Source: Acidithiobacillus ferrooxidans ATCC 23270
GTDB taxonomy: Bacteria > Pseudomonadota > Gammaproteobacteria > Acidithiobacillales > Acidithiobacillaceae
Assembly: GCF_000021485.1 (NCBI RefSeq)
Contig: NC_011761.1
Location: forward strand, 1,890,001 to 1,954,000
Direction of reading: 5' to 3'
DNA: 64,000 nucleotides
A program made the position numbers and the translations under genes. The stretch's first letter is position 1, and each line of letters starts with the position of its first letter. The notes under the pieces were generated by a model. That model had not been told where the DNA came from. It made no database searches and saw nothing but the letters and a program-made list of their open reading frames with translations. Below are positions 1 through 64,000 of the stretch, in pieces.

Positions 1-2
1 GC

Positions 3-104
3 ATCCTGCACTCCCGGCCGGGTGTTTTTGAGAGCTCGGAGCTTTTTGAGACAGAGATCCCGCCTTTGCGTCATCAGCCGCTACCGGCCCACTTTGTGTT
101 CTGA
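3..104 (+). CDS. C-terminal fragment of an unidentified protein (cut by window start)
   Basis: An open frame runs from the window edge to a TGA at 102-104, giving about 33 residues with no hydrophobic segment and ending in Phe-Val-Phe. It stops 6 nt before the ATG of the isochorismatase-like gene, so it is probably the 3' end of the preceding gene of the same transcription unit. The piece is too short to recognise a family. It could also be a chance open frame. Confidence 0.4.
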   Translation: MLHSRPGVFESSELFETEIPPLRHQPLPAHFVF

Positions 105-110
105 GCAGTC

Positions 111-656
111 ATGCGTATCGAGGCCGCGCAGAGCATCGTCATTGCCATCGATCTGCAGGATCGCCTGCTCGGTACACTGGCGCCGGCGCGGCGGGCGCCG
201 CTCCTGGACAATGTCTCCCGGCTGCTGAAATCGGCCACCGCCTTGGGGCTGCCTGTCCTCGCCACCGCCCAATATCCGCAGGGACTGGGGCCGGCCCGAG
301 AGGATATCTGCGTCCATGCTGCGGAGGTTCTGGAAAAGACCGCCTTTTCCTGCTGGCGCGGCGAGAAAATCCGCCAGTGGCTGACGGCACGGGATGATCG
401 GCGTCAGGTCATTCTGACCGGCATGGAGTTGCATATCTGCGTGCTGCAAACGGCGCTGGACCTGCAGGCGGCGGGCTGGCAACCGGTGGTAGTGGCCGAC
501 GCCTGCGCCAGTCGTGACGCCGGGCATCAGCAACCTGCCCTGGAGCGGCTGCGACAAGCCGGGGTTACGGTCGCCGTCGCGGAGTCCGTATTTTATGAAT
601 GGCTGGGGGACGCGATCCACCCGGCCTTTCGCGGTCTTGCCGCCGCGTGGCGCTAG
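111..656 (+). CDS. Isochorismatase-family cysteine hydrolase
   Basis: This is a cytoplasmic single-domain hydrolase of the isochorismatase/nicotinamidase superfamily, 181 aa, the usual family length. The Asp-Lys-Cys triad is visible: an N-terminal strand with Asp14 or Asp17 in the IAIDLQDR segment, Lys76 in LEKTAF, and Cys110 in the Gly-x-x-x-His-x-Cys-Val segment. True isochorismatases act on a vinyl ether, but many family members hydrolyse amides such as nicotinamide, and nothing here fixes the substrate. The stop codon lies 10 nt before the proposed TTG start of the M61 peptidase, so the two are probably co-transcribed. Confidence 0.88.
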   Translation: MRIEAAQSIVIAIDLQDRLLGTLAPARRAPLLDNVSRLLKSATALGLPVLATAQYPQGLGPAREDICVHAAEVLEKTAFSCWRGEKIRQWLTARDDRRQVILTGMELHICVLQTALDLQAAGWQPVVVADACASRDAGHQQPALERLRQAGVTVAVAESVFYEWLGDAIHPAFRGLAAAWR

Positions 657-666
657 GAATGCCGCT

Positions 667-2490
667 TTGATCATTCCCCCACTGAGTTACCGGATCAGCG
701 CCGAGCCGCGGGCCCATCTTTTTCGGGTAACCCTCAGTATTTCCGAGGCGGACCCGGAAGGACAGATCCTTGCCCTGCCCGCCTGGGTGCCCGGCAGCTA
801 CACCATCCGCGATCTTGCCCGCCATGTGACCCAAATCCGCGCAGAACGCAACGGACAGGATATCGCCCTGCACAAAATCGCCAAAGACCGCTGGCGGCTT
901 GCGCCAGGGCATGGCCCGGTGGTCGTCCATTACGCCGTCTACGCCTTCGACCGCTCGGTACGGACCACATATCTGGATGATCAGGGAGGCTTTTTCAACG
1001 GCCCGGCCATCTACCTGCGGGTGTCCGGACAGGAGGCACAAACGCACGCGGTCCTCCTCGAAGGCCCCGAAGACTGGCAGGTAGGCACCGCCCTCCCCCG
1101 CCAGAGCGGTGCGGTATGGAGCTGGGGCGGTTTTGAAGCCTCCGGCTTTGATGCCCTCATCGATCATCCAGTGCTCATGGGGCCCCTTACCCTGCTGGAT
1201 TTCGAGGTGGGAGAACGACCTCATCACCTGCTTATCCAGGGCACTCACCAGGCGGATCTGCAACGTCTCGGTGCCGACCTGACCCGCATCTGCGACTGGC
1301 AGCAGCGCTTCTGGGGGGATGCCGCCTTCACAGGGTATCACTTTCTGTGCATGACCAGCACCGACGGCTACGGCGGGCTGGAGCACCGTGCGTCCAGTGC
1401 CCTCCTCTGCGCCCGGGATGACCTGAGCGGTCGCAACGAGGACCATTACCGGCGTTTTCTGGGGCTGGCCAGCCACGAGTATTTTCATGGCTGGCTGGTG
1501 CAGGCCATCCGTCCCGCCGTGCTCGGCGCCAGCGCACTGGACCGGGAGGTACTCACCCGCGATCTCTGGGTCTTCGAGGGTATCACCTCCTATTATGACG
1601 ATCTCTGCCTGCGCCGCGCCGGTCTGACGACCCCCGCGCAATATCTGTGCGGCGTCGGGAAGGAGCTTACCCGCCTGCTGCGCCGCCCGGGACGTTTCCT
1701 GCAAAGCGTGGCGGAATCCAGTGAAGATGCCTGGATCAGGCTCTATCATCCCCATGTCAACAGCGCCAACTTTGAGATCAGCTATTACAACAAGGGCGCC
1801 CTGCTCGCCCTCTGCCTGGACCTCAGTCTGCGCCTAGAGAGTGCCGGGGCCCTGAGTCTGGACACGGTACTTGGGCGCCTGTGGCAGGATTACGGACGCA
1901 CCGGCATCCCCCTGCCCGAAGGCCAGTGTGTCGGGATCGTCGAAGACCTTGCCGGGCCTGCGCTCGCCGGGCGTCTACAGGACTGGATCACCGCGAGGAC
2001 CGACTTACCGTTGCCGGCGCTGCTCGCGGAAATGGGCATTGCGCTGCGCCTGCGCGCGGCCAGCGGCCCGCAGGATGAGGGTGGAGAGCCCGCAGAGAAA
2101 ACCCTGCGTGCATGGCTTGGCGCGCAGTGGTTACCCCATGCGCTGGGTGTCCAGTTGCGCCATGTGCAGACGGACAGCCCTGCGGAGCAGGCGGGTCTGT
2201 CCCCGGACGACATTCTCGTCGCCCTGGATGGCGTCCGGACTACGGCGGAACAATTGCCGGAGCAACTGGATGCGGTTCCGGAGGGCGCGGCGCTGCGCAT
2301 TCAGTTCTTCCGTGACAACATCCTCCGGGAAACCCGCGTGACCCCTACCGCACCGCCACGGGATACGGCCTGGCTGGAATTGCTGGAGGACGTCGATGAT
2401 GTGGTCCTCGCGCGTCGCCGCGCCTGGCTGGAGGGAACGGGCGCGGTCAGTGAAACGTCCCGGTGCGCGTCCCTGCCGGACGGGGGATAG
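667..2490 (+). CDS. M61-family metallopeptidase with C-terminal PDZ domain
   Basis: This is a predicted zinc aminopeptidase (glycyl aminopeptidase family), 607 aa from the chosen start. An N-terminal beta-sandwich domain is followed by the gluzincin catalytic domain, with His-Glu-Tyr-Phe-His at residues 270-274 and a downstream FEGITSYY segment supplying the third zinc ligand. A PDZ domain occupies roughly residues 505-590. I chose the TTG at 667 because AGGA lies 8 nt upstream and the family homology begins there; an in-frame ATG at 514 would lie inside the preceding gene. No signal peptide is evident. The stop codon is only 2 nt from that of the convergent ymdB-like gene. Confidence 0.9.
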   Translation: MIIPPLSYRISAEPRAHLFRVTLSISEADPEGQILALPAWVPGSYTIRDLARHVTQIRAERNGQDIALHKIAKDRWRLAPGHGPVVVHYAVYAFDRSVRTTYLDDQGGFFNGPAIYLRVSGQEAQTHAVLLEGPEDWQVGTALPRQSGAVWSWGGFEASGFDALIDHPVLMGPLTLLDFEVGERPHHLLIQGTHQADLQRLGADLTRICDWQQRFWGDAAFTGYHFLCMTSTDGYGGLEHRASSALLCARDDLSGRNEDHYRRFLGLASHEYFHGWLVQAIRPAVLGASALDREVLTRDLWVFEGITSYYDDLCLRRAGLTTPAQYLCGVGKELTRLLRRPGRFLQSVAESSEDAWIRLYHPHVNSANFEISYYNKGALLALCLDLSLRLESAGALSLDTVLGRLWQDYGRTGIPLPEGQCVGIVEDLAGPALAGRLQDWITARTDLPLPALLAEMGIALRLRAASGPQDEGGEPAEKTLRAWLGAQWLPHALGVQLRHVQTDSPAEQAGLSPDDILVALDGVRTTAEQLPEQLDAVPEGAALRIQFFRDNILRETRVTPTAPPRDTAWLELLEDVDDVVLARRRAWLEGTGAVSETSRCASLPDGG

Positions 2491-2492
2491 GC

Positions 2493-3293
2493 TCAGGATA
2501 TTTCCTGCGGAAAGTCGTAACGTACACGACGCACGGCGCTGCATCGGCCGGTGCCCGTATCCACCGTCATCAGCAGGCCACAAAAGGTGGCCACGCCGTC
2601 CACCGCTTCTCCGTGTCCGGGCAGGGCGGTAATGAAGCGGCGAATGGCGGCGTCCTTGTCCACGCCGATCACCGAGTCGTAGCAACCGCACATGCCCGCA
2701 TCGCTCTGGTAGGCGGTGCCGCCGGGGAGCACACGCTCATCCGCCGTGGGCACATGAGTGTGGCTGCCCATGACGCCGGCCACACGGCCCGCCAGGTGCC
2801 AGCCCATAGCCGTCTTCTCACTGGTGGCTTCGGCATGCATATCGACGAGGATGACATCGCAATCCATCGCCTCTTGCGCCAGCACGGCGTCCGCAGTGCG
2901 GAACGGGCAGTCATACACCGGATGCATGAACAGCCGTCCCATGAGATTGAGCACCCCCAGACGCCAGCCGCCCTGCGCCTCCACCACCACCCAGCCCGCT
3001 CCCGGTGTGCCCGGCGGCGCATTGCAGGGCCGCAGCAGGCGCGGCTCCTCCCGGATGAAGGTCAGCGCCTCCCGCTGATCCCAGACATGGTTCCCAGCGG
3101 TAATCACATCCACACCCCAACTGCGGAATTCCCGGACGATGGCCGCCGTGATCCCCATACCGCCGGCGGCGTTCTCCCCATTCACCACCACCGCGTCCAG
3201 CGGCCCCTCCTGCCGCAGCCGCGCCAGCGCCAGCCGCAAGGCACGCCGCCCTGCAGACCCCATTACATCACCGGCAAACAATATTTGTGCCAT
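2493..3293 (-). CDS. YmdB-family metallophosphoesterase (2',3'-cyclic nucleotide phosphodiesterase type)
   Basis: The product is 266 aa and matches the TIGR00282/YmdB family. It opens with the metal-binding Phe-Ala-Gly-Asp-Val-Met-Gly segment and continues with Asn-Gly-Glu-Asn-Ala, a Gly-Asn-His motif and a Gly-Ser-His-Thr-His motif, the di-metal ligands of the family. Characterised members hydrolyse 2',3'-cAMP; the cellular role is otherwise unclear. Two adjacent ATGs exist, at 3296 and 3293, and the first overlaps the stop of the 5-formyl-THF cyclo-ligase gene as ATGA, so translational coupling with that upstream gene is likely. Confidence 0.88.
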   Translation of the reverse strand: MAQILFAGDVMGSAGRRALRLALARLRQEGPLDAVVVNGENAAGGMGITAAIVREFRSWGVDVITAGNHVWDQREALTFIREEPRLLRPCNAPPGTPGAGWVVVEAQGGWRLGVLNLMGRLFMHPVYDCPFRTADAVLAQEAMDCDVILVDMHAEATSEKTAMGWHLAGRVAGVMGSHTHVPTADERVLPGGTAYQSDAGMCGCYDSVIGVDKDAAIRRFITALPGHGEAVDGVATFCGLLMTVDTGTGRCSAVRRVRYDFPQEIS

Positions 3294-3886
3294 CATGATC
3301 CGATCCGGTAACAGCCTTTTTCTGTACAGACGATGCCCAGTGGGATATCCCAGGGCTCTCTGGGCAGCCGGGGCACCTCCTGAAAGGCATGCCCGACACC
3401 AATCAAACGCGGGCGCCGCCAACTGCGGCGATGGGGCAAATGCGCCAGGCTGCGATCATAGAAACCGCCGCCCATCCCCAGACGGTACCCCTCCGCGTCA
3501 AAGGCAACCAGCGGCAGGATCAGCAGATCCAACTCGCGTACCGACCGCTGACAGCCGGGGGGCACCTGCGGTTCGGGGATGTGAAAGCGATTACTGCGCA
3601 GCTCCGTATGCGGATGAAAAGGCGCAAAGCGGAGGCTGCGCGCAAAGTGCCCGGCCAGCACCGGCAGATAAAAATGCTTGTTGACGGCGATGGGATGCTG
3701 CATGACCGGCAAGGGGCTGATTTCGCCCTGCATGGGCCAGTAGAGTCCGATATGCCGGGCCCGCCGAAAGTGGTTGAGGCGCACGAGATGACTGGCGAGA
3801 GCCGTGGCGGCATAGTCCATCGCCTCTGACGATAGTGCACGTCGCTGCTGACGTATCCGTCGGCGCAACTGACTTTTGGTCGGCAG
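3293..3886 (-). CDS. 5-formyltetrahydrofolate cyclo-ligase (YgfA)
   Basis: This enzyme makes 5,10-methenyl-THF from 5-formyl-THF with ATP, recycling folate in the cytosol. The N-terminal basic segment (KSQLRRRIRQQRR) and the C-terminal Gly-Met-Gly-Gly-Gly-Phe-Tyr-Asp-Arg motif are diagnostic. The start is uncertain: the frame stays open upstream to 3976, but that part lies inside the 6S RNA gene. A CTG at 3886 (AGGA just upstream) gives 197 aa, the normal length, and a TTG at 3868 is the alternative. The zapA - 6S RNA - ygfA order is the conserved proteobacterial arrangement. Confidence 0.87.
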   Translation of the reverse strand: MPTKSQLRRRIRQQRRALSSEAMDYAATALASHLVRLNHFRRARHIGLYWPMQGEISPLPVMQHPIAVNKHFYLPVLAGHFARSLRFAPFHPHTELRSNRFHIPEPQVPPGCQRSVRELDLLILPLVAFDAEGYRLGMGGGFYDRSLAHLPHRRSWRRPRLIGVGHAFQEVPRLPREPWDIPLGIVCTEKGCYRIGS

Positions 3887-3907
3887 ATCATCCTGCCCTG
3901 GAAATAA

Positions 3908-4091
3908 GGAACCTCCCGCCTGGGTCGTGCAGCCCGCTACCCCATGAACCTGATGTACAGGTGGGCATCCACACACCGCTTCAGGCTACTCCGCAAGGGA
4001 GCGGCACACCACGGCGATGACTGGGGACACCCTGGATAGACAATGTTGGTTCAGGAATCATCTCGGCCACTCGAGCCCCGCAGGAGGCAAT
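3908..4091 (-). ncRNA. ssrS: 6S RNA
   Basis: The minus strand between zapA and the cyclo-ligase gene can fold into the long imperfect rod of 6S RNA. The 5' end (GCCUCCUGC) pairs with the 3' end (GCGGGAGG), and CUGAACC near position 40 of the RNA pairs with GGUUCA in the 3' arm, leaving a large central bulge. The length of about 184 nt and the location between zapA and ygfA are both typical. 6S RNA sequesters the housekeeping sigma-RNA polymerase holoenzyme in stationary phase. The ends are estimated from pairing, and the 5' end lies only about 8 nt after the zapA stop. Confidence 0.83.
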
Positions 4092-4098
4092 AACCAAG

Positions 4099-4425
4099 CT
4101 ACTCTGCCCCCCTACCCATGTCAACCAGCCGGCGCAGGCGATTCTCCAGCCGATCGAGCTGTTCATCACGCGCCTGCATTTCCTGGCGGGCGCGCTGCAG
4201 GTCTGCGGCCAGATTGACCGCCACCATCAGGGCAGTGCGCTCCTTGCTGATCGTCCGCCCCTGCGCGCGGGCGGCATCGAGCTGTTGATTGAGCAGAGCC
4301 ACCGCCTCCAGGAGTAGCGCCTGCTCTTCGGGCAGACAGGGTACCTGATAACTTTGTCCCATCAGGTTGATGTTGACGCGGTTGGTGGCGGAATTGCGGG
4401 TTGCTTCAGGCACGGTCTTCTCCAT
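4099..4425 (-). CDS. zapA: Cell division protein ZapA
   Basis: The 108-aa cytoplasmic protein has the ZapA layout: a short beta-rich N-terminal head (VNINLMGQSYQVPC) followed by a long coiled coil from about residue 45 to 105 with a heptad pattern. ZapA tetramers bundle FtsZ filaments at the division site. It lies 15 nt downstream of the zapB-like gene and directly upstream of 6S RNA, the standard order in proteobacteria. Confidence 0.92.
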   Translation of the reverse strand: MEKTVPEATRNSATNRVNINLMGQSYQVPCLPEEQALLLEAVALLNQQLDAARAQGRTISKERTALMVAVNLAADLQRARQEMQARDEQLDRLENRLRRLVDMGRGAE

Positions 4426-4440
4426 CTGTCTGGGTGTTCT

Positions 4441-4698
4441 TTATTCGTTTTCCCAACGGCTGACCTGCGTGAGCAGTTCGCTGAGCCGCAGACATATTGC
4501 CTCCTGACGCTCCCGCAGCAGGGTATTTTCTGCATCCAGCATCTGGATCTGCTTCTGCAGCGCCTGCAGGGAACGCCTGTCGCGGCCGTCGCCCTCGAGA
4601 TGACGACGCAGGCCACGATAATCCGTTATAATGCTCTCCAGCTCTGTGAACAGGGATTCAAAACGGGACTCCACCACTGCGCCACCCCATCTCTCCAA
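4441..4698 (-). CDS. ZapB-like short coiled-coil protein (TIGR02449 type)
   Basis: The product is 85 aa and almost entirely coiled coil. It is charged and Leu/Gln-rich, with no membrane segment. Proteins of this kind (TIGR02449 family) are regularly found immediately upstream of zapA and are presumed cell-division accessory factors comparable to ZapB; that role is inferred from position. The gene shares a short divergent intergenic region with mrdA, so both promoters must lie within about 65 nt. Confidence 0.75.
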   Translation of the reverse strand: MERWGGAVVESRFESLFTELESIITDYRGLRRHLEGDGRDRRSLQALQKQIQMLDAENTLLRERQEAICLRLSELLTQVSRWENE

Positions 4699-4764
4699 GG
4701 ATTTTGCTTTCGAGTGTACGAAGCGTCCCAGCCATTTGCAAACTGAATCAGGTCATTCCCGGTT

Positions 4765-6675
4765 ATGTCCCCTTCTGATCACGAAAAACGTATTCGCAGC
4801 TTCCGCTTCCGGCTAGGGGTGGCAGCCGGTCTGATGTGCCTGGCGATACTGGTCGTCGTGCTGCGCGTCGTGGACCTGCAGGTGCTGCATTATTCCAAAT
4901 TTCGCACCCTGGCCTACGATAATCATGTGGCTCTCGTGCCCGTCGCCCCGCCCCGCGGCCTGGTGCTGGCCGATCACGGCGCGGTGCTGGCCGAAAATGA
5001 GCCCACCTATGCCCTGGAAATCACCCCCGACCAGGTGCCCAAACTGCAGGACACATTGCAGCGACTGCAGCAATTGCTCGGGCTGGACGCGAACGATATG
5101 CGCCGCTTTCAGGAACGGCGCATGGGCAAGCCGGATTTCGATCCGGTGGTGCTCAAGGCCGGTCTGACACCGGCACAGATCGCCGCGGTAGCCGTACGCG
5201 CATTGAATCTGCCCGGGGTGCAGGTGGTCGCCATGCTTCATCGCCATTATCCCTACGACGCGCTCTTCTCCCACGTCGTCGGCTATGTCGGCCCGATTAC
5301 CGCCACCGACCTCAAGGATTTTCGCGCCAGCAACTATGTCGGACGCAACTACATCGGCAAGAATGGCCTGGAACGCTATTACGAACGCCAGCTCCGCGGC
5401 ACCATGGGCTATCAGATCAAGGATATCAATGCGCGCGGCCTGCAGGTGGGCACCCTGCGCGAGATCCCGGCGCGCCCTGGTGAAAATTTGCTCACCCACC
5501 TGCGGGTGCGGGTTCAGGAGGCGGGGGCACTGGCCCTGCAGGGTAAGGGGTATCGCGGCGCAGTCGTCGCCATGAACCCGAACGATGGCGCCGTACTGGC
5601 CATGGTGACCAGCCCCAGCTTCAATGCCAACTGGTTCGTGGATGGTATCAGCACGGCCCACTGGCAGAGCCTCCTGAACAATCCGGGCCGCCCATTGATG
5701 AATCGCGCCGACAATGGCCTCTATCCGCCAGGCTCCTGCGCCAAGCCCTTTTATTCTGTAGAGGCGATACAGGAAGGCGTCATTGCGCCCGATTACCATA
5801 CTTTCTGCGCGGGTAATTATCAGCTTGGCGGCCATACCTACTGGGACTGGAACCGGGGAGGATTCGGCAACACCGGCCTGACCAAGGCGCTGACCTGGTC
5901 GGTGGATGTTTTCTACTACAAACTTGCGGTGAAGATGGGCATCGCCCTGCAGGACAAGACCCTGTGGCGATTTGGCTTCGGCAGCAAACCACCCATCGAT
6001 CTGCCAGGGGGCGCCAGCGGCCTGGTGCCCACCCCCGCCTGGAAGCTGGCGCATCTGCATGCCCCGTGGTATACCGGGGACTCCGTCATTCTCGGAATCG
6101 GCCAGGGGTATCTTCTGGAGACCCCCCTGCAATTGGCGCGGGCGGTCTCCGCGCTCGCCAACGGCGGCCATCTGGTCCAGCCTCAGGTGGCCAAAGCCTT
6201 CATCGATCCGGACAATGGCAGGGTGGAGCCCATCCCCGATGCGCCGCCCATCGATCTCCACATTTCGGCGGAGGCCATGCAGGCGGTGCGTAAAGGCATG
6301 GAAGCCTGTGTCACCAGCGGAACCTGCCATACGGTCAGCATCCCCGGCATCACCATTGCCGGAAAGACAGGCACCGCGCAAGTCCCGGTGGGGTACAAAA
6401 ATGGCCGCACCGTCTATAACAATGACTCTCTTTTTATCGGCTGGGCACCGGTACATCACCCCAAAATCGCCGTCGCCGTCGTGGTGGAATATGGTGGGCA
6501 TAATGCCTGGCAAGCCCTGCCGGTAGCCCGCGCAGTGATCAATGCCTATTTACGGCCCGATGGAAAAATGCCGGAAACGGTTGCCGAAAAAACCGCGGCG
6601 CATTATGATGCGCCCCTTGCCATTGGGGAGAAAGGTTCTGTCAACCCTCGCCCCGCTCAACCCGCGATACCATAA
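4765..6675 (+). CDS. mrdA: Penicillin-binding protein 2 (elongasome transpeptidase)
   Basis: This is the class B transpeptidase that cross-links peptidoglycan during rod elongation with RodA, 636 aa, anchored by one N-terminal membrane helix (about residues 18-38). A pedestal/dimerisation domain precedes the transpeptidase domain. The active-site motifs are Ser324-Cys-Ala-Lys327, Ser379-Val-Asp381 (SxD form, as usual in PBP2) and Lys534-Thr-Gly-Thr537. The partner rodA is not adjacent, although mrdA-rodA pairing is common elsewhere. rplY follows 12 nt later. Confidence 0.95.
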   Translation: MSPSDHEKRIRSFRFRLGVAAGLMCLAILVVVLRVVDLQVLHYSKFRTLAYDNHVALVPVAPPRGLVLADHGAVLAENEPTYALEITPDQVPKLQDTLQRLQQLLGLDANDMRRFQERRMGKPDFDPVVLKAGLTPAQIAAVAVRALNLPGVQVVAMLHRHYPYDALFSHVVGYVGPITATDLKDFRASNYVGRNYIGKNGLERYYERQLRGTMGYQIKDINARGLQVGTLREIPARPGENLLTHLRVRVQEAGALALQGKGYRGAVVAMNPNDGAVLAMVTSPSFNANWFVDGISTAHWQSLLNNPGRPLMNRADNGLYPPGSCAKPFYSVEAIQEGVIAPDYHTFCAGNYQLGGHTYWDWNRGGFGNTGLTKALTWSVDVFYYKLAVKMGIALQDKTLWRFGFGSKPPIDLPGGASGLVPTPAWKLAHLHAPWYTGDSVILGIGQGYLLETPLQLARAVSALANGGHLVQPQVAKAFIDPDNGRVEPIPDAPPIDLHISAEAMQAVRKGMEACVTSGTCHTVSIPGITIAGKTGTAQVPVGYKNGRTVYNNDSLFIGWAPVHHPKIAVAVVVEYGGHNAWQALPVARAVINAYLRPDGKMPETVAEKTAAHYDAPLAIGEKGSVNPRPAQPAIP

Positions 6676-6687
6676 GGAGTCCAGAAA

Positions 6688-7296
6688 ATGACAGATTTTG
6701 CGATTGCGGCCCAGCCGCGCGAAGATATCGGCCGTCGTGCCAGCCGCCGCCTGCGCCGCACCGGCATGGTGCCCGCCGTGCTCTACGGGGACGGCAAGGC
6801 CGCAATGGGCATCTGCATCGAAGCCCGCCTGCTGCGCAAGCTGTTGCCCGACGAGCGCGCCTATACCCACGTCATCACGCTGCAGCTCCCCGGCAGCAAA
6901 GAAACGGCCCTGATCCGCGATATTCAGATGCACCCTTATAAGGAGGAGGTCCTGCACATGGATTTCCTGCGCGTTCACGCTGGCGAACAGGTACGCTTGC
7001 ATGTGCCCGTCCACTTCCTGAACGAAAGCACCTGCGCCGGCATCAAGGCAGGCGGGGTATTGCATCGCGCCCTGGTGGAAGTAGAAGTGGAAGCGCCGGT
7101 GGATCGCCTGCCGGAAGCCCTCCAGGTGGATATCGCCGGGCTGCACATTGGTGATAGCCTGCATCTGTCCCAGATCAGTGTGCCCGCCGGCGTGACACTG
7201 GTACCTTTGCTGCATGAGGACGACAAGGAAGTCGTCTCCATCCACAATCCGCGTACCGGTGCCGAGGCGGAAGAGGCCCCGGAGACCGCCGCCTGA
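6688..7296 (+). CDS. rplY: 50S ribosomal protein L25 (Ctc-type, two-domain)
   Basis: The 202-aa protein has the N-terminal 5S rRNA-binding L25 domain (RRLRRTGMVPAVLYG region) and the C-terminal TL5/Ctc domain, the long form of L25. It binds 5S rRNA in the central protuberance. A good Shine-Dalgarno (AAGGAG) precedes the ATG. The C-terminus is acidic, rich in Glu and Ala. It is followed 6 nt later by pth, a very common pairing (rplY-pth-ychF). Confidence 0.95.
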   Translation: MTDFAIAAQPREDIGRRASRRLRRTGMVPAVLYGDGKAAMGICIEARLLRKLLPDERAYTHVITLQLPGSKETALIRDIQMHPYKEEVLHMDFLRVHAGEQVRLHVPVHFLNESTCAGIKAGGVLHRALVEVEVEAPVDRLPEALQVDIAGLHIGDSLHLSQISVPAGVTLVPLLHEDDKEVVSIHNPRTGAEAEEAPETAA

Positions 7297-7302
7297 GGCC
7301 TT

Positions 7303-7872
7303 ATGGACTGGTTGTTGGCGGGCCTGGGTAACCCCGGCGCGGAATACGCCCGTACCCGCCACAATGCCGGCTTCTGGACGCTCCAGACCCTTGCGGATCG
7401 GGTCGGGGCGTCTTTGCGTATGGAGAAGCGCTGGCATTGTCTGGCTGCTACGGCGCGAGCTTCCGGACTGGAACTGGGGCTGTGTATGCCCCAGGATTTC
7501 ATGAACCGCAGTGGCGGCCCGGTGCAGGCCATGGCGGCCTTTTATAAAGTAGCCGCGGAACGGATTCTGGTGATGCATGACGAACTGGACCTTCCGCCGG
7601 GCGCAGCGCGGCTGAAACGCGGTGGAGGTCATGGCGGCCACAACGGCCTCCGCGATCTCGACCGTGCCCTGGGCACACGGGATTACTGGCGACTGCGTAT
7701 CGGCATCGGCCATCCGGGGCACAAGGACGCGGTCATCCCTTATGTGCTGAGCGCCCCACCGCCAGCGGATAAGACCCTGATTGACGAGGCGATTGAACGC
7801 AGCCTCGGCGTACTTCCCGACTTTCTCTGCGGCCGCACGGATGCGGCGCAAAAATCCCTGCACAGCGATTAG
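7303..7872 (+). CDS. pth: Peptidyl-tRNA hydrolase
   Basis: This enzyme releases tRNA from prematurely dissociated peptidyl-tRNA. At 189 aa it is normal size. It shows the N-terminal GLGNPG-x-x-Y-x-x-T-R-HN-x-G signature with the catalytic His of the RHNAG segment, the FMN-x-SG segment, and the HDELDLPPG motif with the conserved Asp. It is the middle gene of the rplY-pth-ychF run; ychF starts 9 nt downstream with an AGGAG ribosome-binding site. Confidence 0.96.
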   Translation: MDWLLAGLGNPGAEYARTRHNAGFWTLQTLADRVGASLRMEKRWHCLAATARASGLELGLCMPQDFMNRSGGPVQAMAAFYKVAAERILVMHDELDLPPGAARLKRGGGHGGHNGLRDLDRALGTRDYWRLRIGIGHPGHKDAVIPYVLSAPPPADKTLIDEAIERSLGVLPDFLCGRTDAAQKSLHSD

Positions 7873-7881
7873 GAGTTTCTT

Positions 7882-8973
7882 ATGGCTTTGGCCTGCGGCA
7901 TCGTCGGCTTACCCAACGTCGGCAAATCCACCCTTTTCAACGCCATCACCAAGGCGGGCATCGCGGCGGAGAACTATCCCTTCTGTACGATCGAGCCCAA
8001 TGTCGGGCTGGTTGCCGTGCCGGATCCCCGTCTTGAGGCCCTGTCAGAGATCGTCAAGCCACAGAAGGTACAGCACGCCACCATGGAGTTCGTGGACATC
8101 GCCGGGCTGGTGGCCGGCGCAGCGCAGGGCGAGGGTCTGGGCAACCAGTTTCTCGCCCATATCCGCGAGACAGACGCCATTGCCTTGGTCACCCGCTGCT
8201 TTGAGGACCCCAACGTGGTTCATGTGAGCGGTCACGTGGATCCCGTGGCAGATCTCGAGGTGGTGCTGACGGAACTGATTCTGGCCGATCTCGGCACCGT
8301 GGAGAAAGCCCAGGCACGGGTGGCGCGACAGGCCAAGGGCGGCAACAAGGATGCGGTGGCCGAAGCCGCCGCCATGGCCCGCCTCCTGCCCCATCTGAAT
8401 GAAGGAAAGCCAGCCGCCAGTCTGAACCTGAACAGTGAGGAGCAAGAGCATCTGCGCAGCCTCTGTCTGCTGACCATGAAACCCCTCATGGTTATTGCCA
8501 ATGTCGCTGAGGACGAGCTGCAGGGGGGCCCCTGGCGTGCACCACTGGAAGCCTGGGCGACCGAACGGCATGCGAGTGTGGTGCCTGTCTGCGCCGCCAT
8601 AGAATCAGAGCTGGCAGAACTGGAACCGGAGGAGCAAAACGCTTTCTTGCAGGACTTGGGGCTGGAGGAGCCCGGCCTCAACCGCATCATCCGTGCGGCT
8701 TACCGTTTACTGGGTCTGCAGACCTACTTCACTGCCGGCGTCAAGGAGGTCCGCGCCTGGACCATCCCGGTGGGCGCCACAGCGCCACAGGCGGCGGGCG
8801 TGATCCACAGCGATTTCGAACGCGGTTTCATCCGCGCCCAGACCATCGCCTATGACGATTTTATCCGGTACAAAGGCGAACAGGGGGCGAAGGAGGCGGG
8901 CAAGATGCGCGCGGAAGGAAAGGAATATGTGGTGCAGGACGGAGATGTGCTGAACTTTTTGTTCAACGTGTAG
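7882..8973 (+). CDS. ychF: Redox-responsive ATPase YchF (Obg-related)
   Basis: This is a universally conserved P-loop NTPase of the Obg family with unusual ATP preference, 363 aa. It shows G1 GLPNVGKST at the N-terminus, switch II DIAGLV-x-GA, an NVAE in place of NKxD (the basis of ATP rather than GTP use), a coiled-coil insert around residues 130-200 and a C-terminal TGS domain. It binds the ribosome and acts in stress and translation control. It is the last gene of the rplY-pth-ychF unit. Confidence 0.96.
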
Positions 8974-9030
8974 GGGAATACCGTCCAAAATAGATTACAT
9001 GCCGCGTGTTTTAACGTACACTCCCCGTCC

Positions 9031-9576
9031 ATGGAACAGGTCTGCAAAAAAATTCGGCAACTTCGCGAGGATAGGGGATGGTCCGTGCGCGGACTGGCGG
9101 CGCGTGCCGAAATTTCACCCAGTGCCCTCTCGCAGATCGAGGCGGGGCAGAACTCCCCCTCCATCGCCACTCTGGAAAAAATCTGCGCGGCGCTGCAGAT
9201 TCCCATCGCCGCGATTTTCGATGACGGTGAAACGGCGGGTTTGCCATGGATCATGCGCAGCGGTGACCGACGCAAGTTTTACAGTGCCGGTTCCCACGCT
9301 TCACTGGAACCGCTGGCTCGCGGCCTGCCGCAAAAGAAAATGCAACCGCTGCTGATGGTACTTGAACCGGGCGGAGAGTGTGGTGAACACCCCTATACCA
9401 GTGCCGAAGGAGAAGAATTCACCATCGTCATCCGCGGGACGGCCGCTTTTGAGCAATCCGGGGTGACCACGGAACTGGGGGAGGGCGACGCCATTTACTA
9501 TGATCCGCGTCTGCCCCACAACTGGCACAACCGCGGCCACTCCGCAACGACCCTGTTGGTGGTGGTAGCCCAGTGA
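9031..9576 (+). CDS. XRE-family regulator with C-terminal cupin domain
   Basis: The 181-aa cytoplasmic regulator has an N-terminal Cro/C1 helix-turn-helix (about residues 5-62, SALSQIEAGQNSPS being the recognition region) and a C-terminal small cupin barrel (about 105-180) with the His/Glu metal-type motif GGECGEHPYTSAEGEEF. Such proteins sense a small ligand through the cupin. The stop overlaps the GTG start of hyfB (GTGA), so it is translationally coupled to the hydrogenase-like complex. It is therefore the obvious candidate to control that operon, possibly with autoregulation. The ligand cannot be read from sequence. Confidence 0.9.
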   Translation: MEQVCKKIRQLREDRGWSVRGLAARAEISPSALSQIEAGQNSPSIATLEKICAALQIPIAAIFDDGETAGLPWIMRSGDRRKFYSAGSHASLEPLARGLPQKKMQPLLMVLEPGGECGEHPYTSAEGEEFTIVIRGTAAFEQSGVTTELGEGDAIYYDPRLPHNWHNRGHSATTLLVVVAQ

Positions 9577-11555
9577 TCTCCTGCCTGCCTCTGGATCTCG
9601 CCACGGGGGCATTGCTGCTCTGGCTGGGTCTGGGGCTACTGGGCTTTCTGCTGGGCGGCTGGCCAACCACCGCCTGCCGGTTGATCTTCCCCCTCAGCAG
9701 CGCGGTTGCCCTGCTGCTGGCTGTTACCGGGTTCAGCGCGCTGACGGCCCCTCCAGATCAACTGCAGTTGCGCGGACCCCTGCCCGCCTTGCCCTGGTCT
9801 TTCCAGATCGATCCCCTCTCGGGATTTTTCCTGATTCTGCTGGGGTTGCTGGCCTTCGCGGTAACCCTGTTTGCCACCGGCTATTTCCGCGCCCTCTCGG
9901 GACCGGCACTGCGTCGGCTCATGCTTCAATACCACACCTTTCTGCTGGGGATGGGACTGGTTCTGCTGGCGGCCAATGCCTTCACTTTCCTGGTCGCCTG
10001 GGAAATCATGGCGCTAGCCTCGTATTTCCTGGTGGTGACGGAGCATGAAGAGCCGGGCAGCCGTCATGCCGGCTTCCTCTATCTGCTCATCGCCCATCTT
10101 GGGGCGCTGGCCATTTTGCTGGGCTTCGTCCTCCTCGCCGGAGCGGCCATAGCCCAGGGCGGGCCGTTCAGCGCCATGCTGCATGCCCCCCTCGATCCGT
10201 TCTGGGCATCGGCCGCCTTTCTCCTGACCTTTTTCGGATTCAGTGCCAAGGCGGGCTTGCTTCCCCTCCACATCTGGCTGCCGGATGCCCATCCTGCCGC
10301 TCCCGCCCCGGTCTCCGCGCTGATGAGCGGGGCAATGCTGCAGATGGCCTTCTATGGCATGTTGCGGGTGGACTTTCTCTTTCTCGGCAATCTGGCCTCG
10401 TGGTGGGGTCCCTTTGTACTAGGGGTGGGTCTGGCGACGGCCCTCTTCGGTGTGCTTTTCGCCGCCGCCCAGACGGACATGAAACGTCTGCTGGCCTATT
10501 CCTCCATAGAAAACATGGGGCTGATCATGGTGGCCTTCGGCCTCGCCCTGATCTTTCGCACCCATGGACTCGGTGCCCTGGCGGCCCTGGCTCTGGCCGC
10601 CGCCCTGTATCATGCGCTGAACCACGCCTTCTTCAAGGGCCTGCTTTTTCTCGGCAGCGGCAGCGTACTGCATGGAGCGGGCAGCGTGGCCATGGATCGA
10701 CTGGGCGGCCTGATCCGGCAGATGCCTCAAACCGCATTTTTCATGCTCCTCGGCACCCTCGCCATCGCCGGGCTCCCCCCCCTCAACGGCTTCGTCTCTG
10801 AATGGTTGCTCCTGCAGGCGTTCCTGCTGTCGCCCGCCCTGCCCCAAAGCACCCTCAGCGCGGTATTGCCCCTGGCGGCCTCCGGCGTCGTGCTGGCGGT
10901 AGCGCTGGCGGCCTACGCCATGGTCAAGTTTTACGGCATCGCCTTTCTCGGTCAGGCGCGCGGCGCAGGGCATGCCCATGAGGGCGGACGCTGGGAACGC
11001 TCCGCCATGGCCCTGCTGAGTGTCGCCTGTATTTTCCTCGGGCTCTTTCCTGGTGTCCTGTTGAATCTGCTGCACCCCGTGCTGCAGGAGATGCTCGGCC
11101 AAAGCTTCACCGTCCAGCGGGGGCTGTGGCTGACGCCGGTCTCCGCGCAACGCGCCAGTTACAGTCCGATCATTTTCTTCCTCGGCATGGCCACCGCCCT
11201 GGGGCTGGGTTTTCTCTTGATCTGGAGCTTCTTTGGCCGGCCCCTGCGGCGTGTGCCGGCCTGGGCCTGCGGTTTTCCCGTCCGGACGCCGGCCATGCAG
11301 GATAGTTCACTGGGGTTTGCGCAACCCCTGCTGCGCATCTTCGCGCCGCTGTATCAGGCGGAACGGGAGGTAGACGGCGCCGGCCGCTGGCGAATGCGGA
11401 TCGGAGAACCTTTATACCGTGGCTTCTATCAACCCCTGAGCCTTCTGGCCTTCTGGCTCTCGGCACAGGTGCTGCGCCTGCAGCAGGGCCGCATCACCCT
11501 GTATCTGCTCTACAGCTTCCTGACCCTGCTGATCCTGCTGGCGGTCTGGCGATGA
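9573..11555 (+). CDS. hyfB: HyfB-like antiporter subunit of a hydrogenase-4-related membrane complex
   Basis: The 660-aa polytopic inner-membrane protein is of the NuoL/NuoM/Mrp antiporter superfamily and resembles hydrogenase-4 component B. The proton-antiporter core (about residues 120-420) contains the LPDAHPAAPAPVSALMSG signature and the broken-helix lysines typical of proton channels. The C-terminus carries further helices. It is the first structural gene of a tightly packed run; the GTG start overlaps the regulator stop by 4 nt and its own stop overlaps hyfC by 4 nt. It is predicted to translocate protons for the complex. A DabB-like partner role is an alternative, but the neighbours favour the Hyf assignment. 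Confidence 0.88.
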   Translation: MISCLPLDLATGALLLWLGLGLLGFLLGGWPTTACRLIFPLSSAVALLLAVTGFSALTAPPDQLQLRGPLPALPWSFQIDPLSGFFLILLGLLAFAVTLFATGYFRALSGPALRRLMLQYHTFLLGMGLVLLAANAFTFLVAWEIMALASYFLVVTEHEEPGSRHAGFLYLLIAHLGALAILLGFVLLAGAAIAQGGPFSAMLHAPLDPFWASAAFLLTFFGFSAKAGLLPLHIWLPDAHPAAPAPVSALMSGAMLQMAFYGMLRVDFLFLGNLASWWGPFVLGVGLATALFGVLFAAAQTDMKRLLAYSSIENMGLIMVAFGLALIFRTHGLGALAALALAAALYHALNHAFFKGLLFLGSGSVLHGAGSVAMDRLGGLIRQMPQTAFFMLLGTLAIAGLPPLNGFVSEWLLLQAFLLSPALPQSTLSAVLPLAASGVVLAVALAAYAMVKFYGIAFLGQARGAGHAHEGGRWERSAMALLSVACIFLGLFPGVLLNLLHPVLQEMLGQSFTVQRGLWLTPVSAQRASYSPIIFFLGMATALGLGFLLIWSFFGRPLRRVPAWACGFPVRTPAMQDSSLGFAQPLLRIFAPLYQAEREVDGAGRWRMRIGEPLYRGFYQPLSLLAFWLSAQVLRLQQGRITLYLLYSFLTLLILLAVWR

Positions 11556-12493
11556 CCGGCATACTGCTGGAACTGGCACAGGTACTGCTGGTGGCATTTC
11601 TGGCGCCGCTCTTTGCGGGGATGCTGCGGGCCCTGCGGGCAATCCTGCAAAACCGGCGACCGGCAGGCTGCTGGCAGAACTACCGTGATCTGTATCGCCT
11701 GTTCCATAAAGAATCTCTGCAGGCGGAGGGCACATCCTGGCTCTTCCGCTTTGCCCCTTACGGGATTTTCGGGGCGTTCTGTCTGGCGGCGGCGATCATC
11801 CCCATCCTTGCCACCGGCCTGCCTCTGGCGCCGGCCGCCGACGTCATCGCCCTGGTGGGTTTGTTCGCCCTGGCCCGGGTTTTTCAGGTGCTGGCGGCCA
11901 TGGACACGGGGACACCCTTCGCCACCCTGGGCGCCCATCGGGAAATGCTGATCGCCGGGCTCGCGGAGCCCGCCCTGCTGGCCACACTCTTTACGGCGTC
12001 CCTGCTCTCCCGGTCCACTTCGCTGAGCGTGATCGTGGCCCACCTGGAGCAACTGCGCTTCGCCCTGCACCCCAGCATGGCTTTCGCGGCCACCGCCTTT
12101 TTCATCGTGCTGCTGGCGGAAAACGCGCGGATTCCCGTGGACAATCCCGCCACCCACCTGGAACTGACCATGATTCACGAAGCCATGCTCCTGGAATACT
12201 CGGGACGGCATCTCGCACTCATGGAGTGGGGGGCGCAGATCAAGCTGACGCTCTATGTGGCCATCGGTATTGCGCTGTTCCTGCCCTGGGGTATCGTGCC
12301 CACCGCAGAAGTCGCGATGCTGCCCATGACCCTGCCAGTCCTGCTGCTGAAATTCGCGAGCGCCGCCGTGATCCTGGCACTGATCGAAACCCTGCTCGCC
12401 AAGCTCCGACTTTTCCGCGCCCCGGAGTTCATGGCCACCGCCTTTCTGCTCGGGGTCATCGGGCTTCTGACCTTTTTCATGCTGGGGGCATGA
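11552..12493 (+). CDS. hyfC: HyfC/NuoH-like membrane subunit
   Basis: The 313-aa protein has about eight hydrophobic helices and matches the complex I subunit 1 (NuoH)/HycD/HyfC family. Diagnostic parts are the RLFHKE segment near residue 55, the AMDTGTPFATLGAHRE loop and the ENARIPVDNPATHLELTMIHEAM loop. The equivalent of these loops contacts the NuoD/NuoB-like subunits at the quinone or active-site side and starts the proton path. The start overlaps the hyfB stop (ATGA). It is followed 1 nt later by hyfE. Confidence 0.9.
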   Translation: MTGILLELAQVLLVAFLAPLFAGMLRALRAILQNRRPAGCWQNYRDLYRLFHKESLQAEGTSWLFRFAPYGIFGAFCLAAAIIPILATGLPLAPAADVIALVGLFALARVFQVLAAMDTGTPFATLGAHREMLIAGLAEPALLATLFTASLLSRSTSLSVIVAHLEQLRFALHPSMAFAATAFFIVLLAENARIPVDNPATHLELTMIHEAMLLEYSGRHLALMEWGAQIKLTLYVAIGIALFLPWGIVPTAEVAMLPMTLPVLLLKFASAAVILALIETLLAKLRLFRAPEFMATAFLLGVIGLLTFFMLGA

Positions 12494-12494
12494 C

Positions 12495-13172
12495 ATGACC
12501 ATCACCGCACAGGGACTCGCCTGGGGCATCCCCCTGCTGAGGCTCCTCGCCGCCCTCCTCCTGCTGCTCGCTTTCGCCATGCTGGCGCAACGGCGTCTCC
12601 TCACCCTGATCCATCTCCTGGCTTGGCAGGGAGTAGTCCTCGCGACCGGCACGGCGCTGGTGGCGCTGCTGACCGGGCAGACGGAGTTGTGGTTTTCCGC
12701 AGCTCTGACCCTGGGGCTGAAGGCCATTCTGATCCCAACGGTGCTGCACCGTCTGTTACGACGCCTGCAGGTGCGTGGCGACGTGGAGGCCGTGCTCAAC
12801 ATCCCCCTGACACTGCTCGCCGGCATCGCGCTGGTCATCTTTGCTTTCTCCCTTGCCGCCCCCATCACCGCCCTGACCGGCCCCGTGACCCGCGGCATGG
12901 TCGGCATTGCCCTCGCCGCCGTGCTGCTCGCTTTCCTGATGATGATCACGCGGCGCAAGGCCATTTCTCAGGTGGTGGGTTTTCTGGCCGTCGATAACGG
13001 TCTCTTCTTCGCCGCGACCAGCGCCACCCTGGGCATGCCGATGATCGTGGAACTGGGCGTAGCCCTGGATGCCCTGATCGGCTTCGTCATTCTCGGCGTG
13101 TTCTTTTTTCAGATACGGGAGACCTTCGACAGCATGGATCTCCAGAATCTGGAACATATCCGGGAGGAATGA
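12495..13172 (+). CDS. hyfE: HyfE-like membrane subunit (NuoK-related)
   Basis: The 225-aa hydrophobic protein has about seven helices and resembles hydrogenase-4 component E, which carries a NuoK-like module. The MIVELGVALDALIGFVILG segment near the C-terminus is typical of the family. It sits between hyfC and hyfF and overlaps hyfF by 4 nt. No hyfD homologue is present beside it, unlike the E. coli hyf operon. Confidence 0.86.
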   Translation: MTITAQGLAWGIPLLRLLAALLLLLAFAMLAQRRLLTLIHLLAWQGVVLATGTALVALLTGQTELWFSAALTLGLKAILIPTVLHRLLRRLQVRGDVEAVLNIPLTLLAGIALVIFAFSLAAPITALTGPVTRGMVGIALAAVLLAFLMMITRRKAISQVVGFLAVDNGLFFAATSATLGMPMIVELGVALDALIGFVILGVFFFQIRETFDSMDLQNLEHIREE

Positions 13173-14626
13173 TGCTGATTCTGCTGGTTCTGGCTTGTGC
13201 GGCGATGGGCATCCCCCTGCTTGCCCTCTGGGGCGACGGACGCCGGGGGGCAGCGCTGTTCATCGGCTTCAATACGCTGACGCTGCTGGCCATCCTGGCC
13301 CTGGCCATACAGGTGGTGAAAGACGGCGCATTTACCGCGGGCGGCGGACAATTCATGGTGGATGATCTCAGTATCGTGCTGGTACTGGTGGATGGCGTGG
13401 TGGGGCTCAGTACGGCGTGGTTCTCCCGCAACTATATGCTGCACGAAACGGTGCACTGGTCGCTCTCCCGCCAGCGTGTCCGCCTGTATCACGCCATGTT
13501 CCAGACCTTTCTCGCCACCATGTTGCTGGCCCTGCTGACCAACAATATGGGCATCCTCTGGGTGGCCATGGAAGGCGCCACCCTGTCCACGGTACTGCTG
13601 GTGAGCCTCTTCCGCACCGCTGAGGGCCTGGAGGCGGCCTGGAAGTATTTCATTCTCTGCGGTGTCGGACTGGCGATGGCGCTATTCGGTACCATCCTGC
13701 TGTATTTCGCCGCCCAGAAAATCATGGGGCATGGTGCGGACGCATTGTTGTGGACGCATCTGGCGGCCGTGCGCCATGAGTTGGAACCGCAGGTCATGGC
13801 CATCGCCTTCATCTTCATGCTGGTGGGCTACGGAACCAAAATCGGCTTGACCCCACTCAACAACTGGCTGCCGGATGCTCACGCCAGCGGCCCCAGTTCG
13901 GTTTCGGCGGTGCTCTCCGGCCTGTTGCTCAATGTCGCCCTCTACGCCATCCTGCGCGCCAAGGTACTGGTGGATGGCGCTCTGGGTCGGGACTTCGCCA
14001 GCCACCTGCTGATGGGTTTCGGTTTGCTCTCCCTGCTGGTGGCAGGCTTTTCCATGCTACGGCAACGGGATGTAAAGCGGCTTTTCGCCTATTCCTCCAT
14101 CGAGCATATGGGGCTGGCCACCTTCGCCTTCGGGATCGGCGGACCACTAGCGAGCTTTGCCGGCTTGCTGCACATGGTCAGCCACAGCCTGACCAAGTCC
14201 TCGGTGTTTTTCTCGATCGGGCAAGCGGTACAGGACATCGGCAGCCGCGAAATCCAGCGCATCCGCGGTATGCTGGAATTCAGCCCCTTGCTGGGCTGGG
14301 CGTTCATGCTGGCGGTACTGTCCATCCTGGGAATGCCCCCCAGCGGGCTCTTCTTGAGCGAATTCCTGATCATCACCAGTACCCTGCAGGCCCAACCCTG
14401 GCTCACGCCCCTGCTCCTGCTGGGGTTGGGTGTGGCGTTCGCCGGGATTTTCCCGCGCATGCAGGGCATGGTCTTCGGGGCGCATCAGGAAGGCGTTGCG
14501 CGCCAGTCCGTCGTCGGCATCATTCCGGTCTTCGTCCAATTGACCCTCGTCGCCATGCTCGGGGTGTTCATCCCCTTGACGCTGGTCCAGTGGATGCAGC
14601 ACGCCGCCCAGATTCTCCACGGATAG
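13169..14626 (+). CDS. hyfF: HyfF-like antiporter subunit
   Basis: This is a second antiporter-type subunit (485 aa, about 14 helices) of the NuoN/NuoM-like hydrogenase-4 component F family. It shows the LPDAHASGPSSVSAVLSG motif, a Lys within a broken helix, and the LFAYSSIEHMGL helix found in proton-antiporter proteins. Two adjacent ATGs exist (13169 and 13172); the second has the better spacing to GGGAGG. Together with HyfB, the complex would have two proton channels. hyfG starts 10 nt downstream. Confidence 0.88.
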   Translation: MMLILLVLACAAMGIPLLALWGDGRRGAALFIGFNTLTLLAILALAIQVVKDGAFTAGGGQFMVDDLSIVLVLVDGVVGLSTAWFSRNYMLHETVHWSLSRQRVRLYHAMFQTFLATMLLALLTNNMGILWVAMEGATLSTVLLVSLFRTAEGLEAAWKYFILCGVGLAMALFGTILLYFAAQKIMGHGADALLWTHLAAVRHELEPQVMAIAFIFMLVGYGTKIGLTPLNNWLPDAHASGPSSVSAVLSGLLLNVALYAILRAKVLVDGALGRDFASHLLMGFGLLSLLVAGFSMLRQRDVKRLFAYSSIEHMGLATFAFGIGGPLASFAGLLHMVSHSLTKSSVFFSIGQAVQDIGSREIQRIRGMLEFSPLLGWAFMLAVLSILGMPPSGLFLSEFLIITSTLQAQPWLTPLLLLGLGVAFAGIFPRMQGMVFGAHQEGVARQSVVGIIPVFVQLTLVAMLGVFIPLTLVQWMQHAAQILHG

Positions 14627-14636
14627 GGACGCCATC

Positions 14637-16184
14637 ATGCCCAACCCCGCACTGCGCGTACTGGCCGATTTCCGGCAATGGGGCACGACCTTGCCGGTGT
14701 GGTCCGGTCGCCTCTGCAAGGAGTATTGGCTCCTTGCCGCCGAAAACATCCATGCGCAGGGGGGTCGTCTGCTGGCCCTCTGGGGCGAGGACCGCCGCAC
14801 CGAAGAACCCGGTTATCTCGTCCATGCGGCCTTTTTGTCGGAGACGGGCATCGTGCTTACGGAGATGATCGTAGACCCGGCTGCGGCGTCCTGCCCGAGT
14901 CTGGCCGCCATTTTTCCGGGCGCGCTGCGCATGGAACGCGCCCTATACGACCTGCTGGGCATTCGCGCGGGGAACGGCGACACCCGTCCCTGGCTGCGGC
15001 ATGCCGCATGGCCTGCGGATCAGTTTCCCCTACGCACGGATTTTTGCGCTGACAACCTCGCTACTGCCGGAGACGGAGACTACGCCTTCGTGTCTGCAGC
15101 CAGCCCGGATGCCCATGAGATTCCGGTGGGCCCCATACATGCCGGCATCATCGAGCCGGGGCACTTCCGCTTCCAGGTCCTGGGCGAAGAGATTCTGCAC
15201 CTGGAGGAACGTTTCGGCTATACACACAAAGGGGTGGAACGCCTGCTTCAGGGCCTGGATGTGGACGCAGGCGCACGTCTGGCCGGACGGATCAGCGGCG
15301 ACAGCACAGTGGCGTATGCGTGGAGTTATGCCCAGGCGGTGGAGCAGATCGCCGCGATGCAGGTCCCGGAACGCGCCCAATGGCTGCGCGCCCTCTGCCT
15401 GGAACGGGAGCGCCTCGCCAATCACCTCGGTGACATCGGCGCCCTCGGCAATGACGCCGGACTGGCCTTCGCCCTGACCCAGTTTCAGGCGCTCAAGGAG
15501 GATCTGCTGCGGGAGAATCAGTGCTATATCGGGCATCGCTACCTTATGGACCGGGTCTTGCCCGGTGGGGTGGGCTTTGACCTTACGGCGGTGGCCGTCG
15601 CGGCCCTCCGCAGTGCGGGGCAAGCGCTTGGAACCGCCGTCGCGCGCCTGCAGGAAATTCTTGCCGAACATGGCGGTCTGCGCGACCGTGTGGTGCGGCT
15701 GGGCGTGATTTCCCCGGAACGGGCAGCGCATCTGGGACTCATGGGGGTCGCCGGCCGCGCCAGCGGTCAACCCTGGGACCAGCGCATACAATTTCCCCAA
15801 CCTCCTTACGATCAGATCCAGGTACGCATGACCACAGCCACAGAGGGCGACGTCGCGGCGCGCATGGCGGTGCGCTTTCTCGAGATTTTCGAGTCGCTGC
15901 GCCTGCAGGAGGAAATCCTCCGCAAACTGCCCGGCGGGAACGTGCGCCAACCGCCGGATCTCCGGGATGCTACGGGAGAGGGTGTTGGTTGGGTGGAGGG
16001 CTGGCGGGGTGAGGTATTTTTCTGGCTGCGCCTGGAGCAGGGACATATTCGCCGCTGTCATCCCCAGGACCCGTCGTGGACCCTCTGGCCGGCACTGGAA
16101 GAGGCGGTCCTGCGCGATATCGTCGCGGATTTTCCGCTCATCAACAAATCTTTCAACCTGAGTTACAGCGGTCATGATCTGTGA
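14637..16184 (+). CDS. hyfG: HyfG/HycE-like large subunit (NuoC-NuoD fusion) lacking the [NiFe] cysteines
   Basis: The 515-aa protein fuses an N-terminal NuoC-like domain (about residues 1-135, ending in MERALYDLLGI) to a NuoD/hydrogenase-large-subunit domain. Overall it matches HycE/HyfG in segments such as GYTHKGVERLL and ERERLANHLGDIGALGNDAG. The two metal-ligand motifs are gone. Where HycE has Arg-x-Cys-Gly-x-Cys, this protein has Arg218-Ile-Ser220-Gly-Asp-Ser223 plus a short deletion. The C-terminal Cys-x-x-Cys is replaced by a stretch ending NLSYSGHDL. It therefore should not bind Ni-Fe and is not a hydrogenase. This is the pattern of energy-converting hydrogenase-related (Ehr) complexes. 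Confidence 0.9.
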   Translation: MPNPALRVLADFRQWGTTLPVWSGRLCKEYWLLAAENIHAQGGRLLALWGEDRRTEEPGYLVHAAFLSETGIVLTEMIVDPAAASCPSLAAIFPGALRMERALYDLLGIRAGNGDTRPWLRHAAWPADQFPLRTDFCADNLATAGDGDYAFVSAASPDAHEIPVGPIHAGIIEPGHFRFQVLGEEILHLEERFGYTHKGVERLLQGLDVDAGARLAGRISGDSTVAYAWSYAQAVEQIAAMQVPERAQWLRALCLERERLANHLGDIGALGNDAGLAFALTQFQALKEDLLRENQCYIGHRYLMDRVLPGGVGFDLTAVAVAALRSAGQALGTAVARLQEILAEHGGLRDRVVRLGVISPERAAHLGLMGVAGRASGQPWDQRIQFPQPPYDQIQVRMTTATEGDVAARMAVRFLEIFESLRLQEEILRKLPGGNVRQPPDLRDATGEGVGWVEGWRGEVFFWLRLEQGHIRRCHPQDPSWTLWPALEEAVLRDIVADFPLINKSFNLSYSGHDL

Positions 16185-16220
16185 GCACGGTGCCGGGACG
16201 GTTCCCGGAAGGAGGTGGTG

Positions 16221-16718
16221 ATGTACCGGATGTTGCGTGAGTTGCTGCGGCTGGGAAGGGTGGGAGAGACACCACCGCGGACGGAGCGGGACCCGTCCTC
16301 CGCCAGCCCCCTCGTTTTTCGCCATAGCCTCGGCATCCGCCATGTGGATGCGGGCTCCTGTAATGGTTGCGAGCTGGAACTGAACGCCCTGGGCGGCCCC
16401 CATTATGGCCTGGAGCAGGCAGGCTTCCACTTTACCGCCTCGCCGCGTCATGCGGATGTGCTGACCGTGACGGGACCAGTGACCCGGCACATGGTCGCGG
16501 CTTTGCAGGACTGCCACAATGCCACGCCCGAACCGCGGCGGGTCATCGCCGTTGGCGACTGCGCCTGTGGTGGCGGTGCGTTCCGCGGCAGTTATGCGGT
16601 CATGGGCAGCGCCGCGGAGGTCTTGCCGGTGGATCTGCAGATACCGGGCTGTCCGCCGGATCCAGACGCGCTGCTGCGGGGACTGTTGCAGGTGTCCGGG
16701 GAACGAATAAACGGTTGA
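16221..16718 (+). CDS. hyfI: HyfI/NuoB-like small subunit with one [4Fe-4S] cluster
   Basis: The 165-aa protein is of the complex I 20-kDa (NuoB)/HycG/HyfI family. The four cluster ligands survive: Cys47 and Cys50 in SCNGCE, Cys114 (or Cys116) in GDCACGGG, and Cys144 in PGCPPDPDALLRGLL. The subunit can therefore still hold the N2-type [4Fe-4S] cluster even though its large-subunit partner has no [NiFe] site. The ATG at 16221 was chosen because AAGGAGG lies 5 nt upstream; two in-frame GTGs precede it. No HyfH-type ferredoxin gene adjoins. It is the last gene of the hyf-like run, 256 nt before cbbM. Confidence 0.9.
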   Translation: MYRMLRELLRLGRVGETPPRTERDPSSASPLVFRHSLGIRHVDAGSCNGCELELNALGGPHYGLEQAGFHFTASPRHADVLTVTGPVTRHMVAALQDCHNATPEPRRVIAVGDCACGGGAFRGSYAVMGSAAEVLPVDLQIPGCPPDPDALLRGLLQVSGERING

Positions 16719-16779
16719 CGGACGGACTCCGGCACCGAAGGTCTGACGCAGTCCCGCAAAAACGAGGCGAAATGATCCA

Positions 16780-16812
16780 TAAGCTGATGCTTACCGATCC
16801 AATAAGATTCTT
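16780..16812 (+). promoter_or_regulatory. Putative CbbR (LysR-type) binding sites upstream of cbbM
   Basis: Two dyads lie in the hyfI-cbbM gap: TAAGC-N4-GCTTA at 16780-16793 and AAGA-T-TCTT at 16804-16812. The first has the T-N11/12-A form of LysR-type recognition sites. Its centre is about 65 nt upstream of the inferred transcription start, and the second is near -44. That is the normal spacing of LysR recognition and activation sites. A LysR gene of CbbR type lies 5 kb away. The assignment is an inference from spacing and symmetry. Confidence 0.5.
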
Positions 16813-16836
16813 CTGGTATATGGGTCGGTTTGACGA

Positions 16837-16845
16837 TGCTATAAT
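16837..16845 (+). promoter_or_regulatory. Extended -10 promoter for cbbM
   Basis: A perfect extended -10 element (TG-C-TATAAT) is present 130 nt upstream of the cbbM start, with no good -35 hexamer at the right distance. That is the expected picture for an activator-dependent promoter. The transcript would start near 16852 and have a leader of about 120 nt. Confidence 0.5.
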
Positions 16846-16974
16846 AACTGGGGTTCTTTGTTTTGTCGCGGGAAACGCGCTACTCGCACAGTCCATCGGC
16901 CGGATCCGGCGGGATGTCAACCGCAACATCGGACTTTTCATTATCAATATGCAATATGCACAAGAGGAATACCC

Positions 16975-18354
16975 ATGGATCAATCTAATCGCTATGCCGA
17001 TCTTTCCCTAAAAGAGGAAGACCTTATCTCTGGCGGCAAACACATTCTGGTGGCCTACAAAATGAAACCCAAGGCTGGCCACGGTTATCTGGAGGCCGCC
17101 GCCCACTTTGCCGCGGAATCGTCCACCGGCACCAACGTCGAAGTGTCGACTACCGACGACTTCACCAAGGGCGTGGACGCGCTGGTCTATCATATCGACG
17201 AAGCCACCGAGGATATGCGCATCGCCTTTCCGCTGGAGCTGTTCGACCGCAACGTCACCGATGGCCGCATGATGATCGTCTCCTTCCTGACGCTGGTCAT
17301 CGGCAACAACCAGGGCATGGGCGACATCGAGCATGGCCAGATGATCGACTTTTTCATGCCCCCGCGCGCCATTCAGTTGTTCGACGGCCCGGCCAAGGAT
17401 ATCTCCGATCTGTGGCGCATCCTCGGTCGTCCGATCAAGGACGGCGGCTATATTGCCGGTACCATCATCAAACCCAAGCTGGGTCTGCGCCCCGAACCTT
17501 TTGCGGCAGCGGCCTATCAGTTCTGGCTCGGGGGCGACTTCATCAAGAATGACGAGCCCCAGGGCAACCAGGTCTTCGCCCCGGTGAAAAAGACCATCCC
17601 GCTGGTGTATGACGCCATGAAACGCGCCATGGACGAAACCGGTGAGGCCAAACTGTTCTCCATGAACATCACCGCCGACGACCATTACGAAATGTGCGCC
17701 CGCGCCGACTTCGCCCTGGAAACCTTTGGTCCCGACGCCGATAAGTTGGCCTTTCTGGTAGATGGCTTCGTCGGTGGGCCGGGTATGATCACCACCGCCC
17801 GCCGCCAGTATGCCGGCCAGTACCTGCACTATCACCGCGCCGGCCACGGCATGATCACCTCGCCCAGTGCCAAGCGCGGCTACACCGCCTTTGTGCTGGC
17901 CAAGATGTCCCGCCTGCAGGGTGCGTCCGGTATTCATGTGGGTACCATGGGCTACGGCAAGATGGAAGGCGGTGCTGACGACCGCAACATCGCCTACATG
18001 ATCGAGCGCGACAGTTGTGACGGCCCCGTCTATCATCAGGAATGGTATGGCATGAAACCCACCACGCCCATCATCTCCGGCGGCATGAATGCCCTGCGTC
18101 TGCCCGGCTTCTTCGAGAACCTGGGGCACGGCAACGTGATCAACACCGCCGGCGGCGGCTCCTATGGCCACATCGACAGCCCGGCGGCCGGCGCGGTCTC
18201 CCTGCGTCAGGCTTACGAGTGCTGGAAGGCGGGTGCTGATCCGATCGAGTACGCCAGAGAGCACAAGGAATTCGCACGGGCCTTCGAATCCTTCCCGGGC
18301 GATGCCGACAAGCTTTACCCGGGCTGGCGCGAAAAGCTGGGCGTACACCGGTAA
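16975..18354 (+). CDS. cbbM: Form II ribulose-1,5-bisphosphate carboxylase/oxygenase
   Basis: This is a 459-aa form II RuBisCO that fixes CO2 onto ribulose-1,5-bisphosphate in the Calvin cycle, acting as a homodimer or multimer without small subunits. Catalytic residues fall at exactly the Rhodospirillum rubrum numbers: Lys166 in KPKLGLRP, carbamylated Lys191 with Asp193 and Glu194 in [10 protein letters not shown], and loop-6 Lys329 in GYGKMEG. The ATG at 16975 has a GAGGA ribosome-binding site; the frame stays open upstream to 16858 without homology. It has its own promoter region and terminator. Form II enzymes have low CO2 specificity and suit high CO2 and low O2. Confidence 0.98.
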
Positions 18355-18388
18355 GCCGCTGACTCAAACCGGTTCCGGTCAACCGGGT

Positions 18389-18416
18389 AAAAGCGCCCCC
18401 GAACGGGGGCGCTTTT
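18389..18416 (+). terminator. Rho-independent terminator after cbbM
   Basis: A 12-bp perfect stem with a 3-nt loop, made of AAAAGCGCCCCC and its complement and ending in TTTT, lies 35 nt after the cbbM stop. Its symmetric A/T flanks allow action in both directions. Because cbbQ and cbbO follow on the same strand 88 nt later, partial read-through would lower CbbQ and CbbO relative to CbbM. Confidence 0.9.
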
Positions 18417-18503
18417 ATTGAAAACGGCCCCCAACAGCCTGTTTCGGACCGACTCATTCCCTGTTTCGCCGCCTCTGGCGGCAAACCGCACACGGAGCAC
18501 CGC

Positions 18504-19322
18504 ATGACTGCAACAGATTCCTCCATCCTGAACCAGTATCTGGTAGGCAAGGAGCCATTTTACCAGCCTCAGCACGACGAAGTGGCCCTGTTTGAAGCCG
18601 CCTACCGCAAGCGGCTGCCGGTGATGGTCAAGGGACCGACCGGTTGCGGCAAGTCCCGCTTTGTCGAATTCATGGCCTGGCGCCTCGGCAAGCCGCTGGT
18701 CACCGTAGCCTGTAACGAGGACATGACCGCCGCCGATCTGGTCGGCCGCTGGCTGCTCGACAAGGACGGTACCCGTTGGCAGGATGGCCCACTCACGGTG
18801 GCGGCGCGCTACGGCGCGATCTGCTATCTGGACGAAATTGTCGAGGCCCGTCAGGACACCACCGTGGTGATCCACCCGCTCACCGACCATCGCCGCACCC
18901 TGCCGCTGGACAAGAAGGGCGAACTGATCCGGGCGCATCCCGACTTTCAACTGGTGATTTCCTATAACCCCGGCTATCAGTCGCTGATGAAGGATCTCAA
19001 GCAATCCACCAAGCAGCGCTTTACCGGCTTCGAGTTCGACTATCCCAACGCCGAACTGGAAGCCGGGATTCTGGTGCAGGAAACCGGTGTGGCGCCGTCC
19101 ATAGCCGCCCAGTTGGTCACCGTGGCCGCTACCGCCCGGCGTCTCAAGGGTCACGGTCTGGATGAGGGCATCTCCACCCGGCTACTGGTCTATGCCGCCA
19201 TGCTGATGGACGATGGGGTGGCACCGCGCGCGGCCTGCCGCATGGCTTTAGTGCAGCCGATCACCGATGATGCCGACATCCGCGCGACGCTGGAACACGC
19301 CATCGACATGACCTTCGCCTGA
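18504..19322 (+). CDS. cbbQ: CbbQ RuBisCO activase subunit (MoxR-type AAA+ ATPase)
   Basis: The 272-aa AAA+ ATPase forms hexamers and, with CbbO, removes inhibitory sugar phosphates from RuBisCO active sites. The Walker A motif is G44-PTGCGKS-51, Walker B is the AICYLDEI segment near residue 110, and a sensor-1 Asn lies in ISYNPGYQ. The C-terminal CbbQ domain follows. It lies between the cbbM terminator and cbbO, the form II (CbbQ2/CbbO2) gene order. The ATG is preceded by GGAGCACCGC. Confidence 0.96.
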   Translation: MTATDSSILNQYLVGKEPFYQPQHDEVALFEAAYRKRLPVMVKGPTGCGKSRFVEFMAWRLGKPLVTVACNEDMTAADLVGRWLLDKDGTRWQDGPLTVAARYGAICYLDEIVEARQDTTVVIHPLTDHRRTLPLDKKGELIRAHPDFQLVISYNPGYQSLMKDLKQSTKQRFTGFEFDYPNAELEAGILVQETGVAPSIAAQLVTVAATARRLKGHGLDEGISTRLLVYAAMLMDDGVAPRAACRMALVQPITDDADIRATLEHAIDMTFA

Positions 19323-19340
19323 AGCGCGGCACTGAGCTCC

Positions 19341-21620
19341 ATGACGGATCATCCGCGCGACGCATCTCTGCCATCCCGCCTGGCGGCCTACCGGAAGCAA
19401 CTCGACTGTCGCTTCCCCCGGGTCGGCGAGGTGTTTTCCGACTGTATCGCCAAGGCCAGCGCCCGCCTCGGCCCGGCGGGCGTGAGCGCCTATGTTGACG
19501 CGGCGCGGGCCCTCTGCAAACTCGGGCGGGGTGAAGAACCGGTCCTGATTTTCCTCGAAGAATGGCCGGACGTCGGCGCCGCACTGGGCGACGGCACGCT
19601 GGAAATGGTCATGCAGATGGTACAGTTCATGCAGCGCACCCCCAACGGCAACGCCATCGGCGGATTCCTGCAAAGCCTGGCGCCGGTCAGCCGCGCCCTG
19701 CTGAGCCGCGAGCAGTTGGGGCATTATCTGAACACGCTACGCGACATGATGGAGCGTACCACCGGCTCCATCCACGGCCATCACCAGACCCACCCCAGCC
19801 CCGGTCTGCCGGAGCTCCTGCGCCAAGCACCCACCCTGTTGCAGAGTCTGACCGTGGATGGCCTGCGCAATTGGGTCGACTATGGCGTGCGCAATTATCT
19901 CCACCACCCCGAACGTCAGAAAGATTTCTTCTCGCTACAGTCGGCCGACAGCCGGGCGGTGTTGCAGCGCGAACGACACGGCACCCTGCTGGCGGACGTC
20001 GAACGCAAACTCGACCTGTACCTGCGCGGGCTCTGGCAAGACAGCGAAGTATTGGTCCCCTACTCCACAGCCTTTGCCACGCTGCGCACGCCGCAGCCCT
20101 ACTACGACGCGCTTGGCATGCGGCTGCCGGATGTGCTCGATGATCTGCCGGGTATCGGCGCGCTGGACCACTACCGCGCGATCCTGGCGCATATGGTCGG
20201 CCACCGGCGCTGGTCAACACCGCAGATAGCCGATAACTGGAGCCCGTTCCAGCGCCTGGCGGTGGAGTTTTTCGAGGACGCCCGCATCGACACCCTGCTC
20301 ATCCGGACCTATCCCGGCCTGCGCACGCTATTCCTCGCGCTGCACCCCAAGCCCGGTGAAGATGCCTGCGATCCGGAGACGACCTCCTGCCTGCGCCATC
20401 GCCTGGCGATGCTGTCGCGGGCGCTACTCGACCCGGAACATGGTTACCGCAATCCCGTGCTCCATGACTTTGTCGACCGTTTTCACGGGGAACTCGCGGG
20501 TGGCAATGCCGATACGGCGACCATGGCCAGGCTGGCGCTGGATTATGTCACCACCACACGCCGCCAGAGCGACCAGTTCGCCAAAGTGCATTTCGCCGAT
20601 ACCGAGATCAGCTACCGCGACGACAACCGCGGTTTATGGCGCTTCATCGAATCCGGCGATGAGGAAGAGGCCTTTGACGCAGAACAGCGCAAGGCGCCCG
20701 ATCTGGAAACCCAAGGCCTGCCGCCGCGCCACTATCCCGAATGGGATTATCAGAGTCAGAGTTACCGGCCCGACTGGGTCAGCCTCTATGAAGGGCTGCA
20801 CGCTTCGGCGCCCGCAGCGACCATCGATCAACTGCTCCTCAAGCATGCGGCGCTGGCCAAACATCTCAAACGCCTGCTCGATCTGCTCAAACCGCAGGAC
20901 AAGGTGCGCATCCGCTATCAGGAAGAAGGCAGCGAGCTGGATCTGGACGTCGCCCTGCGTTCCTGGATCGATTTCAAGAGTGGCAGCACCCCCGACCCGC
21001 GCATCAACATGAGCCATCGCACGGCCGGCCGCGATATCGCCGTGACCCTGCTGCTGGACTTGTCCGAATCACTGAACGAATCTGTCAAAACCGGCGGCGG
21101 CGACGGCCAAACCGTATTGCAACTGTCGCAGGAAGCGGTATCGCTGCTCGCCTGGTCCATCGAACAACTCGGCGATCCGCTGGCCATTGCCGGTTTTAAT
21201 TCCAACACCCGCCATGAAGTGCGCTACCAGCACATCAAGGGTTTCTCCGAACCCTGGGGAGACGTCGTCAAAGGCCGCCTGGCGGCACTCCAGGCCGGTT
21301 ACTCGACCCGGATGGGCGCCGCCATGCGCCACGCGGGACACTATCTGGCGACACGCAAGGCCGACAAGAAACTGATGCTGGTACTCACCGACGGCCGGCC
21401 CTCTGATGTCGATGTGCAGGATGATCGTCTCCTGATCGAAGATGCCCGCCAGGCGGTCAATGAACTGGATCGCGACGGCATCTTCACCTACTGTATCAGC
21501 CTCGATCCCCATGCCGACGCCTATGTCGCCGACATCTTCGGCCGTCAGTACACCGTCATCGACCACATTGCCAGACTGCCGGAAAAGCTGCCGGAACTGT
21601 TCATCGCCCTGACCCGGTAG
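19341..21620 (+). CDS. cbbO: CbbO RuBisCO activase adaptor with von Willebrand factor A domain
   Basis: The 759-aa partner of CbbQ links the ATPase to RuBisCO. The long helical N-terminal region is followed by a C-terminal VWA domain (about residues 565-755). Its metal-ion-dependent adhesion site reads Asp573-Leu-Ser575-Glu-Ser577, with further VWA features at TRMGAAMRHA and LTDGRPSDVD. In characterised systems this MIDAS contacts an acidic residue of RuBisCO. The gene begins 18 nt after cbbQ and ends 6 nt from the convergent LysR gene. Confidence 0.95.
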   Translation: MTDHPRDASLPSRLAAYRKQLDCRFPRVGEVFSDCIAKASARLGPAGVSAYVDAARALCKLGRGEEPVLIFLEEWPDVGAALGDGTLEMVMQMVQFMQRTPNGNAIGGFLQSLAPVSRALLSREQLGHYLNTLRDMMERTTGSIHGHHQTHPSPGLPELLRQAPTLLQSLTVDGLRNWVDYGVRNYLHHPERQKDFFSLQSADSRAVLQRERHGTLLADVERKLDLYLRGLWQDSEVLVPYSTAFATLRTPQPYYDALGMRLPDVLDDLPGIGALDHYRAILAHMVGHRRWSTPQIADNWSPFQRLAVEFFEDARIDTLLIRTYPGLRTLFLALHPKPGEDACDPETTSCLRHRLAMLSRALLDPEHGYRNPVLHDFVDRFHGELAGGNADTATMARLALDYVTTTRRQSDQFAKVHFADTEISYRDDNRGLWRFIESGDEEEAFDAEQRKAPDLETQGLPPRHYPEWDYQSQSYRPDWVSLYEGLHASAPAATIDQLLLKHAALAKHLKRLLDLLKPQDKVRIRYQEEGSELDLDVALRSWIDFKSGSTPDPRINMSHRTAGRDIAVTLLLDLSESLNESVKTGGGDGQTVLQLSQEAVSLLAWSIEQLGDPLAIAGFNSNTRHEVRYQHIKGFSEPWGDVVKGRLAALQAGYSTRMGAAMRHAGHYLATRKADKKLMLVLTDGRPSDVDVQDDRLLIEDARQAVNELDRDGIFTYCISLDPHADAYVADIFGRQYTVIDHIARLPEKLPELFIALTR

Positions 21621-21626
21621 GGCCCC

Positions 21627-22538
21627 CTATGCAGGCAGCAACCGTGCCGCATCCTGGTTCAGCAGAAAATCCCGGAAGGCCTGAGCGGCCGCCGAGAGGC
21701 GCTTACCCTGACGATGCACCAGATACCAATGGCGTTCGATAGGCATGCCCTGCACATCCAGCACCGCCAGGTGTCCTGCCAGCAATTCTTCCCGCACCGT
21801 ATGCAGAGACGCGATGCCCAGGCCCATACCGGCGCGCACCGCGTGCTTGATCGCCTCGTGGCTGCTGACTTCGATGCTCGCGTGCAGCGCAACCCCGGCC
21901 TTTTCAAAAAATTGTTCCACCGCGATTCGCGTCCCCGAACCCGGCTCCCGCATAATGAAGGGGTAAGTTGCCACCATGTCCAGAGTAATCGCCTTGATCC
22001 GGGCCAGGGGATGATCCGGTGCAGCAATGATCACCAGCGGATTTTCCAGAAAGGCCGTAGCCTCCAGCGCCAGCCCTGCAGGCGGCCGCCCCATGATGGC
22101 AATATCCACTTCGTTCTCCGCCAGTTGATGCAGCAGGGTCTCCCGGTTGGTGACATCCATGCTGACCGTGACCTGCGGATGTAATTTGCTGAACGCCGCG
22201 AGCAGATAGGGCGCAATATAAGCCCCGGTGGTGGCCACACTGATATGAATATGCCCCCCCGCCAACCCCTTGAGGTCGTTGATCACCTGTACCGCCTCTT
22301 CGAGTTGCTGGGTAATGGCGGCACTGTAGCGCGCCATTTCCCGCCCCGCTTCGGTGAGATAGATCCGGCGCCCCAGTTGTTCAAAGAGCGGCAGTCCGAC
22401 CTGTTCTTCCATCTGCCGGACCTGCATGGATACGGCGGGCTGGCTGAGATAGAGCGCCTGCGCGGCGCGGGTAAAGCTCTGATGTTTCGCCACAGCGGTA
22501 AACACCTGTAGCTGGCGAAAGGTGAGATGCATACTCAT
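21627..22538 (-). CDS. cbbR: LysR-family regulator, CbbR type
   Basis: The 303-aa protein has an N-terminal winged helix-turn-helix (MHLTFRQLQVFTAVAKH onward, about residues 1-65) and a LysR substrate-binding domain (about 95-295). CbbR proteins activate cbb operons in response to metabolites such as RuBP or NADPH. Here it is convergent with cbbO rather than divergent from cbbM. The ATG at 22538 overlaps the yjdM stop as ATGA; a second ATG at 22532 is possible. The CbbR label rests on the RuBisCO neighbourhood and general similarity; the target is inferred. Confidence 0.85.
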   Translation of the reverse strand: MSMHLTFRQLQVFTAVAKHQSFTRAAQALYLSQPAVSMQVRQMEEQVGLPLFEQLGRRIYLTEAGREMARYSAAITQQLEEAVQVINDLKGLAGGHIHISVATTGAYIAPYLLAAFSKLHPQVTVSMDVTNRETLLHQLAENEVDIAIMGRPPAGLALEATAFLENPLVIIAAPDHPLARIKAITLDMVATYPFIMREPGSGTRIAVEQFFEKAGVALHASIEVSSHEAIKHAVRAGMGLGIASLHTVREELLAGHLAVLDVQGMPIERHWYLVHRQGKRLSAAAQAFRDFLLNQDAARLLPA

Positions 22539-22876
22539 GGCACTTTTCGCAGAAACTCGGACTTCAACTGTATCGCACCAATGCCATCCACCTTGCAATC
22601 AATGTTATGATCACCGTCAACAATGCGGACGTTCTTTATTTTTGTTCCAACTTTTATTATTGATGATGACCCTTTTATCTTGAGATCTTTCACCACGACC
22701 ACGGTATCGCCATCATTGATGGCACTGCCATTTGCATCAGAAACACGAAGGGAGTCAATTTTTTCCAGATTATTTTCTTTTGGCCATTCCTGTGCGCATT
22801 CTGGACATATATAAATATTGCCGTCTTCATAGACGTAATTTGAACTGCATTTCGGACAACTCGGAATACTGCCCAT
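22535..22876 (-). CDS. yjdM: YjdM/PhnA-family zinc-ribbon protein
   Basis: The 113-aa cytoplasmic protein has an N-terminal zinc ribbon (CPKC near residue 8 and CPEC near 26) and a C-terminal SH3-like PhnA domain with the DGDTVVVVKDLKIKGSS and VEGDHNIDCKVDGIG-like segments of the family. It was historically named alkylphosphonate uptake protein PhnA, but its role is unknown. The start at 22876 removes a non-homologous extension. Its base composition is more AT-rich than the flanking cbb genes. It is translationally coupled to the LysR gene. Confidence 0.9.
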   Translation of the reverse strand: MGSIPSCPKCSSNYVYEDGNIYICPECAQEWPKENNLEKIDSLRVSDANGSAINDGDTVVVVKDLKIKGSSSIIKVGTKIKNVRIVDGDHNIDCKVDGIGAIQLKSEFLRKVP

Positions 22877-22889
22877 AGATAAGCCTTCC

Positions 22890-23597
22890 TTAGTGGTTAT
22901 TGATAAAAACAGCATCTTGTGGACCAGAATATGAATGTCCCGTATACGCAAAGACTACCCTGTTCCCAAACAATTCCGCCTCGATAGCAATGACATGGTC
23001 GTCAAATCTCTCGCGGATTCCGGTGATATAGGTTGCGCACCTTCTGTCACTATTTAGCATATCGACCACCAATACGCCACCCTTCCGGAGTTTGGCGTAG
23101 CAATGCGCGTAGAACTCCGCGCTGCATAACTGTCTGGCCTGACCATCGTGGTTGAATCCGTCAATGAGCAGCACATCGACAAGTTTGGAGCGGTATCGGA
23201 CATATACCGCGCCCTCAGCACAAATCACTTTGAATTTTGGACCATCCGGAGGGATTCTGAATTTGTCGCGCAGGGCAATAACCCTGGGGTTGATCTCTAT
23301 TGCCATGAAGTGCACATCCGGGATATGGCGCAGGCAATATTTCGCCAGCGAGCCACCGCCCAAGCCGATCATCGCGATCCGCTCGGGTTTTGGCTGGAAG
23401 ATCAGGAACCCCATCATTGTCCGGGTATATCCTAGAACGAGATTATCGGGATCGGCTTTGTGCATGGCGCTTTGTGTGGCCGAAAGGTCGAAGCGCAGCG
23501 TTATCTCGCGATCCCCTTCATGTGCAAAAGGGTTCCCTGTCAGGGTCTGTGCCGGCGCGTCCCTATCTCCGAGTAAATTATCGACAAATTCATCCAT
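22890..23597 (-). CDS. Spermidine synthase-like SAM-binding protein
   Basis: The 235-aa protein has the Rossmann fold of the spermidine synthase/methyltransferase family: a nucleotide-binding Gly loop in MIGLGGGSLAKY, an acidic MAIEINPRVIALRDKF strand end, and a DVLLIDGFNHDG segment equivalent to the catalytic loop region. It lacks the N-terminal tetramerisation domain of full polyamine synthases, so an aminopropyl transfer role is uncertain. It begins the minus-strand group with yjdM (13 nt later) and the LysR gene. Confidence 0.78.
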   Translation of the reverse strand: MDEFVDNLLGDRDAPAQTLTGNPFAHEGDREITLRFDLSATQSAMHKADPDNLVLGYTRTMMGFLIFQPKPERIAMIGLGGGSLAKYCLRHIPDVHFMAIEINPRVIALRDKFRIPPDGPKFKVICAEGAVYVRYRSKLVDVLLIDGFNHDGQARQLCSAEFYAHCYAKLRKGGVLVVDMLNSDRRCATYITGIRERFDDHVIAIEAELFGNRVVFAYTGHSYSGPQDAVFINNH

Positions 23598-23829
23598 GTT
23601 TTCGATTCATCCTCAGAAGCTTCCGCCGCTACGAAAAAGTCGTGCCAAAGTCAGGTTGACCTGGGGCGCATCCAATCCCGGATGATCCGAGTGAATGGAT
23701 GCACAGTGTCATGTTTCCGTCACCTGAGGTTCATAAAAGTGCAACATTATCCTGATATAGTCCTCTGCGGTAGGGGGATTTTAAGCAGCCTACCGGCAAT
23801 GGTTGACCATACAGAAAGTAGGAACCGCA

Positions 23830-25695
23830 ATGCAACGCACTAACGCAATCGCCCTGCAAGCAGCCTTGGCGCTATTTTTCTGTACCCCATTGGCCCAGGC
23901 TGCCAGCGAAGGGTTGCCGATTAAAATCCTCGCTTACGACGCCGTATACGACCTCCACCACAACGGGACTTATACCGGCACCATTCATGAGGTCGTCGTC
24001 CCACTCAGTCACTATGGGGTACAGAAGTACGGACAGGCGCAAAAACGGTTCTCCGCCAAGATGGAGCATGTGAGCGTCGCCGACGCCTACACCCTGAGCC
24101 CATTGGGGAAGCGATATCCGGTGTCTGAGAAGAAGATATTCACGCGTACATTGCCGGTCGCGCAAAACGCTCCGAAGTTCAGCGACGCCAAGACCACCAC
24201 GGTGGTCTTTCCCCATGTGGCCGTGGGCGATGAACTGGTGGCGGACTGGAAAATCGATTTTCTGAAACCTTATTTTCCGGATGCCATTTCTCTTTCCCAT
24301 GCCGTGCCGTATTTTTTGCAGGCCGACAACGTGCATATCATCGTCCATGCGCCGACCGCGATGGCCCTGCACTGGGCGGGGAGCGATGGTTATGTGGTCA
24401 CCCACACGGTCGCCAACGGGGTGCAAACCATCACCGCGACCTTGCATCAACCCATCGCGCAACCCATTCAAATCAATGCGGTGGACTTTCATCAGGTTAG
24501 CCCGACCTTCATCCTGAGCACCTTCCCGAACTGGCAGGCAGTCGGCGATGCCTACTGGAAATATGCCGAGCCTGCTGAAGCGGTGACCCCGGAGATCAAA
24601 GCGCTGGCAGATAAGATCACCGAAGGAAAGACCGGTGAGGCCACCGTGCAGGCCCTCTATGACTGGACCGTGCATCACATCCGTTGGGTGGGTATTGAAA
24701 CTGGGCTGAGCGGATACAAGCCTTATCCAGCCGCCACGACGCTCAGCCAGCGCTACGGCGACTGCAAAGCCGCCGCCGCACTCCTGGTTGCCTTGCTGCA
24801 CGCCAAAGATATTACCGCCCAACCGGTACTGTTAGGTGCAGGCAATGATTTTGAATGGCAGAACGTGGCCAGCCTGCAGCAGATCAACCATGTCATCGTG
24901 CATGTACCCGCTTATCATCTTTATCTGGATGCGACCTCCGGGTACGCACCAGCGGGCACCATACCACTCCCCGACGCCAATCATCCGGTGATTTTCGTCG
25001 GCGCCCATTCTGAAATCGCCAGAACGCCGGGGGATGCACCGGAGGCCAGCGGCATGACCGCCATGGAGACGGTATCCATTACCAAAGACGGCAGTCTGAA
25101 AGCCCAGGAAACCCTTCATTTAACCGGCTACGGAGCCTGGTTCTGGAAAGATCTGCTGGCGCGGATTCCGATGAGCGAGTATGGCGCGCTGCTTCATCAT
25201 GTGATGGCGCAGGCCGGGCTAATGACGCAAAGCGTCCATCTGAAGACATCACCTGCCCATACCCTGAGTGACCCTTTCATCCTGCAGTCCACCTGGGAAA
25301 CCGCACCGGGCGTGCCGTTGACGGCGGCCAGCCGGATTCATCTGCACTACGGACTGAACACCGCCTCTCTGCGTAATCTGACCGCGCGCCTCACCAGTGC
25401 CACGGTGCACTACCCCGTTTTCATGCCCTATGGCCATGCACGGCGGAGCAGCACCCTGGATTTGCCCAAAGATTACGTCTGGGCCGCCAAAGATGCAGAC
25501 CATCAGGTTAAAAACAGTGCGGGTGTTTTTGATGAAAAAATACACCTGCTGGCCCCGCACAAGCTGGAAGTGACCAGTTCCATGCATCTGGATCATATGG
25601 TGTATAGCCCCGAAGCCTATCCCGATTTCTATAAGCTGGTCAGTGAAGCGATGGCTTTGGAGCAGGAGGGGTTTGCAGTGAGGGCTACATCTTGA
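23830..25695 (+). CDS. Exported DUF3857/transglutaminase-like protein
   Basis: The 621-aa protein starts at the second ATG, with AGGAA upstream and a clear Sec signal peptide ending TPLAQA-A near residue 25. The N-terminal half has the DUF3857 beta-rich fold. A transglutaminase core follows at about residues 270-370 with the Cys of YGDCKAAAALL, the His of INHVIVHVP and the Asp of LYLDATSGY. C-terminal beta domains complete it. Such proteins are periplasmic or surface and are often without known substrate. An alternative ATG at 23803 would add nine residues. A TTG-initiated 37-codon frame overlaps its stop. Confidence 0.85.
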   Translation: MQRTNAIALQAALALFFCTPLAQAASEGLPIKILAYDAVYDLHHNGTYTGTIHEVVVPLSHYGVQKYGQAQKRFSAKMEHVSVADAYTLSPLGKRYPVSEKKIFTRTLPVAQNAPKFSDAKTTTVVFPHVAVGDELVADWKIDFLKPYFPDAISLSHAVPYFLQADNVHIIVHAPTAMALHWAGSDGYVVTHTVANGVQTITATLHQPIAQPIQINAVDFHQVSPTFILSTFPNWQAVGDAYWKYAEPAEAVTPEIKALADKITEGKTGEATVQALYDWTVHHIRWVGIETGLSGYKPYPAATTLSQRYGDCKAAAALLVALLHAKDITAQPVLLGAGNDFEWQNVASLQQINHVIVHVPAYHLYLDATSGYAPAGTIPLPDANHPVIFVGAHSEIARTPGDAPEASGMTAMETVSITKDGSLKAQETLHLTGYGAWFWKDLLARIPMSEYGALLHHVMAQAGLMTQSVHLKTSPAHTLSDPFILQSTWETAPGVPLTAASRIHLHYGLNTASLRNLTARLTSATVHYPVFMPYGHARRSSTLDLPKDYVWAAKDADHQVKNSAGVFDEKIHLLAPHKLEVTSSMHLDHMVYSPEAYPDFYKLVSEAMALEQEGFAVRATS

Positions 25696-25805
25696 AAGAA
25701 AACAAGCACTACCCACTGCACCAGCAGAATTTTAATATTCCGATTGATAATATTTATTGTGTGAAGAGCAATGCGGTAAGATTAATAAAGAGACGCGTCA
25801 AATAA
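25692..25805 (+). CDS. Possible 37-aa basic peptide overlapping the transglutaminase gene stop
   Basis: A TTG codon overlaps the preceding TGA (TTGA) and opens a 37-codon frame ending at 25803-25805. The peptide is Asn-rich in the middle and ends in the strongly basic RLIKRRVK. There is no separate ribosome-binding site, so it would depend on coupled translation. Its AT-rich composition matches the accessory region that begins here. It is a weak candidate. Confidence 0.2.
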   Translation: MKENKHYPLHQQNFNIPIDNIYCVKSNAVRLIKRRVK

Positions 25806-25869
25806 TGTCTTACCTGCTTTCATCTGTGCACCGGTTGGATTGCGCTGCAAATAGATTCCAAAGTATACA

Positions 25870-25898
25870 TGCCACTGTTAACAATGTGGCAGTATAGT
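25870..25898 (+). promoter_or_regulatory. Dyad and -10-like element upstream of the GG-leader peptide gene
   Basis: TGCCAC-N10-GTGGCA (25870-25891) surrounds the smaller palindrome TGTTAACA. It is followed directly by TATAGT (25893-25898), a plausible -10, with the dyad covering the -35 position. This looks like a promoter under an operator, 58 nt before the peptide ATG. It was inferred from symmetry and placement only. Confidence 0.4.
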
Positions 25899-25955
25899 GG
25901 TGATCGTAGGCACCTTCATTCTGCGCTATTTTGTTATGCAAAAGGAGCAATATTT

Positions 25956-26258
25956 ATGCGTGGATTAACTTTAAATGGGCAGCAAGATGTATTTAGAGGA
26001 TTAACGCCCACGATGCGTGTACTGACGGATGAGGAGATCTATGACGTCAGCGGCGGCGACCCCGGGGCGTCGTCTAGGAGATTATTCGCTTATGCGGAAG
26101 CCGCAGCGGGGGGTGCCCTTGGGGGTGCAATATCTGGGATTGAATTCGGCCCATTGGGCGCCCTTGGTTTCGGAATTCTAGGCGCAACCTATGGATTGGC
26201 TGGAGCGGGACTCCAAACGGCGTTCAACCAAGTTGCGTGGTTGAATATCTGGGGTTAA
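25956..26258 (+). CDS. Double-glycine-leader secreted peptide (bacteriocin/microcin-like)
   Basis: The ATG at 25956 has a strong ribosome-binding site (AAGGAG, 8-nt spacing) and gives 100 aa. Residues 20-34 form a classical double-glycine leader (MRVLTDEEIYDVSGG), to be cut after Gly34. The mature part of 66 residues is very rich in Gly and Ala, with repeated small-xxx-small patterns (GGALGGAISG, GPLGALGFGILGATYG), as in membrane-inserting class II bacteriocins and microcins. A C39-peptidase ABC exporter lies 3.5 kb downstream on the same strand. An internal ATG at residue 20 could give a shorter leader. Target and activity are unknown. Confidence 0.72.
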   Translation: MRGLTLNGQQDVFRGLTPTMRVLTDEEIYDVSGGDPGASSRRLFAYAEAAAGGALGGAISGIEFGPLGALGFGILGATYGLAGAGLQTAFNQVAWLNIWG

Positions 26259-26303
26259 AAACCTAGTTAGCGCCCCGCTTTTTAGCTCTGCACATTATCG
26301 CCT

Positions 26304-26329
26304 TGGGCAAGAAGATCTCTTGCCCATTT
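26304..26329 (+). terminator. Hairpin terminator after the GG-leader peptide gene
   Basis: TGGGCAAGA and its exact complement TCTTGCCCA form a 9-bp stem with a 5-nt loop, followed by a short TTTA run. The position, 46 nt after the peptide stop, fits termination or attenuation between an abundantly made precursor and downstream genes. Confidence 0.6.
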
Positions 26330-26381
26330 ATGGCTTCATGCATCATTTTACAAACCAAACGTGCTTTGGCAGGCAGGCATC

Positions 26382-26969
26382 ATGAATCAGGCAAATGTTT
26401 TCAAGAATGGTCTTTATCACTGGAGGATATTGTTGGAATGCGGTGAGAAAATTTATTTCTACAACGGCTTCCTTCTGCCACTTTGTGTCGCAGTAGATAA
26501 AAGCGATCTGGCACTTTTCGATGAATCTTATAGCTACTGGCTTAAAAAAACATCAGCGATATTTTTTTTCCCCCCAATGATTATTTTTTGGCTTCTTCAT
26601 GTGTCATCGGTGGGTTCATACGTGTATAACCACCCTATCTTGTATCTGTACTTCCCCGCGGTTATTGTTAATGTTGTTGATACGGTTCGTAAAGTTTTAA
26701 ATTTATACATGCCGTATAAAAAAATATCCTTCAAGTTTCTGAACCCATTTTCAAAGGATTGCAGCTTTACCCATTATCCGAACTTTCTATCCGTGATCGT
26801 ATTTCTGTGGGAATCCTATGTGTTGATCGTTTCGGTATTCCTCCTGGCCAAGGGCCCTGGAAACAGTTTCCTGATGAACGCTTTCTACCTGTTGTCCTTG
26901 TTCTTGGCGCTACCCCTAGCCTCCTTGTCAGGTGTTGGCGTATGGAAGCTGTTGCACCACGATTATTGA
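26382..26969 (+). CDS. Unknown multi-helix membrane protein
   Basis: I do not recognise a family. From the second ATG (26382) the product is 195 aa with about four hydrophobic helices (near residues 60-82, 85-108, 137-160 and 165-187 by inspection) separated by Lys/aromatic-rich loops. The composition is Phe-, Leu- and Tyr-rich, and codon use is AT-richer than that of the flanking genes. The location next to a GG-leader peptide gene and upstream of its presumed exporter suggests an immunity or accessory role, but nothing in the sequence proves this. An ATG at 26361 is an alternative start. Confidence 0.6.
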   Translation: MNQANVFKNGLYHWRILLECGEKIYFYNGFLLPLCVAVDKSDLALFDESYSYWLKKTSAIFFFPPMIIFWLLHVSSVGSYVYNHPILYLYFPAVIVNVVDTVRKVLNLYMPYKKISFKFLNPFSKDCSFTHYPNFLSVIVFLWESYVLIVSVFLLAKGPGNSFLMNAFYLLSLFLALPLASLSGVGVWKLLHHDY

Positions 26970-27053
26970 GTTCAATCAGAAGGGACAATGTTCCCCTTGG
27001 AGATGAGTAATGGGTGCTGGGAAAAGAATATTTTCGGAATTGGATGTTGCCAG

Positions 27054-27170
27054 CGTGCTTATCCGGTTTCCGGTTGGTTCCCACAGTTACTATCTATGTT
27101 GAATCGCCGTTTTCCCGAGCACAGGTGTTCTGCGCTGAACGTTTTTTTGGGAGATAACCGGATAAGCACG
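27054..27170. repeat. 15-bp perfect inverted repeat pair
   Basis: CGTGCTTATCCGGTT at 27054-27068 recurs as its exact reverse complement at 27156-27170, with 87 nt between. A separate 19-bp palindrome (27169-27187) overlaps the right arm. The interval has no convincing gene. The unit could be a long hairpin, a remnant of a small mobile element or a regulator target. It lies in the AT-rich accessory region between two unknown membrane-protein genes. Confidence 0.6.
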
Positions 27171-27187
27171 CATTAATCATTAATGCG
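27169..27187. repeat. 19-bp perfect palindrome
   Basis: CGCATTAAT-C-ATTAATGCG is a perfect palindrome around a single C at 27178. It lies 22 nt upstream of the ATG of the frameshifted membrane-protein gene and could be an operator or the hairpin of a short leader. There is no T-run after it, so it is not a classical terminator. Confidence 0.6.
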
Positions 27188-27209
27188 TTAGATCAGGAAC
27201 GGGGGACAC

Positions 27210-27582
27210 ATGGATAAGGAATGCATTCAAATAGATACCATATACGGTTCCGCATATTTAGCGATAGGAGAGAGATATTATCGGCCATTGAATTTATTGC
27301 CATTTATATTATTTCTGTCTTTCTCAAGCATGGTTATGCATACACTTGACAGTCCTAGGTATTTAAAAATATACAATTATTCCACTATTTATTTATCATT
27401 TTTTGCGTCTTCAATAATGACACTTATTATATGTGACGCATTTTTTTGCTATCAAAGCCATAAAAGCCAATAACTGGAATGCCGCGCTACTTAAAAGGAG
27501 AGTAAATTGGAGGTACTTGGAGCTTATGTTTATTGCTGTTTGCTCCCTAGCCTATGTGCTAACTCAAATTATATATAATTAA
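27210..27582 (+). pseudogene. Small membrane protein split by a frameshift at a T7 run
   Basis: An ATG at 27210 (GGGGGA upstream) opens an 87-codon frame with two hydrophobic helices that stops at 27473. Removing one T from the seven-T run at 27441-27447 joins it to a second open frame that ends at 27582 and encodes a basic loop (KANNWNAALLKRRVNWRY) and a third hydrophobic helix. The joined protein would be about 123 aa. The continued membrane-protein character across the junction suggests one gene disrupted by an indel, phase variation or a sequencing error in a homopolymer. No family is recognised. Confidence 0.55.
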
Positions 27583-27605
27583 ATAGCGCATATTGCACAG
27601 ACCGC

Positions 27606-27628
27606 AAACCATTGCAAAATTGGTTTTT
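27606..27628 (+). terminator. Weak hairpin with T-run
   Basis: AAACCA and TGGTTT form a short A/T-rich stem with a 9-nt loop, followed by TTT. It lies just after the frameshifted gene. It is a marginal terminator candidate because the stem is only 6 bp. Confidence 0.3.
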
Positions 27629-27732
27629 ATTGGTTGCCTGGTAAACCGCTAAATTTCCACAATTACAGGTGGATTTTGCTAAACACCCTGCTGATATTCT
27701 GCCGTGCGGACATCTATATCAAGGAGAGCAAT

Positions 27733-28266
27733 ATGGAAAAAGTGGAGATATCTCGGCTCAAACCGATTTGGAACGCCTATAGCGTGCTGCAAAGCGCCGC
27801 TTGTCCAATAGCCGGAATAGGTGCATTATTCTTGTCTGTTATTATTATGGAAGTAGTCACCGGCCATTTCAATGACTTGCTGTTAGCGGCCGTTTCGCAA
27901 TATTCTGCCACCCTTTTTGTTTTTTTAATTTCCGTCATTTTTGTATATGCTCCAGTGGCTGTATTCATGACGTTCCCGGTTAAAATGACAATCGATACTG
28001 AATTGCCAAAAGTTTATTGGGGTGACCATGTGGATGCGGTGTTGACGCAACTTGGGTTACACGAAAAAAAGTTAACCACAGGAACGATCCGGGTATTTTC
28101 TCCAAGAGCCAAGAGCATGCTAGCGGTGTGTGCATACGGGCAAGTGGTTTTTGACAACACAGAGGATGCCTCAATAGCGGTGACTGGTCCATTATTGTTG
28201 CTATATCGGCTGCGACGTCATTTGCTTTTTAGGAATGGTCATGGTGACGTTCCCAAAGAACGGTAA
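27733..28266 (+). CDS. Unknown two-helix membrane protein
   Basis: The ATG at 27733 has a strong ribosome-binding site (AAGGAG) and gives 177 aa; an upstream in-frame ATG at 27634 lacks one. Two hydrophobic helices span about residues 20-45 and 55-85, followed by a soluble C-terminal domain with alternating charged and aliphatic residues. No family is recognised. It stands directly upstream of the type I secretion genes in the AT-rich accessory region. The last 30 codons overlap another open frame (28235-28429), so the 3' end may be frameshifted. Confidence 0.55.
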   Translation: MEKVEISRLKPIWNAYSVLQSAACPIAGIGALFLSVIIMEVVTGHFNDLLLAAVSQYSATLFVFLISVIFVYAPVAVFMTFPVKMTIDTELPKVYWGDHVDAVLTQLGLHEKKLTTGTIRVFSPRAKSMLAVCAYGQVVFDNTEDASIAVTGPLLLLYRLRRHLLFRNGHGDVPKER

Positions 28267-28429
28267 CCCATTTTCATACCTGCCAATCCGGTTGGATCAC
28301 ACAGTTACTATATACATCTCTGATGTCTCGAAAGTGGCTATCGGACAATATGTAGAAGGTCAACCATGTCAATTCATTTGTAACATACCATATTATGATA
28401 TAGCCCTCTATGACGAATCGGCTAACTAA
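28235..28429 (+). CDS. Short open frame between the membrane protein and hlyD-like gene
   Basis: The 64-codon frame overlaps the 3' end of the preceding gene by 32 nt and the start of the HlyD-like gene by 20 nt. The frame stays open upstream to 28184 and reads through a hydrophobic stretch (CDVICFLGMVMVTF). It could therefore be the displaced C-terminus of the preceding membrane protein rather than a separate gene. It ends in ALYDESAN, faintly like LALFDES in the membrane protein at 26.4 kb. No ribosome-binding site is convincing. Confidence 0.35.
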   Translation: MVMVTFPKNGNPFSYLPIRLDHTVTIYISDVSKVAIGQYVEGQPCQFICNIPYYDIALYDESAN

Positions 28430-29783
28430 ATTCGTGAAAAACAGCATGCCAACACGTGACGATCAAACATTATTTCGCCCAGATGCGATCCAAAGCTCCG
28501 GGGCATCCTGGCTCGGTCCTATCCGCTTGGGTTCGCCCGTCCATCATCATGTCTACGCGGTCATAGCGCTATTCGTCACGCTGGCGATCATCCTGCTCCT
28601 GATTTTCGGTCATTACACGAGACACCTGGCCGTCACCGGCATACTGGTCCCGTCACAAGGCCTGTTAACGATATCCGCCCCTATTTCCGGCACGGTTGAA
28701 AAAGTGTTGGTGCATTCTGGCGAAAAGGTTCGCGCCGGTGCCCCATTGCTGGAAATCGCCAGCAACCCAGATAATCCTTCCGTGGGATTAGTGGCGACCA
28801 TCATCGAACAATCCATCAATGCGGAAAAACGGGTTCTGAGCGGCAGCCTTTCCGCGGCGCGTTCTGTTTCCCGCATGCAGCAGACGGCCTTGCGGGACAA
28901 ACTGCAACTTCTGCAGGCCCAACTGGCGGAAACGAGCGCCGAGATTGCCATCCAGCATCAGGATATTAACAGCACCGAGAAAGTGTTGCGGGAATTTATG
29001 AGCGTGCGAGGCAGGGGCCTCGTTTCGGATCCCGAACTCCAGCAGCAGCATCTCACGGTCTATAGTGCCGAGACGCAACTGGAAGGCCTTGAACGCCAGC
29101 GGACGGAACTTGCGCAGAACATCAGTAGCGCGACCCATCAACTGGGGGAGTTGCCATTGACGTCCTTGAACCAGGAAAACACCATCCGCAGCAAACTGGA
29201 AACGCTTCGTCAGGAACTGGCCAAAACCGCCGGCAGCAATGTTCTCCTCATACGCGCCCCCGCCAACGGCATTGTTTCCGCCATGACCGTCAACCCCGGC
29301 CAGGCCATCGCCGCCGGGCAACCCGTCTTATCCGTCATGCCGGCCGGGGATCCCCTGCGCGCCCAGTTGCTTGTGTCAAGCCAAGCCATCGGCTTTCTGA
29401 CCGTAGGTGGGACGGTCGCATTGCATTACGCGGCCTTCCCCTACCGGGATTTTGGCACCTTCCATGGCACCGTGCGTAGCATTTCTGGTAGTGCACTAAC
29501 GCCTGCGGAGATTGCCGCCCTCACCGGTGCCCATTCCACGGTCCCGCTCTATCGGATCATGGTCCAATTGCATCGTACCACCGTGGAAGTCCATGGCCGC
29601 CAAAAATCGCTACGTGCTGGCATGCAACTCCATGCAGAAATCACCCTCAATCGACTGCGCCTTATTCAATGGGTCTTTGAACCCCTGTATGGTCTCGGTC
29701 ACGATCTCTTTCCGAATTCGCGGCATGCGGATCATTCCGCAGCAGCACCTTCACCGATCATCGCCCAGCCATCCCTGCCATGA
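28410..29783 (+). CDS. HlyD-family periplasmic adaptor of a type I secretion system
   Basis: The 457-aa membrane fusion protein has a short cytoplasmic N-terminus, one membrane helix at about residues 48-70, a split biotinyl/lipoyl domain (SAPISGTVEKVLVHSGEKVRAG and the later RAPANGIVSAMTVNPGQAIAAG), and a coiled-coil hairpin between about 140 and 285. This is the form found with bacteriocin exporters (CvaA/RaxA-like). The stop overlaps the ABC gene ATG. An ATG at 28446 is an alternative start. It bridges the ABC transporter and the TolC-like protein downstream. Confidence 0.92.
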   Translation: MTNRLTKFVKNSMPTRDDQTLFRPDAIQSSGASWLGPIRLGSPVHHHVYAVIALFVTLAIILLLIFGHYTRHLAVTGILVPSQGLLTISAPISGTVEKVLVHSGEKVRAGAPLLEIASNPDNPSVGLVATIIEQSINAEKRVLSGSLSAARSVSRMQQTALRDKLQLLQAQLAETSAEIAIQHQDINSTEKVLREFMSVRGRGLVSDPELQQQHLTVYSAETQLEGLERQRTELAQNISSATHQLGELPLTSLNQENTIRSKLETLRQELAKTAGSNVLLIRAPANGIVSAMTVNPGQAIAAGQPVLSVMPAGDPLRAQLLVSSQAIGFLTVGGTVALHYAAFPYRDFGTFHGTVRSISGSALTPAEIAALTGAHSTVPLYRIMVQLHRTTVEVHGRQKSLRAGMQLHAEITLNRLRLIQWVFEPLYGLGHDLFPNSRHADHSAAAPSPIIAQPSLP

Positions 29784-31951
29784 AATTTTCCACTACTCTT
29801 CTCGATGGCCTACAGTTCGGCTTTGCTCGCCGCGTCCCGGTGATCCTCCAGTCCGAAGCGTCGGAGTGCGGTCTCGCCTGTCTGGCCATGATTGCTGGTT
29901 ATCATGGCTTGCAGATCGACCTCTTCACCCTGCGGCGTCAGCACGCGATTTCCCTGAAGGGCGCGACCCTGGCACAACTCCTCCAGATCGCCGGAAACCT
30001 GCACCTCGACAGTCGTCCCCTGCGCCTGGAAATTGCCGATCTCTCCCGCCTGACCCTGCCCTGTATCCTCCACTGGGACATGAACCATTTTGTTGTCCTG
30101 ACCAAAGTCGATACCCAGGGAATCACGATCCACGATCCCGCCCGCGGCGTGCGGCGCGTACCCTGGTCGGAAGTATCCGCTTCGTTTACCGGCGTGGCGC
30201 TGGAACTCCTGCCCGCCGCAAATTTCGAGCCCGCGACCCATAAGCCGGCAATCTCTCTGCGCGCCTTGACCGGCCCCATCCAGGGCTTGCGTGGGGCGCT
30301 GCTCCGGATTTTCCTGCTCGCCTTGGTGTTGGAGGTGTTGGGTGTCCTCGGTCCGTTCTACATGCAATGGATCATTGATGAGGTCCTGGTGGTCAACGAC
30401 CACTCCTTGTTGACCCTGCTGGGCATCGCCTATCTCTTCGTCACGGCCTTTTCGACACTCTTCTTCGCGCTGCGCTCGTGGGTCGTGATCCACATCAATG
30501 CCACCCTGGGCGTCCAGTGGGCAGCGAACATATTTTCTCATCTTTTGCGCTTGCCTCTGGATTTTTTCGAGAAACGTCATATTGGGGACGTGGTGTCGCG
30601 TTACGGCGCCATCCAGAACATCCGTCGCACCATCACCACCAATCTCGTGTCCGCCGTGCTCGATGGCATCATGGCTGTCGCTATCCTGATCGTCATCGCC
30701 ATCTACAGTTTTCGATTGACGGCCATCGTTGTGGGGGTCTTCGTACTATACCTGCTCCTGCGCCAGGTCGCCTACTTTCCTCTGCGGGCGGTGACCGAAC
30801 GGCATATCTTCGCTGCAGCCAAACAACAGACCTACCTATTGGAAGCCATTCGCGGCGTCCAAACCCTCAAGCTGTTCAACCTGGAGGAAAACCGCACCGC
30901 TCGCTATGCCAATCTGATCGTCGAGACGACCAACCAGGATGTTCGTGTACAGCAGCTTTCCACGCTGTTTGGGTCAGCCCAGAAACTGCTGGGTGGCTTA
31001 GGGCACATCGTCATCATCTGGCTCGCCGCCCTGATGGTCAGGAAAAATCAGTTCACCGTTGGCATGCTTGTCGCCTACGCGACCTTTGCCAGCCAGTTCC
31101 TGAGCCGTGGGGACGGGCTCATCAATGCCTGGATAGACCTCAAAATGCTCCGTCTCTATGGCGAAAGACTGGCGGATATTGCCCTGACCCCGCCCGAGGC
31201 GCATATCCTGCCGGTTTATGAGGGACCGGACCCGGAACCCAGCCTGGAACTGCAGCAGGTCAGCTTTCGCTATACCACAGAGGATCCATGGATCCTGAAA
31301 GGATGCCAACTCACCGTGAAAACGGGCCAATCGGTGGCCATTATCGGCCCATCCGGTTGCGGCAAGACCACCCTGGTGAAATTGCTCCTGGGACTGATCG
31401 CCCCGGAAGAGGGGGTGATCCGCATGGGCGGCATTGATATTCACAAGCTCGGGTTACGTCGCTACCGTGCCATGGTGGCTGCGGTCATGCAGTCGGATCA
31501 ATTGTTCGCTGGCAGTATTGCCGACAATATCGCACTCGCATCTCCCGAAGCCCACCCCAGTGAAATCGAACAGGCCGCCCGGATGGCCGGGATCCACGAG
31601 CAGATCGCCGCCATGCCCATGGGCTACCGCACCCTGGTCGGAGATATGGGATCGGCCCTCTCCGGCGGGGAGAAACAACGCATCATTCTGGCACGCGCCT
31701 TGTTCAAAAAACCCAGGGTACTGATCCTCGATGAGGCCACCAGCCATTTGGATGTGGTACGGGAAAGATACATCAACGACACTGTCAGCCACCTGAGTAT
31801 CACCCGCATCGTCATCGCCCATCGTCCCGAGACGATTTTGCAGTGCCAGCTCATTTATGGTCTCGCGGGCGGAACCTTGCATGCAATCACGCCAGAGCAG
31901 TTCAAGGAAAGTGTGGCGGTCATTCAATCAACAGCACCCGCAGCCTCATGA
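29780..31951 (+). CDS. Peptidase-containing ABC transporter (C39 domain), bacteriocin exporter
   Basis: The 723-aa inner-membrane protein processes and exports double-glycine-leader peptides. The C39 peptidase domain (about residues 18-140) has the catalytic Cys30 of SECGLAC, His103 of MNHFVVL and Asp119 of IHDPA. An ABC membrane domain with about six helices spans roughly 165-445. The ATPase has Walker A G523-PSGCGKT-530, the ABC signature LSGGEKQR and Walker B VLILDEATS. CvaB/RaxB-type relatives export microcins. The intact peptidase triad implies it matures GG-leader substrates such as the peptide encoded at 25956. Confidence 0.95.
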   Translation: MKFSTTLLDGLQFGFARRVPVILQSEASECGLACLAMIAGYHGLQIDLFTLRRQHAISLKGATLAQLLQIAGNLHLDSRPLRLEIADLSRLTLPCILHWDMNHFVVLTKVDTQGITIHDPARGVRRVPWSEVSASFTGVALELLPAANFEPATHKPAISLRALTGPIQGLRGALLRIFLLALVLEVLGVLGPFYMQWIIDEVLVVNDHSLLTLLGIAYLFVTAFSTLFFALRSWVVIHINATLGVQWAANIFSHLLRLPLDFFEKRHIGDVVSRYGAIQNIRRTITTNLVSAVLDGIMAVAILIVIAIYSFRLTAIVVGVFVLYLLLRQVAYFPLRAVTERHIFAAAKQQTYLLEAIRGVQTLKLFNLEENRTARYANLIVETTNQDVRVQQLSTLFGSAQKLLGGLGHIVIIWLAALMVRKNQFTVGMLVAYATFASQFLSRGDGLINAWIDLKMLRLYGERLADIALTPPEAHILPVYEGPDPEPSLELQQVSFRYTTEDPWILKGCQLTVKTGQSVAIIGPSGCGKTTLVKLLLGLIAPEEGVIRMGGIDIHKLGLRRYRAMVAAVMQSDQLFAGSIADNIALASPEAHPSEIEQAARMAGIHEQIAAMPMGYRTLVGDMGSALSGGEKQRIILARALFKKPRVLILDEATSHLDVVRERYINDTVSHLSITRIVIAHRPETILQCQLIYGLAGGTLHAITPEQFKESVAVIQSTAPAAS

Positions 31952-31985
31952 AAAAGCAAAGTTCCAGATTTCAGGTCATAGCCCC

Positions 31986-33476
31986 ATGCGTTCGGCGATA
32001 TTGAACGTTTTGCGCTTGCCCCTGATTCGCGGACCTACCCCAAAGGGGTTTTCTTCCTGCATCGCATTGTTCCTGGTTTTGTGTCTGTCCTGGTCGGATC
32101 CGGGGTTGGCCACAGATTTCCTGTATCCGGCACATGGTTTTTTTTCTGACCCCTGGGGCACAGGGGAAGGGTTGCCAGCCCTCGGCGCTTACACCACCGG
32201 GCGTCACGGACTCCCCGAACCAGCCTTGCCGGGAACCCCGGGATCGAAAATACTCGCGCATTTGCGCTCCTTGCCCGCACTCACCAACTGGGCTCTGCTG
32301 CACAACCCGCAAACCGCTTCGGCTTGGGCCGGTCTGGGGGCACAAGCGGCCGCCCTGGGTATCGCCAAAGGACTGTGGCTACCGACCGTGAGTGTCGGGA
32401 TCGGCGGCCAGCGCAGCGGCGACATACTGAGCCGTGGCTTCAGCCCGCCGCTCGCCAACACCATGAACGCTACGCTTAGCCTCAACGAAGTGTTGTATGA
32501 CTTCGGGCAACGCGCCGCCGCTATCAGCAAAGCAGAATCGGCTGTACTCATCGCACGCTACGAGGCCAACGCCGCAATCCAGCAGGTGGCCCTCACGGTT
32601 GCCAACGCCTACTACGCCCTCGCTGGAGCGGAAGCCCGAGTGCGCGTATACCGCCAAGGCGTAAAGGAGGCGCAAACCATCTACGCAGACACGCGCCTGC
32701 AATACCGCGCGCATCTCAAGCCCATCACGGATATGTACCAAGCCCAGACGGAACGGTCTCAGGCACGGGAGCAGTTGGTCATCGCGCAGGGTACCGAGCA
32801 ATCCGACCGGGGTGCGCTGGCCCAAGCTGCAGGTTTGCCGGTGGCCATGCACCTTCCCATCGGTACGTTACAATCGCCGCGGCAAAGATTGTCCATCGGC
32901 ATCCGTCGCTGGTTACGGTCCGCGGTCAGGAAAAATCCTTCCATACTCAGCGATCTCGCCACAATCCGGGAAGCGCGCGAAGCCATTTTCCAGGCGGAGG
33001 CGCAAGGGCTGCCCTCCATTTCCCTGGTGGGAAACCTCGGGCAGAATCAGTATCAAAGCCAGCAACCCAACGTGAAAATCTACAGCGTTGGATTACAACT
33101 CAATATCCCTTTCGATACCAACTTTACTACCGAATACCAAGTAAAGGAGGATCGTGCGCTCTATCGCCAAGCGCATGCGCAGGCCCGGCAGGAAACGGAC
33201 ACGATCCTGCTGGAGGTCTGGCAGGCTTATGCCGGGCTGAAAAGCGCCATGGGCGCCTACGTGAACGCGCAGCAGCAGGTAATCAGCGCGAAAAACGCCC
33301 TGTCCGGCATCCGCACCGAATATCGTATCGGCCTGGCGAACATCTTGGAGTTAATCACGGCGGAGCAGAATCTTATTCAGGCACGCACCACCCGTGCGTC
33401 GGAACTCGCCAATTATTACGAATATCAGGCGGACCTATACAGATACGCGGGACTGATACCGGATCGCAGTCGATAA
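31986..33476 (+). CDS. TolC-family outer-membrane efflux protein
   Basis: The 496-aa protein starts at 31986 with a long basic N-terminus and a signal peptide-like hydrophobic segment (about residues 22-42, ending GLATD). Two outer-membrane efflux repeats follow, with the long amphipathic helices and paired NxxLxxA-type periodicity of TolC proteins (for example ALTVANAYYALAGAEARVRVY and the C-terminal LANILELITAEQNLIQARTTRASELANYY). It completes the type I export system after the HlyD-like and ABC genes. The upstream in-frame extension overlaps the ABC gene and lacks homology. Confidence 0.9.
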   Translation: MRSAILNVLRLPLIRGPTPKGFSSCIALFLVLCLSWSDPGLATDFLYPAHGFFSDPWGTGEGLPALGAYTTGRHGLPEPALPGTPGSKILAHLRSLPALTNWALLHNPQTASAWAGLGAQAAALGIAKGLWLPTVSVGIGGQRSGDILSRGFSPPLANTMNATLSLNEVLYDFGQRAAAISKAESAVLIARYEANAAIQQVALTVANAYYALAGAEARVRVYRQGVKEAQTIYADTRLQYRAHLKPITDMYQAQTERSQAREQLVIAQGTEQSDRGALAQAAGLPVAMHLPIGTLQSPRQRLSIGIRRWLRSAVRKNPSILSDLATIREAREAIFQAEAQGLPSISLVGNLGQNQYQSQQPNVKIYSVGLQLNIPFDTNFTTEYQVKEDRALYRQAHAQARQETDTILLEVWQAYAGLKSAMGAYVNAQQQVISAKNALSGIRTEYRIGLANILELITAEQNLIQARTTRASELANYYEYQADLYRYAGLIPDRSR

Positions 33477-33631
33477 TTGTCAGGAAGAAGCCGCGTTTCT
33501 GTTCGGCCGAGGAACTGATAGTATCTATCCAGCAGCAGCCCGGGACGATTTTTGAAGGCGAGCGCATGGAACTTGGGAAGTCGGGGTTGTTTCTCCAGGC
33601 CGGTAGGGCGCAGCGGACAGAAAAGCCGGAC

Positions 33632-34402
33632 ATGCGCGTTGTTTGGCAAACGGTGTCTTTACTCGTCCTATTTTTCGCCATACCGGCTTGGGGATCAGGG
33701 ACAGGGCGCGTCGTGCCCATCCTGCTCTATCATCGTTTTGGTCCCGTGCTGCGAGATGCCATGACCGTTCGCACGATGGTCTTCGCGGCACAGATGGAAT
33801 ACCTGAGGAGCCATGGCTACCGGATTGTCCCGCTCAAGGAAGTCGTGGCATATATTCGTGGCGTTGGACCCCCTCCCCCTCCCCATTCCGTGGTGATCAC
33901 CGCGGATGACGGGCACCAGTCGGTGTACACGGACATGTTTCCCCTGGTGCAGCGTTACCATATTCCGGTGACGCTCTTCATCTATCCCTCCGCCATATCC
34001 CGGGCGTCTTACGCCCTGACCTGGGATGAGTTGCGGATCATGCATGACTCCGGGCTCGTGAATATCCAGTCCCACACCTATTGGCATCCGAACTTCAAGA
34101 TAGAAAAGAAACGTCTTTCCCCCCAGGCATACGAGAAGTTCGTGGCCATGCAGTTGGAAAAGTCCAGGGCGAAGCTCGATCAGGAACTGGGGATCAAGGT
34201 GGACATGCTCGCCTGGCCCTACGGGATCTACAACGAGGAGCTCATCAAGAGCGCTGCTACGGCGGGATATATCGCCGCCTTCACCATGGTAAGGGCGCCT
34301 GCCGGGCCATCGGATAACGTGATGGCCCTCCCGCGCTATCTGGTCACGGACCAGGATACGGGCAAGACATTGGGAAGACTGTTGACCACGGACTCCGGAT
34401 AA
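33632..34402 (+). CDS. Exported polysaccharide deacetylase (NodB domain)
   Basis: From the ATG at 33632 the product is 256 aa with a short signal peptide ending near Trp-Gly-Ser. The NodB homology domain shows the metal-binding ADDGHQS motif (in place of TFDDG), the SHTYWHP motif with metal-binding His residues and the WPYGIYNEE motif. Such enzymes deacetylate N-acetylglucosamine polymers such as PNAG (PgaB/IcaB) or peptidoglycan. It is followed directly by a TIM-barrel glycoside hydrolase gene, an order reminiscent of the two domains of PgaB. An earlier ATG at 33566 would lack a signal peptide. Confidence 0.88.
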   Translation: MRVVWQTVSLLVLFFAIPAWGSGTGRVVPILLYHRFGPVLRDAMTVRTMVFAAQMEYLRSHGYRIVPLKEVVAYIRGVGPPPPPHSVVITADDGHQSVYTDMFPLVQRYHIPVTLFIYPSAISRASYALTWDELRIMHDSGLVNIQSHTYWHPNFKIEKKRLSPQAYEKFVAMQLEKSRAKLDQELGIKVDMLAWPYGIYNEELIKSAATAGYIAAFTMVRAPAGPSDNVMALPRYLVTDQDTGKTLGRLLTTDSG

Positions 34403-34407
34403 GCGAG

Positions 34408-35781
34408 GTGAGCGTGAAGGGTTATAAAAACATAAAAAACATTTGCGCTTCGTTACTTGCAGCCTTGTTGCTCGTCTCTGGGAACGCTGCCGCCTACAGC
34501 GGGATGGTCGTGGACGCATTGACGTGCAACCCGATCCCAGGGGCATTTGTAACCTTGGGTGATTCGGTCGTACGTACGGCCCGGGATGGCCATTTTCAGA
34601 TCAGCGGGCAAGGGACCGTGCTTGGCCTCAGGGCCTACGGCTACCGGCGTCGCGAGGTCCCCGTCGGAGATCTCAAGGAGGATGAAACCCTATCCCTCGC
34701 GCCTTTCAAACCCAAGGCCCTTTATTTGTCTTCCTACGGAGCGGCCAACACGCGCCTGCGGGAATCCGCTCTTGATATCATCGGCAAGACAGACCTCAAC
34801 GCCGTGGTGATCGATGTAAAAAGTGACCGGGGAATGATTGCGTACAAGACCGACGTTCCTCTGGCGACGGAGATCGGCGCCCAAAAAATGATCACCATCA
34901 AACATATCAAGCGACTAATGGACGATTTGCACCAAGAAGGCATCTACACCATTGCCAGGATCGTGGTTTTCAAGGACAACGTCCTCGCATTGGCGCGGCC
35001 GGATCTGGCCGTCAGGACCGCGGGCGGTGCCATCTGGAAGGATCGGGAGGGCCTCGCCTGGACCGATCCTTTCAGCAAGCAGGTATGGGACTACAACATC
35101 GACGTCGCCGTCGCGGCCGCCAAGGACGGATTCGACGAGATCCAGTTCGACTACGTCCGCTTTCCCGACGCCAAGGGCTTGGTGTTTTCCCGGTCGACTA
35201 CCGAGGAAAGCCGGGTTTCGGCAATTTCCGGCTTCCTCGCGGAGGCCCGCAAGCGCTTGATCCCATATAACGTCTTCCTTTCTGCGGATATTTTTGGTTA
35301 CGTGATCTGGAACCGCAACGACACCGGGATCGGCCAAAACCTGGAGGAGATGGCGCAGCAGGTCGATTATATCTCTCCCATGCTCTATCCATCGGGCTTT
35401 CAGTACGGTATCCCCGGCTACCCCAACCCCGTTCTCCATCCGCACCAGATAGTCTACCTCTCCCTTCGCAAGGCCGAGGAAAGGACGGGGTTGCCGCCGG
35501 TCCGCTTCCGCCCCTGGCTGCAGGCATTTCGTGACTACGCCTTTGGCGGGAAACCCTTCGGGGGCGAGGAGATCGCGGCGCAGATCGATGCGGCGCAGAC
35601 TTTCGGATCGGACGGATGGATGTTGTGGAACCCCCGTAATGTCTATACTACGGCAGGACTCCCTTCGAAGTCGGGGATGGTGACAACCATTCGCGAAGGC
35701 CACCTGAGCAATCCTGGAGGGATCGGGACGGGAATATGTTCACGCAACACGCCAGTAAAAATGACGCATCTCGCGCGCTGA
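34408..35781 (+). CDS. Exported putative glycoside hydrolase (DUF4015-like TIM barrel)
   Basis: The 457-aa protein has a Sec signal (ICASLLAALLLVSGNAAA) and a small carboxypeptidase-regulatory-like beta domain (about residues 30-95, GAFVTLGDSVVRTARDGHFQ). A DUF4015-type barrel (about 105-420) has the LNAVVIDVKSDRG, FDEIQFDYVRFPD and FLSADIFGY segments in which Asp and Glu would be catalytic. The start may be the GTG at 34408 or the one at 34414. The gene overlaps the start of the serine hydrolase gene by 46 nt, and the last 25 residues are non-homologous in character. The substrate is probably a cell-surface polysaccharide, by family and neighbour. Confidence 0.82.
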   Translation: MSVKGYKNIKNICASLLAALLLVSGNAAAYSGMVVDALTCNPIPGAFVTLGDSVVRTARDGHFQISGQGTVLGLRAYGYRRREVPVGDLKEDETLSLAPFKPKALYLSSYGAANTRLRESALDIIGKTDLNAVVIDVKSDRGMIAYKTDVPLATEIGAQKMITIKHIKRLMDDLHQEGIYTIARIVVFKDNVLALARPDLAVRTAGGAIWKDREGLAWTDPFSKQVWDYNIDVAVAAAKDGFDEIQFDYVRFPDAKGLVFSRSTTEESRVSAISGFLAEARKRLIPYNVFLSADIFGYVIWNRNDTGIGQNLEEMAQQVDYISPMLYPSGFQYGIPGYPNPVLHPHQIVYLSLRKAEERTGLPPVRFRPWLQAFRDYAFGGKPFGGEEIAAQIDAAQTFGSDGWMLWNPRNVYTTAGLPSKSGMVTTIREGHLSNPGGIGTGICSRNTPVKMTHLAR

Positions 35782-37094
35782 CCTGGAAAGGCGCCCTATG
35801 GGCTCTGGTGTTCTTCGTCTTGCTGTGTACGGGCATCTTATCCGCCCAGGCGGGTGCTGACCCGGAAAGGCTTCATCGGGCGGACTTGTCCGGCATCGCA
35901 CAGATCGTTCAGAAGGAGATCCAGAGCGGCAGGATTCCCGGAGCCGTCGTACTCGTGGGCAACGAGGGCCGGATCGTCTACCGCCAGGCCTTCGGCTATG
36001 CCGCGCTGTGGCCCGAAAGAATCCCCATGAGTGTCGGGACACTGTTCGATCTGGCGTCCCTCACCAAGGTCGTCGCGACCACTACTGCCGTGATGCAACT
36101 CGTGGAACAGGGAAAGTTGGCGCTTGACACCCCCGCGGCCCGGTACTGGCCGGCCTTTGGGGAGAACGGCAAGGAAGCCATTACGGTACGGGAACTGCTC
36201 ACCCATTACTCGGGGTTGGCCCCAGACCTCAACCCGAGAACCCCATGGCGCGGTTACCGGGGGGCGCTTGGGGCAATCATCGCGGAAAAGCCGGTGGCGG
36301 CGCCCGGCAGCCGTTACCTTTACAGCGATATCAATTTCGAGGCCCTCGGCGCAATCGTTCAGCGGGTTTCCGGCGAGTCGCTCGATGTCTACTGCGCAAA
36401 GCACATCTTCGGACCGCTGGGCATGCTGCAAACGACTTTTCGTCCACCCGCATGGGAACGATATCGCATTGCGCCCACGGAATACCTGGGTGGTAAACTG
36501 CGCTGGGGCAAGGTGCATGATCCCACGGCCTACCGCATGGGAGGGGTCTCGGGCCACGCCGGACTGTTTTCCACCGCCGGTGATCTCGCGATTTTTGCGC
36601 AGATGCTTCTGAACGGTGGCGCCCTGCATGACATTCGAATATTGGACCGGCGTTCCGTAGGGCAGATGACCGTCCCCCAATCCCCCCCCGGAAAGGTGCG
36701 GCTGCGCGGGCTGGGCTGGGATCTGGCCGCGCCCTTCGCTCCCAACCGTGACGACCTCCTGCCGGTGGGCGCCTATGATCACACCGGCTTTACCGGGACG
36801 CTCCTGTGGATCGACCCGGTATCCAGAACCTATGTGATCATCCTGACCAACCGCGTCTATCCCTTCGGCAAGGGCAACGCCGGCCCTCTCAGGAAAGCGG
36901 TGGTCCAACTGCTTTCTTCCCATCTCGGCCCCCTGACTGACGCCGAGGTGGAGGCCAGCCGTCCGCGCCTTGGCCGCTATTATGCGCTGGTAAACCGGCC
37001 AGATGTGGGGCCGAGCAAGGTGCAAACCGGCATGGGAGGCCCGAAACGCCACTATGTGCAGCAGTTTTCGGGTAATCGTCCGGTGCGTGGATAG
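35736..37094 (+). CDS. Exported serine beta-lactamase/esterase-family protein (class C type)
   Basis: The 452-aa protein has one N-terminal hydrophobic signal or anchor (about residues 18-38) and the beta-lactamase/transpeptidase-like fold. It shows Ser-Leu-Thr-Lys as the SxxK motif, Tyr-Ser-Asp-Ile-Asn as the YxN motif, and His-Thr-Gly-Phe-Thr-Gly as the KTG equivalent. Such proteins are usually D,D-peptidases or esterases rather than drug-inactivating enzymes. It follows the polysaccharide deacetylase and glycoside hydrolase genes with overlap, so the three likely act together on envelope or matrix polymers. Confidence 0.85.
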   Translation: MFTQHASKNDASRALTWKGALWALVFFVLLCTGILSAQAGADPERLHRADLSGIAQIVQKEIQSGRIPGAVVLVGNEGRIVYRQAFGYAALWPERIPMSVGTLFDLASLTKVVATTTAVMQLVEQGKLALDTPAARYWPAFGENGKEAITVRELLTHYSGLAPDLNPRTPWRGYRGALGAIIAEKPVAAPGSRYLYSDINFEALGAIVQRVSGESLDVYCAKHIFGPLGMLQTTFRPPAWERYRIAPTEYLGGKLRWGKVHDPTAYRMGGVSGHAGLFSTAGDLAIFAQMLLNGGALHDIRILDRRSVGQMTVPQSPPGKVRLRGLGWDLAAPFAPNRDDLLPVGAYDHTGFTGTLLWIDPVSRTYVIILTNRVYPFGKGNAGPLRKAVVQLLSSHLGPLTDAEVEASRPRLGRYYALVNRPDVGPSKVQTGMGGPKRHYVQQFSGNRPVRG

Positions 37095-37118
37095 ATCGTC
37101 CGTTACTGCGTAAGGCGG

Positions 37119-37649
37119 TCAGCGGTTTCCAACAACCGGATGTCGATTCTCGGAACGGCAGGGATCGGTCATGGGCGGCGGATTCATGTTGATCAGCGGC
37201 GCCAGTTCCTGCAACGCCTGCCAGTAGACGCGGCGTTTGAAGGAAATGATTTCATTCACCGGCATCCAGTAATCCACCCAGCGCCAGTCCTCGAACTCCG
37301 GCTGCCGGGTGCGCAGATTGATTTCCGCCTCTTCGCCCTCAAAACGGAGTAAAAACCAGATCTGCTTCTGCCCGCGATAGCGGCGCCGCGAGACGCGATG
37401 GCGGGCGCAGGGCACTTCATAGCGCAGCCAGCCCCGCGTCCTTCCGATGATGCAGACCTTGGCGGTCCCCACTTCTTCTTCCAGCTCACGGAACATCGCC
37501 TGCTCCGGCGTTTCTGCATAATCGATGCCGCCCTGGGGAAACTGCCAGGCATTTTCACCCCGGCGTTTGGCCCACAACACCTGGTTCTGTTCGTTACAAA
37601 TGATCATGCCCACATTGGGGCGATAGCCGTCTGCGTCTATCATGTTCAT
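37119..37649 (-). CDS. rppH: RNA pyrophosphohydrolase
   Basis: This 176-aa Nudix hydrolase removes pyrophosphate from 5'-triphosphorylated RNA to start mRNA decay. The N-terminal [11 protein letters not shown] signature and the Nudix box [22 protein letters not shown]-type motif (residues about 40-62) match RppH, as does the GQKQIWFLL segment. Two ATGs two codons apart are possible starts. It follows nudJ on the minus strand after 81 nt. Confidence 0.94.
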
Positions 37650-37730
37650 CGTCTCTGCCGATGCCTTTTATATTGGCAATATAACACGCTGCAGGGCCAG
37701 CGTCAGTCCAATTTCGCCTCCAGGGCGCCT

Positions 37731-38174
37731 TCAGACCATGTGCAGCAGTTCCAGCGGATAGCGTTGGCCCGCCCGATAATCCGCCATGCAGCGCTGGACC
37801 ATGACGCTGCGCATCTCTCCCTCGCGCGCCGCCATCTCCTCCGGGGTCAGCCATACCGGACCGATGATGCCCGCATCCAGCGCGCGGCTCGTGTCCCTGG
37901 TGCCGAGGTGTCCGCCGAAGGCGAAGCGCAGGTAAGTCAGGTTTTTCGCAGGATATTCCCAGTGATAAATACCGGTCAGATATTCCGGCCGGAAGAAGTG
38001 GCCGGTTTCCTCCAGGGTTTCACGGGTAACCGCCTCCAGCAGCGTTTCACCAGGATCCCAGTGGCCGGCAGGCTGGTTGAAACAGCGCCGCCCATCTACC
38101 ACCTCTTCCACCAACAGGAAACGGCCGTTCTCCTCTGCGACGGCGGCTACCGTCACATGGGGTGTCCAGATCAT
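37731..38174 (-). CDS. nudJ: Nudix phosphatase NudJ
   Basis: The 147-aa Nudix protein begins WTPHVTVAAVAEENGRFLLVEE and carries the PAGHWDPGETLLEAVTRETLEETG-type Nudix box (about 36-58) with the His-containing loop and C-terminal features of NudJ. NudJ hydrolyses nucleoside tri- and diphosphates and the thiamine precursor HMP-PP. The start overlaps the stop of the RsuA-like gene by 4 nt (ATGA), so they form an operon. Confidence 0.9.
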   Translation of the reverse strand: MIWTPHVTVAAVAEENGRFLLVEEVVDGRRCFNQPAGHWDPGETLLEAVTRETLEETGHFFRPEYLTGIYHWEYPAKNLTYLRFAFGGHLGTRDTSRALDAGIIGPVWLTPEEMAAREGEMRSVMVQRCMADYRAGQRYPLELLHMV

Positions 38175-38926
38175 GGAATTTCCTCCGTCATACGCTCTGC
38201 CACCGTGAGTTCACGCCACTGACCGGCCGGGAGATCGTCCAGCAAAAAAGGGCCGTAGGCCTCCCGATGCAGAGTCAGCACGAGATTATCCAGCGCCGCG
38301 AACATCCGGCGGACTTCATGATAACGCCCCTCCGTCAGGGTCAGCCGGACCTCGCGCTCTGTCAGGCAGTGCAACGCGGCAGGGCGACAGGGTGTGTCTT
38401 CACCGTCCAGCATCAGGGTTCCCGCGGCCAGGATGTCCGCCGCGTCACTCCGCAACGGCTCCTGCAGGGTCACCCGATATACCCGGGGAATGGCACGGCG
38501 GGGGCTCGTCCAGTGGTGCAGCCAGTCACCGTCATCGGTGAGCAGCAGGACCCCACTGGTCTCCCGGTCAAGCCGACCGACACTGCTCAGCGCTGGTCGC
38601 CGATAGCGCCAGCGCAGGGGAAAATCCTGATAGATGGCGCGGGGATCATCGTGAGCACAGACCTTCCCCAGAGGTTTATGATAGAGCAGATAGAAAGCAT
38701 GGGGATGATCAATGGGCTCCTCATCCACCCAAACCTCGGCCGCATTCACCTTGGCAGACGCCTTGCGCAGCAGTTCCCCAGCCACGCGCACGCGCCCCTC
38801 GCGCAACAGGTCGCGCACTTCGGAGCGGCTGCAATACCCTAGGCGGGACAGTAAATGATCCATACGCTCGGCAGATTTTTGCATAGGACGCAGTTTAGCC
38901 TGTCGGACAGGCTGACGAAAAGCCAT
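38171..38926 (-). CDS. RsuA-family rRNA pseudouridine synthase
   Basis: This 251-aa enzyme isomerises uridine to pseudouridine in rRNA (the RsuA type modifies 16S U516). An N-terminal S4 RNA-binding domain (about residues 20-70, LLSRLGYCSRSEVRDLLREGRV) precedes the catalytic domain with the GRLDRETSGVLLLT motif and its catalytic Asp. I chose the ATG at 38926 because AGGAG lies 6 nt upstream; internal ATGs at 38884 and 38863 would give the usual 231-237 aa. The gene is divergent from agmatine deiminase. Confidence 0.9.
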   Translation of the reverse strand: MAFRQPVRQAKLRPMQKSAERMDHLLSRLGYCSRSEVRDLLREGRVRVAGELLRKASAKVNAAEVWVDEEPIDHPHAFYLLYHKPLGKVCAHDDPRAIYQDFPLRWRYRRPALSSVGRLDRETSGVLLLTDDGDWLHHWTSPRRAIPRVYRVTLQEPLRSDAADILAAGTLMLDGEDTPCRPAALHCLTEREVRLTLTEGRYHEVRRMFAALDNLVLTLHREAYGPFLLDDLPAGQWRELTVAERMTEEIP

Positions 38927-38968
38927 GAAGCTCCTATGATGTCGGGGTGACGGACAACGGAGCAGACC

Positions 38969-40000
38969 ATGGCAGCTGAATACACCCTTCCCCCGGAGTG
39001 GGCCCCCCAGCAGTCGGTACAACTCACCTGGCCGCACCCGGATACCGACTGGGGGCCGCGCCTGGAGAGCGTGCTGCCCGTCTTCGCCCGCATTGCCCGC
39101 GAAATCAGCCTCCGCGAAGACGTACTCATTGCCTGCCATGATCCGGCCAGCATCGAGGTCTGCAGGCAATACCTGCATCAGGCGGGTGCCAATCTATTCC
39201 GCTGCCACCTGCACACAGTCCCCAGCAATGACTCCTGGGCGCGCGACCACGGTCCCATTACCCTGAAAAATGCTGCTGGACAGCATAAACTGATGGATTT
39301 CGCCTTTAACGCCTGGGGCCTGAAATTTCGCGCTGATTTAGATAATCAGATCACCCGTCACCTGCATGCTCAGGGTGCCTTTGGTGCGGCAGCGCTGGAA
39401 ATTTCCGGCATGGTGCTGGAAGGTGGCAGCATTGAAAGCGACGGCCAGGGCACCTTGCTGACCACGAGTGCGTGCCTGCTTTCGCCCAACCGCAATCCGC
39501 AATGGTCCGCGGCACAGATCGCAGACGCCCTGTGCGCCCAGCTCGGTGTGGAACGCGTCCTCTGGCTGCATAGCGGCCATCTGGAAGGAGATGACACGGA
39601 TGCCCACATCGACACCCTTGCCCGTTTCTGCAACCCCCATACCATCGCCTATCAGAGTTGCGACGACCCTGACGACAGTCATTTCGCCCCGCTCCAGCAG
39701 ATGGCGGCTGAACTCAGCGCGTTCCGCAACCGGGATGGCGCACCGTATCACCTGATTCCTCTGCCTTGGGCACAGGCGCAGTGGGACGGTGACGGCACCC
39801 GTCTGCCCCTCAGCTATGCCAACTTTCTCATTCTCAACTCTGCCCTGCTCCTGCCGACTTACGATGATCCCGCCGACACGGTGGCACAGGATCGCCTGCA
39901 ACACGCCTTCCCCGATCGGGAAGTAATCGCCATTCCCTGCATCGAACTGGCTCGCCAGCATGGCAGCCTGCACTGCGTAACCATGCAGTTACCGCGCTGA
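38969..40000 (+). CDS. aguA: Agmatine deiminase
   Basis: The 343-aa enzyme is of the peptidyl-arginine deiminase fold and converts agmatine to N-carbamoylputrescine in polyamine synthesis. Visible motifs are SNDSWARDHGPI (Asp of the substrate site), LEGGSIESDGQGTLLTT (Glu and Asp), HSGHLEGDDTDAHIDT (catalytic His) and the nucleophile Cys336 in LHCVTMQ. It is about 20 residues shorter than plant enzymes, typical for bacteria. It is divergent from the rRNA pseudouridine synthase gene. Confidence 0.93.
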   Translation: MAAEYTLPPEWAPQQSVQLTWPHPDTDWGPRLESVLPVFARIAREISLREDVLIACHDPASIEVCRQYLHQAGANLFRCHLHTVPSNDSWARDHGPITLKNAAGQHKLMDFAFNAWGLKFRADLDNQITRHLHAQGAFGAAALEISGMVLEGGSIESDGQGTLLTTSACLLSPNRNPQWSAAQIADALCAQLGVERVLWLHSGHLEGDDTDAHIDTLARFCNPHTIAYQSCDDPDDSHFAPLQQMAAELSAFRNRDGAPYHLIPLPWAQAQWDGDGTRLPLSYANFLILNSALLLPTYDDPADTVAQDRLQHAFPDREVIAIPCIELARQHGSLHCVTMQLPR

Positions 40001-40073
40001 GAATGGAGCATTGGGCGCGCCACAAACCACATTATATAATTATATGCATATATAGAACATTGCAATAAATAAA

Positions 40074-40087
40074 TTGACTTTTATCAA
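40074..40087 (+). promoter_or_regulatory. FNR/Anr-type box upstream of the sulfur reductase operon
   Basis: TTGAC-TTTT-ATCAA at 40074-40087, with flanking AATT symmetry, is one base from the FNR consensus TTGAT-N4-ATCAA. A TATAAT at 40124-40129 would place the box centre near -55. FNR-type control fits an anaerobic sulfur-respiring enzyme. The gap between aguA and the operon is strongly AT-rich. Confidence 0.55.
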
Positions 40088-40123
40088 TTCCCCCTCGGCA
40101 CCAAGGCGCGTAGCATATCACCA

Positions 40124-40129
40124 TATAAT
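40124..40129 (+). promoter_or_regulatory. Candidate -10 element of the sulfur reductase operon
   Basis: A perfect TATAAT lies 63 nt before the ATG of the molybdoenzyme gene, downstream of the FNR-type box. There is no clear -35 hexamer, consistent with activator dependence. Other AT-rich hexamers nearby (for example TATATT around 40147) are alternatives. Confidence 0.4.
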
Positions 40130-40191
40130 GACATACTAAACTCATTATATTATTAAAAACATAGCGCTTATTGTGCACAGGAGGCCTTCAA

Positions 40192-42942
40192 ATGGCTTGG
40201 CAGTTTCCAAAAATGACCCGCCGTACCTTTCTTAAAAGCACCAGCGTCAGCGCCGTGGGCGCGACGCTCTACCATCCCGACTGGATCAAACTGGCTGGCC
40301 CCACGCATCCCGACGCTGCCGACCACTTCGCCCACTCCATCTGCAACTACTGCTCTTCCTTTTGCTCGCTGCGTATTACCGTCGCGGAGAAAAAAGGCAA
40401 GCAGCGCATCATGAAGCTGGGCGGCAACCCCAACTCCACCCTCAACGGCGACAAGATCTGCGCCCGCGGCCAATCGGGCTTACGGCAGGTCTACAGCGCC
40501 AACCGTATCAAGACGCCCCTCATCCGCGTGGCGGGCAGCAAGCGCGGCGAGATGAAATTCCGTTCGGCAACCTGGGAAGAAGCTTGGGATTATATCGCCC
40601 AGAAGAGCAAAAGCATCAAGCCCTGGGAGTGGACGGTTTACGGCGGCTGGAGCACCTGCTCCTTCTATGTGCCCCATACCATTGCCTTCACCTCTGCCAT
40701 CCAGTGCCCCAACCTCATCACCTCGCCCACCCAAAACTGCGTCTTTGACGGTCACCTCGGCACCAATTCCATGATCGGCAATTTTGTCGTGCATGGTGAA
40801 AACATCGAGGATTACGAAAACAGCGATTACATCCTTTCCATCATCGGCAATGCCTGCATCGGCGGCGTCTCCACCTGCCGGGCCGTGCGCTTTTCCGCAG
40901 GCAAGGAAAAGGGTGCCAAGGTCGTCGTTCTTGACCCGCGCGCCTCGGAAACAGCGGCCAAGGCGGATGAGTGGTATGCCATCAAACCCGGCACCGATCT
41001 CGATTTCACCTTGGCCATGCTCCGCGAGATGATGAATAACGGCTGGTATGATGAGGACTTTCTCGTCAGCCACAGCAACATGCCCTTCCTGGTGCGCAAA
41101 AATGCCCACAACGCCTGGGAACTCTATCTCTCGGCGCAAAAAGAACCCGCCGTCATCGACGCCAAGAGCGGTCAGGTGGTCTTTCTCCCCGCCTTCAGCA
41201 ACTACAATCTGCAAGGCAGCAACGGCAACAGCGTGACCCCCCTGCTTCGCGCACCCCAAGGCTTTACCCACAATGGCGAGGCCATGCTGACGGTCTTTGA
41301 CGCCCAGCATCAGGAGCTTCAGCCCTATACCCCGGAATGGGCAGCGGCCAATACCGGCATCAGCGCCGACGATATCCGCAAAATCGCCCGGGAGTTCTCT
41401 ACGGCCAAATCCCCCATCGTCATCCCCGGCTGGTCCGGCGCCCGTTACGGCAACATCCAGATGTTGCGCAGGGTGCAGGCCATGATACAGACCCTGAAAG
41501 GTAGGCTGGATGTGCCCGGTGGCTGGATCTTCGGAGGTGATTACCGGGAACAGGTGCGCAACATGTGGGCGCAAAAGGACAACCCCAAGGCTCCGCCACT
41601 GGCGAGCCTTGCGGGTATGCCTTTCGTCTACTGGGCCGCCAATGCGGCGGCCAATCCGGGGAGCCATGACCACGGTTATCCGGCCTGGGCGGCGGTGCAT
41701 CGCGATCAGACCCCCAAGGATTCCCCGGACTGGGCGGCCTTCCCTTTCACCACCGAGGTGGGGCTGGATTCCGCCATCAAGGGCAAACTCACCTGGAAGG
41801 GCGCTCCCTATCTATGCAAGGCGATCCTCCTGAACGGTACCAATCCCATGCGCGATGCGCCAGAGGGCTTTTGGCAGGAGGCGTTCACCCACCCCAACAT
41901 GGAACTGGTAGTGGTCATGGATGTCATGCCCGCGGATACCGTCGCCTATGCCGACGTGGTGCTGCCCGAGCTCACGTATCTGGAACGGGACGAACCCGCT
42001 ATTTACGGCAATGGCGTCAACCCCGACAATATGCTGATCACCCGCTATCAGGCTATTCCACCAGCCTACGACAACGTCATCCTGACCGACGCCTTCCTGA
42101 AATTGACGGAAGTCCTGACCGGCAGTTCCGAGCCCTATTACCAGTCCGTGCAGGATTTAATGGGTATTCCCGCGGCCCGGCTCAAGGCCCTTACCGAGGA
42201 AAAGCGCGCCAAGGGTATCCAGAATCCCTTCACCATGGCCCTTCGCCAGATGGATTTTGAAGCCAAGGCCAAAGGCCTCGGCATCACGCCGCAAAAGCTC
42301 GATGCGGTATTACGCGAGAAGGGAGTCTATCCGGTGGCCAAGGCGGACGAACTCATCGCCAACTACGGGATGCCGCGCAAGATGGCCTTGCCAACGCCCA
42401 GCGGGCGCGCCGAGTTCTACAGCAACCTCTACGGTCAATTGCGGGAGCAGTTTGGCCTCTGGGATAACCCTTATTTTTCGGTACTGGCCACCCACATTCC
42501 CGCCGACTGTCGACCGGGCAGCAAGGCACCCATGGCCGATGACGAGTTCTATTTTACCTTCGGCATGGTACCCGTGGTTTCCCATTGTTCGCCGAACAAC
42601 GATTTCCAACCCTTGGTGAGCATCAGCAAGTTCCGCGGCGACATTTATACGGGTCTATGGGTGCACAGTCAGCGTGCCGGCAAACTCGGACTGAAGGAAG
42701 GCGACAAGGTATGGGTGACCAACCAACTCACGCAGCAGAAGGCCGAGGCATCGGTTCATGTCACCCGCCTCGTCCGGGAAGATACCGTCTTTCTCTACAG
42801 TGGCTATGGCGACCAGAATCCGGCCCTCACCCATGGCTATCGCATGGGCACGGCCCTGAACAAAATCACGCCCGACTTCATCGAACCGGTGAGCGGCGGT
42901 TTCCGCTCCCAGGAATTCACCGTGCGCCTCGAGCGCGCCTGA
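40192..42942 (+). CDS. Molybdopterin oxidoreductase catalytic subunit, sulfur/polysulfide reductase type
   Basis: The 916-aa enzyme is of the DMSO-reductase superfamily and is exported by Tat (TRRTFLK at residues 9-15). A [4Fe-4S] cluster is bound by Cys51, Cys54, Cys58 and a later Cys in DKICARG. The bis-molybdopterin domains follow, with a probable Mo-coordinating Cys183 in the QNCVFDG segment, and a C-terminal dinucleotide-binding domain ends the protein. Together with the Fe-S and NrfD-type subunits it matches PsrA/PhsA-like enzymes and the Acidithiobacillus sulfur reductase SreA. The substrate (polysulfide, sulfur, thiosulfate or tetrathionate) is not decided by sequence. The GGAGG before 40192 fixes the start. 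Confidence 0.88.
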   Translation: MAWQFPKMTRRTFLKSTSVSAVGATLYHPDWIKLAGPTHPDAADHFAHSICNYCSSFCSLRITVAEKKGKQRIMKLGGNPNSTLNGDKICARGQSGLRQVYSANRIKTPLIRVAGSKRGEMKFRSATWEEAWDYIAQKSKSIKPWEWTVYGGWSTCSFYVPHTIAFTSAIQCPNLITSPTQNCVFDGHLGTNSMIGNFVVHGENIEDYENSDYILSIIGNACIGGVSTCRAVRFSAGKEKGAKVVVLDPRASETAAKADEWYAIKPGTDLDFTLAMLREMMNNGWYDEDFLVSHSNMPFLVRKNAHNAWELYLSAQKEPAVIDAKSGQVVFLPAFSNYNLQGSNGNSVTPLLRAPQGFTHNGEAMLTVFDAQHQELQPYTPEWAAANTGISADDIRKIAREFSTAKSPIVIPGWSGARYGNIQMLRRVQAMIQTLKGRLDVPGGWIFGGDYREQVRNMWAQKDNPKAPPLASLAGMPFVYWAANAAANPGSHDHGYPAWAAVHRDQTPKDSPDWAAFPFTTEVGLDSAIKGKLTWKGAPYLCKAILLNGTNPMRDAPEGFWQEAFTHPNMELVVVMDVMPADTVAYADVVLPELTYLERDEPAIYGNGVNPDNMLITRYQAIPPAYDNVILTDAFLKLTEVLTGSSEPYYQSVQDLMGIPAARLKALTEEKRAKGIQNPFTMALRQMDFEAKAKGLGITPQKLDAVLREKGVYPVAKADELIANYGMPRKMALPTPSGRAEFYSNLYGQLREQFGLWDNPYFSVLATHIPADCRPGSKAPMADDEFYFTFGMVPVVSHCSPNNDFQPLVSISKFRGDIYTGLWVHSQRAGKLGLKEGDKVWVTNQLTQQKAEASVHVTRLVREDTVFLYSGYGDQNPALTHGYRMGTALNKITPDFIEPVSGGFRSQEFTVRLERA

Positions 42943-42952
42943 GGAATCTGTC

Positions 42953-43576
42953 ATGACCAAATATGCCATGCTCATCAATCTGGATACCTGCGTCGGCTGC
43001 AATGCCTGTATGGCCGCTTGCGCCATGGAAAACCAGACGCCCGTGTGGAATCCGGAAAAATACCGCACCTATGTGTACGACGAAGAAATTGAAATCGGGG
43101 ATAAGTTCCTCCGCCAGTTTTTTCCCAAGCTCTGTAACCATTGCGACAACCCGCCCTGTGTGAGCGTCTGCCCGACTGGCGCCACCTGGAAGGAGGCCAA
43201 CGGCATCGTCCGCGTCAACCCCGACATCTGCATGGGTTGCCAAGCCTGTGCCATGGCCTGCCCCTACGATGCTCGCTACCCTGCCGACAGCAACGATATC
43301 GACAAGGGACTGGGCTATTACGGCAAGGACTTTCTCAAACGTACCGTGCCCAGCATCGATAAATGCGACTTCTGCTACGACCGCCTGCAGCAAGGCCTGG
43401 AGCCCGCCTGCGTGGAAACCTGCGTAGCCCACGCCCGCATTTTCGGTGACCTGGACAACCCCAACGATCTCATCACCAAGGTGGTCGCGACCGGCAAGGC
43501 TCAGGGTCTGCTCACCGAACTGGGCACCGGCCCCAATATTTACTACATCCACAAGCTTCCGGAGGATCTCGTATGA
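42953..43576 (+). CDS. Four-cluster ferredoxin-like electron transfer subunit (PsrB/DmsB type)
   Basis: The 207-aa iron-sulfur protein has four ferredoxin-type Cys motifs, beginning with DTCVGCNACMAAC, then LCNHCDNPPCVSVCPTGA, ICMGCQACAMACPYDAR and KCDFCYDRL-x-ACVETC. It therefore should bind four [4Fe-4S] clusters and pass electrons between the membrane subunit and the molybdoenzyme. It has no signal and would be co-exported with the catalytic subunit by Tat. It begins 10 nt after the catalytic gene and overlaps the membrane-subunit gene by 4 nt. Confidence 0.94.
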   Translation: MTKYAMLINLDTCVGCNACMAACAMENQTPVWNPEKYRTYVYDEEIEIGDKFLRQFFPKLCNHCDNPPCVSVCPTGATWKEANGIVRVNPDICMGCQACAMACPYDARYPADSNDIDKGLGYYGKDFLKRTVPSIDKCDFCYDRLQQGLEPACVETCVAHARIFGDLDNPNDLITKVVATGKAQGLLTELGTGPNIYYIHKLPEDLV

Positions 43577-44607
43577 ACTCGGTCCATTTTGCTACCAGTC
43601 TCATTGTTCAGGACCGCTGGGCGACGCTGGTCGCGGCCTATCTTTTCCTCGGTGGTCTAGGTGCAGCCCTCATTGCCCTGAGCCTCTTCAGTCATCTCTA
43701 TTTCCGGGCCAACCGGGCCGTCACCCTCTGGGGTACCCTGGCGGGAGAGGCTTTTCTGGGCGTTGGCTCCGCCCTGCTGCTGATCGATCTGCTTCACCCC
43801 CTCAATGTCTGGGAAATCCTGATGCCCTGGAATCCCTTCTTCCTGCCCTGGTCCTGGATCGCCTGGGGTACCCAGTTCATCGTCTGGGCGATGGTTTTCG
43901 GCCTGCTCTACGTCTGGCCGCTGATGATCGACGAACCATGGTTCCGCCGCCTGCCGCTGGTGGGACGCTGGCTGAATTTCTGGTTCGAACTGCCACTGAT
44001 CAAACTGGTGGGCGTCTGGGCGCAGAAACTGCGCACCCCCATTGCCTGGCTGGCCATCCTCTGCGGAGTAGGTACCGCCGTGTATACAGGGTTGCTGCTT
44101 CGCTCCTTCCCGGCGGCAACCCTCTGGGCCAATGACCTGGTGCCGCCTTTGTTCACCGTTTCCGCTTTCTCCACGGCACTCGCCTTTCAATTGCTGGTAC
44201 TGTACGGCGTACTGCATCAGCATGACGCCCTGGCCCGCTGGTATGAGCGTCTGGACATGCTCCTCATAGCCGTTGAAATCGTGCTGATTTTCAGCATCAT
44301 GCTGGTCATTTTGCCGAGCAATCTCAGCGGTCAGGCCACACTGCACATCCTCCTGCACAGTTGGGGCTGGATTATAGGCTTCCTGATTATCGGTCTGATT
44401 CTGCCCTTCCTGCTGGAGATCAAAGGCACGTTCAATGGTTGGAAGGGCAGCGCTCCGGTGATCCTCACCGCCTGTATGGTGCTGCTGGGCGGCTTCCTGC
44501 TCCGTCATTACTTTCTCGCCAGCGGGGTGTACGTCTTCCCTTGGGCCAATGCCGGCCACGACGGTGTACTCGGTGCGGGTATCTATCATGTCCTCACCAG
44601 CCACTGA
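43573..44607 (+). CDS. NrfD/PsrC-family membrane quinol-oxidising subunit
   Basis: The 344-aa integral membrane protein has about nine helices and is of the NrfD/PsrC family. It anchors the complex and exchanges electrons with the quinone pool. The N-terminal segment (RWATLVAAYLFLGGLGAALIAL) and the helix ending LLLIDLLHPLNVWEIL are typical. It carries no heme. The start overlaps the Fe-S subunit stop (ATGA), and the stop lies inside the following chaperone gene. Confidence 0.9.
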   Translation: MNSVHFATSLIVQDRWATLVAAYLFLGGLGAALIALSLFSHLYFRANRAVTLWGTLAGEAFLGVGSALLLIDLLHPLNVWEILMPWNPFFLPWSWIAWGTQFIVWAMVFGLLYVWPLMIDEPWFRRLPLVGRWLNFWFELPLIKLVGVWAQKLRTPIAWLAILCGVGTAVYTGLLLRSFPAATLWANDLVPPLFTVSAFSTALAFQLLVLYGVLHQHDALARWYERLDMLLIAVEIVLIFSIMLVILPSNLSGQATLHILLHSWGWIIGFLIIGLILPFLLEIKGTFNGWKGSAPVILTACMVLLGGFLLRHYFLASGVYVFPWANAGHDGVLGAGIYHVLTSH

Positions 44608-45115
44608 AGCGGGTATGTATGCGGAGGCCTGGCGCTTTATCGCCATGGCCCTGGCCGAGCCCGCCGCCGACTCCACGGAGTTGATCAGCGAACAACCCTA
44701 TCAGCCGGAGTGGTTGACCCCGGCCTTGGGGGAATTGGCCACAGTGGCCCTGGACGCCTGGCAGGGTGAGCATACCCGGCTGTTCACCTTCCCTGCCGTC
44801 TGTCCGCCCTTCGCCTCCCCCTTCCTGGAGGACGGCATGCTGGACGGTTACCGCGCCGGCGAACTGGAGCGTTTTTATGGCCAGTTTGATCTCGCCATTC
44901 AGGGATTGCCTGCAGATTACCTGGGTACCATGGCGGAGTTCATCGGCTTTTTTCTCGAAAAGGACGACACGTCCGCGGCGGCCGATTTTTACCGGGAATA
45001 CCTGGCGGACTGGCTGGATCGTTTCTGCGACTGCCTGGAAGGGCATGCCGAGTTCACGTTCTATCGAGAGTTGGCTGGCGAAATCCGCCGTCAGGCTAGA
45101 GGATTGCGCCCATGA
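44588..45115 (+). CDS. TorD/DmsD-family redox enzyme maturation chaperone
   Basis: The 175-aa all-helical cytoplasmic protein is of the TorD/NarJ/DmsD type. It has the LFTFPAVCPPFASPFLEDGML segment around the middle and an acidic FYREYLADWLDRF helix. It should bind the Tat signal of the molybdoenzyme and coordinate cofactor insertion. The ATG at 44588 overlaps the NrfD-type gene by 20 nt; a further in-frame ATG lies nine codons on. It overlaps the next gene by 4 nt. Confidence 0.85.
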   Translation: MSSPATEAGMYAEAWRFIAMALAEPAADSTELISEQPYQPEWLTPALGELATVALDAWQGEHTRLFTFPAVCPPFASPFLEDGMLDGYRAGELERFYGQFDLAIQGLPADYLGTMAEFIGFFLEKDDTSAAADFYREYLADWLDRFCDCLEGHAEFTFYRELAGEIRRQARGLRP

Positions 45116-45645
45116 ACTGGCAACTCGTGGCGGATCGCGACAATATGGCGCAGACCCTGGAGAAGGTATTTGCCGGCTGGCATCAACGGTGCTTTGCAAA
45201 CAGCCCCAACGTCCATCCGGGACTCTCTGTCGAGATACGGGATTTGCAAGAAGTACAGGACTGGTATCTGGCCTATCTTCTGACGCCCATCGCTCTCTAT
45301 CGCCTGGCGATGCCCCTCAGAGTCCCCGACATTCCCCTGCCCGAAGGCTGGTCTGCCGCCGCTCGGGTGGATCAGCCCTGTACCGGCCTTGGTCCCGCCC
45401 TGGGTCTGAAGATTCCCGGCGTGCTCGGGCAGGGCCACCTCCAATACCTGCCAGAGATCGGGCATTTTCTTTGGCAACCGCTGGTCCAGAACCTGCGCCG
45501 CTATCCTGACGCCGCCGCCGTGTTTGCGGCCTGGGAGGGCGTAATCGACCACCGCCGCAAAACTCGCGCCAGCATGCAGGAACAACAGCGCTGTGATCGC
45601 CGCGATTTTCTGCGGCGGCTGATGCCGGCGCCCAGGGAGCCATAA
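45112..45645 (+). CDS. HybE-like chaperone protein in the sulfur reductase operon
   Basis: The 177-aa protein resembles the [NiFe]-hydrogenase assembly chaperone HybE family in its middle (DWYLAYLLTPIALYRLAMP), in a GHFLWQPLVQNL segment and in the C-terminal arginine-phenylalanine ending (RRDFLRRL). HybE proteins bind Tat signals of hydrogenase small subunits. Here the gene is translationally coupled (ATGA) to the TorD-type chaperone of a molybdoenzyme operon with no hydrogenase structural gene nearby. It may serve as a second maturation factor for the reductase. The family call is by eye. Confidence 0.6.
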   Translation: MNWQLVADRDNMAQTLEKVFAGWHQRCFANSPNVHPGLSVEIRDLQEVQDWYLAYLLTPIALYRLAMPLRVPDIPLPEGWSAAARVDQPCTGLGPALGLKIPGVLGQGHLQYLPEIGHFLWQPLVQNLRRYPDAAAVFAAWEGVIDHRRKTRASMQEQQRCDRRDFLRRLMPAPREP

Positions 45646-46226
45646 GCAATCGCAGTGAACCGCTGACCGATACGGAGGCCGCCTATTGTCGGAAATTCTC
45701 CAGAGAAACGCTCCCGCCGCTTGCCGGGATCGGTAAGGGACATCGTTCCGGCAGGGCTTTCTGTCCAACCACTGGCCTTACAGTGGAGATCGTGTGCCGT
45801 GATGGGAAGTCGGTATTGTTGTACCGCAGCACAGCGACTTTGCCATTGCGCGTCCTTGTTCACATCTCGCTACATAATAAAACCTGAAGAGCCTTAGCGC
45901 GCCAGGTTGACACGCGGATTGGTCAAGGGCGCGGCGTACTTGGTAGAATAGGCCATTTTCACTGCTGCAAATAGTGAATGCGCAGCATCCGCTCCGGGGC
46001 ATGGGCCGGCGACCGCTCTCGTCTTTGCAGTAATGAGGTCCCATGGGTCATCCTCGTCAACGCTGGGACCTTTGCGAATTGGCCGCGCACCCGCGGCAGA
46101 CTGGGCGGTCAGAATAAGGGAACGCGGGTGATCAATGACTAGGCACTTCTTGCGGATTTGAAATGCCATGAGTTGGCAGTCCCAGGAAACGGAATGCCGG
46201 GTACCACCGCTACCTGCCGGATAAAC
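45646..46226. other. 581-nt stretch without a convincing gene
   Basis: This gap lies between the convergent HybE-like and universal stress protein genes. Small open frames occur: about 80 codons without an ATG on the plus strand after 45646, and minus-strand frames of 91 codons (45894-46169) and 88 codons (45778-46044). All lack recognisable domains or good ribosome-binding sites. It may be a decayed gene. No tRNA, CRISPR or clear insertion sequence was seen. Confidence 0.5.
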
Positions 46227-46658
46227 TCAGCGCTCTTTTGCTACCAGAATGCTGCAAGGCAACTCTCGCAGCAGCGCTTTGGCGACCGACCCCTGCAGCC
46301 AGTGTCCCAAGGAAAAATGCGGAATATGCCCGATGACCAGCAGGTCGGCACCCGTTTGCAATGCGTAACGGGCAATCTCTTCAGCAGGGCTGCCCTCAGC
46401 CGTTTGCGTCACCACCCTCAGGCCTTCTGCATGGAGCGTACCCGCGACGGCATCCAGACTGCTGCGGATGGCATTGCCTTCTCGCCCCAACACATCCTCC
46501 GCCCCCGCCGCCTGACCAATGGCCATGCCGCCGGTACTGACGATGACGCCGAAGAGATGCAGTTCACTTCGCCCCAGACGCGCGAGTTCCGCGCCCTGAC
46601 CGAGCGCTACCTCGCTCGATGGGCTGCCGTCATAAGCCACCAGAATCTTCTGAAACAT
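46227..46658 (-). CDS. Universal stress protein (UspA family)
   Basis: The 143-aa protein is a single Usp domain: the N-terminal KILVAYDGSPSSEVAL strand-loop with the ATP-contacting Asp, a TGADLLVIGH segment, and a C-terminal nucleotide-binding loop of G-x-x-x-G-x9-G-S form whose GHWLQGSVAKALL part matches, ending CSILVAKE. ATP-binding Usp proteins act in stress and starvation. It stands downstream of the divergently arranged efflux operon on the same strand, separated by 52 nt. Confidence 0.9.
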   Translation of the reverse strand: MFQKILVAYDGSPSSEVALGQGAELARLGRSELHLFGVIVSTGGMAIGQAAGAEDVLGREGNAIRSSLDAVAGTLHAEGLRVVTQTAEGSPAEEIARYALQTGADLLVIGHIPHFSLGHWLQGSVAKALLRELPCSILVAKER

Positions 46659-46710
46659 TTGACCCCTCCTAAACAGCTACGCTGCACCGCTTGCGAATCA
46701 CTTCTCCGTG

Positions 46711-48261
46711 CTAATCCACAATCATCTCCTGTTTCACCACCTCGCCTCGCTTGGGCGGGCGAATGATCAGCAGCAGCGGAAAAACCGCCAGCGTCATCAC
46801 CAGCATCAGCCAGAAATCATCAATATATGCGATCATCGTCGCCTGCCGGGTGATTTCCGTATTCAGCAGAAGCTGGCCCATGGCGTCATGGGGATTATAA
46901 AGGCTGGCTACCGCCGGGTTCTGAAAAGCCGGATTACTGTCATCGATGTGGGTGCTCAGCGCCGCGTGGGAAATCTGCGTATTGCGGGTGAGCAAGGTCT
47001 CCACCAGAGAAATCCCGATGCTGCTGCCGACATTACGCACCAGACTGTAGATTGCGGTGCCGTTGGCCCGCATTTCCGGGCTCAGGGTTGCAAAGGTGGC
47101 GGTACTCAAGGGCACAAAAACCAGACCCATCCCCAGCCCCTGCCAGACCCCCGGCCAGATCACATCACCCTCACCGATCACCAGACTATAGCCCTGCATC
47201 TGCCAGAGGGAAAAGGCCGTGATCCCGAAACCGATGGCGAGCAGCAGCCGCAGATCCACCTTGCCCACCAGTCGCCCGACGATCAGCATGGCGAACATGG
47301 TGCCCAGGCCGCTCGGTGCCGTCACCCAACCTGCCGCCGCCGCGGTGTAGCCCATCAGATCCTGCAGCATGGTGGGGATCAGCGCCCGCGATGCAAAGAG
47401 CACCAGTCCGACGATAAAGATGAAAAGCAGACCGGTGACATAGTTGCGGTTGAGGATCAGCCGGTAATCGAAGAAGGAACGGTCAACCGGTGTGCGCCAG
47501 GTATGATAGAGGAAATACAGCGATGCCAACCCCGCAATATAGACTTCTACCCAGATTTCCACCGAAGCGAACCAGTTCTGCTGTTGTCCGCGATCCAGGA
47601 ACAACTGCAGGGCCCCGACAGCCAGACTCAGACTGATAAACCCGGCCATATCAAAGTGCATCCGCCGCAGCGCGGCATCCCTGGGGAAGCTCCTCCAGAT
47701 TCCTGTAAACGCTATGATCCCCACCGGCACGTTAATGAAAAACACCCAACGCCAGCCCATGGTATCCGTCAGCCAACCGCCCAGCGTCGGCCCGATGATC
47801 GGCCCCACCATCACCCCCATGCCCCACAGGGCCATGGCGGAACCCTGCTTTTCCCGGGGATTGATGTCGAGCAGGACGGTTTGCGAAAGCGGCACGAGCG
47901 CCGCCCCGAAGACACCCTGCAACGCCCGCGCCACGACAATTTCCCCCAGCGAGGTGGAAATGCCGCACCACATGGAGGCCAGTGTAAACCCCAGCACCGA
48001 AGCCAGAAAAACATGACGCTGGCCGAAACGGTCACAGAGCCAGCCGGTCAGCGGTGTGGCGATGGCCGCCGCCACGATGTAAGAGGTCAGCACCCAGCCG
48101 ATCTGGTCCAGGGACGCGGACAGGCTGCCCCGCATGTGGGGCAGTGCCACATTGGCGATGGTGCTGTCCAGGGTCTGCATGATGGTGGCCAACATGATGG
48201 ACAGGGTGATGAGAGGCCGGTTCAATCCTTCCCGAGGGAGCGCGGCGCTTTCCACGATCAT
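46711..48261 (-). CDS. DHA2-family MFS drug efflux transporter (EmrB/QacA type)
   Basis: The 516-aa protein has about 14 transmembrane helices. It carries the DHA2 features: the N-terminal TIMQTLDSTIANVALPHM segment, motif A-like WLCDRFGQRHVF and the motif C-like GPTLGGWLTD. It is predicted to export hydrophobic compounds using the proton gradient, as EmrB does. No EmrA adaptor gene is adjacent. The start overlaps the stop of the MarR-type regulator by 4 nt, so expression is coupled to it. Confidence 0.92.
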   Translation of the reverse strand: MIVESAALPREGLNRPLITLSIMLATIMQTLDSTIANVALPHMRGSLSASLDQIGWVLTSYIVAAAIATPLTGWLCDRFGQRHVFLASVLGFTLASMWCGISTSLGEIVVARALQGVFGAALVPLSQTVLLDINPREKQGSAMALWGMGVMVGPIIGPTLGGWLTDTMGWRWVFFINVPVGIIAFTGIWRSFPRDAALRRMHFDMAGFISLSLAVGALQLFLDRGQQQNWFASVEIWVEVYIAGLASLYFLYHTWRTPVDRSFFDYRLILNRNYVTGLLFIFIVGLVLFASRALIPTMLQDLMGYTAAAAGWVTAPSGLGTMFAMLIVGRLVGKVDLRLLLAIGFGITAFSLWQMQGYSLVIGEGDVIWPGVWQGLGMGLVFVPLSTATFATLSPEMRANGTAIYSLVRNVGSSIGISLVETLLTRNTQISHAALSTHIDDSNPAFQNPAVASLYNPHDAMGQLLLNTEITRQATMIAYIDDFWLMLVMTLAVFPLLLIIRPPKRGEVVKQEMIVD

Positions 48262-48701
48262 CGGCCGCTTTTCTCGATAATGCGCTGCAAACGCTGCAGA
48301 AGGTCTTTCGCCTGTTGCAACTCCGCGGCGTCCAGGCCATCCAGCATTTCTTGGCGAAACGCACCTGCGATGCGCTTCACTTCCGCATATACGGTTTGTC
48401 CCTCAGGGGTCAGCGATACCCGCCGGACACGCCGGTCTTCCGGGGCGATCTCGCGGCGTACCAATCCCGCGTGTTGCAAGCGGTCCACCATGGCCACCAC
48501 CGTCGGCCCTTCCACCAAGAGGCGATGTGCGAGTTCGCTCTGGGTCAGGGGAGTTTTGGCGCGCGCCAGAAAGGCGATGCTCATCCAGCTCGCCTGGCTC
48601 AGTCCCAGGCTCTTCAGGCGACGATCCAGCGCGTGGCGCCAGGCTCTGGCGCTCTCATGCAGGGCCAGGGCAAAGCCTTCCTGCAACAGATCATCGTTCA
48701 T
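48258..48701 (-). CDS. MarR-family transcriptional regulator
   Basis: The 147-aa winged-helix regulator has helices around LTQSELAHRLLVEGPTVVAMVDRL for DNA binding and the wing RREIAPEDRRVRRVSLT. MarR proteins repress efflux genes and are released by phenolic ligands or oxidants. The ATG at 48701 has GGGAGGA 6 nt upstream. The gene precedes and overlaps the MFS gene, the standard regulator-pump pair. An earlier ATG at 48722 is less likely. Confidence 0.92.
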   Translation of the reverse strand: MNDDLLQEGFALALHESARAWRHALDRRLKSLGLSQASWMSIAFLARAKTPLTQSELAHRLLVEGPTVVAMVDRLQHAGLVRREIAPEDRRVRRVSLTPEGQTVYAEVKRIAGAFRQEMLDGLDAAELQQAKDLLQRLQRIIEKSGR

Positions 48702-48885
48702 ACGTCCTCCCAGTTCGGGCACTCCAAATGATTAGCTCTCTTATACTTAGAGCCCTATCTATTTGCAAGCGATGCCCGGCACCCGGAACTTGCCGCCGGG
48801 CGCGGTCGATATGCCTTCACCTGCGGCCCCAACTTGACAGAATCGCGAGGCTCCGCCATGGTGGCCTGAATTTGCGAGGGCACCC

Positions 48886-49704
48886 ATGCTGCATTTTCCG
48901 GATATCAACACCGTCGGCTTCCAGCTCGGCCCTATCACCATCCACTGGTATGGCCTGCTGGAGATCATCAGCTTTGTTATCGCCACCGTCTGGCTCATCC
49001 GGCGCGGCCGCATGGCGCACTGGAACTGGCGCAAAGAGCAGGTCGTCGACCTGGAATTCTATGTGGCCGTCGGCGCCATTCTGGGCGGACGGGTGGGTTA
49101 CGTGCTCTGGTACAACCTTCCCTATTATCTTGCCAATCCGGTAAAGATGCTGGCCATATGGGATGGCGGCATGTCTTTTCACGGCGGTCTGCTGGGTGTC
49201 GTCATCGCCTGCTGGGTATTTGCGCGACTCCATGAGCAACATGCCTTTCTGCCCACTCTGGACTTTATCGCGCCGGCCGTGCCCATTGGCTTGGGTCTGG
49301 GACGCCTCGCCAACTTCATCAACGATCAGCTTTTTGGCCGCGTCAGTCACCTGCCCTGGGCCATGGTCTTCCCCTCTGGTGGTCCGCAACCCAGGCAACC
49401 CTCGCAACTTTACGAGTTTCTGCTGGAGGGCGTTCTACTCCTTCTGATTCTCGCCATCTACAGTCGCAAAGCCCGTCCCGCCGGCGCAGTTGGCGGGATG
49501 TTCGTTTTCCTTTACGGCGTCTTCCGGTTTGCCGCGGAATATGCGCGGCAGCCGGATATCCAACTGGGCTTTGTCCTTGGTCCTTATACCATGGGTCAGG
49601 TACTGTCCGTACCCATGATCATTCTCGGCCCGGTGGTGATCTGGTGGGCCTATAAGGGCGGCTTTTCCGAATCCCCTGAAAGCATACCGGCAGTCGACAA
49701 ATAG
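48886..49704 (+). CDS. lgt: Prolipoprotein diacylglyceryl transferase
   Basis: The 272-aa inner-membrane enzyme has seven helices and transfers diacylglycerol to the lipobox Cys of prolipoproteins. Family segments are ITIHWYGLLEI, GGRVGYVLWYN, the WDGGMSFHGGLLG loop with the essential His, GLGRLANFIND (Gly of the usual GRxGNFIN replaced by Ala, a known variant) and RQPSQLYE. It is divergent from the MarR operon and followed by rep. Confidence 0.96.
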   Translation: MLHFPDINTVGFQLGPITIHWYGLLEIISFVIATVWLIRRGRMAHWNWRKEQVVDLEFYVAVGAILGGRVGYVLWYNLPYYLANPVKMLAIWDGGMSFHGGLLGVVIACWVFARLHEQHAFLPTLDFIAPAVPIGLGLGRLANFINDQLFGRVSHLPWAMVFPSGGPQPRQPSQLYEFLLEGVLLLLILAIYSRKARPAGAVGGMFVFLYGVFRFAAEYARQPDIQLGFVLGPYTMGQVLSVPMIILGPVVIWWAYKGGFSESPESIPAVDK

Positions 49705-49734
49705 CGGCGGCAAACCCCCACCCATATGACACCC

Positions 49735-51714
49735 ATGGCTGAGCTCAATCCGCCACAGCAGGAAGCCGTAACACACATCCACGGTCCCCTGCTGGTGCTG
49801 GCCGGGGCCGGGTCGGGCAAGACCCGGGTCATCACCCGGAAAATCGTCCATCTCATCCGGGAGCAACAGGTCGCACCCAGGCATATCTGCGCGGTGACCT
49901 TCACCAACAAGGCCGCCCGTGAAATGAAGAGCCGCGTCGGGGAGGCCTTGCAGGGCCATAGCAGCCGCGGCCTGATGGTCTCCACCTTTCATCATCTGGG
50001 CCTGCAGATCCTGCGTAAAGACATCGAGCGCCTGGGTTATCGCGGCAACTTCAGCGTCATTGACCCCGGCGATAGCCTGGGGATGGTGCGTAATCTGCTC
50101 CGCGAGGCCAATGGCCCCAGCGATCTCGCCGAAGCCATCCAGTCCCGCATCTCCCGCTTCAAGAATGACGGCATCTTTCCCGAGGAGGCACGTGCCGACG
50201 ACCGTCTCGGCCAGGAGGCTGCCCATATCTATACGACCTATCAGCGTTCCCTCAGCGCCTGCAACGCCGTGGATCTGGATGACCTCATCCTCTTGCCCAT
50301 CCGTCTGCTACAGGACGATGCGGAGGCCCGTTATGCCTGGCAGGACCGTATCCGCTACCTGCTGGTGGATGAATATCAGGACAGCAACGGCGCACAGTAC
50401 CGGCTGATAAAAAGCCTGCTGGGCACCCGCCACAACCTGACCGCAGTGGGAGACGACGACCAGAGCATCTACTCCTGGCGGGGTGCGGCTGCCGACAACC
50501 TGGATCGGCTGGCGCAAGATTTCCCCAACCTCAAGGTGGTCAAACTGGAGCAGAACTATCGTTCCACCGGCCGCATTCTCCAGGCCGCCAATACGGTCAT
50601 CGCGCAAAATCCCCACTTCTTCGAAAAACGCCTGTGGAGCACCCTGGGCGATGGCCACAGCATCCGCGCCCTGCGCTGCGCCAACGAGACGGACGAGGCG
50701 GAGCAAGTGGTCAATGCCATTCTCCGCGACCGCTTTCAGCGGCAGGGTGAATACCGCGATTACGCCATACTGTACCGCAGCAACCATCAGGCCCGTCCCT
50801 TTGAAACGGCCCTGCGCAATGCCCGGATTCCATACCAGATATCCGGCGGGATCTCGTTCTTTGAACGCAGTGAAATCAAGGATTTTCTGTCCTATCTGCG
50901 GCTACTGGTCAATCCCGATGATGATCCCGCCTTTTTGCGGGCGGTCAACACGCCACGCCGGAGCATCGGCAGCAGCACCCTGGAACGCCTGGGTGCCTTC
51001 GCCAAGGAGCGTAATCTCTCGCTCTTCGCCGCACTTTGGGACGATGCGCTGGATGTTCCCGACAAGGCGCGCATCGCCCTGCACGGCTTCGCCGGCTGGG
51101 TGAATCTCAAAACGGACGAAATCGGCAAGACCGAGCTCATCCCCGCCCTACAGAGTCTGCCGGAAGAAATCGGCTACCTGCAATATCTGCAGAATGAAGG
51201 AGATGAAAAAGACGCCGCGCGCCGCTGGGAGAATATTCAGGAGCTTTTGAACTGGATGCAACGCCTGCAGGAACAGGATGAAGGCCCGCAAACCCTTGCG
51301 GAGATCCTCAACCGCCTGATGCTCTTCCATGTGCTGGAGCGTGAGGAGGATGACGATCGCGATGTGTTGCGCCTGTCCACCCTGCACGCGGCCAAGGGTC
51401 TGGAGTTCCCCCAGGTGTTTCTGGTTGGCGCGGAGGAGGAACTGCTGCCCCACCGCAACAGCGAAACCCTGGAGCAGATTCAGGAAGAACGCCGCCTCTT
51501 TTACGTGGGCATGACCCGCGCCCGCTTCCGCCTGACCCTCAGCCTTTGCCGTAAACGTCGCCGCTACGGCCAGGATGTCCATCCGGAACCCTCCCGCTTC
51601 CTCCAGGAAATCCCCAAAGAACATCTGGACTGGCAGGGCGACCAGAACCCAGAAGAAGAAATGGACCCCACCGCCGCTTTCGCCCATCTGCGGGCGATGC
51701 TCGGCAAGACCTGA
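49735..51714 (+). CDS. rep: ATP-dependent DNA helicase Rep
   Basis: This is a UvrD/Rep-type superfamily 1A 3'-5' helicase, 659 aa from this start (an ATG at 49726 is possible). It shows motif I GAGSGKT, motif Ia TFTNKAAREMKSR, motif II VDEYQDSN, motif III GDDDQSIYSWRGA, motif IV QNYRSTGRIL, motif V STLHAAKGLEFP and motif VI VGMTRAR. Rep removes proteins ahead of replication forks. The length and the AELNPPQQEAV start fit Rep better than UvrD. Confidence 0.92.
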   Translation: MAELNPPQQEAVTHIHGPLLVLAGAGSGKTRVITRKIVHLIREQQVAPRHICAVTFTNKAAREMKSRVGEALQGHSSRGLMVSTFHHLGLQILRKDIERLGYRGNFSVIDPGDSLGMVRNLLREANGPSDLAEAIQSRISRFKNDGIFPEEARADDRLGQEAAHIYTTYQRSLSACNAVDLDDLILLPIRLLQDDAEARYAWQDRIRYLLVDEYQDSNGAQYRLIKSLLGTRHNLTAVGDDDQSIYSWRGAAADNLDRLAQDFPNLKVVKLEQNYRSTGRILQAANTVIAQNPHFFEKRLWSTLGDGHSIRALRCANETDEAEQVVNAILRDRFQRQGEYRDYAILYRSNHQARPFETALRNARIPYQISGGISFFERSEIKDFLSYLRLLVNPDDDPAFLRAVNTPRRSIGSSTLERLGAFAKERNLSLFAALWDDALDVPDKARIALHGFAGWVNLKTDEIGKTELIPALQSLPEEIGYLQYLQNEGDEKDAARRWENIQELLNWMQRLQEQDEGPQTLAEILNRLMLFHVLEREEDDDRDVLRLSTLHAAKGLEFPQVFLVGAEEELLPHRNSETLEQIQEERRLFYVGMTRARFRLTLSLCRKRRRYGQDVHPEPSRFLQEIPKEHLDWQGDQNPEEEMDPTAAFAHLRAMLGKT

Positions 51715-51742
51715 CCATCGGGTTCGCCACCCATAAAAGCAA

Positions 51743-51772
51743 AGAGGCGATCCACACAACCGGATCGCCTCT
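51743..51772 (-). terminator. Terminator of rpsT
   Basis: AGAGGCGATCC and its exact complement form an 11-bp stem with an 8-nt loop. On the minus strand the stem is followed by TTTGCTTTTA (51742-51733), which fits a rho-independent terminator 43 nt after the rpsT stop. A second small hairpin with 7-bp stem lies at 51781-51798. The same hairpin might also stop rep transcripts from the other side, but the plus strand lacks a T-run. Confidence 0.75.
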
Positions 51773-51814
51773 CCTGCTACGCAGTCCACACGGACTGCGG
51801 AAATACCGCCCTCA

Positions 51815-52090
51815 TTACTGGGCGGCGTTACCCATCGCCTTGACACGAGCCGAGAGCCGGCTCTTGGTGCGGGCTGCCATGTTGCGATGCGCCACGCCCT
51901 TGCCAACCGTCTTGTCGATGACCGACTCCGCGGCGCGCAGTGCGCTGCGTGCCTGCTCTTGATCACCGACATGTACGGCCTTCAGCACACCCTTCACATA
52001 GGTGCGCAAGCGCGACCGCAGGCTGGCATTATGCAGGCGCCGCTTTTCATTTTGTAATACGCGCTTGCGCGCCTGAGCTGTATTGGCCAA
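51815..52090 (-). CDS. rpsT: 30S ribosomal protein S20
   Basis: The 91-aa, strongly basic helical protein begins MANTAQARKRVLQNEKRR and has the RSRLRTYVKGV segment and C-terminal KGVAHRNMAARTKSRLSARV typical of S20. It binds 16S rRNA at the bottom of the 30S body. It is convergent with rep and has its own terminator. Confidence 0.97.
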   Translation of the reverse strand: MANTAQARKRVLQNEKRRLHNASLRSRLRTYVKGVLKAVHVGDQEQARSALRAAESVIDKTVGKGVAHRNMAARTKSRLSARVKAMGNAAQ

Positions 52091-52225
52091 CTTTTACTCT
52101 CCATATCTACAATCCCGCGTCTGCGGGAAATGAAGTCGCGTATTCTGGCGCCAACGCCCAACCCTGTCAATATCAATGGATTGCAAAAAACCACCCGGCA
52201 CTACGAAAATGGGGCGCATGGCCTA

Positions 52226-53239
52226 CTACTCTACTTCGGTCATCACATGTACATGCCCTGGTGCCACCTGTACCCAAAGTAGGGCGCCTGGCGCCAGAGA
52301 CCTGCCTTCGCATTGCAAGCGTGATAACAGCATATCCAAAGAACAAGCCCCGTCCATTCTGACGCGCAAGGCAACACCCTCCTCCCGAAGGCTCACGACC
52401 TTCAATTTCAGTGCATTCGGCGCTGGGACGCCCAAAACGTCGCCCGGCACGAGATCCTCGGAACGAATGGCCACGGTCACCGGCATACCCGGATGCATGC
52501 CATACCGAAAACCGGTACGCAGACGCCAGCCAGATCCAGCCACCACCATTCCGGCTTCCGTTGCCTCCTCAATGCGCCCCACCAGGAAATTACGAAACCC
52601 CAGCAAACGCGCCGCTCCCACAGTGGCGGGTCGTGCAAACACCGCACGGGGAGGGCCTTCCTGCACAATACGCCCACCCAACAGCACTGCCATGTGATCT
52701 GCGAGCATCGCCAGGTGCGGATCGTGGCTCACCGCCAGCACCGGCACTCCAAAATCGTGGACCTCCCGGATGAGTTCGTCCAGAATCTCGTCGCGGGTGG
52801 CCATGTCCAGCGCCGAGGTAGGCTCGTCCAGCAGCAGCAGCTCCGGACGCCGGGCCAGAGCGCGGGCGAGCGCCACCCGCTGACGTTGCCCGCCGGAGAG
52901 GGCCGCACGATAACGCTCCGCCAGGTCGGCAAGCCCCACGCGCGCAAGCAAATCCATAGCCTGCGTGCGGCGGCCCGCACCCCTTGGCAGCGGAAAGGCG
53001 ACGTTTTCCCAGGCCCGCAGGTGCGGAAAAAGCGCATAACCCTGGGGCAAATAGCCAATGGGGCGCCGCTCGGCAGCAAGGCCACCGAAGGGATGCCCAC
53101 GCGCCGGAATCAAACCGGCGATGGCCTTGAGCAGCATCGTCTTGCCCTCTCCGGATAGACCGAGCAGGACGGTGAAATCCCGCACCTGCATCTGGATATC
53201 CAGAGTGACCGGCGTTTCCAACTGGTAACGAATTTCCAT
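52226..53239 (-). CDS. ABC transporter ATPase, molybdate/sulfate type
   Basis: The 337-aa ATPase has Walker A as GLSGEGKT (Glu in place of the common Ser/Cys), a Q-loop LPQGYALFPHL, the signature LSGGQRQR, Walker B LLLLDEPTSALD and a switch His in SHDPH. A C-terminal beta-barrel (about residues 225-335) is of the MOP/TOBE type used by ModC and CysA. The ATG at 53239 overlaps no gene and lies 19 nt after the permease stop. A molybdate or tungstate substrate is inferred from family and from the nearby molybdoenzyme; sulfate is possible. Confidence 0.82.
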   Translation of the reverse strand: MEIRYQLETPVTLDIQMQVRDFTVLLGLSGEGKTMLLKAIAGLIPARGHPFGGLAAERRPIGYLPQGYALFPHLRAWENVAFPLPRGAGRRTQAMDLLARVGLADLAERYRAALSGGQRQRVALARALARRPELLLLDEPTSALDMATRDEILDELIREVHDFGVPVLAVSHDPHLAMLADHMAVLLGGRIVQEGPPRAVFARPATVGAARLLGFRNFLVGRIEEATEAGMVVAGSGWRLRTGFRYGMHPGMPVTVAIRSEDLVPGDVLGVPAPNALKLKVVSLREEGVALRVRMDGACSLDMLLSRLQCEGRSLAPGALLWVQVAPGHVHVMTEVE

Positions 53240-53258
53240 GGGTTTCAGCGTGGCGTCA

Positions 53259-54062
53259 TCAGAACATTCCCTGTCGGCGCGAGCGCAACCCCAGCCACAA
53301 AGGTAAAGGCACAGCGACCAGAAAAAATACCCAGAGCAGAGGGTAAACCGCACTCAGCCCCATATCCTCCAGATTGACCCAAAGCTTGACCGGAATGCCC
53401 TGCGGGAAATACGCCACGATGAGCACGATGCCGAACTCGCCCATGGCACGCACCCAGGCCAGAGCCACCCCGGCCGTCAGTCCCAGACGGGCCAGCGGCA
53501 GCGTCACCCACCAGAAAGTCTGCCAGCGGTTGCGGCCCAGGGTGCGACTGATCTGCTCCAGTTCTTCCGGAACCCCCTCAAAAGCAGCACGGGCGGCCAG
53601 CACATAGTAGGGCATGGCCCCGTAAATCTGCGCCAGCACGAACGCCGGGGCGGTATTGGTCAGGTAGAGCCCCGCCTGACTGAACAGGCCACCCACTGCT
53701 GAGTAAGGTCCGTAAAAGGAACTCAGCAAAATGCCCATGGCCAGGGGTGGGGTCAGTAGCGGCAACAGCAGCAGCGCATCCACCAGCCATTTGCCGCGGT
53801 AATGATAATGCGCCAACCACCATGCGAGCGGTGTTCCTGCCAGCACCACCAGCACCAGAGCCAGGGCACTGTAAAACAGGGAAACCCGGATGGCGGCGAG
53901 GTCGCCGGGCGCAAAATGAAAATCGTGCCAGTCCGTGGCGAAAACCAGCGCCGCGAAAGGCGCCAGCAGAAACGTCAGGACGGTGGCAGCGGTCGCCGTC
54001 GCTATCCAGCGCGCCGATGGCTGGCGTCCTGTGCCAATCCCTACGGCCGCCCTATGGCTCAA
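53259..54062 (-). CDS. ABC transporter permease, molybdate/sulfate type
   Basis: The inner-membrane permease has about six helices and the EAA loop (ELEQISRTLGRNRWQTFWWVTLP region) that contacts the ATPase. It belongs to the ModB/CysTW family. The start is judged to be a TTG at 54062, preceded by AGGAAGG, giving 267 aa; the frame remains open upstream to an ATG at 54143 without homology. There is no periplasmic binding-protein gene next to it, so the system must use one encoded elsewhere. Confidence 0.82.
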   Translation of the reverse strand: MSHRAAVGIGTGRQPSARWIATATAATVLTFLLAPFAALVFATDWHDFHFAPGDLAAIRVSLFYSALALVLVVLAGTPLAWWLAHYHYRGKWLVDALLLLPLLTPPLAMGILLSSFYGPYSAVGGLFSQAGLYLTNTAPAFVLAQIYGAMPYYVLAARAAFEGVPEELEQISRTLGRNRWQTFWWVTLPLARLGLTAGVALAWVRAMGEFGIVLIVAYFPQGIPVKLWVNLEDMGLSAVYPLLWVFFLVAVPLPLWLGLRSRRQGMF

Positions 54063-54368
54063 ATGAACCTTCCTGATGCGCCATATGCCCTTTGGCCACC
54101 ATCCGGGATACCCGCAGGCAGCGCAACACGATAAGGCATCCACATCGGTAGATCCGGCATATTCAGGTGATCCGTTATTGTTTGTCAGATACTTCCGTGA
54201 TCATCTTATATCGACGCCCCCGGAGCGGGTCAAGGGCACGGAGAAATCTTCCATAAAAAAGCCCCACCTTGCATTTTTATGCTATGCTTAGGCATAAAGA
54301 TATACGTGAACCGGCGCGAGAGTGCGCAACATTCTGAACGGAAAATTAAAATATTGAGCGAACCGACC
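54063..54368 (+). promoter_or_regulatory. Divergent intergenic region with a dyad before the DsrE-like gene
   Basis: About 300 nt separate the ABC permease from the DsrE-like gene. TTATGC-N9-GCATAA (54277-54297) is the clearest symmetric element, and TTGCAT (54270-54275) could be a -35 with a poor -10 overlapping the dyad. No gene is seen. The dyad may be an operator for the downstream gene. Confidence 0.3.
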
Positions 54369-54716
54369 ATGCACTGGACCATTCTCATCAAATCCCATCC
54401 GGACGCCAGCGGCAATCCCGTCCTTCAGGGTCTGCGCATGGCTGCAGCCGCCCTCGCCGATGGCATCCTGGTCAGCCTTTTTCTTTCCGAAGAAGCGGCA
54501 TCTCTGGCGCTACAGTTGGAAAATCCAGGAGATCGACAAAGGGTTCACCACGATCTCATCGCGGAGATTCAGGAACTGGGCGCCGAAATTTATGTAATTG
54601 GTCTCGACTGGATGCATGCAGTCGGAAGCCTGACCTTGATTCCCGGCGTCAAAGTAGCGAGCATGAAAACTCTGGTTCGCCAGATGAGGCTTTCTGACCA
54701 GGCTGTCGCGCTCTGA
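54369..54716 (+). CDS. DsrE-family small sulfur-relay-like protein
   Basis: The 115-aa cytoplasmic protein has a single DsrE/DsrF-like Rossmann-type domain: MHWTILIKSHPD at the start, a MAAAALADGILVSLFLSEEAA helix-strand unit and a C-terminal KTLVRQMRLSDQAVAL helix. There is no Cys at the position used by TusD/DsrE for persulfide transfer, so a catalytic sulfur relay is doubtful. The ATG at 54369 was chosen because the domain begins there. It ends 3 nt before apaH. Confidence 0.72.
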   Translation: MHWTILIKSHPDASGNPVLQGLRMAAAALADGILVSLFLSEEAASLALQLENPGDRQRVHHDLIAEIQELGAEIYVIGLDWMHAVGSLTLIPGVKVASMKTLVRQMRLSDQAVAL

Positions 54717-54719
54717 TTT

Positions 54720-55559
54720 ATGACCGCCACGTACGCCATGGGCGACCTGCAGGGTTGCTATGTCCCCTTTGCCGCCCTGCTGGAACAGATAGACTTCACA
54801 CCGCAGACAGACCGGCTCTGGCTGGCGGGTGATCTCGTCAACCGGGGGCCGGACAGCCACGCCGTCATCAACCAGCTTTACGCCTGGCATGACCGGGTGC
54901 AAATCGTTCTCGGCAACCACGATTTATACGCACTCGCCCGCTGGGCGGGTATCACTGCGGCAAAAAAGAACGATACCCTTGGCCCATTGCTGGCCGATCC
55001 TCACACCGACGACTGGATGGAGTGGCTGCGCACCCGTTCGTTACTGCATACCGATCTGCAACTGGGCTGGAGCATGGTCCACGCGGCCATCCATCCGGAC
55101 TGGGATATGGCCAGCGCGCGAGGGCATGCGGACGCCGTCGAGGATGCACTGCGCGATCGTCACTGGCGGCGTTTCCTGAAATCTCTCTGGGACGCCCCGG
55201 CGCCCAACCGCTGGGAGGATTGTCGCAACGAGGAAGAGGCACAACGCTTCCGGGTCGCCGTATTCACCCGCGCCCGCTACGTGACTGCCAAGGGCGTTTT
55301 CAACTGGTCCAGCACCGCGCCCAAGGATACCACCCGCGAATTTGCACCCTGGCACGAGCGTTTTTTGGAAAAACAGACGTCTGAGTCCATCATCTGCGGC
55401 CACTGGGCCACCCAGGGTCTGCTGGTGCAGCCACGTCTGCTGGCACTGGACAGCGGTTGTGTCTGGGGTCGCCAACTGACAGCGGCACGGATCGATCTGG
55501 ACGAACCCCTTATTTACCAAACCCCATGCCCCATGTTTGCACGACCGGACAGCGGGTAA
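54720..55559 (+). CDS. apaH: Symmetrical bis(5'-nucleosyl)-tetraphosphatase
   Basis: The 279-aa metallophosphoesterase splits Ap4A into two ADP and can decap Np4-capped RNA. The di-metal motifs are MGDLQGC near the N-terminus, LAGDLVNRGPDS, VLGNHD and, towards the C-terminus, CGHWATQG. The length is normal. It begins 3 nt after the DsrE-like gene, suggesting co-transcription, and is followed by recQ after 55 nt. Confidence 0.95.
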   Translation: MTATYAMGDLQGCYVPFAALLEQIDFTPQTDRLWLAGDLVNRGPDSHAVINQLYAWHDRVQIVLGNHDLYALARWAGITAAKKNDTLGPLLADPHTDDWMEWLRTRSLLHTDLQLGWSMVHAAIHPDWDMASARGHADAVEDALRDRHWRRFLKSLWDAPAPNRWEDCRNEEEAQRFRVAVFTRARYVTAKGVFNWSSTAPKDTTREFAPWHERFLEKQTSESIICGHWATQGLLVQPRLLALDSGCVWGRQLTAARIDLDEPLIYQTPCPMFARPDSG

Positions 55560-55614
55560 AGGGTTGACCACCAGATTTTTGGTCCACCCCGTTTTGCGGT
55601 TAACCTGAGGCACC

Positions 55615-57426
55615 ATGCCGATCCTCCCTACCCAGCAGCCAGTGGAAATCCTCCGCCACACCTTTGGTTACGACGCCTTCCGGGTGCCTCAGGAGGAGGT
55701 AATCCAGACCCTCTTGGCAGCCCGGGATGCGCTGGTGCTCATGCCTACCGGGGGCGGGAAATCCCTGTGCTATCAGATTCCCGCCATCGCCATGGCAGGG
55801 ACGGGCGTAGTCATTTCACCACTGATCGCGCTCATGGAAGATCAGGTCAACGCCCTGCGTCAGGCGGGTGTCGCTGCCGCTGCCCTGAATTCCAGTGCCA
55901 GCCCCGCAGAATCACGCGCTACCGAGGAGGCGTTGCTGCAGGGCTGCCTCGATCTGCTCTACATCGCTCCGGAACGCTTGCTGCAGGAACGCACCCTCAA
56001 TCTGCTGCAAAGGGCCACAGTCAATCTCTTCGCTATTGACGAAGCCCATTGCGTGTCCCAGTGGGGTCACGACTTCCGCCCGGAATACCTGCAATTACGA
56101 GTGCTGCATGAGCGCTTTCCGCTGGTGCCGCGCATTGCCCTCACGGCCACCGCCGACTCAAAAACCCGCGCGGAAATCACCGAACGGCTGACGCTACAGG
56201 AAGCCGCCGTCTTTATCCGCTCCTTTGACCGACCCAACATCCGTTACCATATCAATAGCGGTAGTCAGGGCGCACGCAACGCCTTGCTGCGATTCATCCG
56301 CGACCGCCACGCCGGAGATGCCGGCATCGTATATTGCCTGTCCCGCAAGCGCGTGGAAGAAGTTGCCGAGTGGCTGCAGGGCGAAGGGCTGGACGCCCTG
56401 CCCTATCATGCCGGTTTGGGTATCGATGAGCGGCGTCGTAACCAGCAACGATTTCAGCAGGATGAAGGGGTGATCATTGTCGCCACCATAGCCTTCGGTA
56501 TGGGCATCGACAAACCGAATGTCCGCTTTGTAGCGCACCTGAATCTGCCCAAGAGCATCGAGGCCTACTATCAGGAAACTGGACGCGCCGGGCGCGACGG
56601 CCTGCCTGCAGAAGCCTGGATGCATTACAGTCTTCGTGATGTCGTGCAATTACGGCAGATGATCCAGCAATCCGAAGCCGACCTGCCGCGCAAACAGATG
56701 GAAGGACACAAGCTGGATGCTATGCTCGCGCTTTGCGAAACCACGGACTGCCGCCGTCAGACCCTGCTCGGCTACTTTGGCGAAAGCCTCTCCTCCCCCT
56801 GCGGCAATTGCGACAATTGCCTGCAGCCGCCGGCCACCTGGGATGCCACGGTGGCCGCACAGAAAGCCCTGTCTGCCATCCATCGCACCGGCCAGCGCTT
56901 CGGGGTACAGTATCTGGTAGACGTATTGCTGGCTCGGGAAGATCCACGCATTCAGCAACAGGGGCATGACCGGCTCAGCGTGTACGGCATTGGCAAAGAA
57001 CTGTCTGCCAACGCGTGGCGCGCCCTGTTTCGCCACCTCTTGCTGCGCGGACTCGTGGAAGTGGATCACGACGGCCACGGTGGCATGCGCCTCAGCCCAT
57101 CCAGTCGCCCGCTCCTGCGCAACGAAGAAAAGCTGACCCTGCGCCAGCACGAAAGCCCGGTCCCCAGGCAACGCGAACAACGCCCGGAGATCGCACCCCG
57201 CGACACCGCGCTCTGGGAAGCCCTGCGCCAGCACCGCCGTGAACTGGCGCAGGCCCAGGGCGTGCCGCCCTACGTCATTTTTCACGACGCCACCCTCATG
57301 GAAATGCTCCATCGACGCCCGCGTGACCTGGAAGCACTGGCTGCGCTCCCCGGCATCGGCGAGCGCAAACTGGCGGCTTACGGTACATCTTTTCTGAAGA
57401 TACTGCATCGCGATCGGCCTTCCTGA
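55615..57426 (+). CDS. recQ: ATP-dependent DNA helicase RecQ
   Basis: This 603-aa superfamily 2 helicase shows Walker [16 protein letters not shown] (as [18 protein letters not shown]), motif III LTATA, motif [17 protein letters not shown] and motif [12 protein letters not shown]. The zinc-binding region has CGNCDNC, a winged-helix RQC domain follows, and an HRDC domain (about residues 525-600) ends the protein. It unwinds 3'-5' at stalled forks and in recombination. Its C-terminus is complete. Confidence 0.96.
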
Positions 57427-57513
57427 GATCCTCGCGCAGATACGACGCGGAGATGACGGCTTGCCCTGCGCCGCAGCAGGCGGCATCATGAGGGCATGAC
57501 TCAGGATAGCCCC

Positions 57514-57828
57514 ATGAACCCGCAAAGCTTCGCCGTCACCGTCGAAAGCACCCTCGATGACCTGCAGAACCGGATAGAGGCCGATGCTCCCGAAGTGGAG
57601 TGCGACCTCGTGGACAGCGTACTCACCCTGCTCCTGCCCGACGACGGTCAGATCATCATCAATCGTCAGGAGGCGGCGCAACAGATTTGGCTGGCGTGCA
57701 GCGATGGTCCGGCACGTTTTTCGTGGCAGGGCGACGCGTGGCAGGACAGCCGGACGGGGGAATCCCTGAAACAGGCCGTCGGCCGCCTGCTGAGCCTGCA
57801 TCTCGGCCACCCCGTATCACTGGGTTGA
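57514..57828 (+). CDS. cyaY: Frataxin-like iron donor protein CyaY
   Basis: This is a 104-aa bacterial frataxin. It has the acidic first helix (ESTLDDLQNRIEADAPEVECD) that binds iron, a beta sheet with GQIIINRQEAAQQIWLA, and the GPARFSW-x-DS segment. It regulates iron-sulfur cluster assembly at IscS. The ATG at 57514 has AGGA at proper spacing; an ATG at 57496 is possible. Acidic iron-oxidisers experience high iron, but the sequence looks ordinary. It ends 4 nt before the EVE-domain gene. Confidence 0.93.
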   Translation: MNPQSFAVTVESTLDDLQNRIEADAPEVECDLVDSVLTLLLPDDGQIIINRQEAAQQIWLACSDGPARFSWQGDAWQDSRTGESLKQAVGRLLSLHLGHPVSLG

Positions 57829-57832
57829 GCAC

Positions 57833-58285
57833 ATGGCCTACTGGCTGATGAAGACCGAGCCCGATGCCTTTTCCCTGCAGGATTTGCAGCGACGCGGACA
57901 GGAGCCCTGGGACGGCATCCGCAATTATCAGGCCCGAAATTTCCTGCGGAGCATGCAGACCGGCGACGAAGTCTTCATTTACCATTCACGTGTGCCGGCC
58001 CCGGGTATCGTCGGCACTGCCGAAGTCGTCTGTGCCGCTTATCCTGACCCTACCCAGTTTGACCCGCAGAGCAAATATTACGACCCGGCCTCCCATCCCG
58101 ACCGGCCGCGCTGGGACCTGGTGGAGGTGGCCTATCGCCGAACCTTTGCCCAGGGCATCGCGCTCGACACTCTTCGCACCATCCCGGAGTTTTCTGACAG
58201 CCCACTGATTCGCAAGGGGAATCGCCTTTCGATCTTGCCCATTACCAGCAGCCAGTGGCAGTATATCCTGCAGTATGCCGGATAA
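57833..58285 (+). CDS. EVE-domain protein (YTH-like fold)
   Basis: The 150-aa protein consists of one EVE domain: WLMKTEPDAFSLQDL at the start, WDGIRNYQARNFLRSM and GDEVFIYHSR follow, with RWDLVEVAYRR in the C-terminal half. EVE/PUA-like domains bind modified bases in DNA or RNA. It is related to thymocyte nuclear protein Thy28; the target is unknown. It follows cyaY after 4 nt. Confidence 0.9.
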   Translation: MAYWLMKTEPDAFSLQDLQRRGQEPWDGIRNYQARNFLRSMQTGDEVFIYHSRVPAPGIVGTAEVVCAAYPDPTQFDPQSKYYDPASHPDRPRWDLVEVAYRRTFAQGIALDTLRTIPEFSDSPLIRKGNRLSILPITSSQWQYILQYAG

Positions 58286-58401
58286 ACCGGTGCAGGGTGA
58301 AAAAAGCGAACCTGGTGGACGGCGTTACCATCCCCTCACGATTTGCCATATCATTTATCGTTTGACGGCGTGAGCCGAACTTTCTCATCCCGGAGTCCAG
58401 C

Positions 58402-58746
58402 ATGACCTATCAACAACTCGTAGAATTCCTCGATCGCCATTTGGGATACCCCTTCCTGCCGGATATGGCGCCGGATGCGGCGCTGCGTGCCGCGCAGCAG
58501 GGCGGGCTTGACGATGCGCTGACCACGGAGGTGCTGACCGCCCTCTATCAGGGCAACCAGTGCAAAAGCGTCGATGACCCCGTGGATCGCGCGCGCAGCT
58601 TTGACGGACTTGCCCACCTGCGCCTGCGCAGTCAGGCCGATGACACGGATCCCGCCGTATTCCGCAAGGTTCTCAAACTTTCCCAGGAACTCGACAACGC
58701 GTTTGACCAGGAACTGATTCGCCAGCGTGACGCTGCACTCAGCTAA
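58402..58746 (+). CDS. Unknown small acidic helical protein
   Basis: I do not recognise a family. The 114-aa product has no signal peptide or membrane helix and is rich in Asp, Ala and Leu. It looks helical, with a central DDPVDRARSFDGLAHLRLRSQ segment. The ATG is preceded by CCGGAG at a usable distance. It overlaps the stop region of the convergent lptG gene by 8 nt. Being a full-length open frame of normal codon use, it is probably real. Confidence 0.6.
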   Translation: MTYQQLVEFLDRHLGYPFLPDMAPDAALRAAQQGGLDDALTTEVLTALYQGNQCKSVDDPVDRARSFDGLAHLRLRSQADDTDPAVFRKVLKLSQELDNAFDQELIRQRDAALS

Positions 58747-59812
58747 AACGATGCAACGCCCCGGCAACGGCCGCAAAGAGCGCAATGGGCAGGAGCGTGG
58801 CGGCTAGGGGTGGTATCCCGCCGGAAACACTGATATATCCCGACATCTCCGTGAGGAAATGAAATCCCAGTCCCAGCACCAGCCCCGCCATGACCCGCGC
58901 CGCCAGGCCCCCACCCCGGGGGTTGCGCGTCACAAACGGTACTGCGAGCAAAATCATCACCAGACCCACCCACGGATAACTCACGCGACGCCAGAACGCG
59001 AGGGCAAAGCGATTCATGTTCAACGCCCCGCTCTGCAACGCCTGGTAACTTTGCCACAGGGTGGGCAGGGTCATGGTGCGTGTCGGGTGTGCAAAACTGC
59101 TTAGAGTGGCCGGGTGCAGGGCTACCGGCCAGGGCGTCTCCGTGACGGCCGTCATCTGTATCTGGTCGGGTGTGATCCTGAACAGCCGGACATCGTGGAG
59201 ATACCAGTGCCCCCCTTGGAATACGGCTTCAGCGGCCGTCGTCATGGCATTGATGCCCACCATACCCTGGCGCACGTCGGCGATGTGCAGGTTCTGCAGG
59301 ATCTTCCCGCCATCGCCCACTGTGCCCACCTGGATTATCTGTGTTCCATAGCGCAGCCATAATCCCCGCGGTCCCATATTGTGGAAACCCGCTCCCGGTT
59401 CACCGGCATTGGCCCACATCGCCTCGGCGGCGGGCGCCGTCACCGGGATGACCCATTCTCCCAGCGCAAACATCAGGCCGGCACCCAACAGTCCGACCAG
59501 CAACAACGGCTGCTCCAGGCGCCAGACCGACCACCCCGACATGCGCAGAGCAATCACCTCGGAATGCCCGCTCAGGATACTCATCCAGACCAGGGCACCA
59601 AGCAGTAACGCCAGCGGGATCACATCGTACGCCACGTCTGGCAACTGCAAAGCGGCATAGGACAGCAGACGGGTCATAGACCAGACGCCATGCCCGGGCC
59701 CGGAGGATTTGGCGATGATCTGGGCGATATAGACCAGCGTCAGCAGCATGGCCAGCACGAGGCTGCTGTACAGCAGCATGCCCCGAAACAGCAAACGGTC
59801 GGCGCGTTTCAT
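58739..59812 (-). CDS. lptG: LPS export permease LptG
   Basis: The 357-aa inner-membrane protein of the LptBFGC lipopolysaccharide transporter has six helices, with a periplasmic beta-jellyroll between the third and fourth. The N-terminal DRLLFRGMLLYSSLVLAML and the coupling-helix region EVIALRMSGWSVWRL are typical. The ATG at 59812 overlaps the lptF stop as ATGA, and lptF-lptG is the standard order. An upstream in-frame ATG at 59911 lies inside lptF. Confidence 0.93.
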   Translation of the reverse strand: MKRADRLLFRGMLLYSSLVLAMLLTLVYIAQIIAKSSGPGHGVWSMTRLLSYAALQLPDVAYDVIPLALLLGALVWMSILSGHSEVIALRMSGWSVWRLEQPLLLVGLLGAGLMFALGEWVIPVTAPAAEAMWANAGEPGAGFHNMGPRGLWLRYGTQIIQVGTVGDGGKILQNLHIADVRQGMVGINAMTTAAEAVFQGGHWYLHDVRLFRITPDQIQMTAVTETPWPVALHPATLSSFAHPTRTMTLPTLWQSYQALQSGALNMNRFALAFWRRVSYPWVGLVMILLAVPFVTRNPRGGGLAARVMAGLVLGLGFHFLTEMSGYISVSGGIPPLAATLLPIALFAAVAGALHRFS

Positions 59813-60930
59813 GACGCGGGCCGCCCCGGCCAGGCGGGTAACATGGGCAGATCGCGGCTGCGCCGGAAAAAGGCATAAGCGGCTACCGCCAGAATCAGCA
59901 GGAGCACCCACAATAATCCGGGGAAAATGGGCATGCTGCCATTCATCATATGCTCTTTGACGTAAACGACGATGTTATTGACGGCCAGCAGAAACAGTAT
60001 ACCCACCAGCATGCCCGCCGCCCGTCCGCCTCCACGGGGCTCACTGTAGGCCAGGGGGATGGCCAGCAAAGCCAACAATGGCAACGCCAGCGGCCAGAGC
60101 AGGCGCCACTCCAGCTCGGAGACGGCAAAACGCATCCCGGTGCCGTGCAACTGCCGTACAAGCTGGGGCAAAGATGCGCTGCTCCAGTTGATGCCGCCGG
60201 GCTCGGCGCCGCCGGTGTCCTGGTTGTCCAGCAATACCCGGTAGCGTGCGAAGGAAAGGACTTTGAACCCGGCTTTTCCCGGCTGCCCCAGGTAACGTTG
60301 ACCATCCACCAGCACCAGGGTCAGGGCACCATCCTGAGCGGGCTTGACCTCGCCGTAGGCCGCTGTCGCCATATCCAGTTGCCCGCCCTGGGCAACAGAC
60401 AGAAATATCTCCTGGAAGCGGTGACTGTTTTTACCGACGGCTTGCCCCACGTAAATAACCCTGCCACCCGGTAAATTCGTGAAACTACCGGGCTGCAGCA
60501 TGGCCTCTGCCGCAGCATTGGCGAGGCGTACCGATTCGGACTGCAACTCGCGCTGCGCACCGGGCGCCCAGGAAAGGGATAAAATCAGTTCCAGGCAAAA
60601 GACGCACGCCGCAACCACCGCGACGGGCGGCAGAAGTCCCGACAGCCCGGTGCCGGTACTTCGGATGGCCACCATCTCGTTGGAACGATAGAGGTTGCTG
60701 AACACGAGATAGACCGCGAAAAAAAAGGCCAGAGGCAATACCATGACCAGCAACGTCGGCAGCGCCAGTCCCAGCAATCGCAGAATGATCGACAATGGCA
60801 ACTGCCCGGAAGCGACCTGCCTCAGCAATTGGGTCAACTGACCGATGGCCAGAATGGCGAGCACCACCAAGCTGGTCAGCAGAAAGGAGATCGTGAGATT
60901 GCGCACGACCTGCATACGAATGCGGGTCAA
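59809..60930 (-). CDS. lptF: LPS export permease LptF
   Basis: The 373-aa partner permease of LptG has the same architecture: three helices, a periplasmic jellyroll (about residues 130-270) and three helices. The segment SNEMVAIRSTGTGLSGLL is the ATPase-contacting coupling helix. It forms an operon with lptG and is divergent from pepA, a common proteobacterial arrangement. Confidence 0.93.
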   Translation of the reverse strand: MTRIRMQVVRNLTISFLLTSLVVLAILAIGQLTQLLRQVASGQLPLSIILRLLGLALPTLLVMVLPLAFFFAVYLVFSNLYRSNEMVAIRSTGTGLSGLLPPVAVVAACVFCLELILSLSWAPGAQRELQSESVRLANAAAEAMLQPGSFTNLPGGRVIYVGQAVGKNSHRFQEIFLSVAQGGQLDMATAAYGEVKPAQDGALTLVLVDGQRYLGQPGKAGFKVLSFARYRVLLDNQDTGGAEPGGINWSSASLPQLVRQLHGTGMRFAVSELEWRLLWPLALPLLALLAIPLAYSEPRGGGRAAGMLVGILFLLAVNNIVVYVKEHMMNGSMPIFPGLLWVLLLILAVAAYAFFRRSRDLPMLPAWPGRPAS

Positions 60931-61046
60931 GCGGGCAACCCCTGGGGATTATACGCAAGACTTGATTCCCTGTGCCTCTGGGGCTTATTTTCTGTCTTTG
61001 ACATCATCTCGAATTCCTCACCCATAAGATTATCAGGAGAACCGCC

Positions 61047-62549
61047 GTGGAGATAGCCGTACAGTGCCAGAACCCGACTACCGACAACAGTGACTGTGTG
61101 GTCGTCGGAATCTATGAAGGCGGCATATTGAGCCCTGCCGCGACGCTGGTTGACCTGGCCAGCGGCGGCGCGCTCCGGGCCCTCCTCGATACCGGAGACT
61201 TTACCGGCGACTGTGGTGACACGCAGCTGCTCTACCAGGTACCCGGCATGGCTGCGGCGCGGGTACTGGTTCTGGGCCTCGGCAGCCATGGCAAGGTCAA
61301 GGACAGCCAGTTTCGCAAAGCCGCGCTCGCTGCGGCCCGCGCTTTGCAGGGTGCCCGCGTCGGGCGCGCCAGTCTGCACTTGCTGGACACCCCGGTGATA
61401 CGTCGCTCCGCGCCGGCTTGCGCCAAAATACTGGTCCAGGCCGTGGCGGACGCGGAGTATCACTTCGATCGACACAAGAAACCCGCGGATGCCCCACAAC
61501 GACCCATATCCGAACTGCAACTATCTATTTCTGAAAACGATACTGCAGCGCTCGCGGAGCTTCAGGGTGCCGTAGCAGAAGCCCAAGCAACGGCCCGCGC
61601 AGTCGCTTGGACCCGGGATATGGCCAACGAACCGGGAAATATCTGCACCCCCACATGGCTCGCTGAACAAGCGGAGGCCATGGCCGGGCGGCTGGGCATC
61701 AAAAGCACTATCCTCGGTCCGGACGCGATGGAAGCTTTGGGTATGCACCTACTCCTCGGCGTAGCCCACGGATCCCGGCAGCCGCCCCGTCTGATCATTC
61801 TCGAATATCGGGGCGGCGCCGAAAATCAGGCACCTATCGTTCTGGTTGGCAAGGGTATCACCTTTGATGCGGGCGGCATCTCTCTAAAACCCGCCGACAA
61901 GATGGATGAGATGAAGTATGACATGTGCGGCGGGGCATCGGCCCTGGCAGCGATTCAGGCAGCGGCGGAACTCCAACTTCCGCTGAACATCGTTACCGTG
62001 GTGCCCGCTTCGGAAAACCTGCCCGACGGGCAGGCCACCAAACCCGGCGACATCCACAGGAGCATGAACGGCCTGAGCGTGGAGGTCGTGAATACCGATG
62101 CCGAGGGACGGCTGATCCTTGCGGATACGTTGACCTACGTGGAGCGTTTCGAACCCGACGTGGTGATCGACATGGCCACCCTTACCGGCGCCTGCATCAT
62201 CGCCCTGGGGCACCAGACGGCAGCGGTGATGGGCAATCATGAAGGGCTCGTTCATGATCTCATCGCTGCGGGCAAGGAAAGTATGGACCGGGTTTGGGAG
62301 TTACCCCTCTTCGAGGAATATCAGGAGCAGTTGAAGAGCCCGGTTGCGGATCTTTCCAACGTCGGTGGCCGACCGGCGGGGACCATCACCGCCGCCTGCT
62401 TTCTCTCGCGCTTCACCGAAAACTATCGCTGGGCGCATCTCGACATTGCGGGGGTGGCGTGGAAGAGCGGCGAACACAAAGGCGCGACGGGCCGCCCGGT
62501 ACCGTTGCTGGTGGAGTATCTGCTGCGGCGGGCTCGGCAGGTGGCCTGA
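61047..62549 (+). CDS. pepA: Leucyl aminopeptidase
   Basis: This is a 500-aa M17 cytosolic aminopeptidase, hexameric with two metals. The metal and catalytic motifs are VGKGITFDAGGISLKPADKMDEMKYDM, where the Lys and Asp ligands lie, and the signature NTDAEGRLILADTL. It starts at GTG 61047, preceded by AGGAG. A TTGACA at 60998-61003 could be its -35, but the -10 is weak. In other bacteria PepA also works as a DNA-binding protein. holC follows on the same strand. Confidence 0.96.
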   Translation: MEIAVQCQNPTTDNSDCVVVGIYEGGILSPAATLVDLASGGALRALLDTGDFTGDCGDTQLLYQVPGMAAARVLVLGLGSHGKVKDSQFRKAALAAARALQGARVGRASLHLLDTPVIRRSAPACAKILVQAVADAEYHFDRHKKPADAPQRPISELQLSISENDTAALAELQGAVAEAQATARAVAWTRDMANEPGNICTPTWLAEQAEAMAGRLGIKSTILGPDAMEALGMHLLLGVAHGSRQPPRLIILEYRGGAENQAPIVLVGKGITFDAGGISLKPADKMDEMKYDMCGGASALAAIQAAAELQLPLNIVTVVPASENLPDGQATKPGDIHRSMNGLSVEVVNTDAEGRLILADTLTYVERFEPDVVIDMATLTGACIIALGHQTAAVMGNHEGLVHDLIAAGKESMDRVWELPLFEEYQEQLKSPVADLSNVGGRPAGTITAACFLSRFTENYRWAHLDIAGVAWKSGEHKGATGRPVPLLVEYLLRRARQVA

Positions 62550-62561
62550 GAGGACCGCCGC

Positions 62562-62987
62562 TTGCCTGTCGCCTCGTTTTATACCCTGCCCCCGACACTG
62601 CTTACCGCGCACGAACAGCGGCGCGGCATGTGCCGGGTGATTGCCAAGGTGTGGCAGGTCATGGGAGAAGCAGATATCCTGTGTCCGGATACGGAGGCCG
62701 GACAGACCCTGGATGACCTGCTCTGGACCTTTCAGGCGGGAGCTTTCGTGCCCCATGCCCGGGGTGCAGGAGAACCGGTACGCATCCACGAGAACGGTGC
62801 ATGGCCCTTGCAGGGCAAGGCGCTGGTGCTCTGCGGGCTGGACAAATTGCCAGCGCCCCTCCCCCCCTGCGAGCGGCTCATCGACTTCATTCCGGTCGCA
62901 GAGCAACTGCGCGGCTTCGCCAGAGAACGATACAGACAATTAAAGAACGCAGGATTCACCATGCAGGTGCATCCCCTGGAAGCCTGA
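62562..62987 (+). CDS. holC: DNA polymerase III chi subunit
   Basis: The 141-aa clamp-loader-associated protein links SSB to the polymerase. The start is TTG 62562. Family traits are FYTLPP at the N-terminus, the MGEADILCPDTEAGQTLDDLLWTF region with the DD-x-LW motif, and FVPHA. It stands between pepA and valS, which is the usual pepA-holC-(x)-valS order. Confidence 0.9.
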   Translation: MPVASFYTLPPTLLTAHEQRRGMCRVIAKVWQVMGEADILCPDTEAGQTLDDLLWTFQAGAFVPHARGAGEPVRIHENGAWPLQGKALVLCGLDKLPAPLPPCERLIDFIPVAEQLRGFARERYRQLKNAGFTMQVHPLEA

Positions 62988-63000
62988 CTGGAGACACGCC

Positions 63001-63696
63001 ATGGCAAGCATGACCACACGTAAGGAACCCGTCCTTGAAGAACAGATGGACGTCGATGACGACGCCCCGCTGTTGCTCACCAACCTTGTACGTCCGGGGT
63101 TGCCGCCCCAGCTCTGGCGACATGCGGACGACGAAGCGCCGGAAGCCGTAAACCGTCCGGCGGCAGAGGCGGCGCCGGACCAACCCCCTCCACATGGTTC
63201 CGGGCCGGTGGCGACGCCCGACAATCCCGCCGCCTTTTCCATGCGTTGGGAGGAAGCTGCGGCAGCGCGCAATGGCGCAGCAGCAGCTTCTGGAGAATAT
63301 GCACAGGCGGCCCCACACTGGCAGGATGACGCGGCTTCCCCGGAAACACTGCTGAAGACCACGACGACCGATGCCCCCGAAGCTGTCGGGCCCACCGCCG
63401 CGATGCCTCCCATGACCCTCGATTTTCTCAAAGACTTCGAAGAGTTGCTTTTCCGGGAGATCGAACGACGAATCATCAACGAGATCGAAGAGCAGGTGAC
63501 ACAGCATCTGCAAACTGTCTGGAAGGAGCGGATCAGCCTGACGATCATGCGTACCCTTGCACTGGAGGGCATCCAGTTGCGTGAAAGCCTGACCGAAGAT
63601 CTTCGCAAATCGCTTCCGGAAATACTGCAGCGCGTCCTGCACGAAGGCCTGGACCAGATCAACGCCTCGGAAATCGAGAAAGATACCCTACCATGA
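63001..63696 (+). CDS. Hypothetical protein between holC and valS
   Basis: No family is recognised with confidence. The 231-aa soluble protein has a low-complexity acidic, Pro- and Ala-rich N-terminal half and a charged helical C-terminal half, probably coiled coil ([26 protein letters not shown] region). It overlaps the valS start by 4 nt, so it is translationally coupled. Position and composition suggest an accessory role, but none can be assigned. Confidence 0.75.
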
Positions 63697-64000
63697 CTGA
63701 CACTCTGGATCGCCCCTTTGCCCCCGCCGAGATCGAAACCCAATGCTACGCACGCTGGGAAACCCACGGCCTGTTCCAGCCGAAAGGCAGTGGAACCCCC
63801 TATTGCATCATGCTTCCGCCACCCAATGTCACCGGCACCCTGCATATGGGTCACGCCTTTCAGGATACCCTCATGGATATCCTCACCCGCGTCCACCGGA
63901 TGCGCGGCGAGCGCACCCTCTGGCAGCCGGGGACCGATCATGCCGGTATCGCCACCCAGATGCTGGTGGAACGGCAACTGGTACAGGAAGGCGGCGATCG
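63693..64000 (+). CDS. valS: Valyl-tRNA synthetase, N-terminal part (cut by window end)
   Basis: The first 102 codons of a class I aminoacyl-tRNA synthetase are present. The ATP-binding HIGH motif occurs as HMGHAF after PPPNVTGTL. The preceding [10 protein letters not shown]-like N-terminal segment and the [12 protein letters not shown] motif identify ValS. The ATG overlaps the stop of the upstream hypothetical gene (ATGA). The gene continues beyond the window. Confidence 0.95.

Follow-up and report, generated by a model that had tools for sequence, protein, structure and literature searches.

What does a hydrogenase-like complex do once its large subunit has lost every ligand of the [NiFe] site, and what is such a complex doing directly upstream of RuBisCO genes? 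The question is raised by a run of six hyf genes in a 64,000-nucleotide stretch of Acidithiobacillus ferrooxidans ATCC 23270 DNA (hereafter the window; NC_011761.1, positions 1,890,001 to 1,954,000). The features concerned, in window coordinates, are these:

9031-9576, plus strand: XRE-type helix-turn-helix and cupin regulator (PF01381, PF07883), its stop overlapping the hyfB start
9573-11555, plus strand: HyfB-like antiporter-type proton-pump subunit, 660 aa, GTG start (PF00361)
11552-12493, plus strand: HyfC-like (NuoH-type) membrane subunit, 313 aa (PF00146)
12495-13172, plus strand: HyfE-like membrane subunit, 225 aa (NF008556 match and gene order)
13169-14626, plus strand: HyfF-like antiporter-type proton-pump subunit, 485 aa (PF00361)
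14637-16184, plus strand: HyfG-like large subunit without [NiFe] ligands, ORF of 515 aa
15288-15305, plus strand: HyfG codons 218-223, R-I-S-G-D-S, replacing R-x-C-G-x-C
16143-16181, plus strand: HyfG codons 503-515, NKSFNLSYSGHDL, replacing the C-terminal C-x-x-C
16215-16718, plus strand: HyfI/NuoB-like small subunit with one [4Fe-4S] site, 167 aa, GTG start (PF01058)
16975-18354, plus strand: CbbM, form II RuBisCO (NF010002, 908 bits; PF00016)
18504-19322, plus strand: CbbQ (PF08406, PF07728)
19341-21620, plus strand: CbbO-like protein with VWA domain (PF00092)
21627-22598, minus strand: LysR regulator, CbbR-like (PF03466, PF00126)

The order therefore runs from the XRE-cupin regulator, which precedes hyfB in other Acidithiobacillales loci too, through hyfB, hyfC, hyfE, hyfF, hyfG and hyfI to cbbM, cbbQ and cbbO, with the LysR gene on the opposite strand and a gap of 256 nt between hyfI and cbbM. 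In print the hyf genes are AFE2149-54, followed by cbbM as AFE2155 (PMC2621215, PMC6458275), while cbbO is AFE_2157 and cbbRm is AFE_2158 (PMC6458275). HyfB and HyfF each score 803 bits against their hydrogenase 4 families (NF005086, subunit B, cut-off 667; NF005045, subunit F, cut-off 543); HyfE reaches 69.9 bits against NF008556 (hydrogenase 4 membrane subunit), under the cut-off of 136, and has no match in the Pfam scan. A scan for promoters and terminators gave no more matches than shuffled sequence. Searching the genome (2,982,397 bases) with PF00346 found one other protein above cut-off, at the normal NuoD place. Two observations go beyond the first-pass annotation of this locus: the form II RuBisCO genes that follow immediately after the hyf run, and the absence of an electron-entry module.

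The answer begins at the former metal site. Among solved structures HyfG is closest to E. coli formate hydrogenlyase subunit 5 (HycE, 7z0s_E; E 4.6e-47, residues 76-512). Aligned with E. coli HycE, HyfG and NuoCD and with the organism's own NuoD, HyfG has no intact Cys pair and carries Ser220, Ser223, Ser509 and Gly512 at the positions of the four [NiFe] cysteines, and the first-pass claim that all [NiFe] ligands have been lost is thus borne out. Two details of that claim need amending. The first motif does read Arg218-Ile-Ser-Gly-Asp-Ser, but there is no deletion in it: R-V-C-G-I-C of HycE and R-I-S-G-D-S of HyfG align free of gaps, the nearest gap being a single residue some 10 positions upstream. 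Likewise, the C-terminal cysteines are gone, but the pair has been replaced rather than dropped, with DPCYSCTDR of HycE aligned with NLSYSGHDL at the C-terminus of HyfG. The last residue of HyfG falls at the position of the final Arg in HycE ...CTDR. In hydrogenases the C-terminal extension is cleaved on insertion of nickel.

To see how general these replacements are, relatives were gathered from 31 Acidithiobacillales genomes and from GTDB genomes (the best 80 of 304 relative-encoding stretches). The sequences that we call class I number 84, some of them near relatives of one another: the window's own, 79 HyfG matches from the stretches L071-L150 whose alignment covers over 440 residues of the query (shorter ones, such as L076 and L078, were excluded), and 4 from the Acidithiobacillales search. 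A further 31 more distant rows comprise 8 of class IIa, 16 of class IIb, 6 of Nuo type and an incomplete, unsorted one (L063_7); alignments A2 and A3 hold 68 and 44 of the rows available. Cys occurs at positions 220, 223, 509 and 512 in 1, 0, 0 and 0 of the 84 class I sequences, and hence the ligand loss is neither chance nor an error in a single sequence. Position 220 is Ser in 75, Ala in 8 and Cys in 1; position 223 is Ser in 67 and Thr in 17; position 509 is Ser in 73, Asn in 9 and Ala in 2; Arg218, Asp222, Tyr510, Gly512 and Asp514 are each present in 84/84. No tail follows in any of the 84, whereas E. coli HyfG and HycE each have one of 32 aa. N272 and D273 are invariant across class I (84/84), as are D222, D266, H300, D305, D478, N503, N507 and G512, which moreover differ from E. 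coli HyfG, HycE and NuoCD and from the own NuoD; H300 is common to classes I and IIa, and G512 to classes I and IIb. In short, Ser/Thr and Gly are conserved where the [NiFe] ligands used to be, next to an Asp, an Asn and a Tyr that do not vary.

Loss of all the ligands is also what a former hydrogenase decaying without function would exhibit. The dN/dS of HyfG against five relatives (0.115-0.183, own Nei-Gojobori script) is at odds with this, as are the invariance of the replacement residues and the gene order, hyfB-C-E-F-G-I being kept in 62/62 complete loci (those in which both hyfB and hyfI were found, among the best 80 of 304; two of the 62 have a partial second hyf copy alongside). These observations refute decay, to which we give practically no credence.

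HyfB residues E144, K226, K355 and K452 are conserved in at least 95% of 65 rows and HyfF residues E135, K224 and K343 in at least 95% of 73. Of the Lys, Glu, Asp, His, Arg and Cys residues conserved at this level, E. coli Hyf/Hyc has most in the case of HyfB and HyfF, many for HyfC, numerous Glu, Asp and Arg residues conserved with E. coli HyfC/HycD among them, and only 4 of 12 for HyfE. The [4Fe-4S] cysteines of HyfI are invariant in 44/44. The first-pass annotation was right that the small subunit keeps them, but its numbers (47, 50, 114 and 144) fit a start two codons later; counted from the GTG at 16215 they are C49, C52, C116 and C146. Together these residues show that the complex keeps a proton-pumping arm, key charges included, and one [4Fe-4S] site in HyfI.

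What is absent is a subunit by which electrons would enter. In a two-motif scan out to 3 kb, the window has no ferredoxin-like subunit (HyfA/HyfH, HycB/HycF or NuoI) and the 62 complete loci have a single match, which is an independent dicluster ORF lying about 2.9 kb upstream of the L129 cluster. When the scan was relaxed to one motif within 1.5 kb, the window again had none, and 13 of the 62 loci gave matches, each of which overlaps a hyf gene in a different frame. As positive controls, both scans recovered two such subunits in each of the E. coli clusters hyf and hyc, and the relaxed scan found a fused motif pair in HyfI of 4/4 class IIb loci given. In the stretches scanned, the complex thus has no subunit of its own wiring electrons from a distant donor, and this lack of electron entry limits the possible mechanisms.

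This bears directly on the annotated function, a group 4 [NiFe] hydrogenase or formate hydrogenlyase, which is assumed in PMC2621215 and PMC12053936, where the cluster is named a group 4 hydrogenase. The gene run certainly resembles E. coli hyf, and subunits B, C, E, F, G and I are common to both. The Cys ligands, the cleavable tail and the HyfA/HyfH/HycB/HycF subunits of E. coli Hyf/Hyc are nevertheless absent here, as are HyfD and HyfJ, and no formate dehydrogenase family is present among the 18 window proteins scanned (4765-25692), a distant partner being possible. Ligands, tail and electron entry together refute the hydrogenase reading at the level of sequence, and we regard it as highly improbable.

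A better home for the complex is found among the Ehr (energy-converting hydrogenase-related) complexes, which, like this one, are kin of group 4 hydrogenases and complex I, have no [NiFe] ligands and possess Mrp-type pump subunits. Such complexes have been described in Sulfobacillus (PMC4378227), in Margulisbacteria and relatives, with a formate dehydrogenase partner suggested (PMC6349859), in comammox Nitrospira (PMC10284858) and in ammonia-oxidising archaea (PMC10432482). In an IQ-TREE analysis of 30 rows, class I forms a single clade (100/100), apart from the Nuo-type proteins (100/100) and from HycE/HyfG; branching among the ligand-less classes has no clear order, and long branches were flagged. 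Since HyfG is ligand-less, the run is B-C-E-F-G-I, the pump and the HyfI cysteines are kept and electron entry is lacking, we assign the complex to Ehr, and it is almost certain that HyfG is the catalytic-type subunit of a six-subunit, non-hydrogenase complex of this kind. The same features, with the conserved replacements, the missing tail and the separate clade, uphold the first-pass view that the protein is no hydrogenase and resembles Ehr. Class I differs from published Ehr, as judged from descriptions rather than sequences of the latter, in its own motifs (RxSGDS/T ... NLSYSGxDL), in the lack of a subunit for electron entry and in the RuBisCO or SulP neighbours that some loci have. The class IIa and IIb copies of Acidithiobacillales also have Hyf-like subunits and lost ligands; their motifs (RFAGAS...WGLSIAENDR in IIa, RVSGVGSACH...FGLTIAGCDR in IIb) are both unlike those of class I, and the four IIb loci scanned have, unlike class I, a HyfI with a fused two-[4Fe-4S] motif pair. 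The non-hydrogenase verdict itself is already in print: PMC7735108 lists A. ferrooxidans hyfBCEFGI among "non-hydrogenase catalytic subunit sequences" by HydDB. Because the ligands have been replaced and yet the replacements are strictly conserved, beside genes of CO2 fixation, the complex should have some job other than that of a hydrogenase, the job itself being putative.

The single specific function that we favour is a reaction of inorganic carbon coupled to the proton-motive force (PMF). Its nearest rival, because the cluster cysteines of HyfI are invariant and electron transfer is thereby favoured, is a PMF-coupled oxidoreductase acting on a substrate other than H2, for example quinone, with a soluble low-potential carrier docking onto the HyfI cluster. 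In acidophiles such an enzyme may run in reverse, the proton gradient pushing electrons uphill for CO2 or N2 fixation, and use of the gradient for reducing power, or alternatively formate oxidation, has been proposed for this very cluster (PMC2621215). The names of many carriers are those of iron or sulfur oxidisers. The AlphaFold model of HyfG (mean pLDDT 86.4, pTM 0.90) has HycE (TM 0.91/0.89) and complex I NuoCD as its closest folds, although the pocket loops 166-175 and 509-515 fall below pLDDT 50. Moreover, D273 (84/84) matches an Asp of both NuoD references where HycE and HyfG have Phe, and the pump arm and an N2-type cluster site are likewise common to this complex and complex I. The likeness stops at the quinone site, where both NuoD references have His and Tyr and class I HyfG has Ile172 (84/84) and Gly221 (83/84). 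We take the His and Tyr to be those of Thermus Nqo4, His38 and Tyr87, with roles and numbering assumed accordingly. The class I pocket would, on this comparison, hold no quinone site of the usual kind. Further differences from complex I are the absence of NADH module genes from the run and of NuoI, no NuoI/HycF-type subunit belonging to the cluster in the 62 complete loci, and the SulP and cbb context is left unexplained by an oxidoreductase. Taken as a whole class, this explanation is a serious possibility that falls well short of being probable, and any single oxidoreductase substrate is less likely than the inorganic-carbon reading.

A narrower redox proposal is a sulfane or polysulfide reductase of the MBS/MBX kind. 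A. ferrooxidans uses sulfur, and the PDB relatives of HyfG include 6u8y_L, presumably the large subunit of MBS; HycE, however, scores far better (4.6e-47 versus 5.4e-20), the carriers include Gallionella, Ferrigenium and Paraburkholderia, and there is no NuoI-like subunit. We consider it very unlikely. A different proposal dispenses with chemistry altogether: the complex might serve PMF, pH or ion homeostasis, with proton movement gated by a pocket ligand and the catalytic site regulatory or structural. Antiporter-type subunits that keep their key residues beside a large subunit without known catalytic ligands would suit such a role, as would the existence of RuBisCO-free carriers, some of which are Paraburkholderia and Burkholderia records, but D222, N503, N507 and G512, each invariant in all 84 class I sequences, suggest substrate chemistry. 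Homeostasis is accordingly unlikely, if still worth keeping in mind.

The genomic context bears on the inorganic-carbon reading. A cbbM, cbbQ, cbbO or CbbR-like gene is present in 13/18 fetched Acidithiobacillales loci (L037 has the CbbR-like gene only). Four of the others, L036, L038, L040 and L042, lack a cbb-type gene and run into a contig end on one side or both; the cbb-positive L041 is the other part of the L040 cluster from the same genome, and L050 has both flanks and no cbb-type gene. Across the 31 Acidithiobacillales genomes, Ehr and form II CbbM are found together in 14, Ehr alone in 4 (G002, G004, G019 and G028), CbbM alone in 1 (G013, a fragment) and neither in 12, so that Ehr is present in 14/15 CbbM genomes versus 4/16 CbbM-free ones (Fisher p 1.7e-4, and p 9.8e-4 for the 25 better genomes, at 12/3/1/9, in both tests with genomes counted as independent and kinship ignored). 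Since linked genes are lost together, this co-occurrence shows co-inheritance more than function. G002 has kept the complex and a CbbR-like gene with form II CbbM absent, and in G019 the RuBisCO adjoining the complex is form I.

A general linkage to RuBisCO genes beyond Acidithiobacillales is ruled out. Of the best 80 of 304 loci, many with short fetched stretches, 8 have RuBisCO in the stretch (L071, L072, L073, L077, L079, L080, L081 and L142), and seven of these are of the Acidithiobacillus kind. At the level of genomes, a RuBisCO-family gene is found in 41/50 carriers tested (G036 with a weak score only), the 50 of the 80 loci being chiefly longer stretches and records outside Acidithiobacillus. 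We also searched 349 genomes of the family of the Paraburkholderia carrier G060 (L122), which we take to be Burkholderiaceae; in either search, for the complex or for RuBisCO, few first-look candidates per genome were scored, and some genes were possibly missed. The complex is present in 60, RuBisCO in 74 and both in 28, giving RuBisCO in 28/60 carriers versus 46/289 others (Fisher p 9e-7, kinship ignored). RuBisCO is thus enriched but not obligatory, 32/60 carriers having none, and since only 28 of the 60 have both, the complex is not tied to RuBisCO.

Transport genes add a second thread. In 10/47 other loci the gene immediately preceding hyfB, in the same orientation, belongs to the SulP family, with none there in 37/47, counting loci with at least 1.5 kb upstream and leaving out shorter ones and 12 of the Acidithiobacillus kind. 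These hyfB-adjoining genes fall into three groups with a mutual identity of only 32-54%. SulP genes occur in 33/41 carrier genomes (41 of the 50 tested), with up to 7 matches each, and because matches per genome are so few, chance adjacency should be rare, though the loci are interrelated. SulP beside carbonic anhydrase is a proposed bicarbonate transporter in A. ferrooxidans (PMC6458275). The cluster itself contains no carbonic-anhydrase or DabA part; the single PF10070 (DabA) match in the genome is at C1:1430912, some 470 kb away, and a Can2-like beta-carbonic anhydrase is found in 1/118 loci searched (L144). A 351-aa neighbour in L116, L142 and L144 was considered as a carbonic anhydrase and dropped, its L144 copy having no Pfam match. 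Several other neighbours, recognised by eye, are housekeeping genes, metG- and dnaE-like.

How might such a complex act on inorganic carbon? Protons passing through HyfB, HyfF and HyfC would be coupled, by way of the HyfG/HyfI pocket, to a reaction not involving H2, and in Acidithiobacillus this reaction may serve CO2 fixation by form II RuBisCO. CO2 or bicarbonate would most likely be built up or converted by spending the proton gradient, a large one for a cell that lives at pH 1-3. Several lines of evidence favour this picture: the conserved replacements, the dN/dS values, the pump residues, the lack of a ferredoxin-type subunit, the cbb context, the co-occurrence with CbbM, SulP adjacency and the 41/50 carrier genomes with RuBisCO. 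Others tell against it. There is no carbonic-anhydrase or DabA part, the HyfI cysteines are invariant, and the cargo of SulP proteins may be sulfate or another anion. PMC6458275 gives a two- to threefold increase in cbbM transcripts at 2-20% CO2, the opposite of what one would expect of a low-CO2 concentrating system, and in PMC7735108 CbbM is the most abundant RuBisCO in H2-grown proteomes and no Hyf subunit is seen. The 32/60 Burkholderiaceae carriers without RuBisCO weigh on the same side. Finally, the inorganic-carbon function suggested may already be covered in this genome, because a DabA gene is present elsewhere in it. A putative PMF-coupled inorganic-carbon reaction in the HyfG pocket is for us the most favoured single specific function, and it is a tentative choice, possible rather than probable.

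The closest functional parallel would be the DAB/DAC (DabA-DabB) vectorial carbonic anhydrase of autotrophs, which, as here, has a PF00361 pump subunit and is possibly PMF-driven (PMC13144422); the difference is that DabA is missing from this cluster and located elsewhere. A bolder form of the inorganic-carbon reading is a putative third energised CO2-supply system beside DAB and NDH-1MS, the latter having a CO2-hydration subunit of the CupA/CupB type; in this reading the rebuilt Ni-free pocket would itself convert or concentrate inorganic carbon for RuBisCO (form II in Acidithiobacillus), driven by PMF and without a distant electron wire or carbonic-anhydrase part; this we think doubtful, and a shade more so than homeostasis. 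In A. caldus the core hyf cluster co-occurs with carbon-fixation genes and lies beside a beta-carbonic anhydrase, and a role in CO2/pH homeostasis was suggested, the complex being read as an H2-evolving hydrogenase (PMC3826726). Our literature search found no paper proposing an inorganic-carbon role for ligand-less complexes. Nor did it find the residue-level case made here from 84 sequences, the missing electron entry, the co-occurrence with form II RuBisCO or the SulP adjacency, all of which are apparently new.

The 2 main implications concern, first, the literature on Acidithiobacillus, in which H2 production by Hyf was still argued for Acidithiobacillus ferridurans in 2025 (PMC12053936); the hydrogenase reading behind that argument is corrected by the present results. 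Second, Ehr complexes occur in varied lithotrophs, and the class I subfamily gives testable leads on what they do: the complex adjoins a RuBisCO operon in a model acidophile, and the residues that have replaced the [NiFe] ligands are both defined and invariant.

Within class I, the clade to which the HyfG of the window belongs, five residues of the NuoH-type membrane subunit HyfC (window 11552-12493) are conserved, namely H202, H209, R219, H220 and E225. At the corresponding positions E. coli HyfC and HycD differ, carrying E, Q, A/S, G and K, respectively. These positions are among those of the conserved acidic residues through which complex I couples its pocket to the membrane.

Two more types of Ehr complex without [NiFe] ligands, IIa and IIb, are found in Acidithiobacillales (loci L051-L058 and L060-L067), frequently in tandem; in L051, small genes of the CrcB, DUF190 and HEAT types separate the two clusters. 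A motif scan of four IIb loci found, in the small subunit HyfI, a fused pair of motifs for two [4Fe-4S] clusters, and the one IIa HyfI whose start was inspected, that of L051, has only a partial motif of this kind.

Two genes near the Ehr cluster of the window also have relatives near Ehr clusters elsewhere:

22538-22951, minus strand, YjdM/PhnA-type gene
22893-23597, minus strand, spermidine-synthase-like gene (PF01564)

The first lies close to the complex again in four Paraburkholderia/Burkholderia loci (L122, L136, L148 and L149). Relatives of the second occur in the stretch fetched around the cluster in 10 of the 80 loci retained as the best of 304 from the GTDB genome scan (L106, L111, L122, L133, L136, L138, L139, L141, L148 and L149), with up to three copies around a single Ehr cluster in Paraburkholderia/Burkholderia records. 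Close to the 3′ end of hyfI, on the opposite strand, loci L116, L142 and L144 encode a protein of 351 aa that contains a CMDGR motif; the L144 copy has no Pfam match.

Immediately adjoining the first hyf copy, L097 and L121 carry a second, diverged and partial one. In L071, from a record labelled as a Thiomonas sp. MAG, hyfG is 87% identical to that of the window, and the form II RuBisCO gene cbbM, 96% identical, lies downstream; this locus represents either a recent transfer or a misbinned contig.
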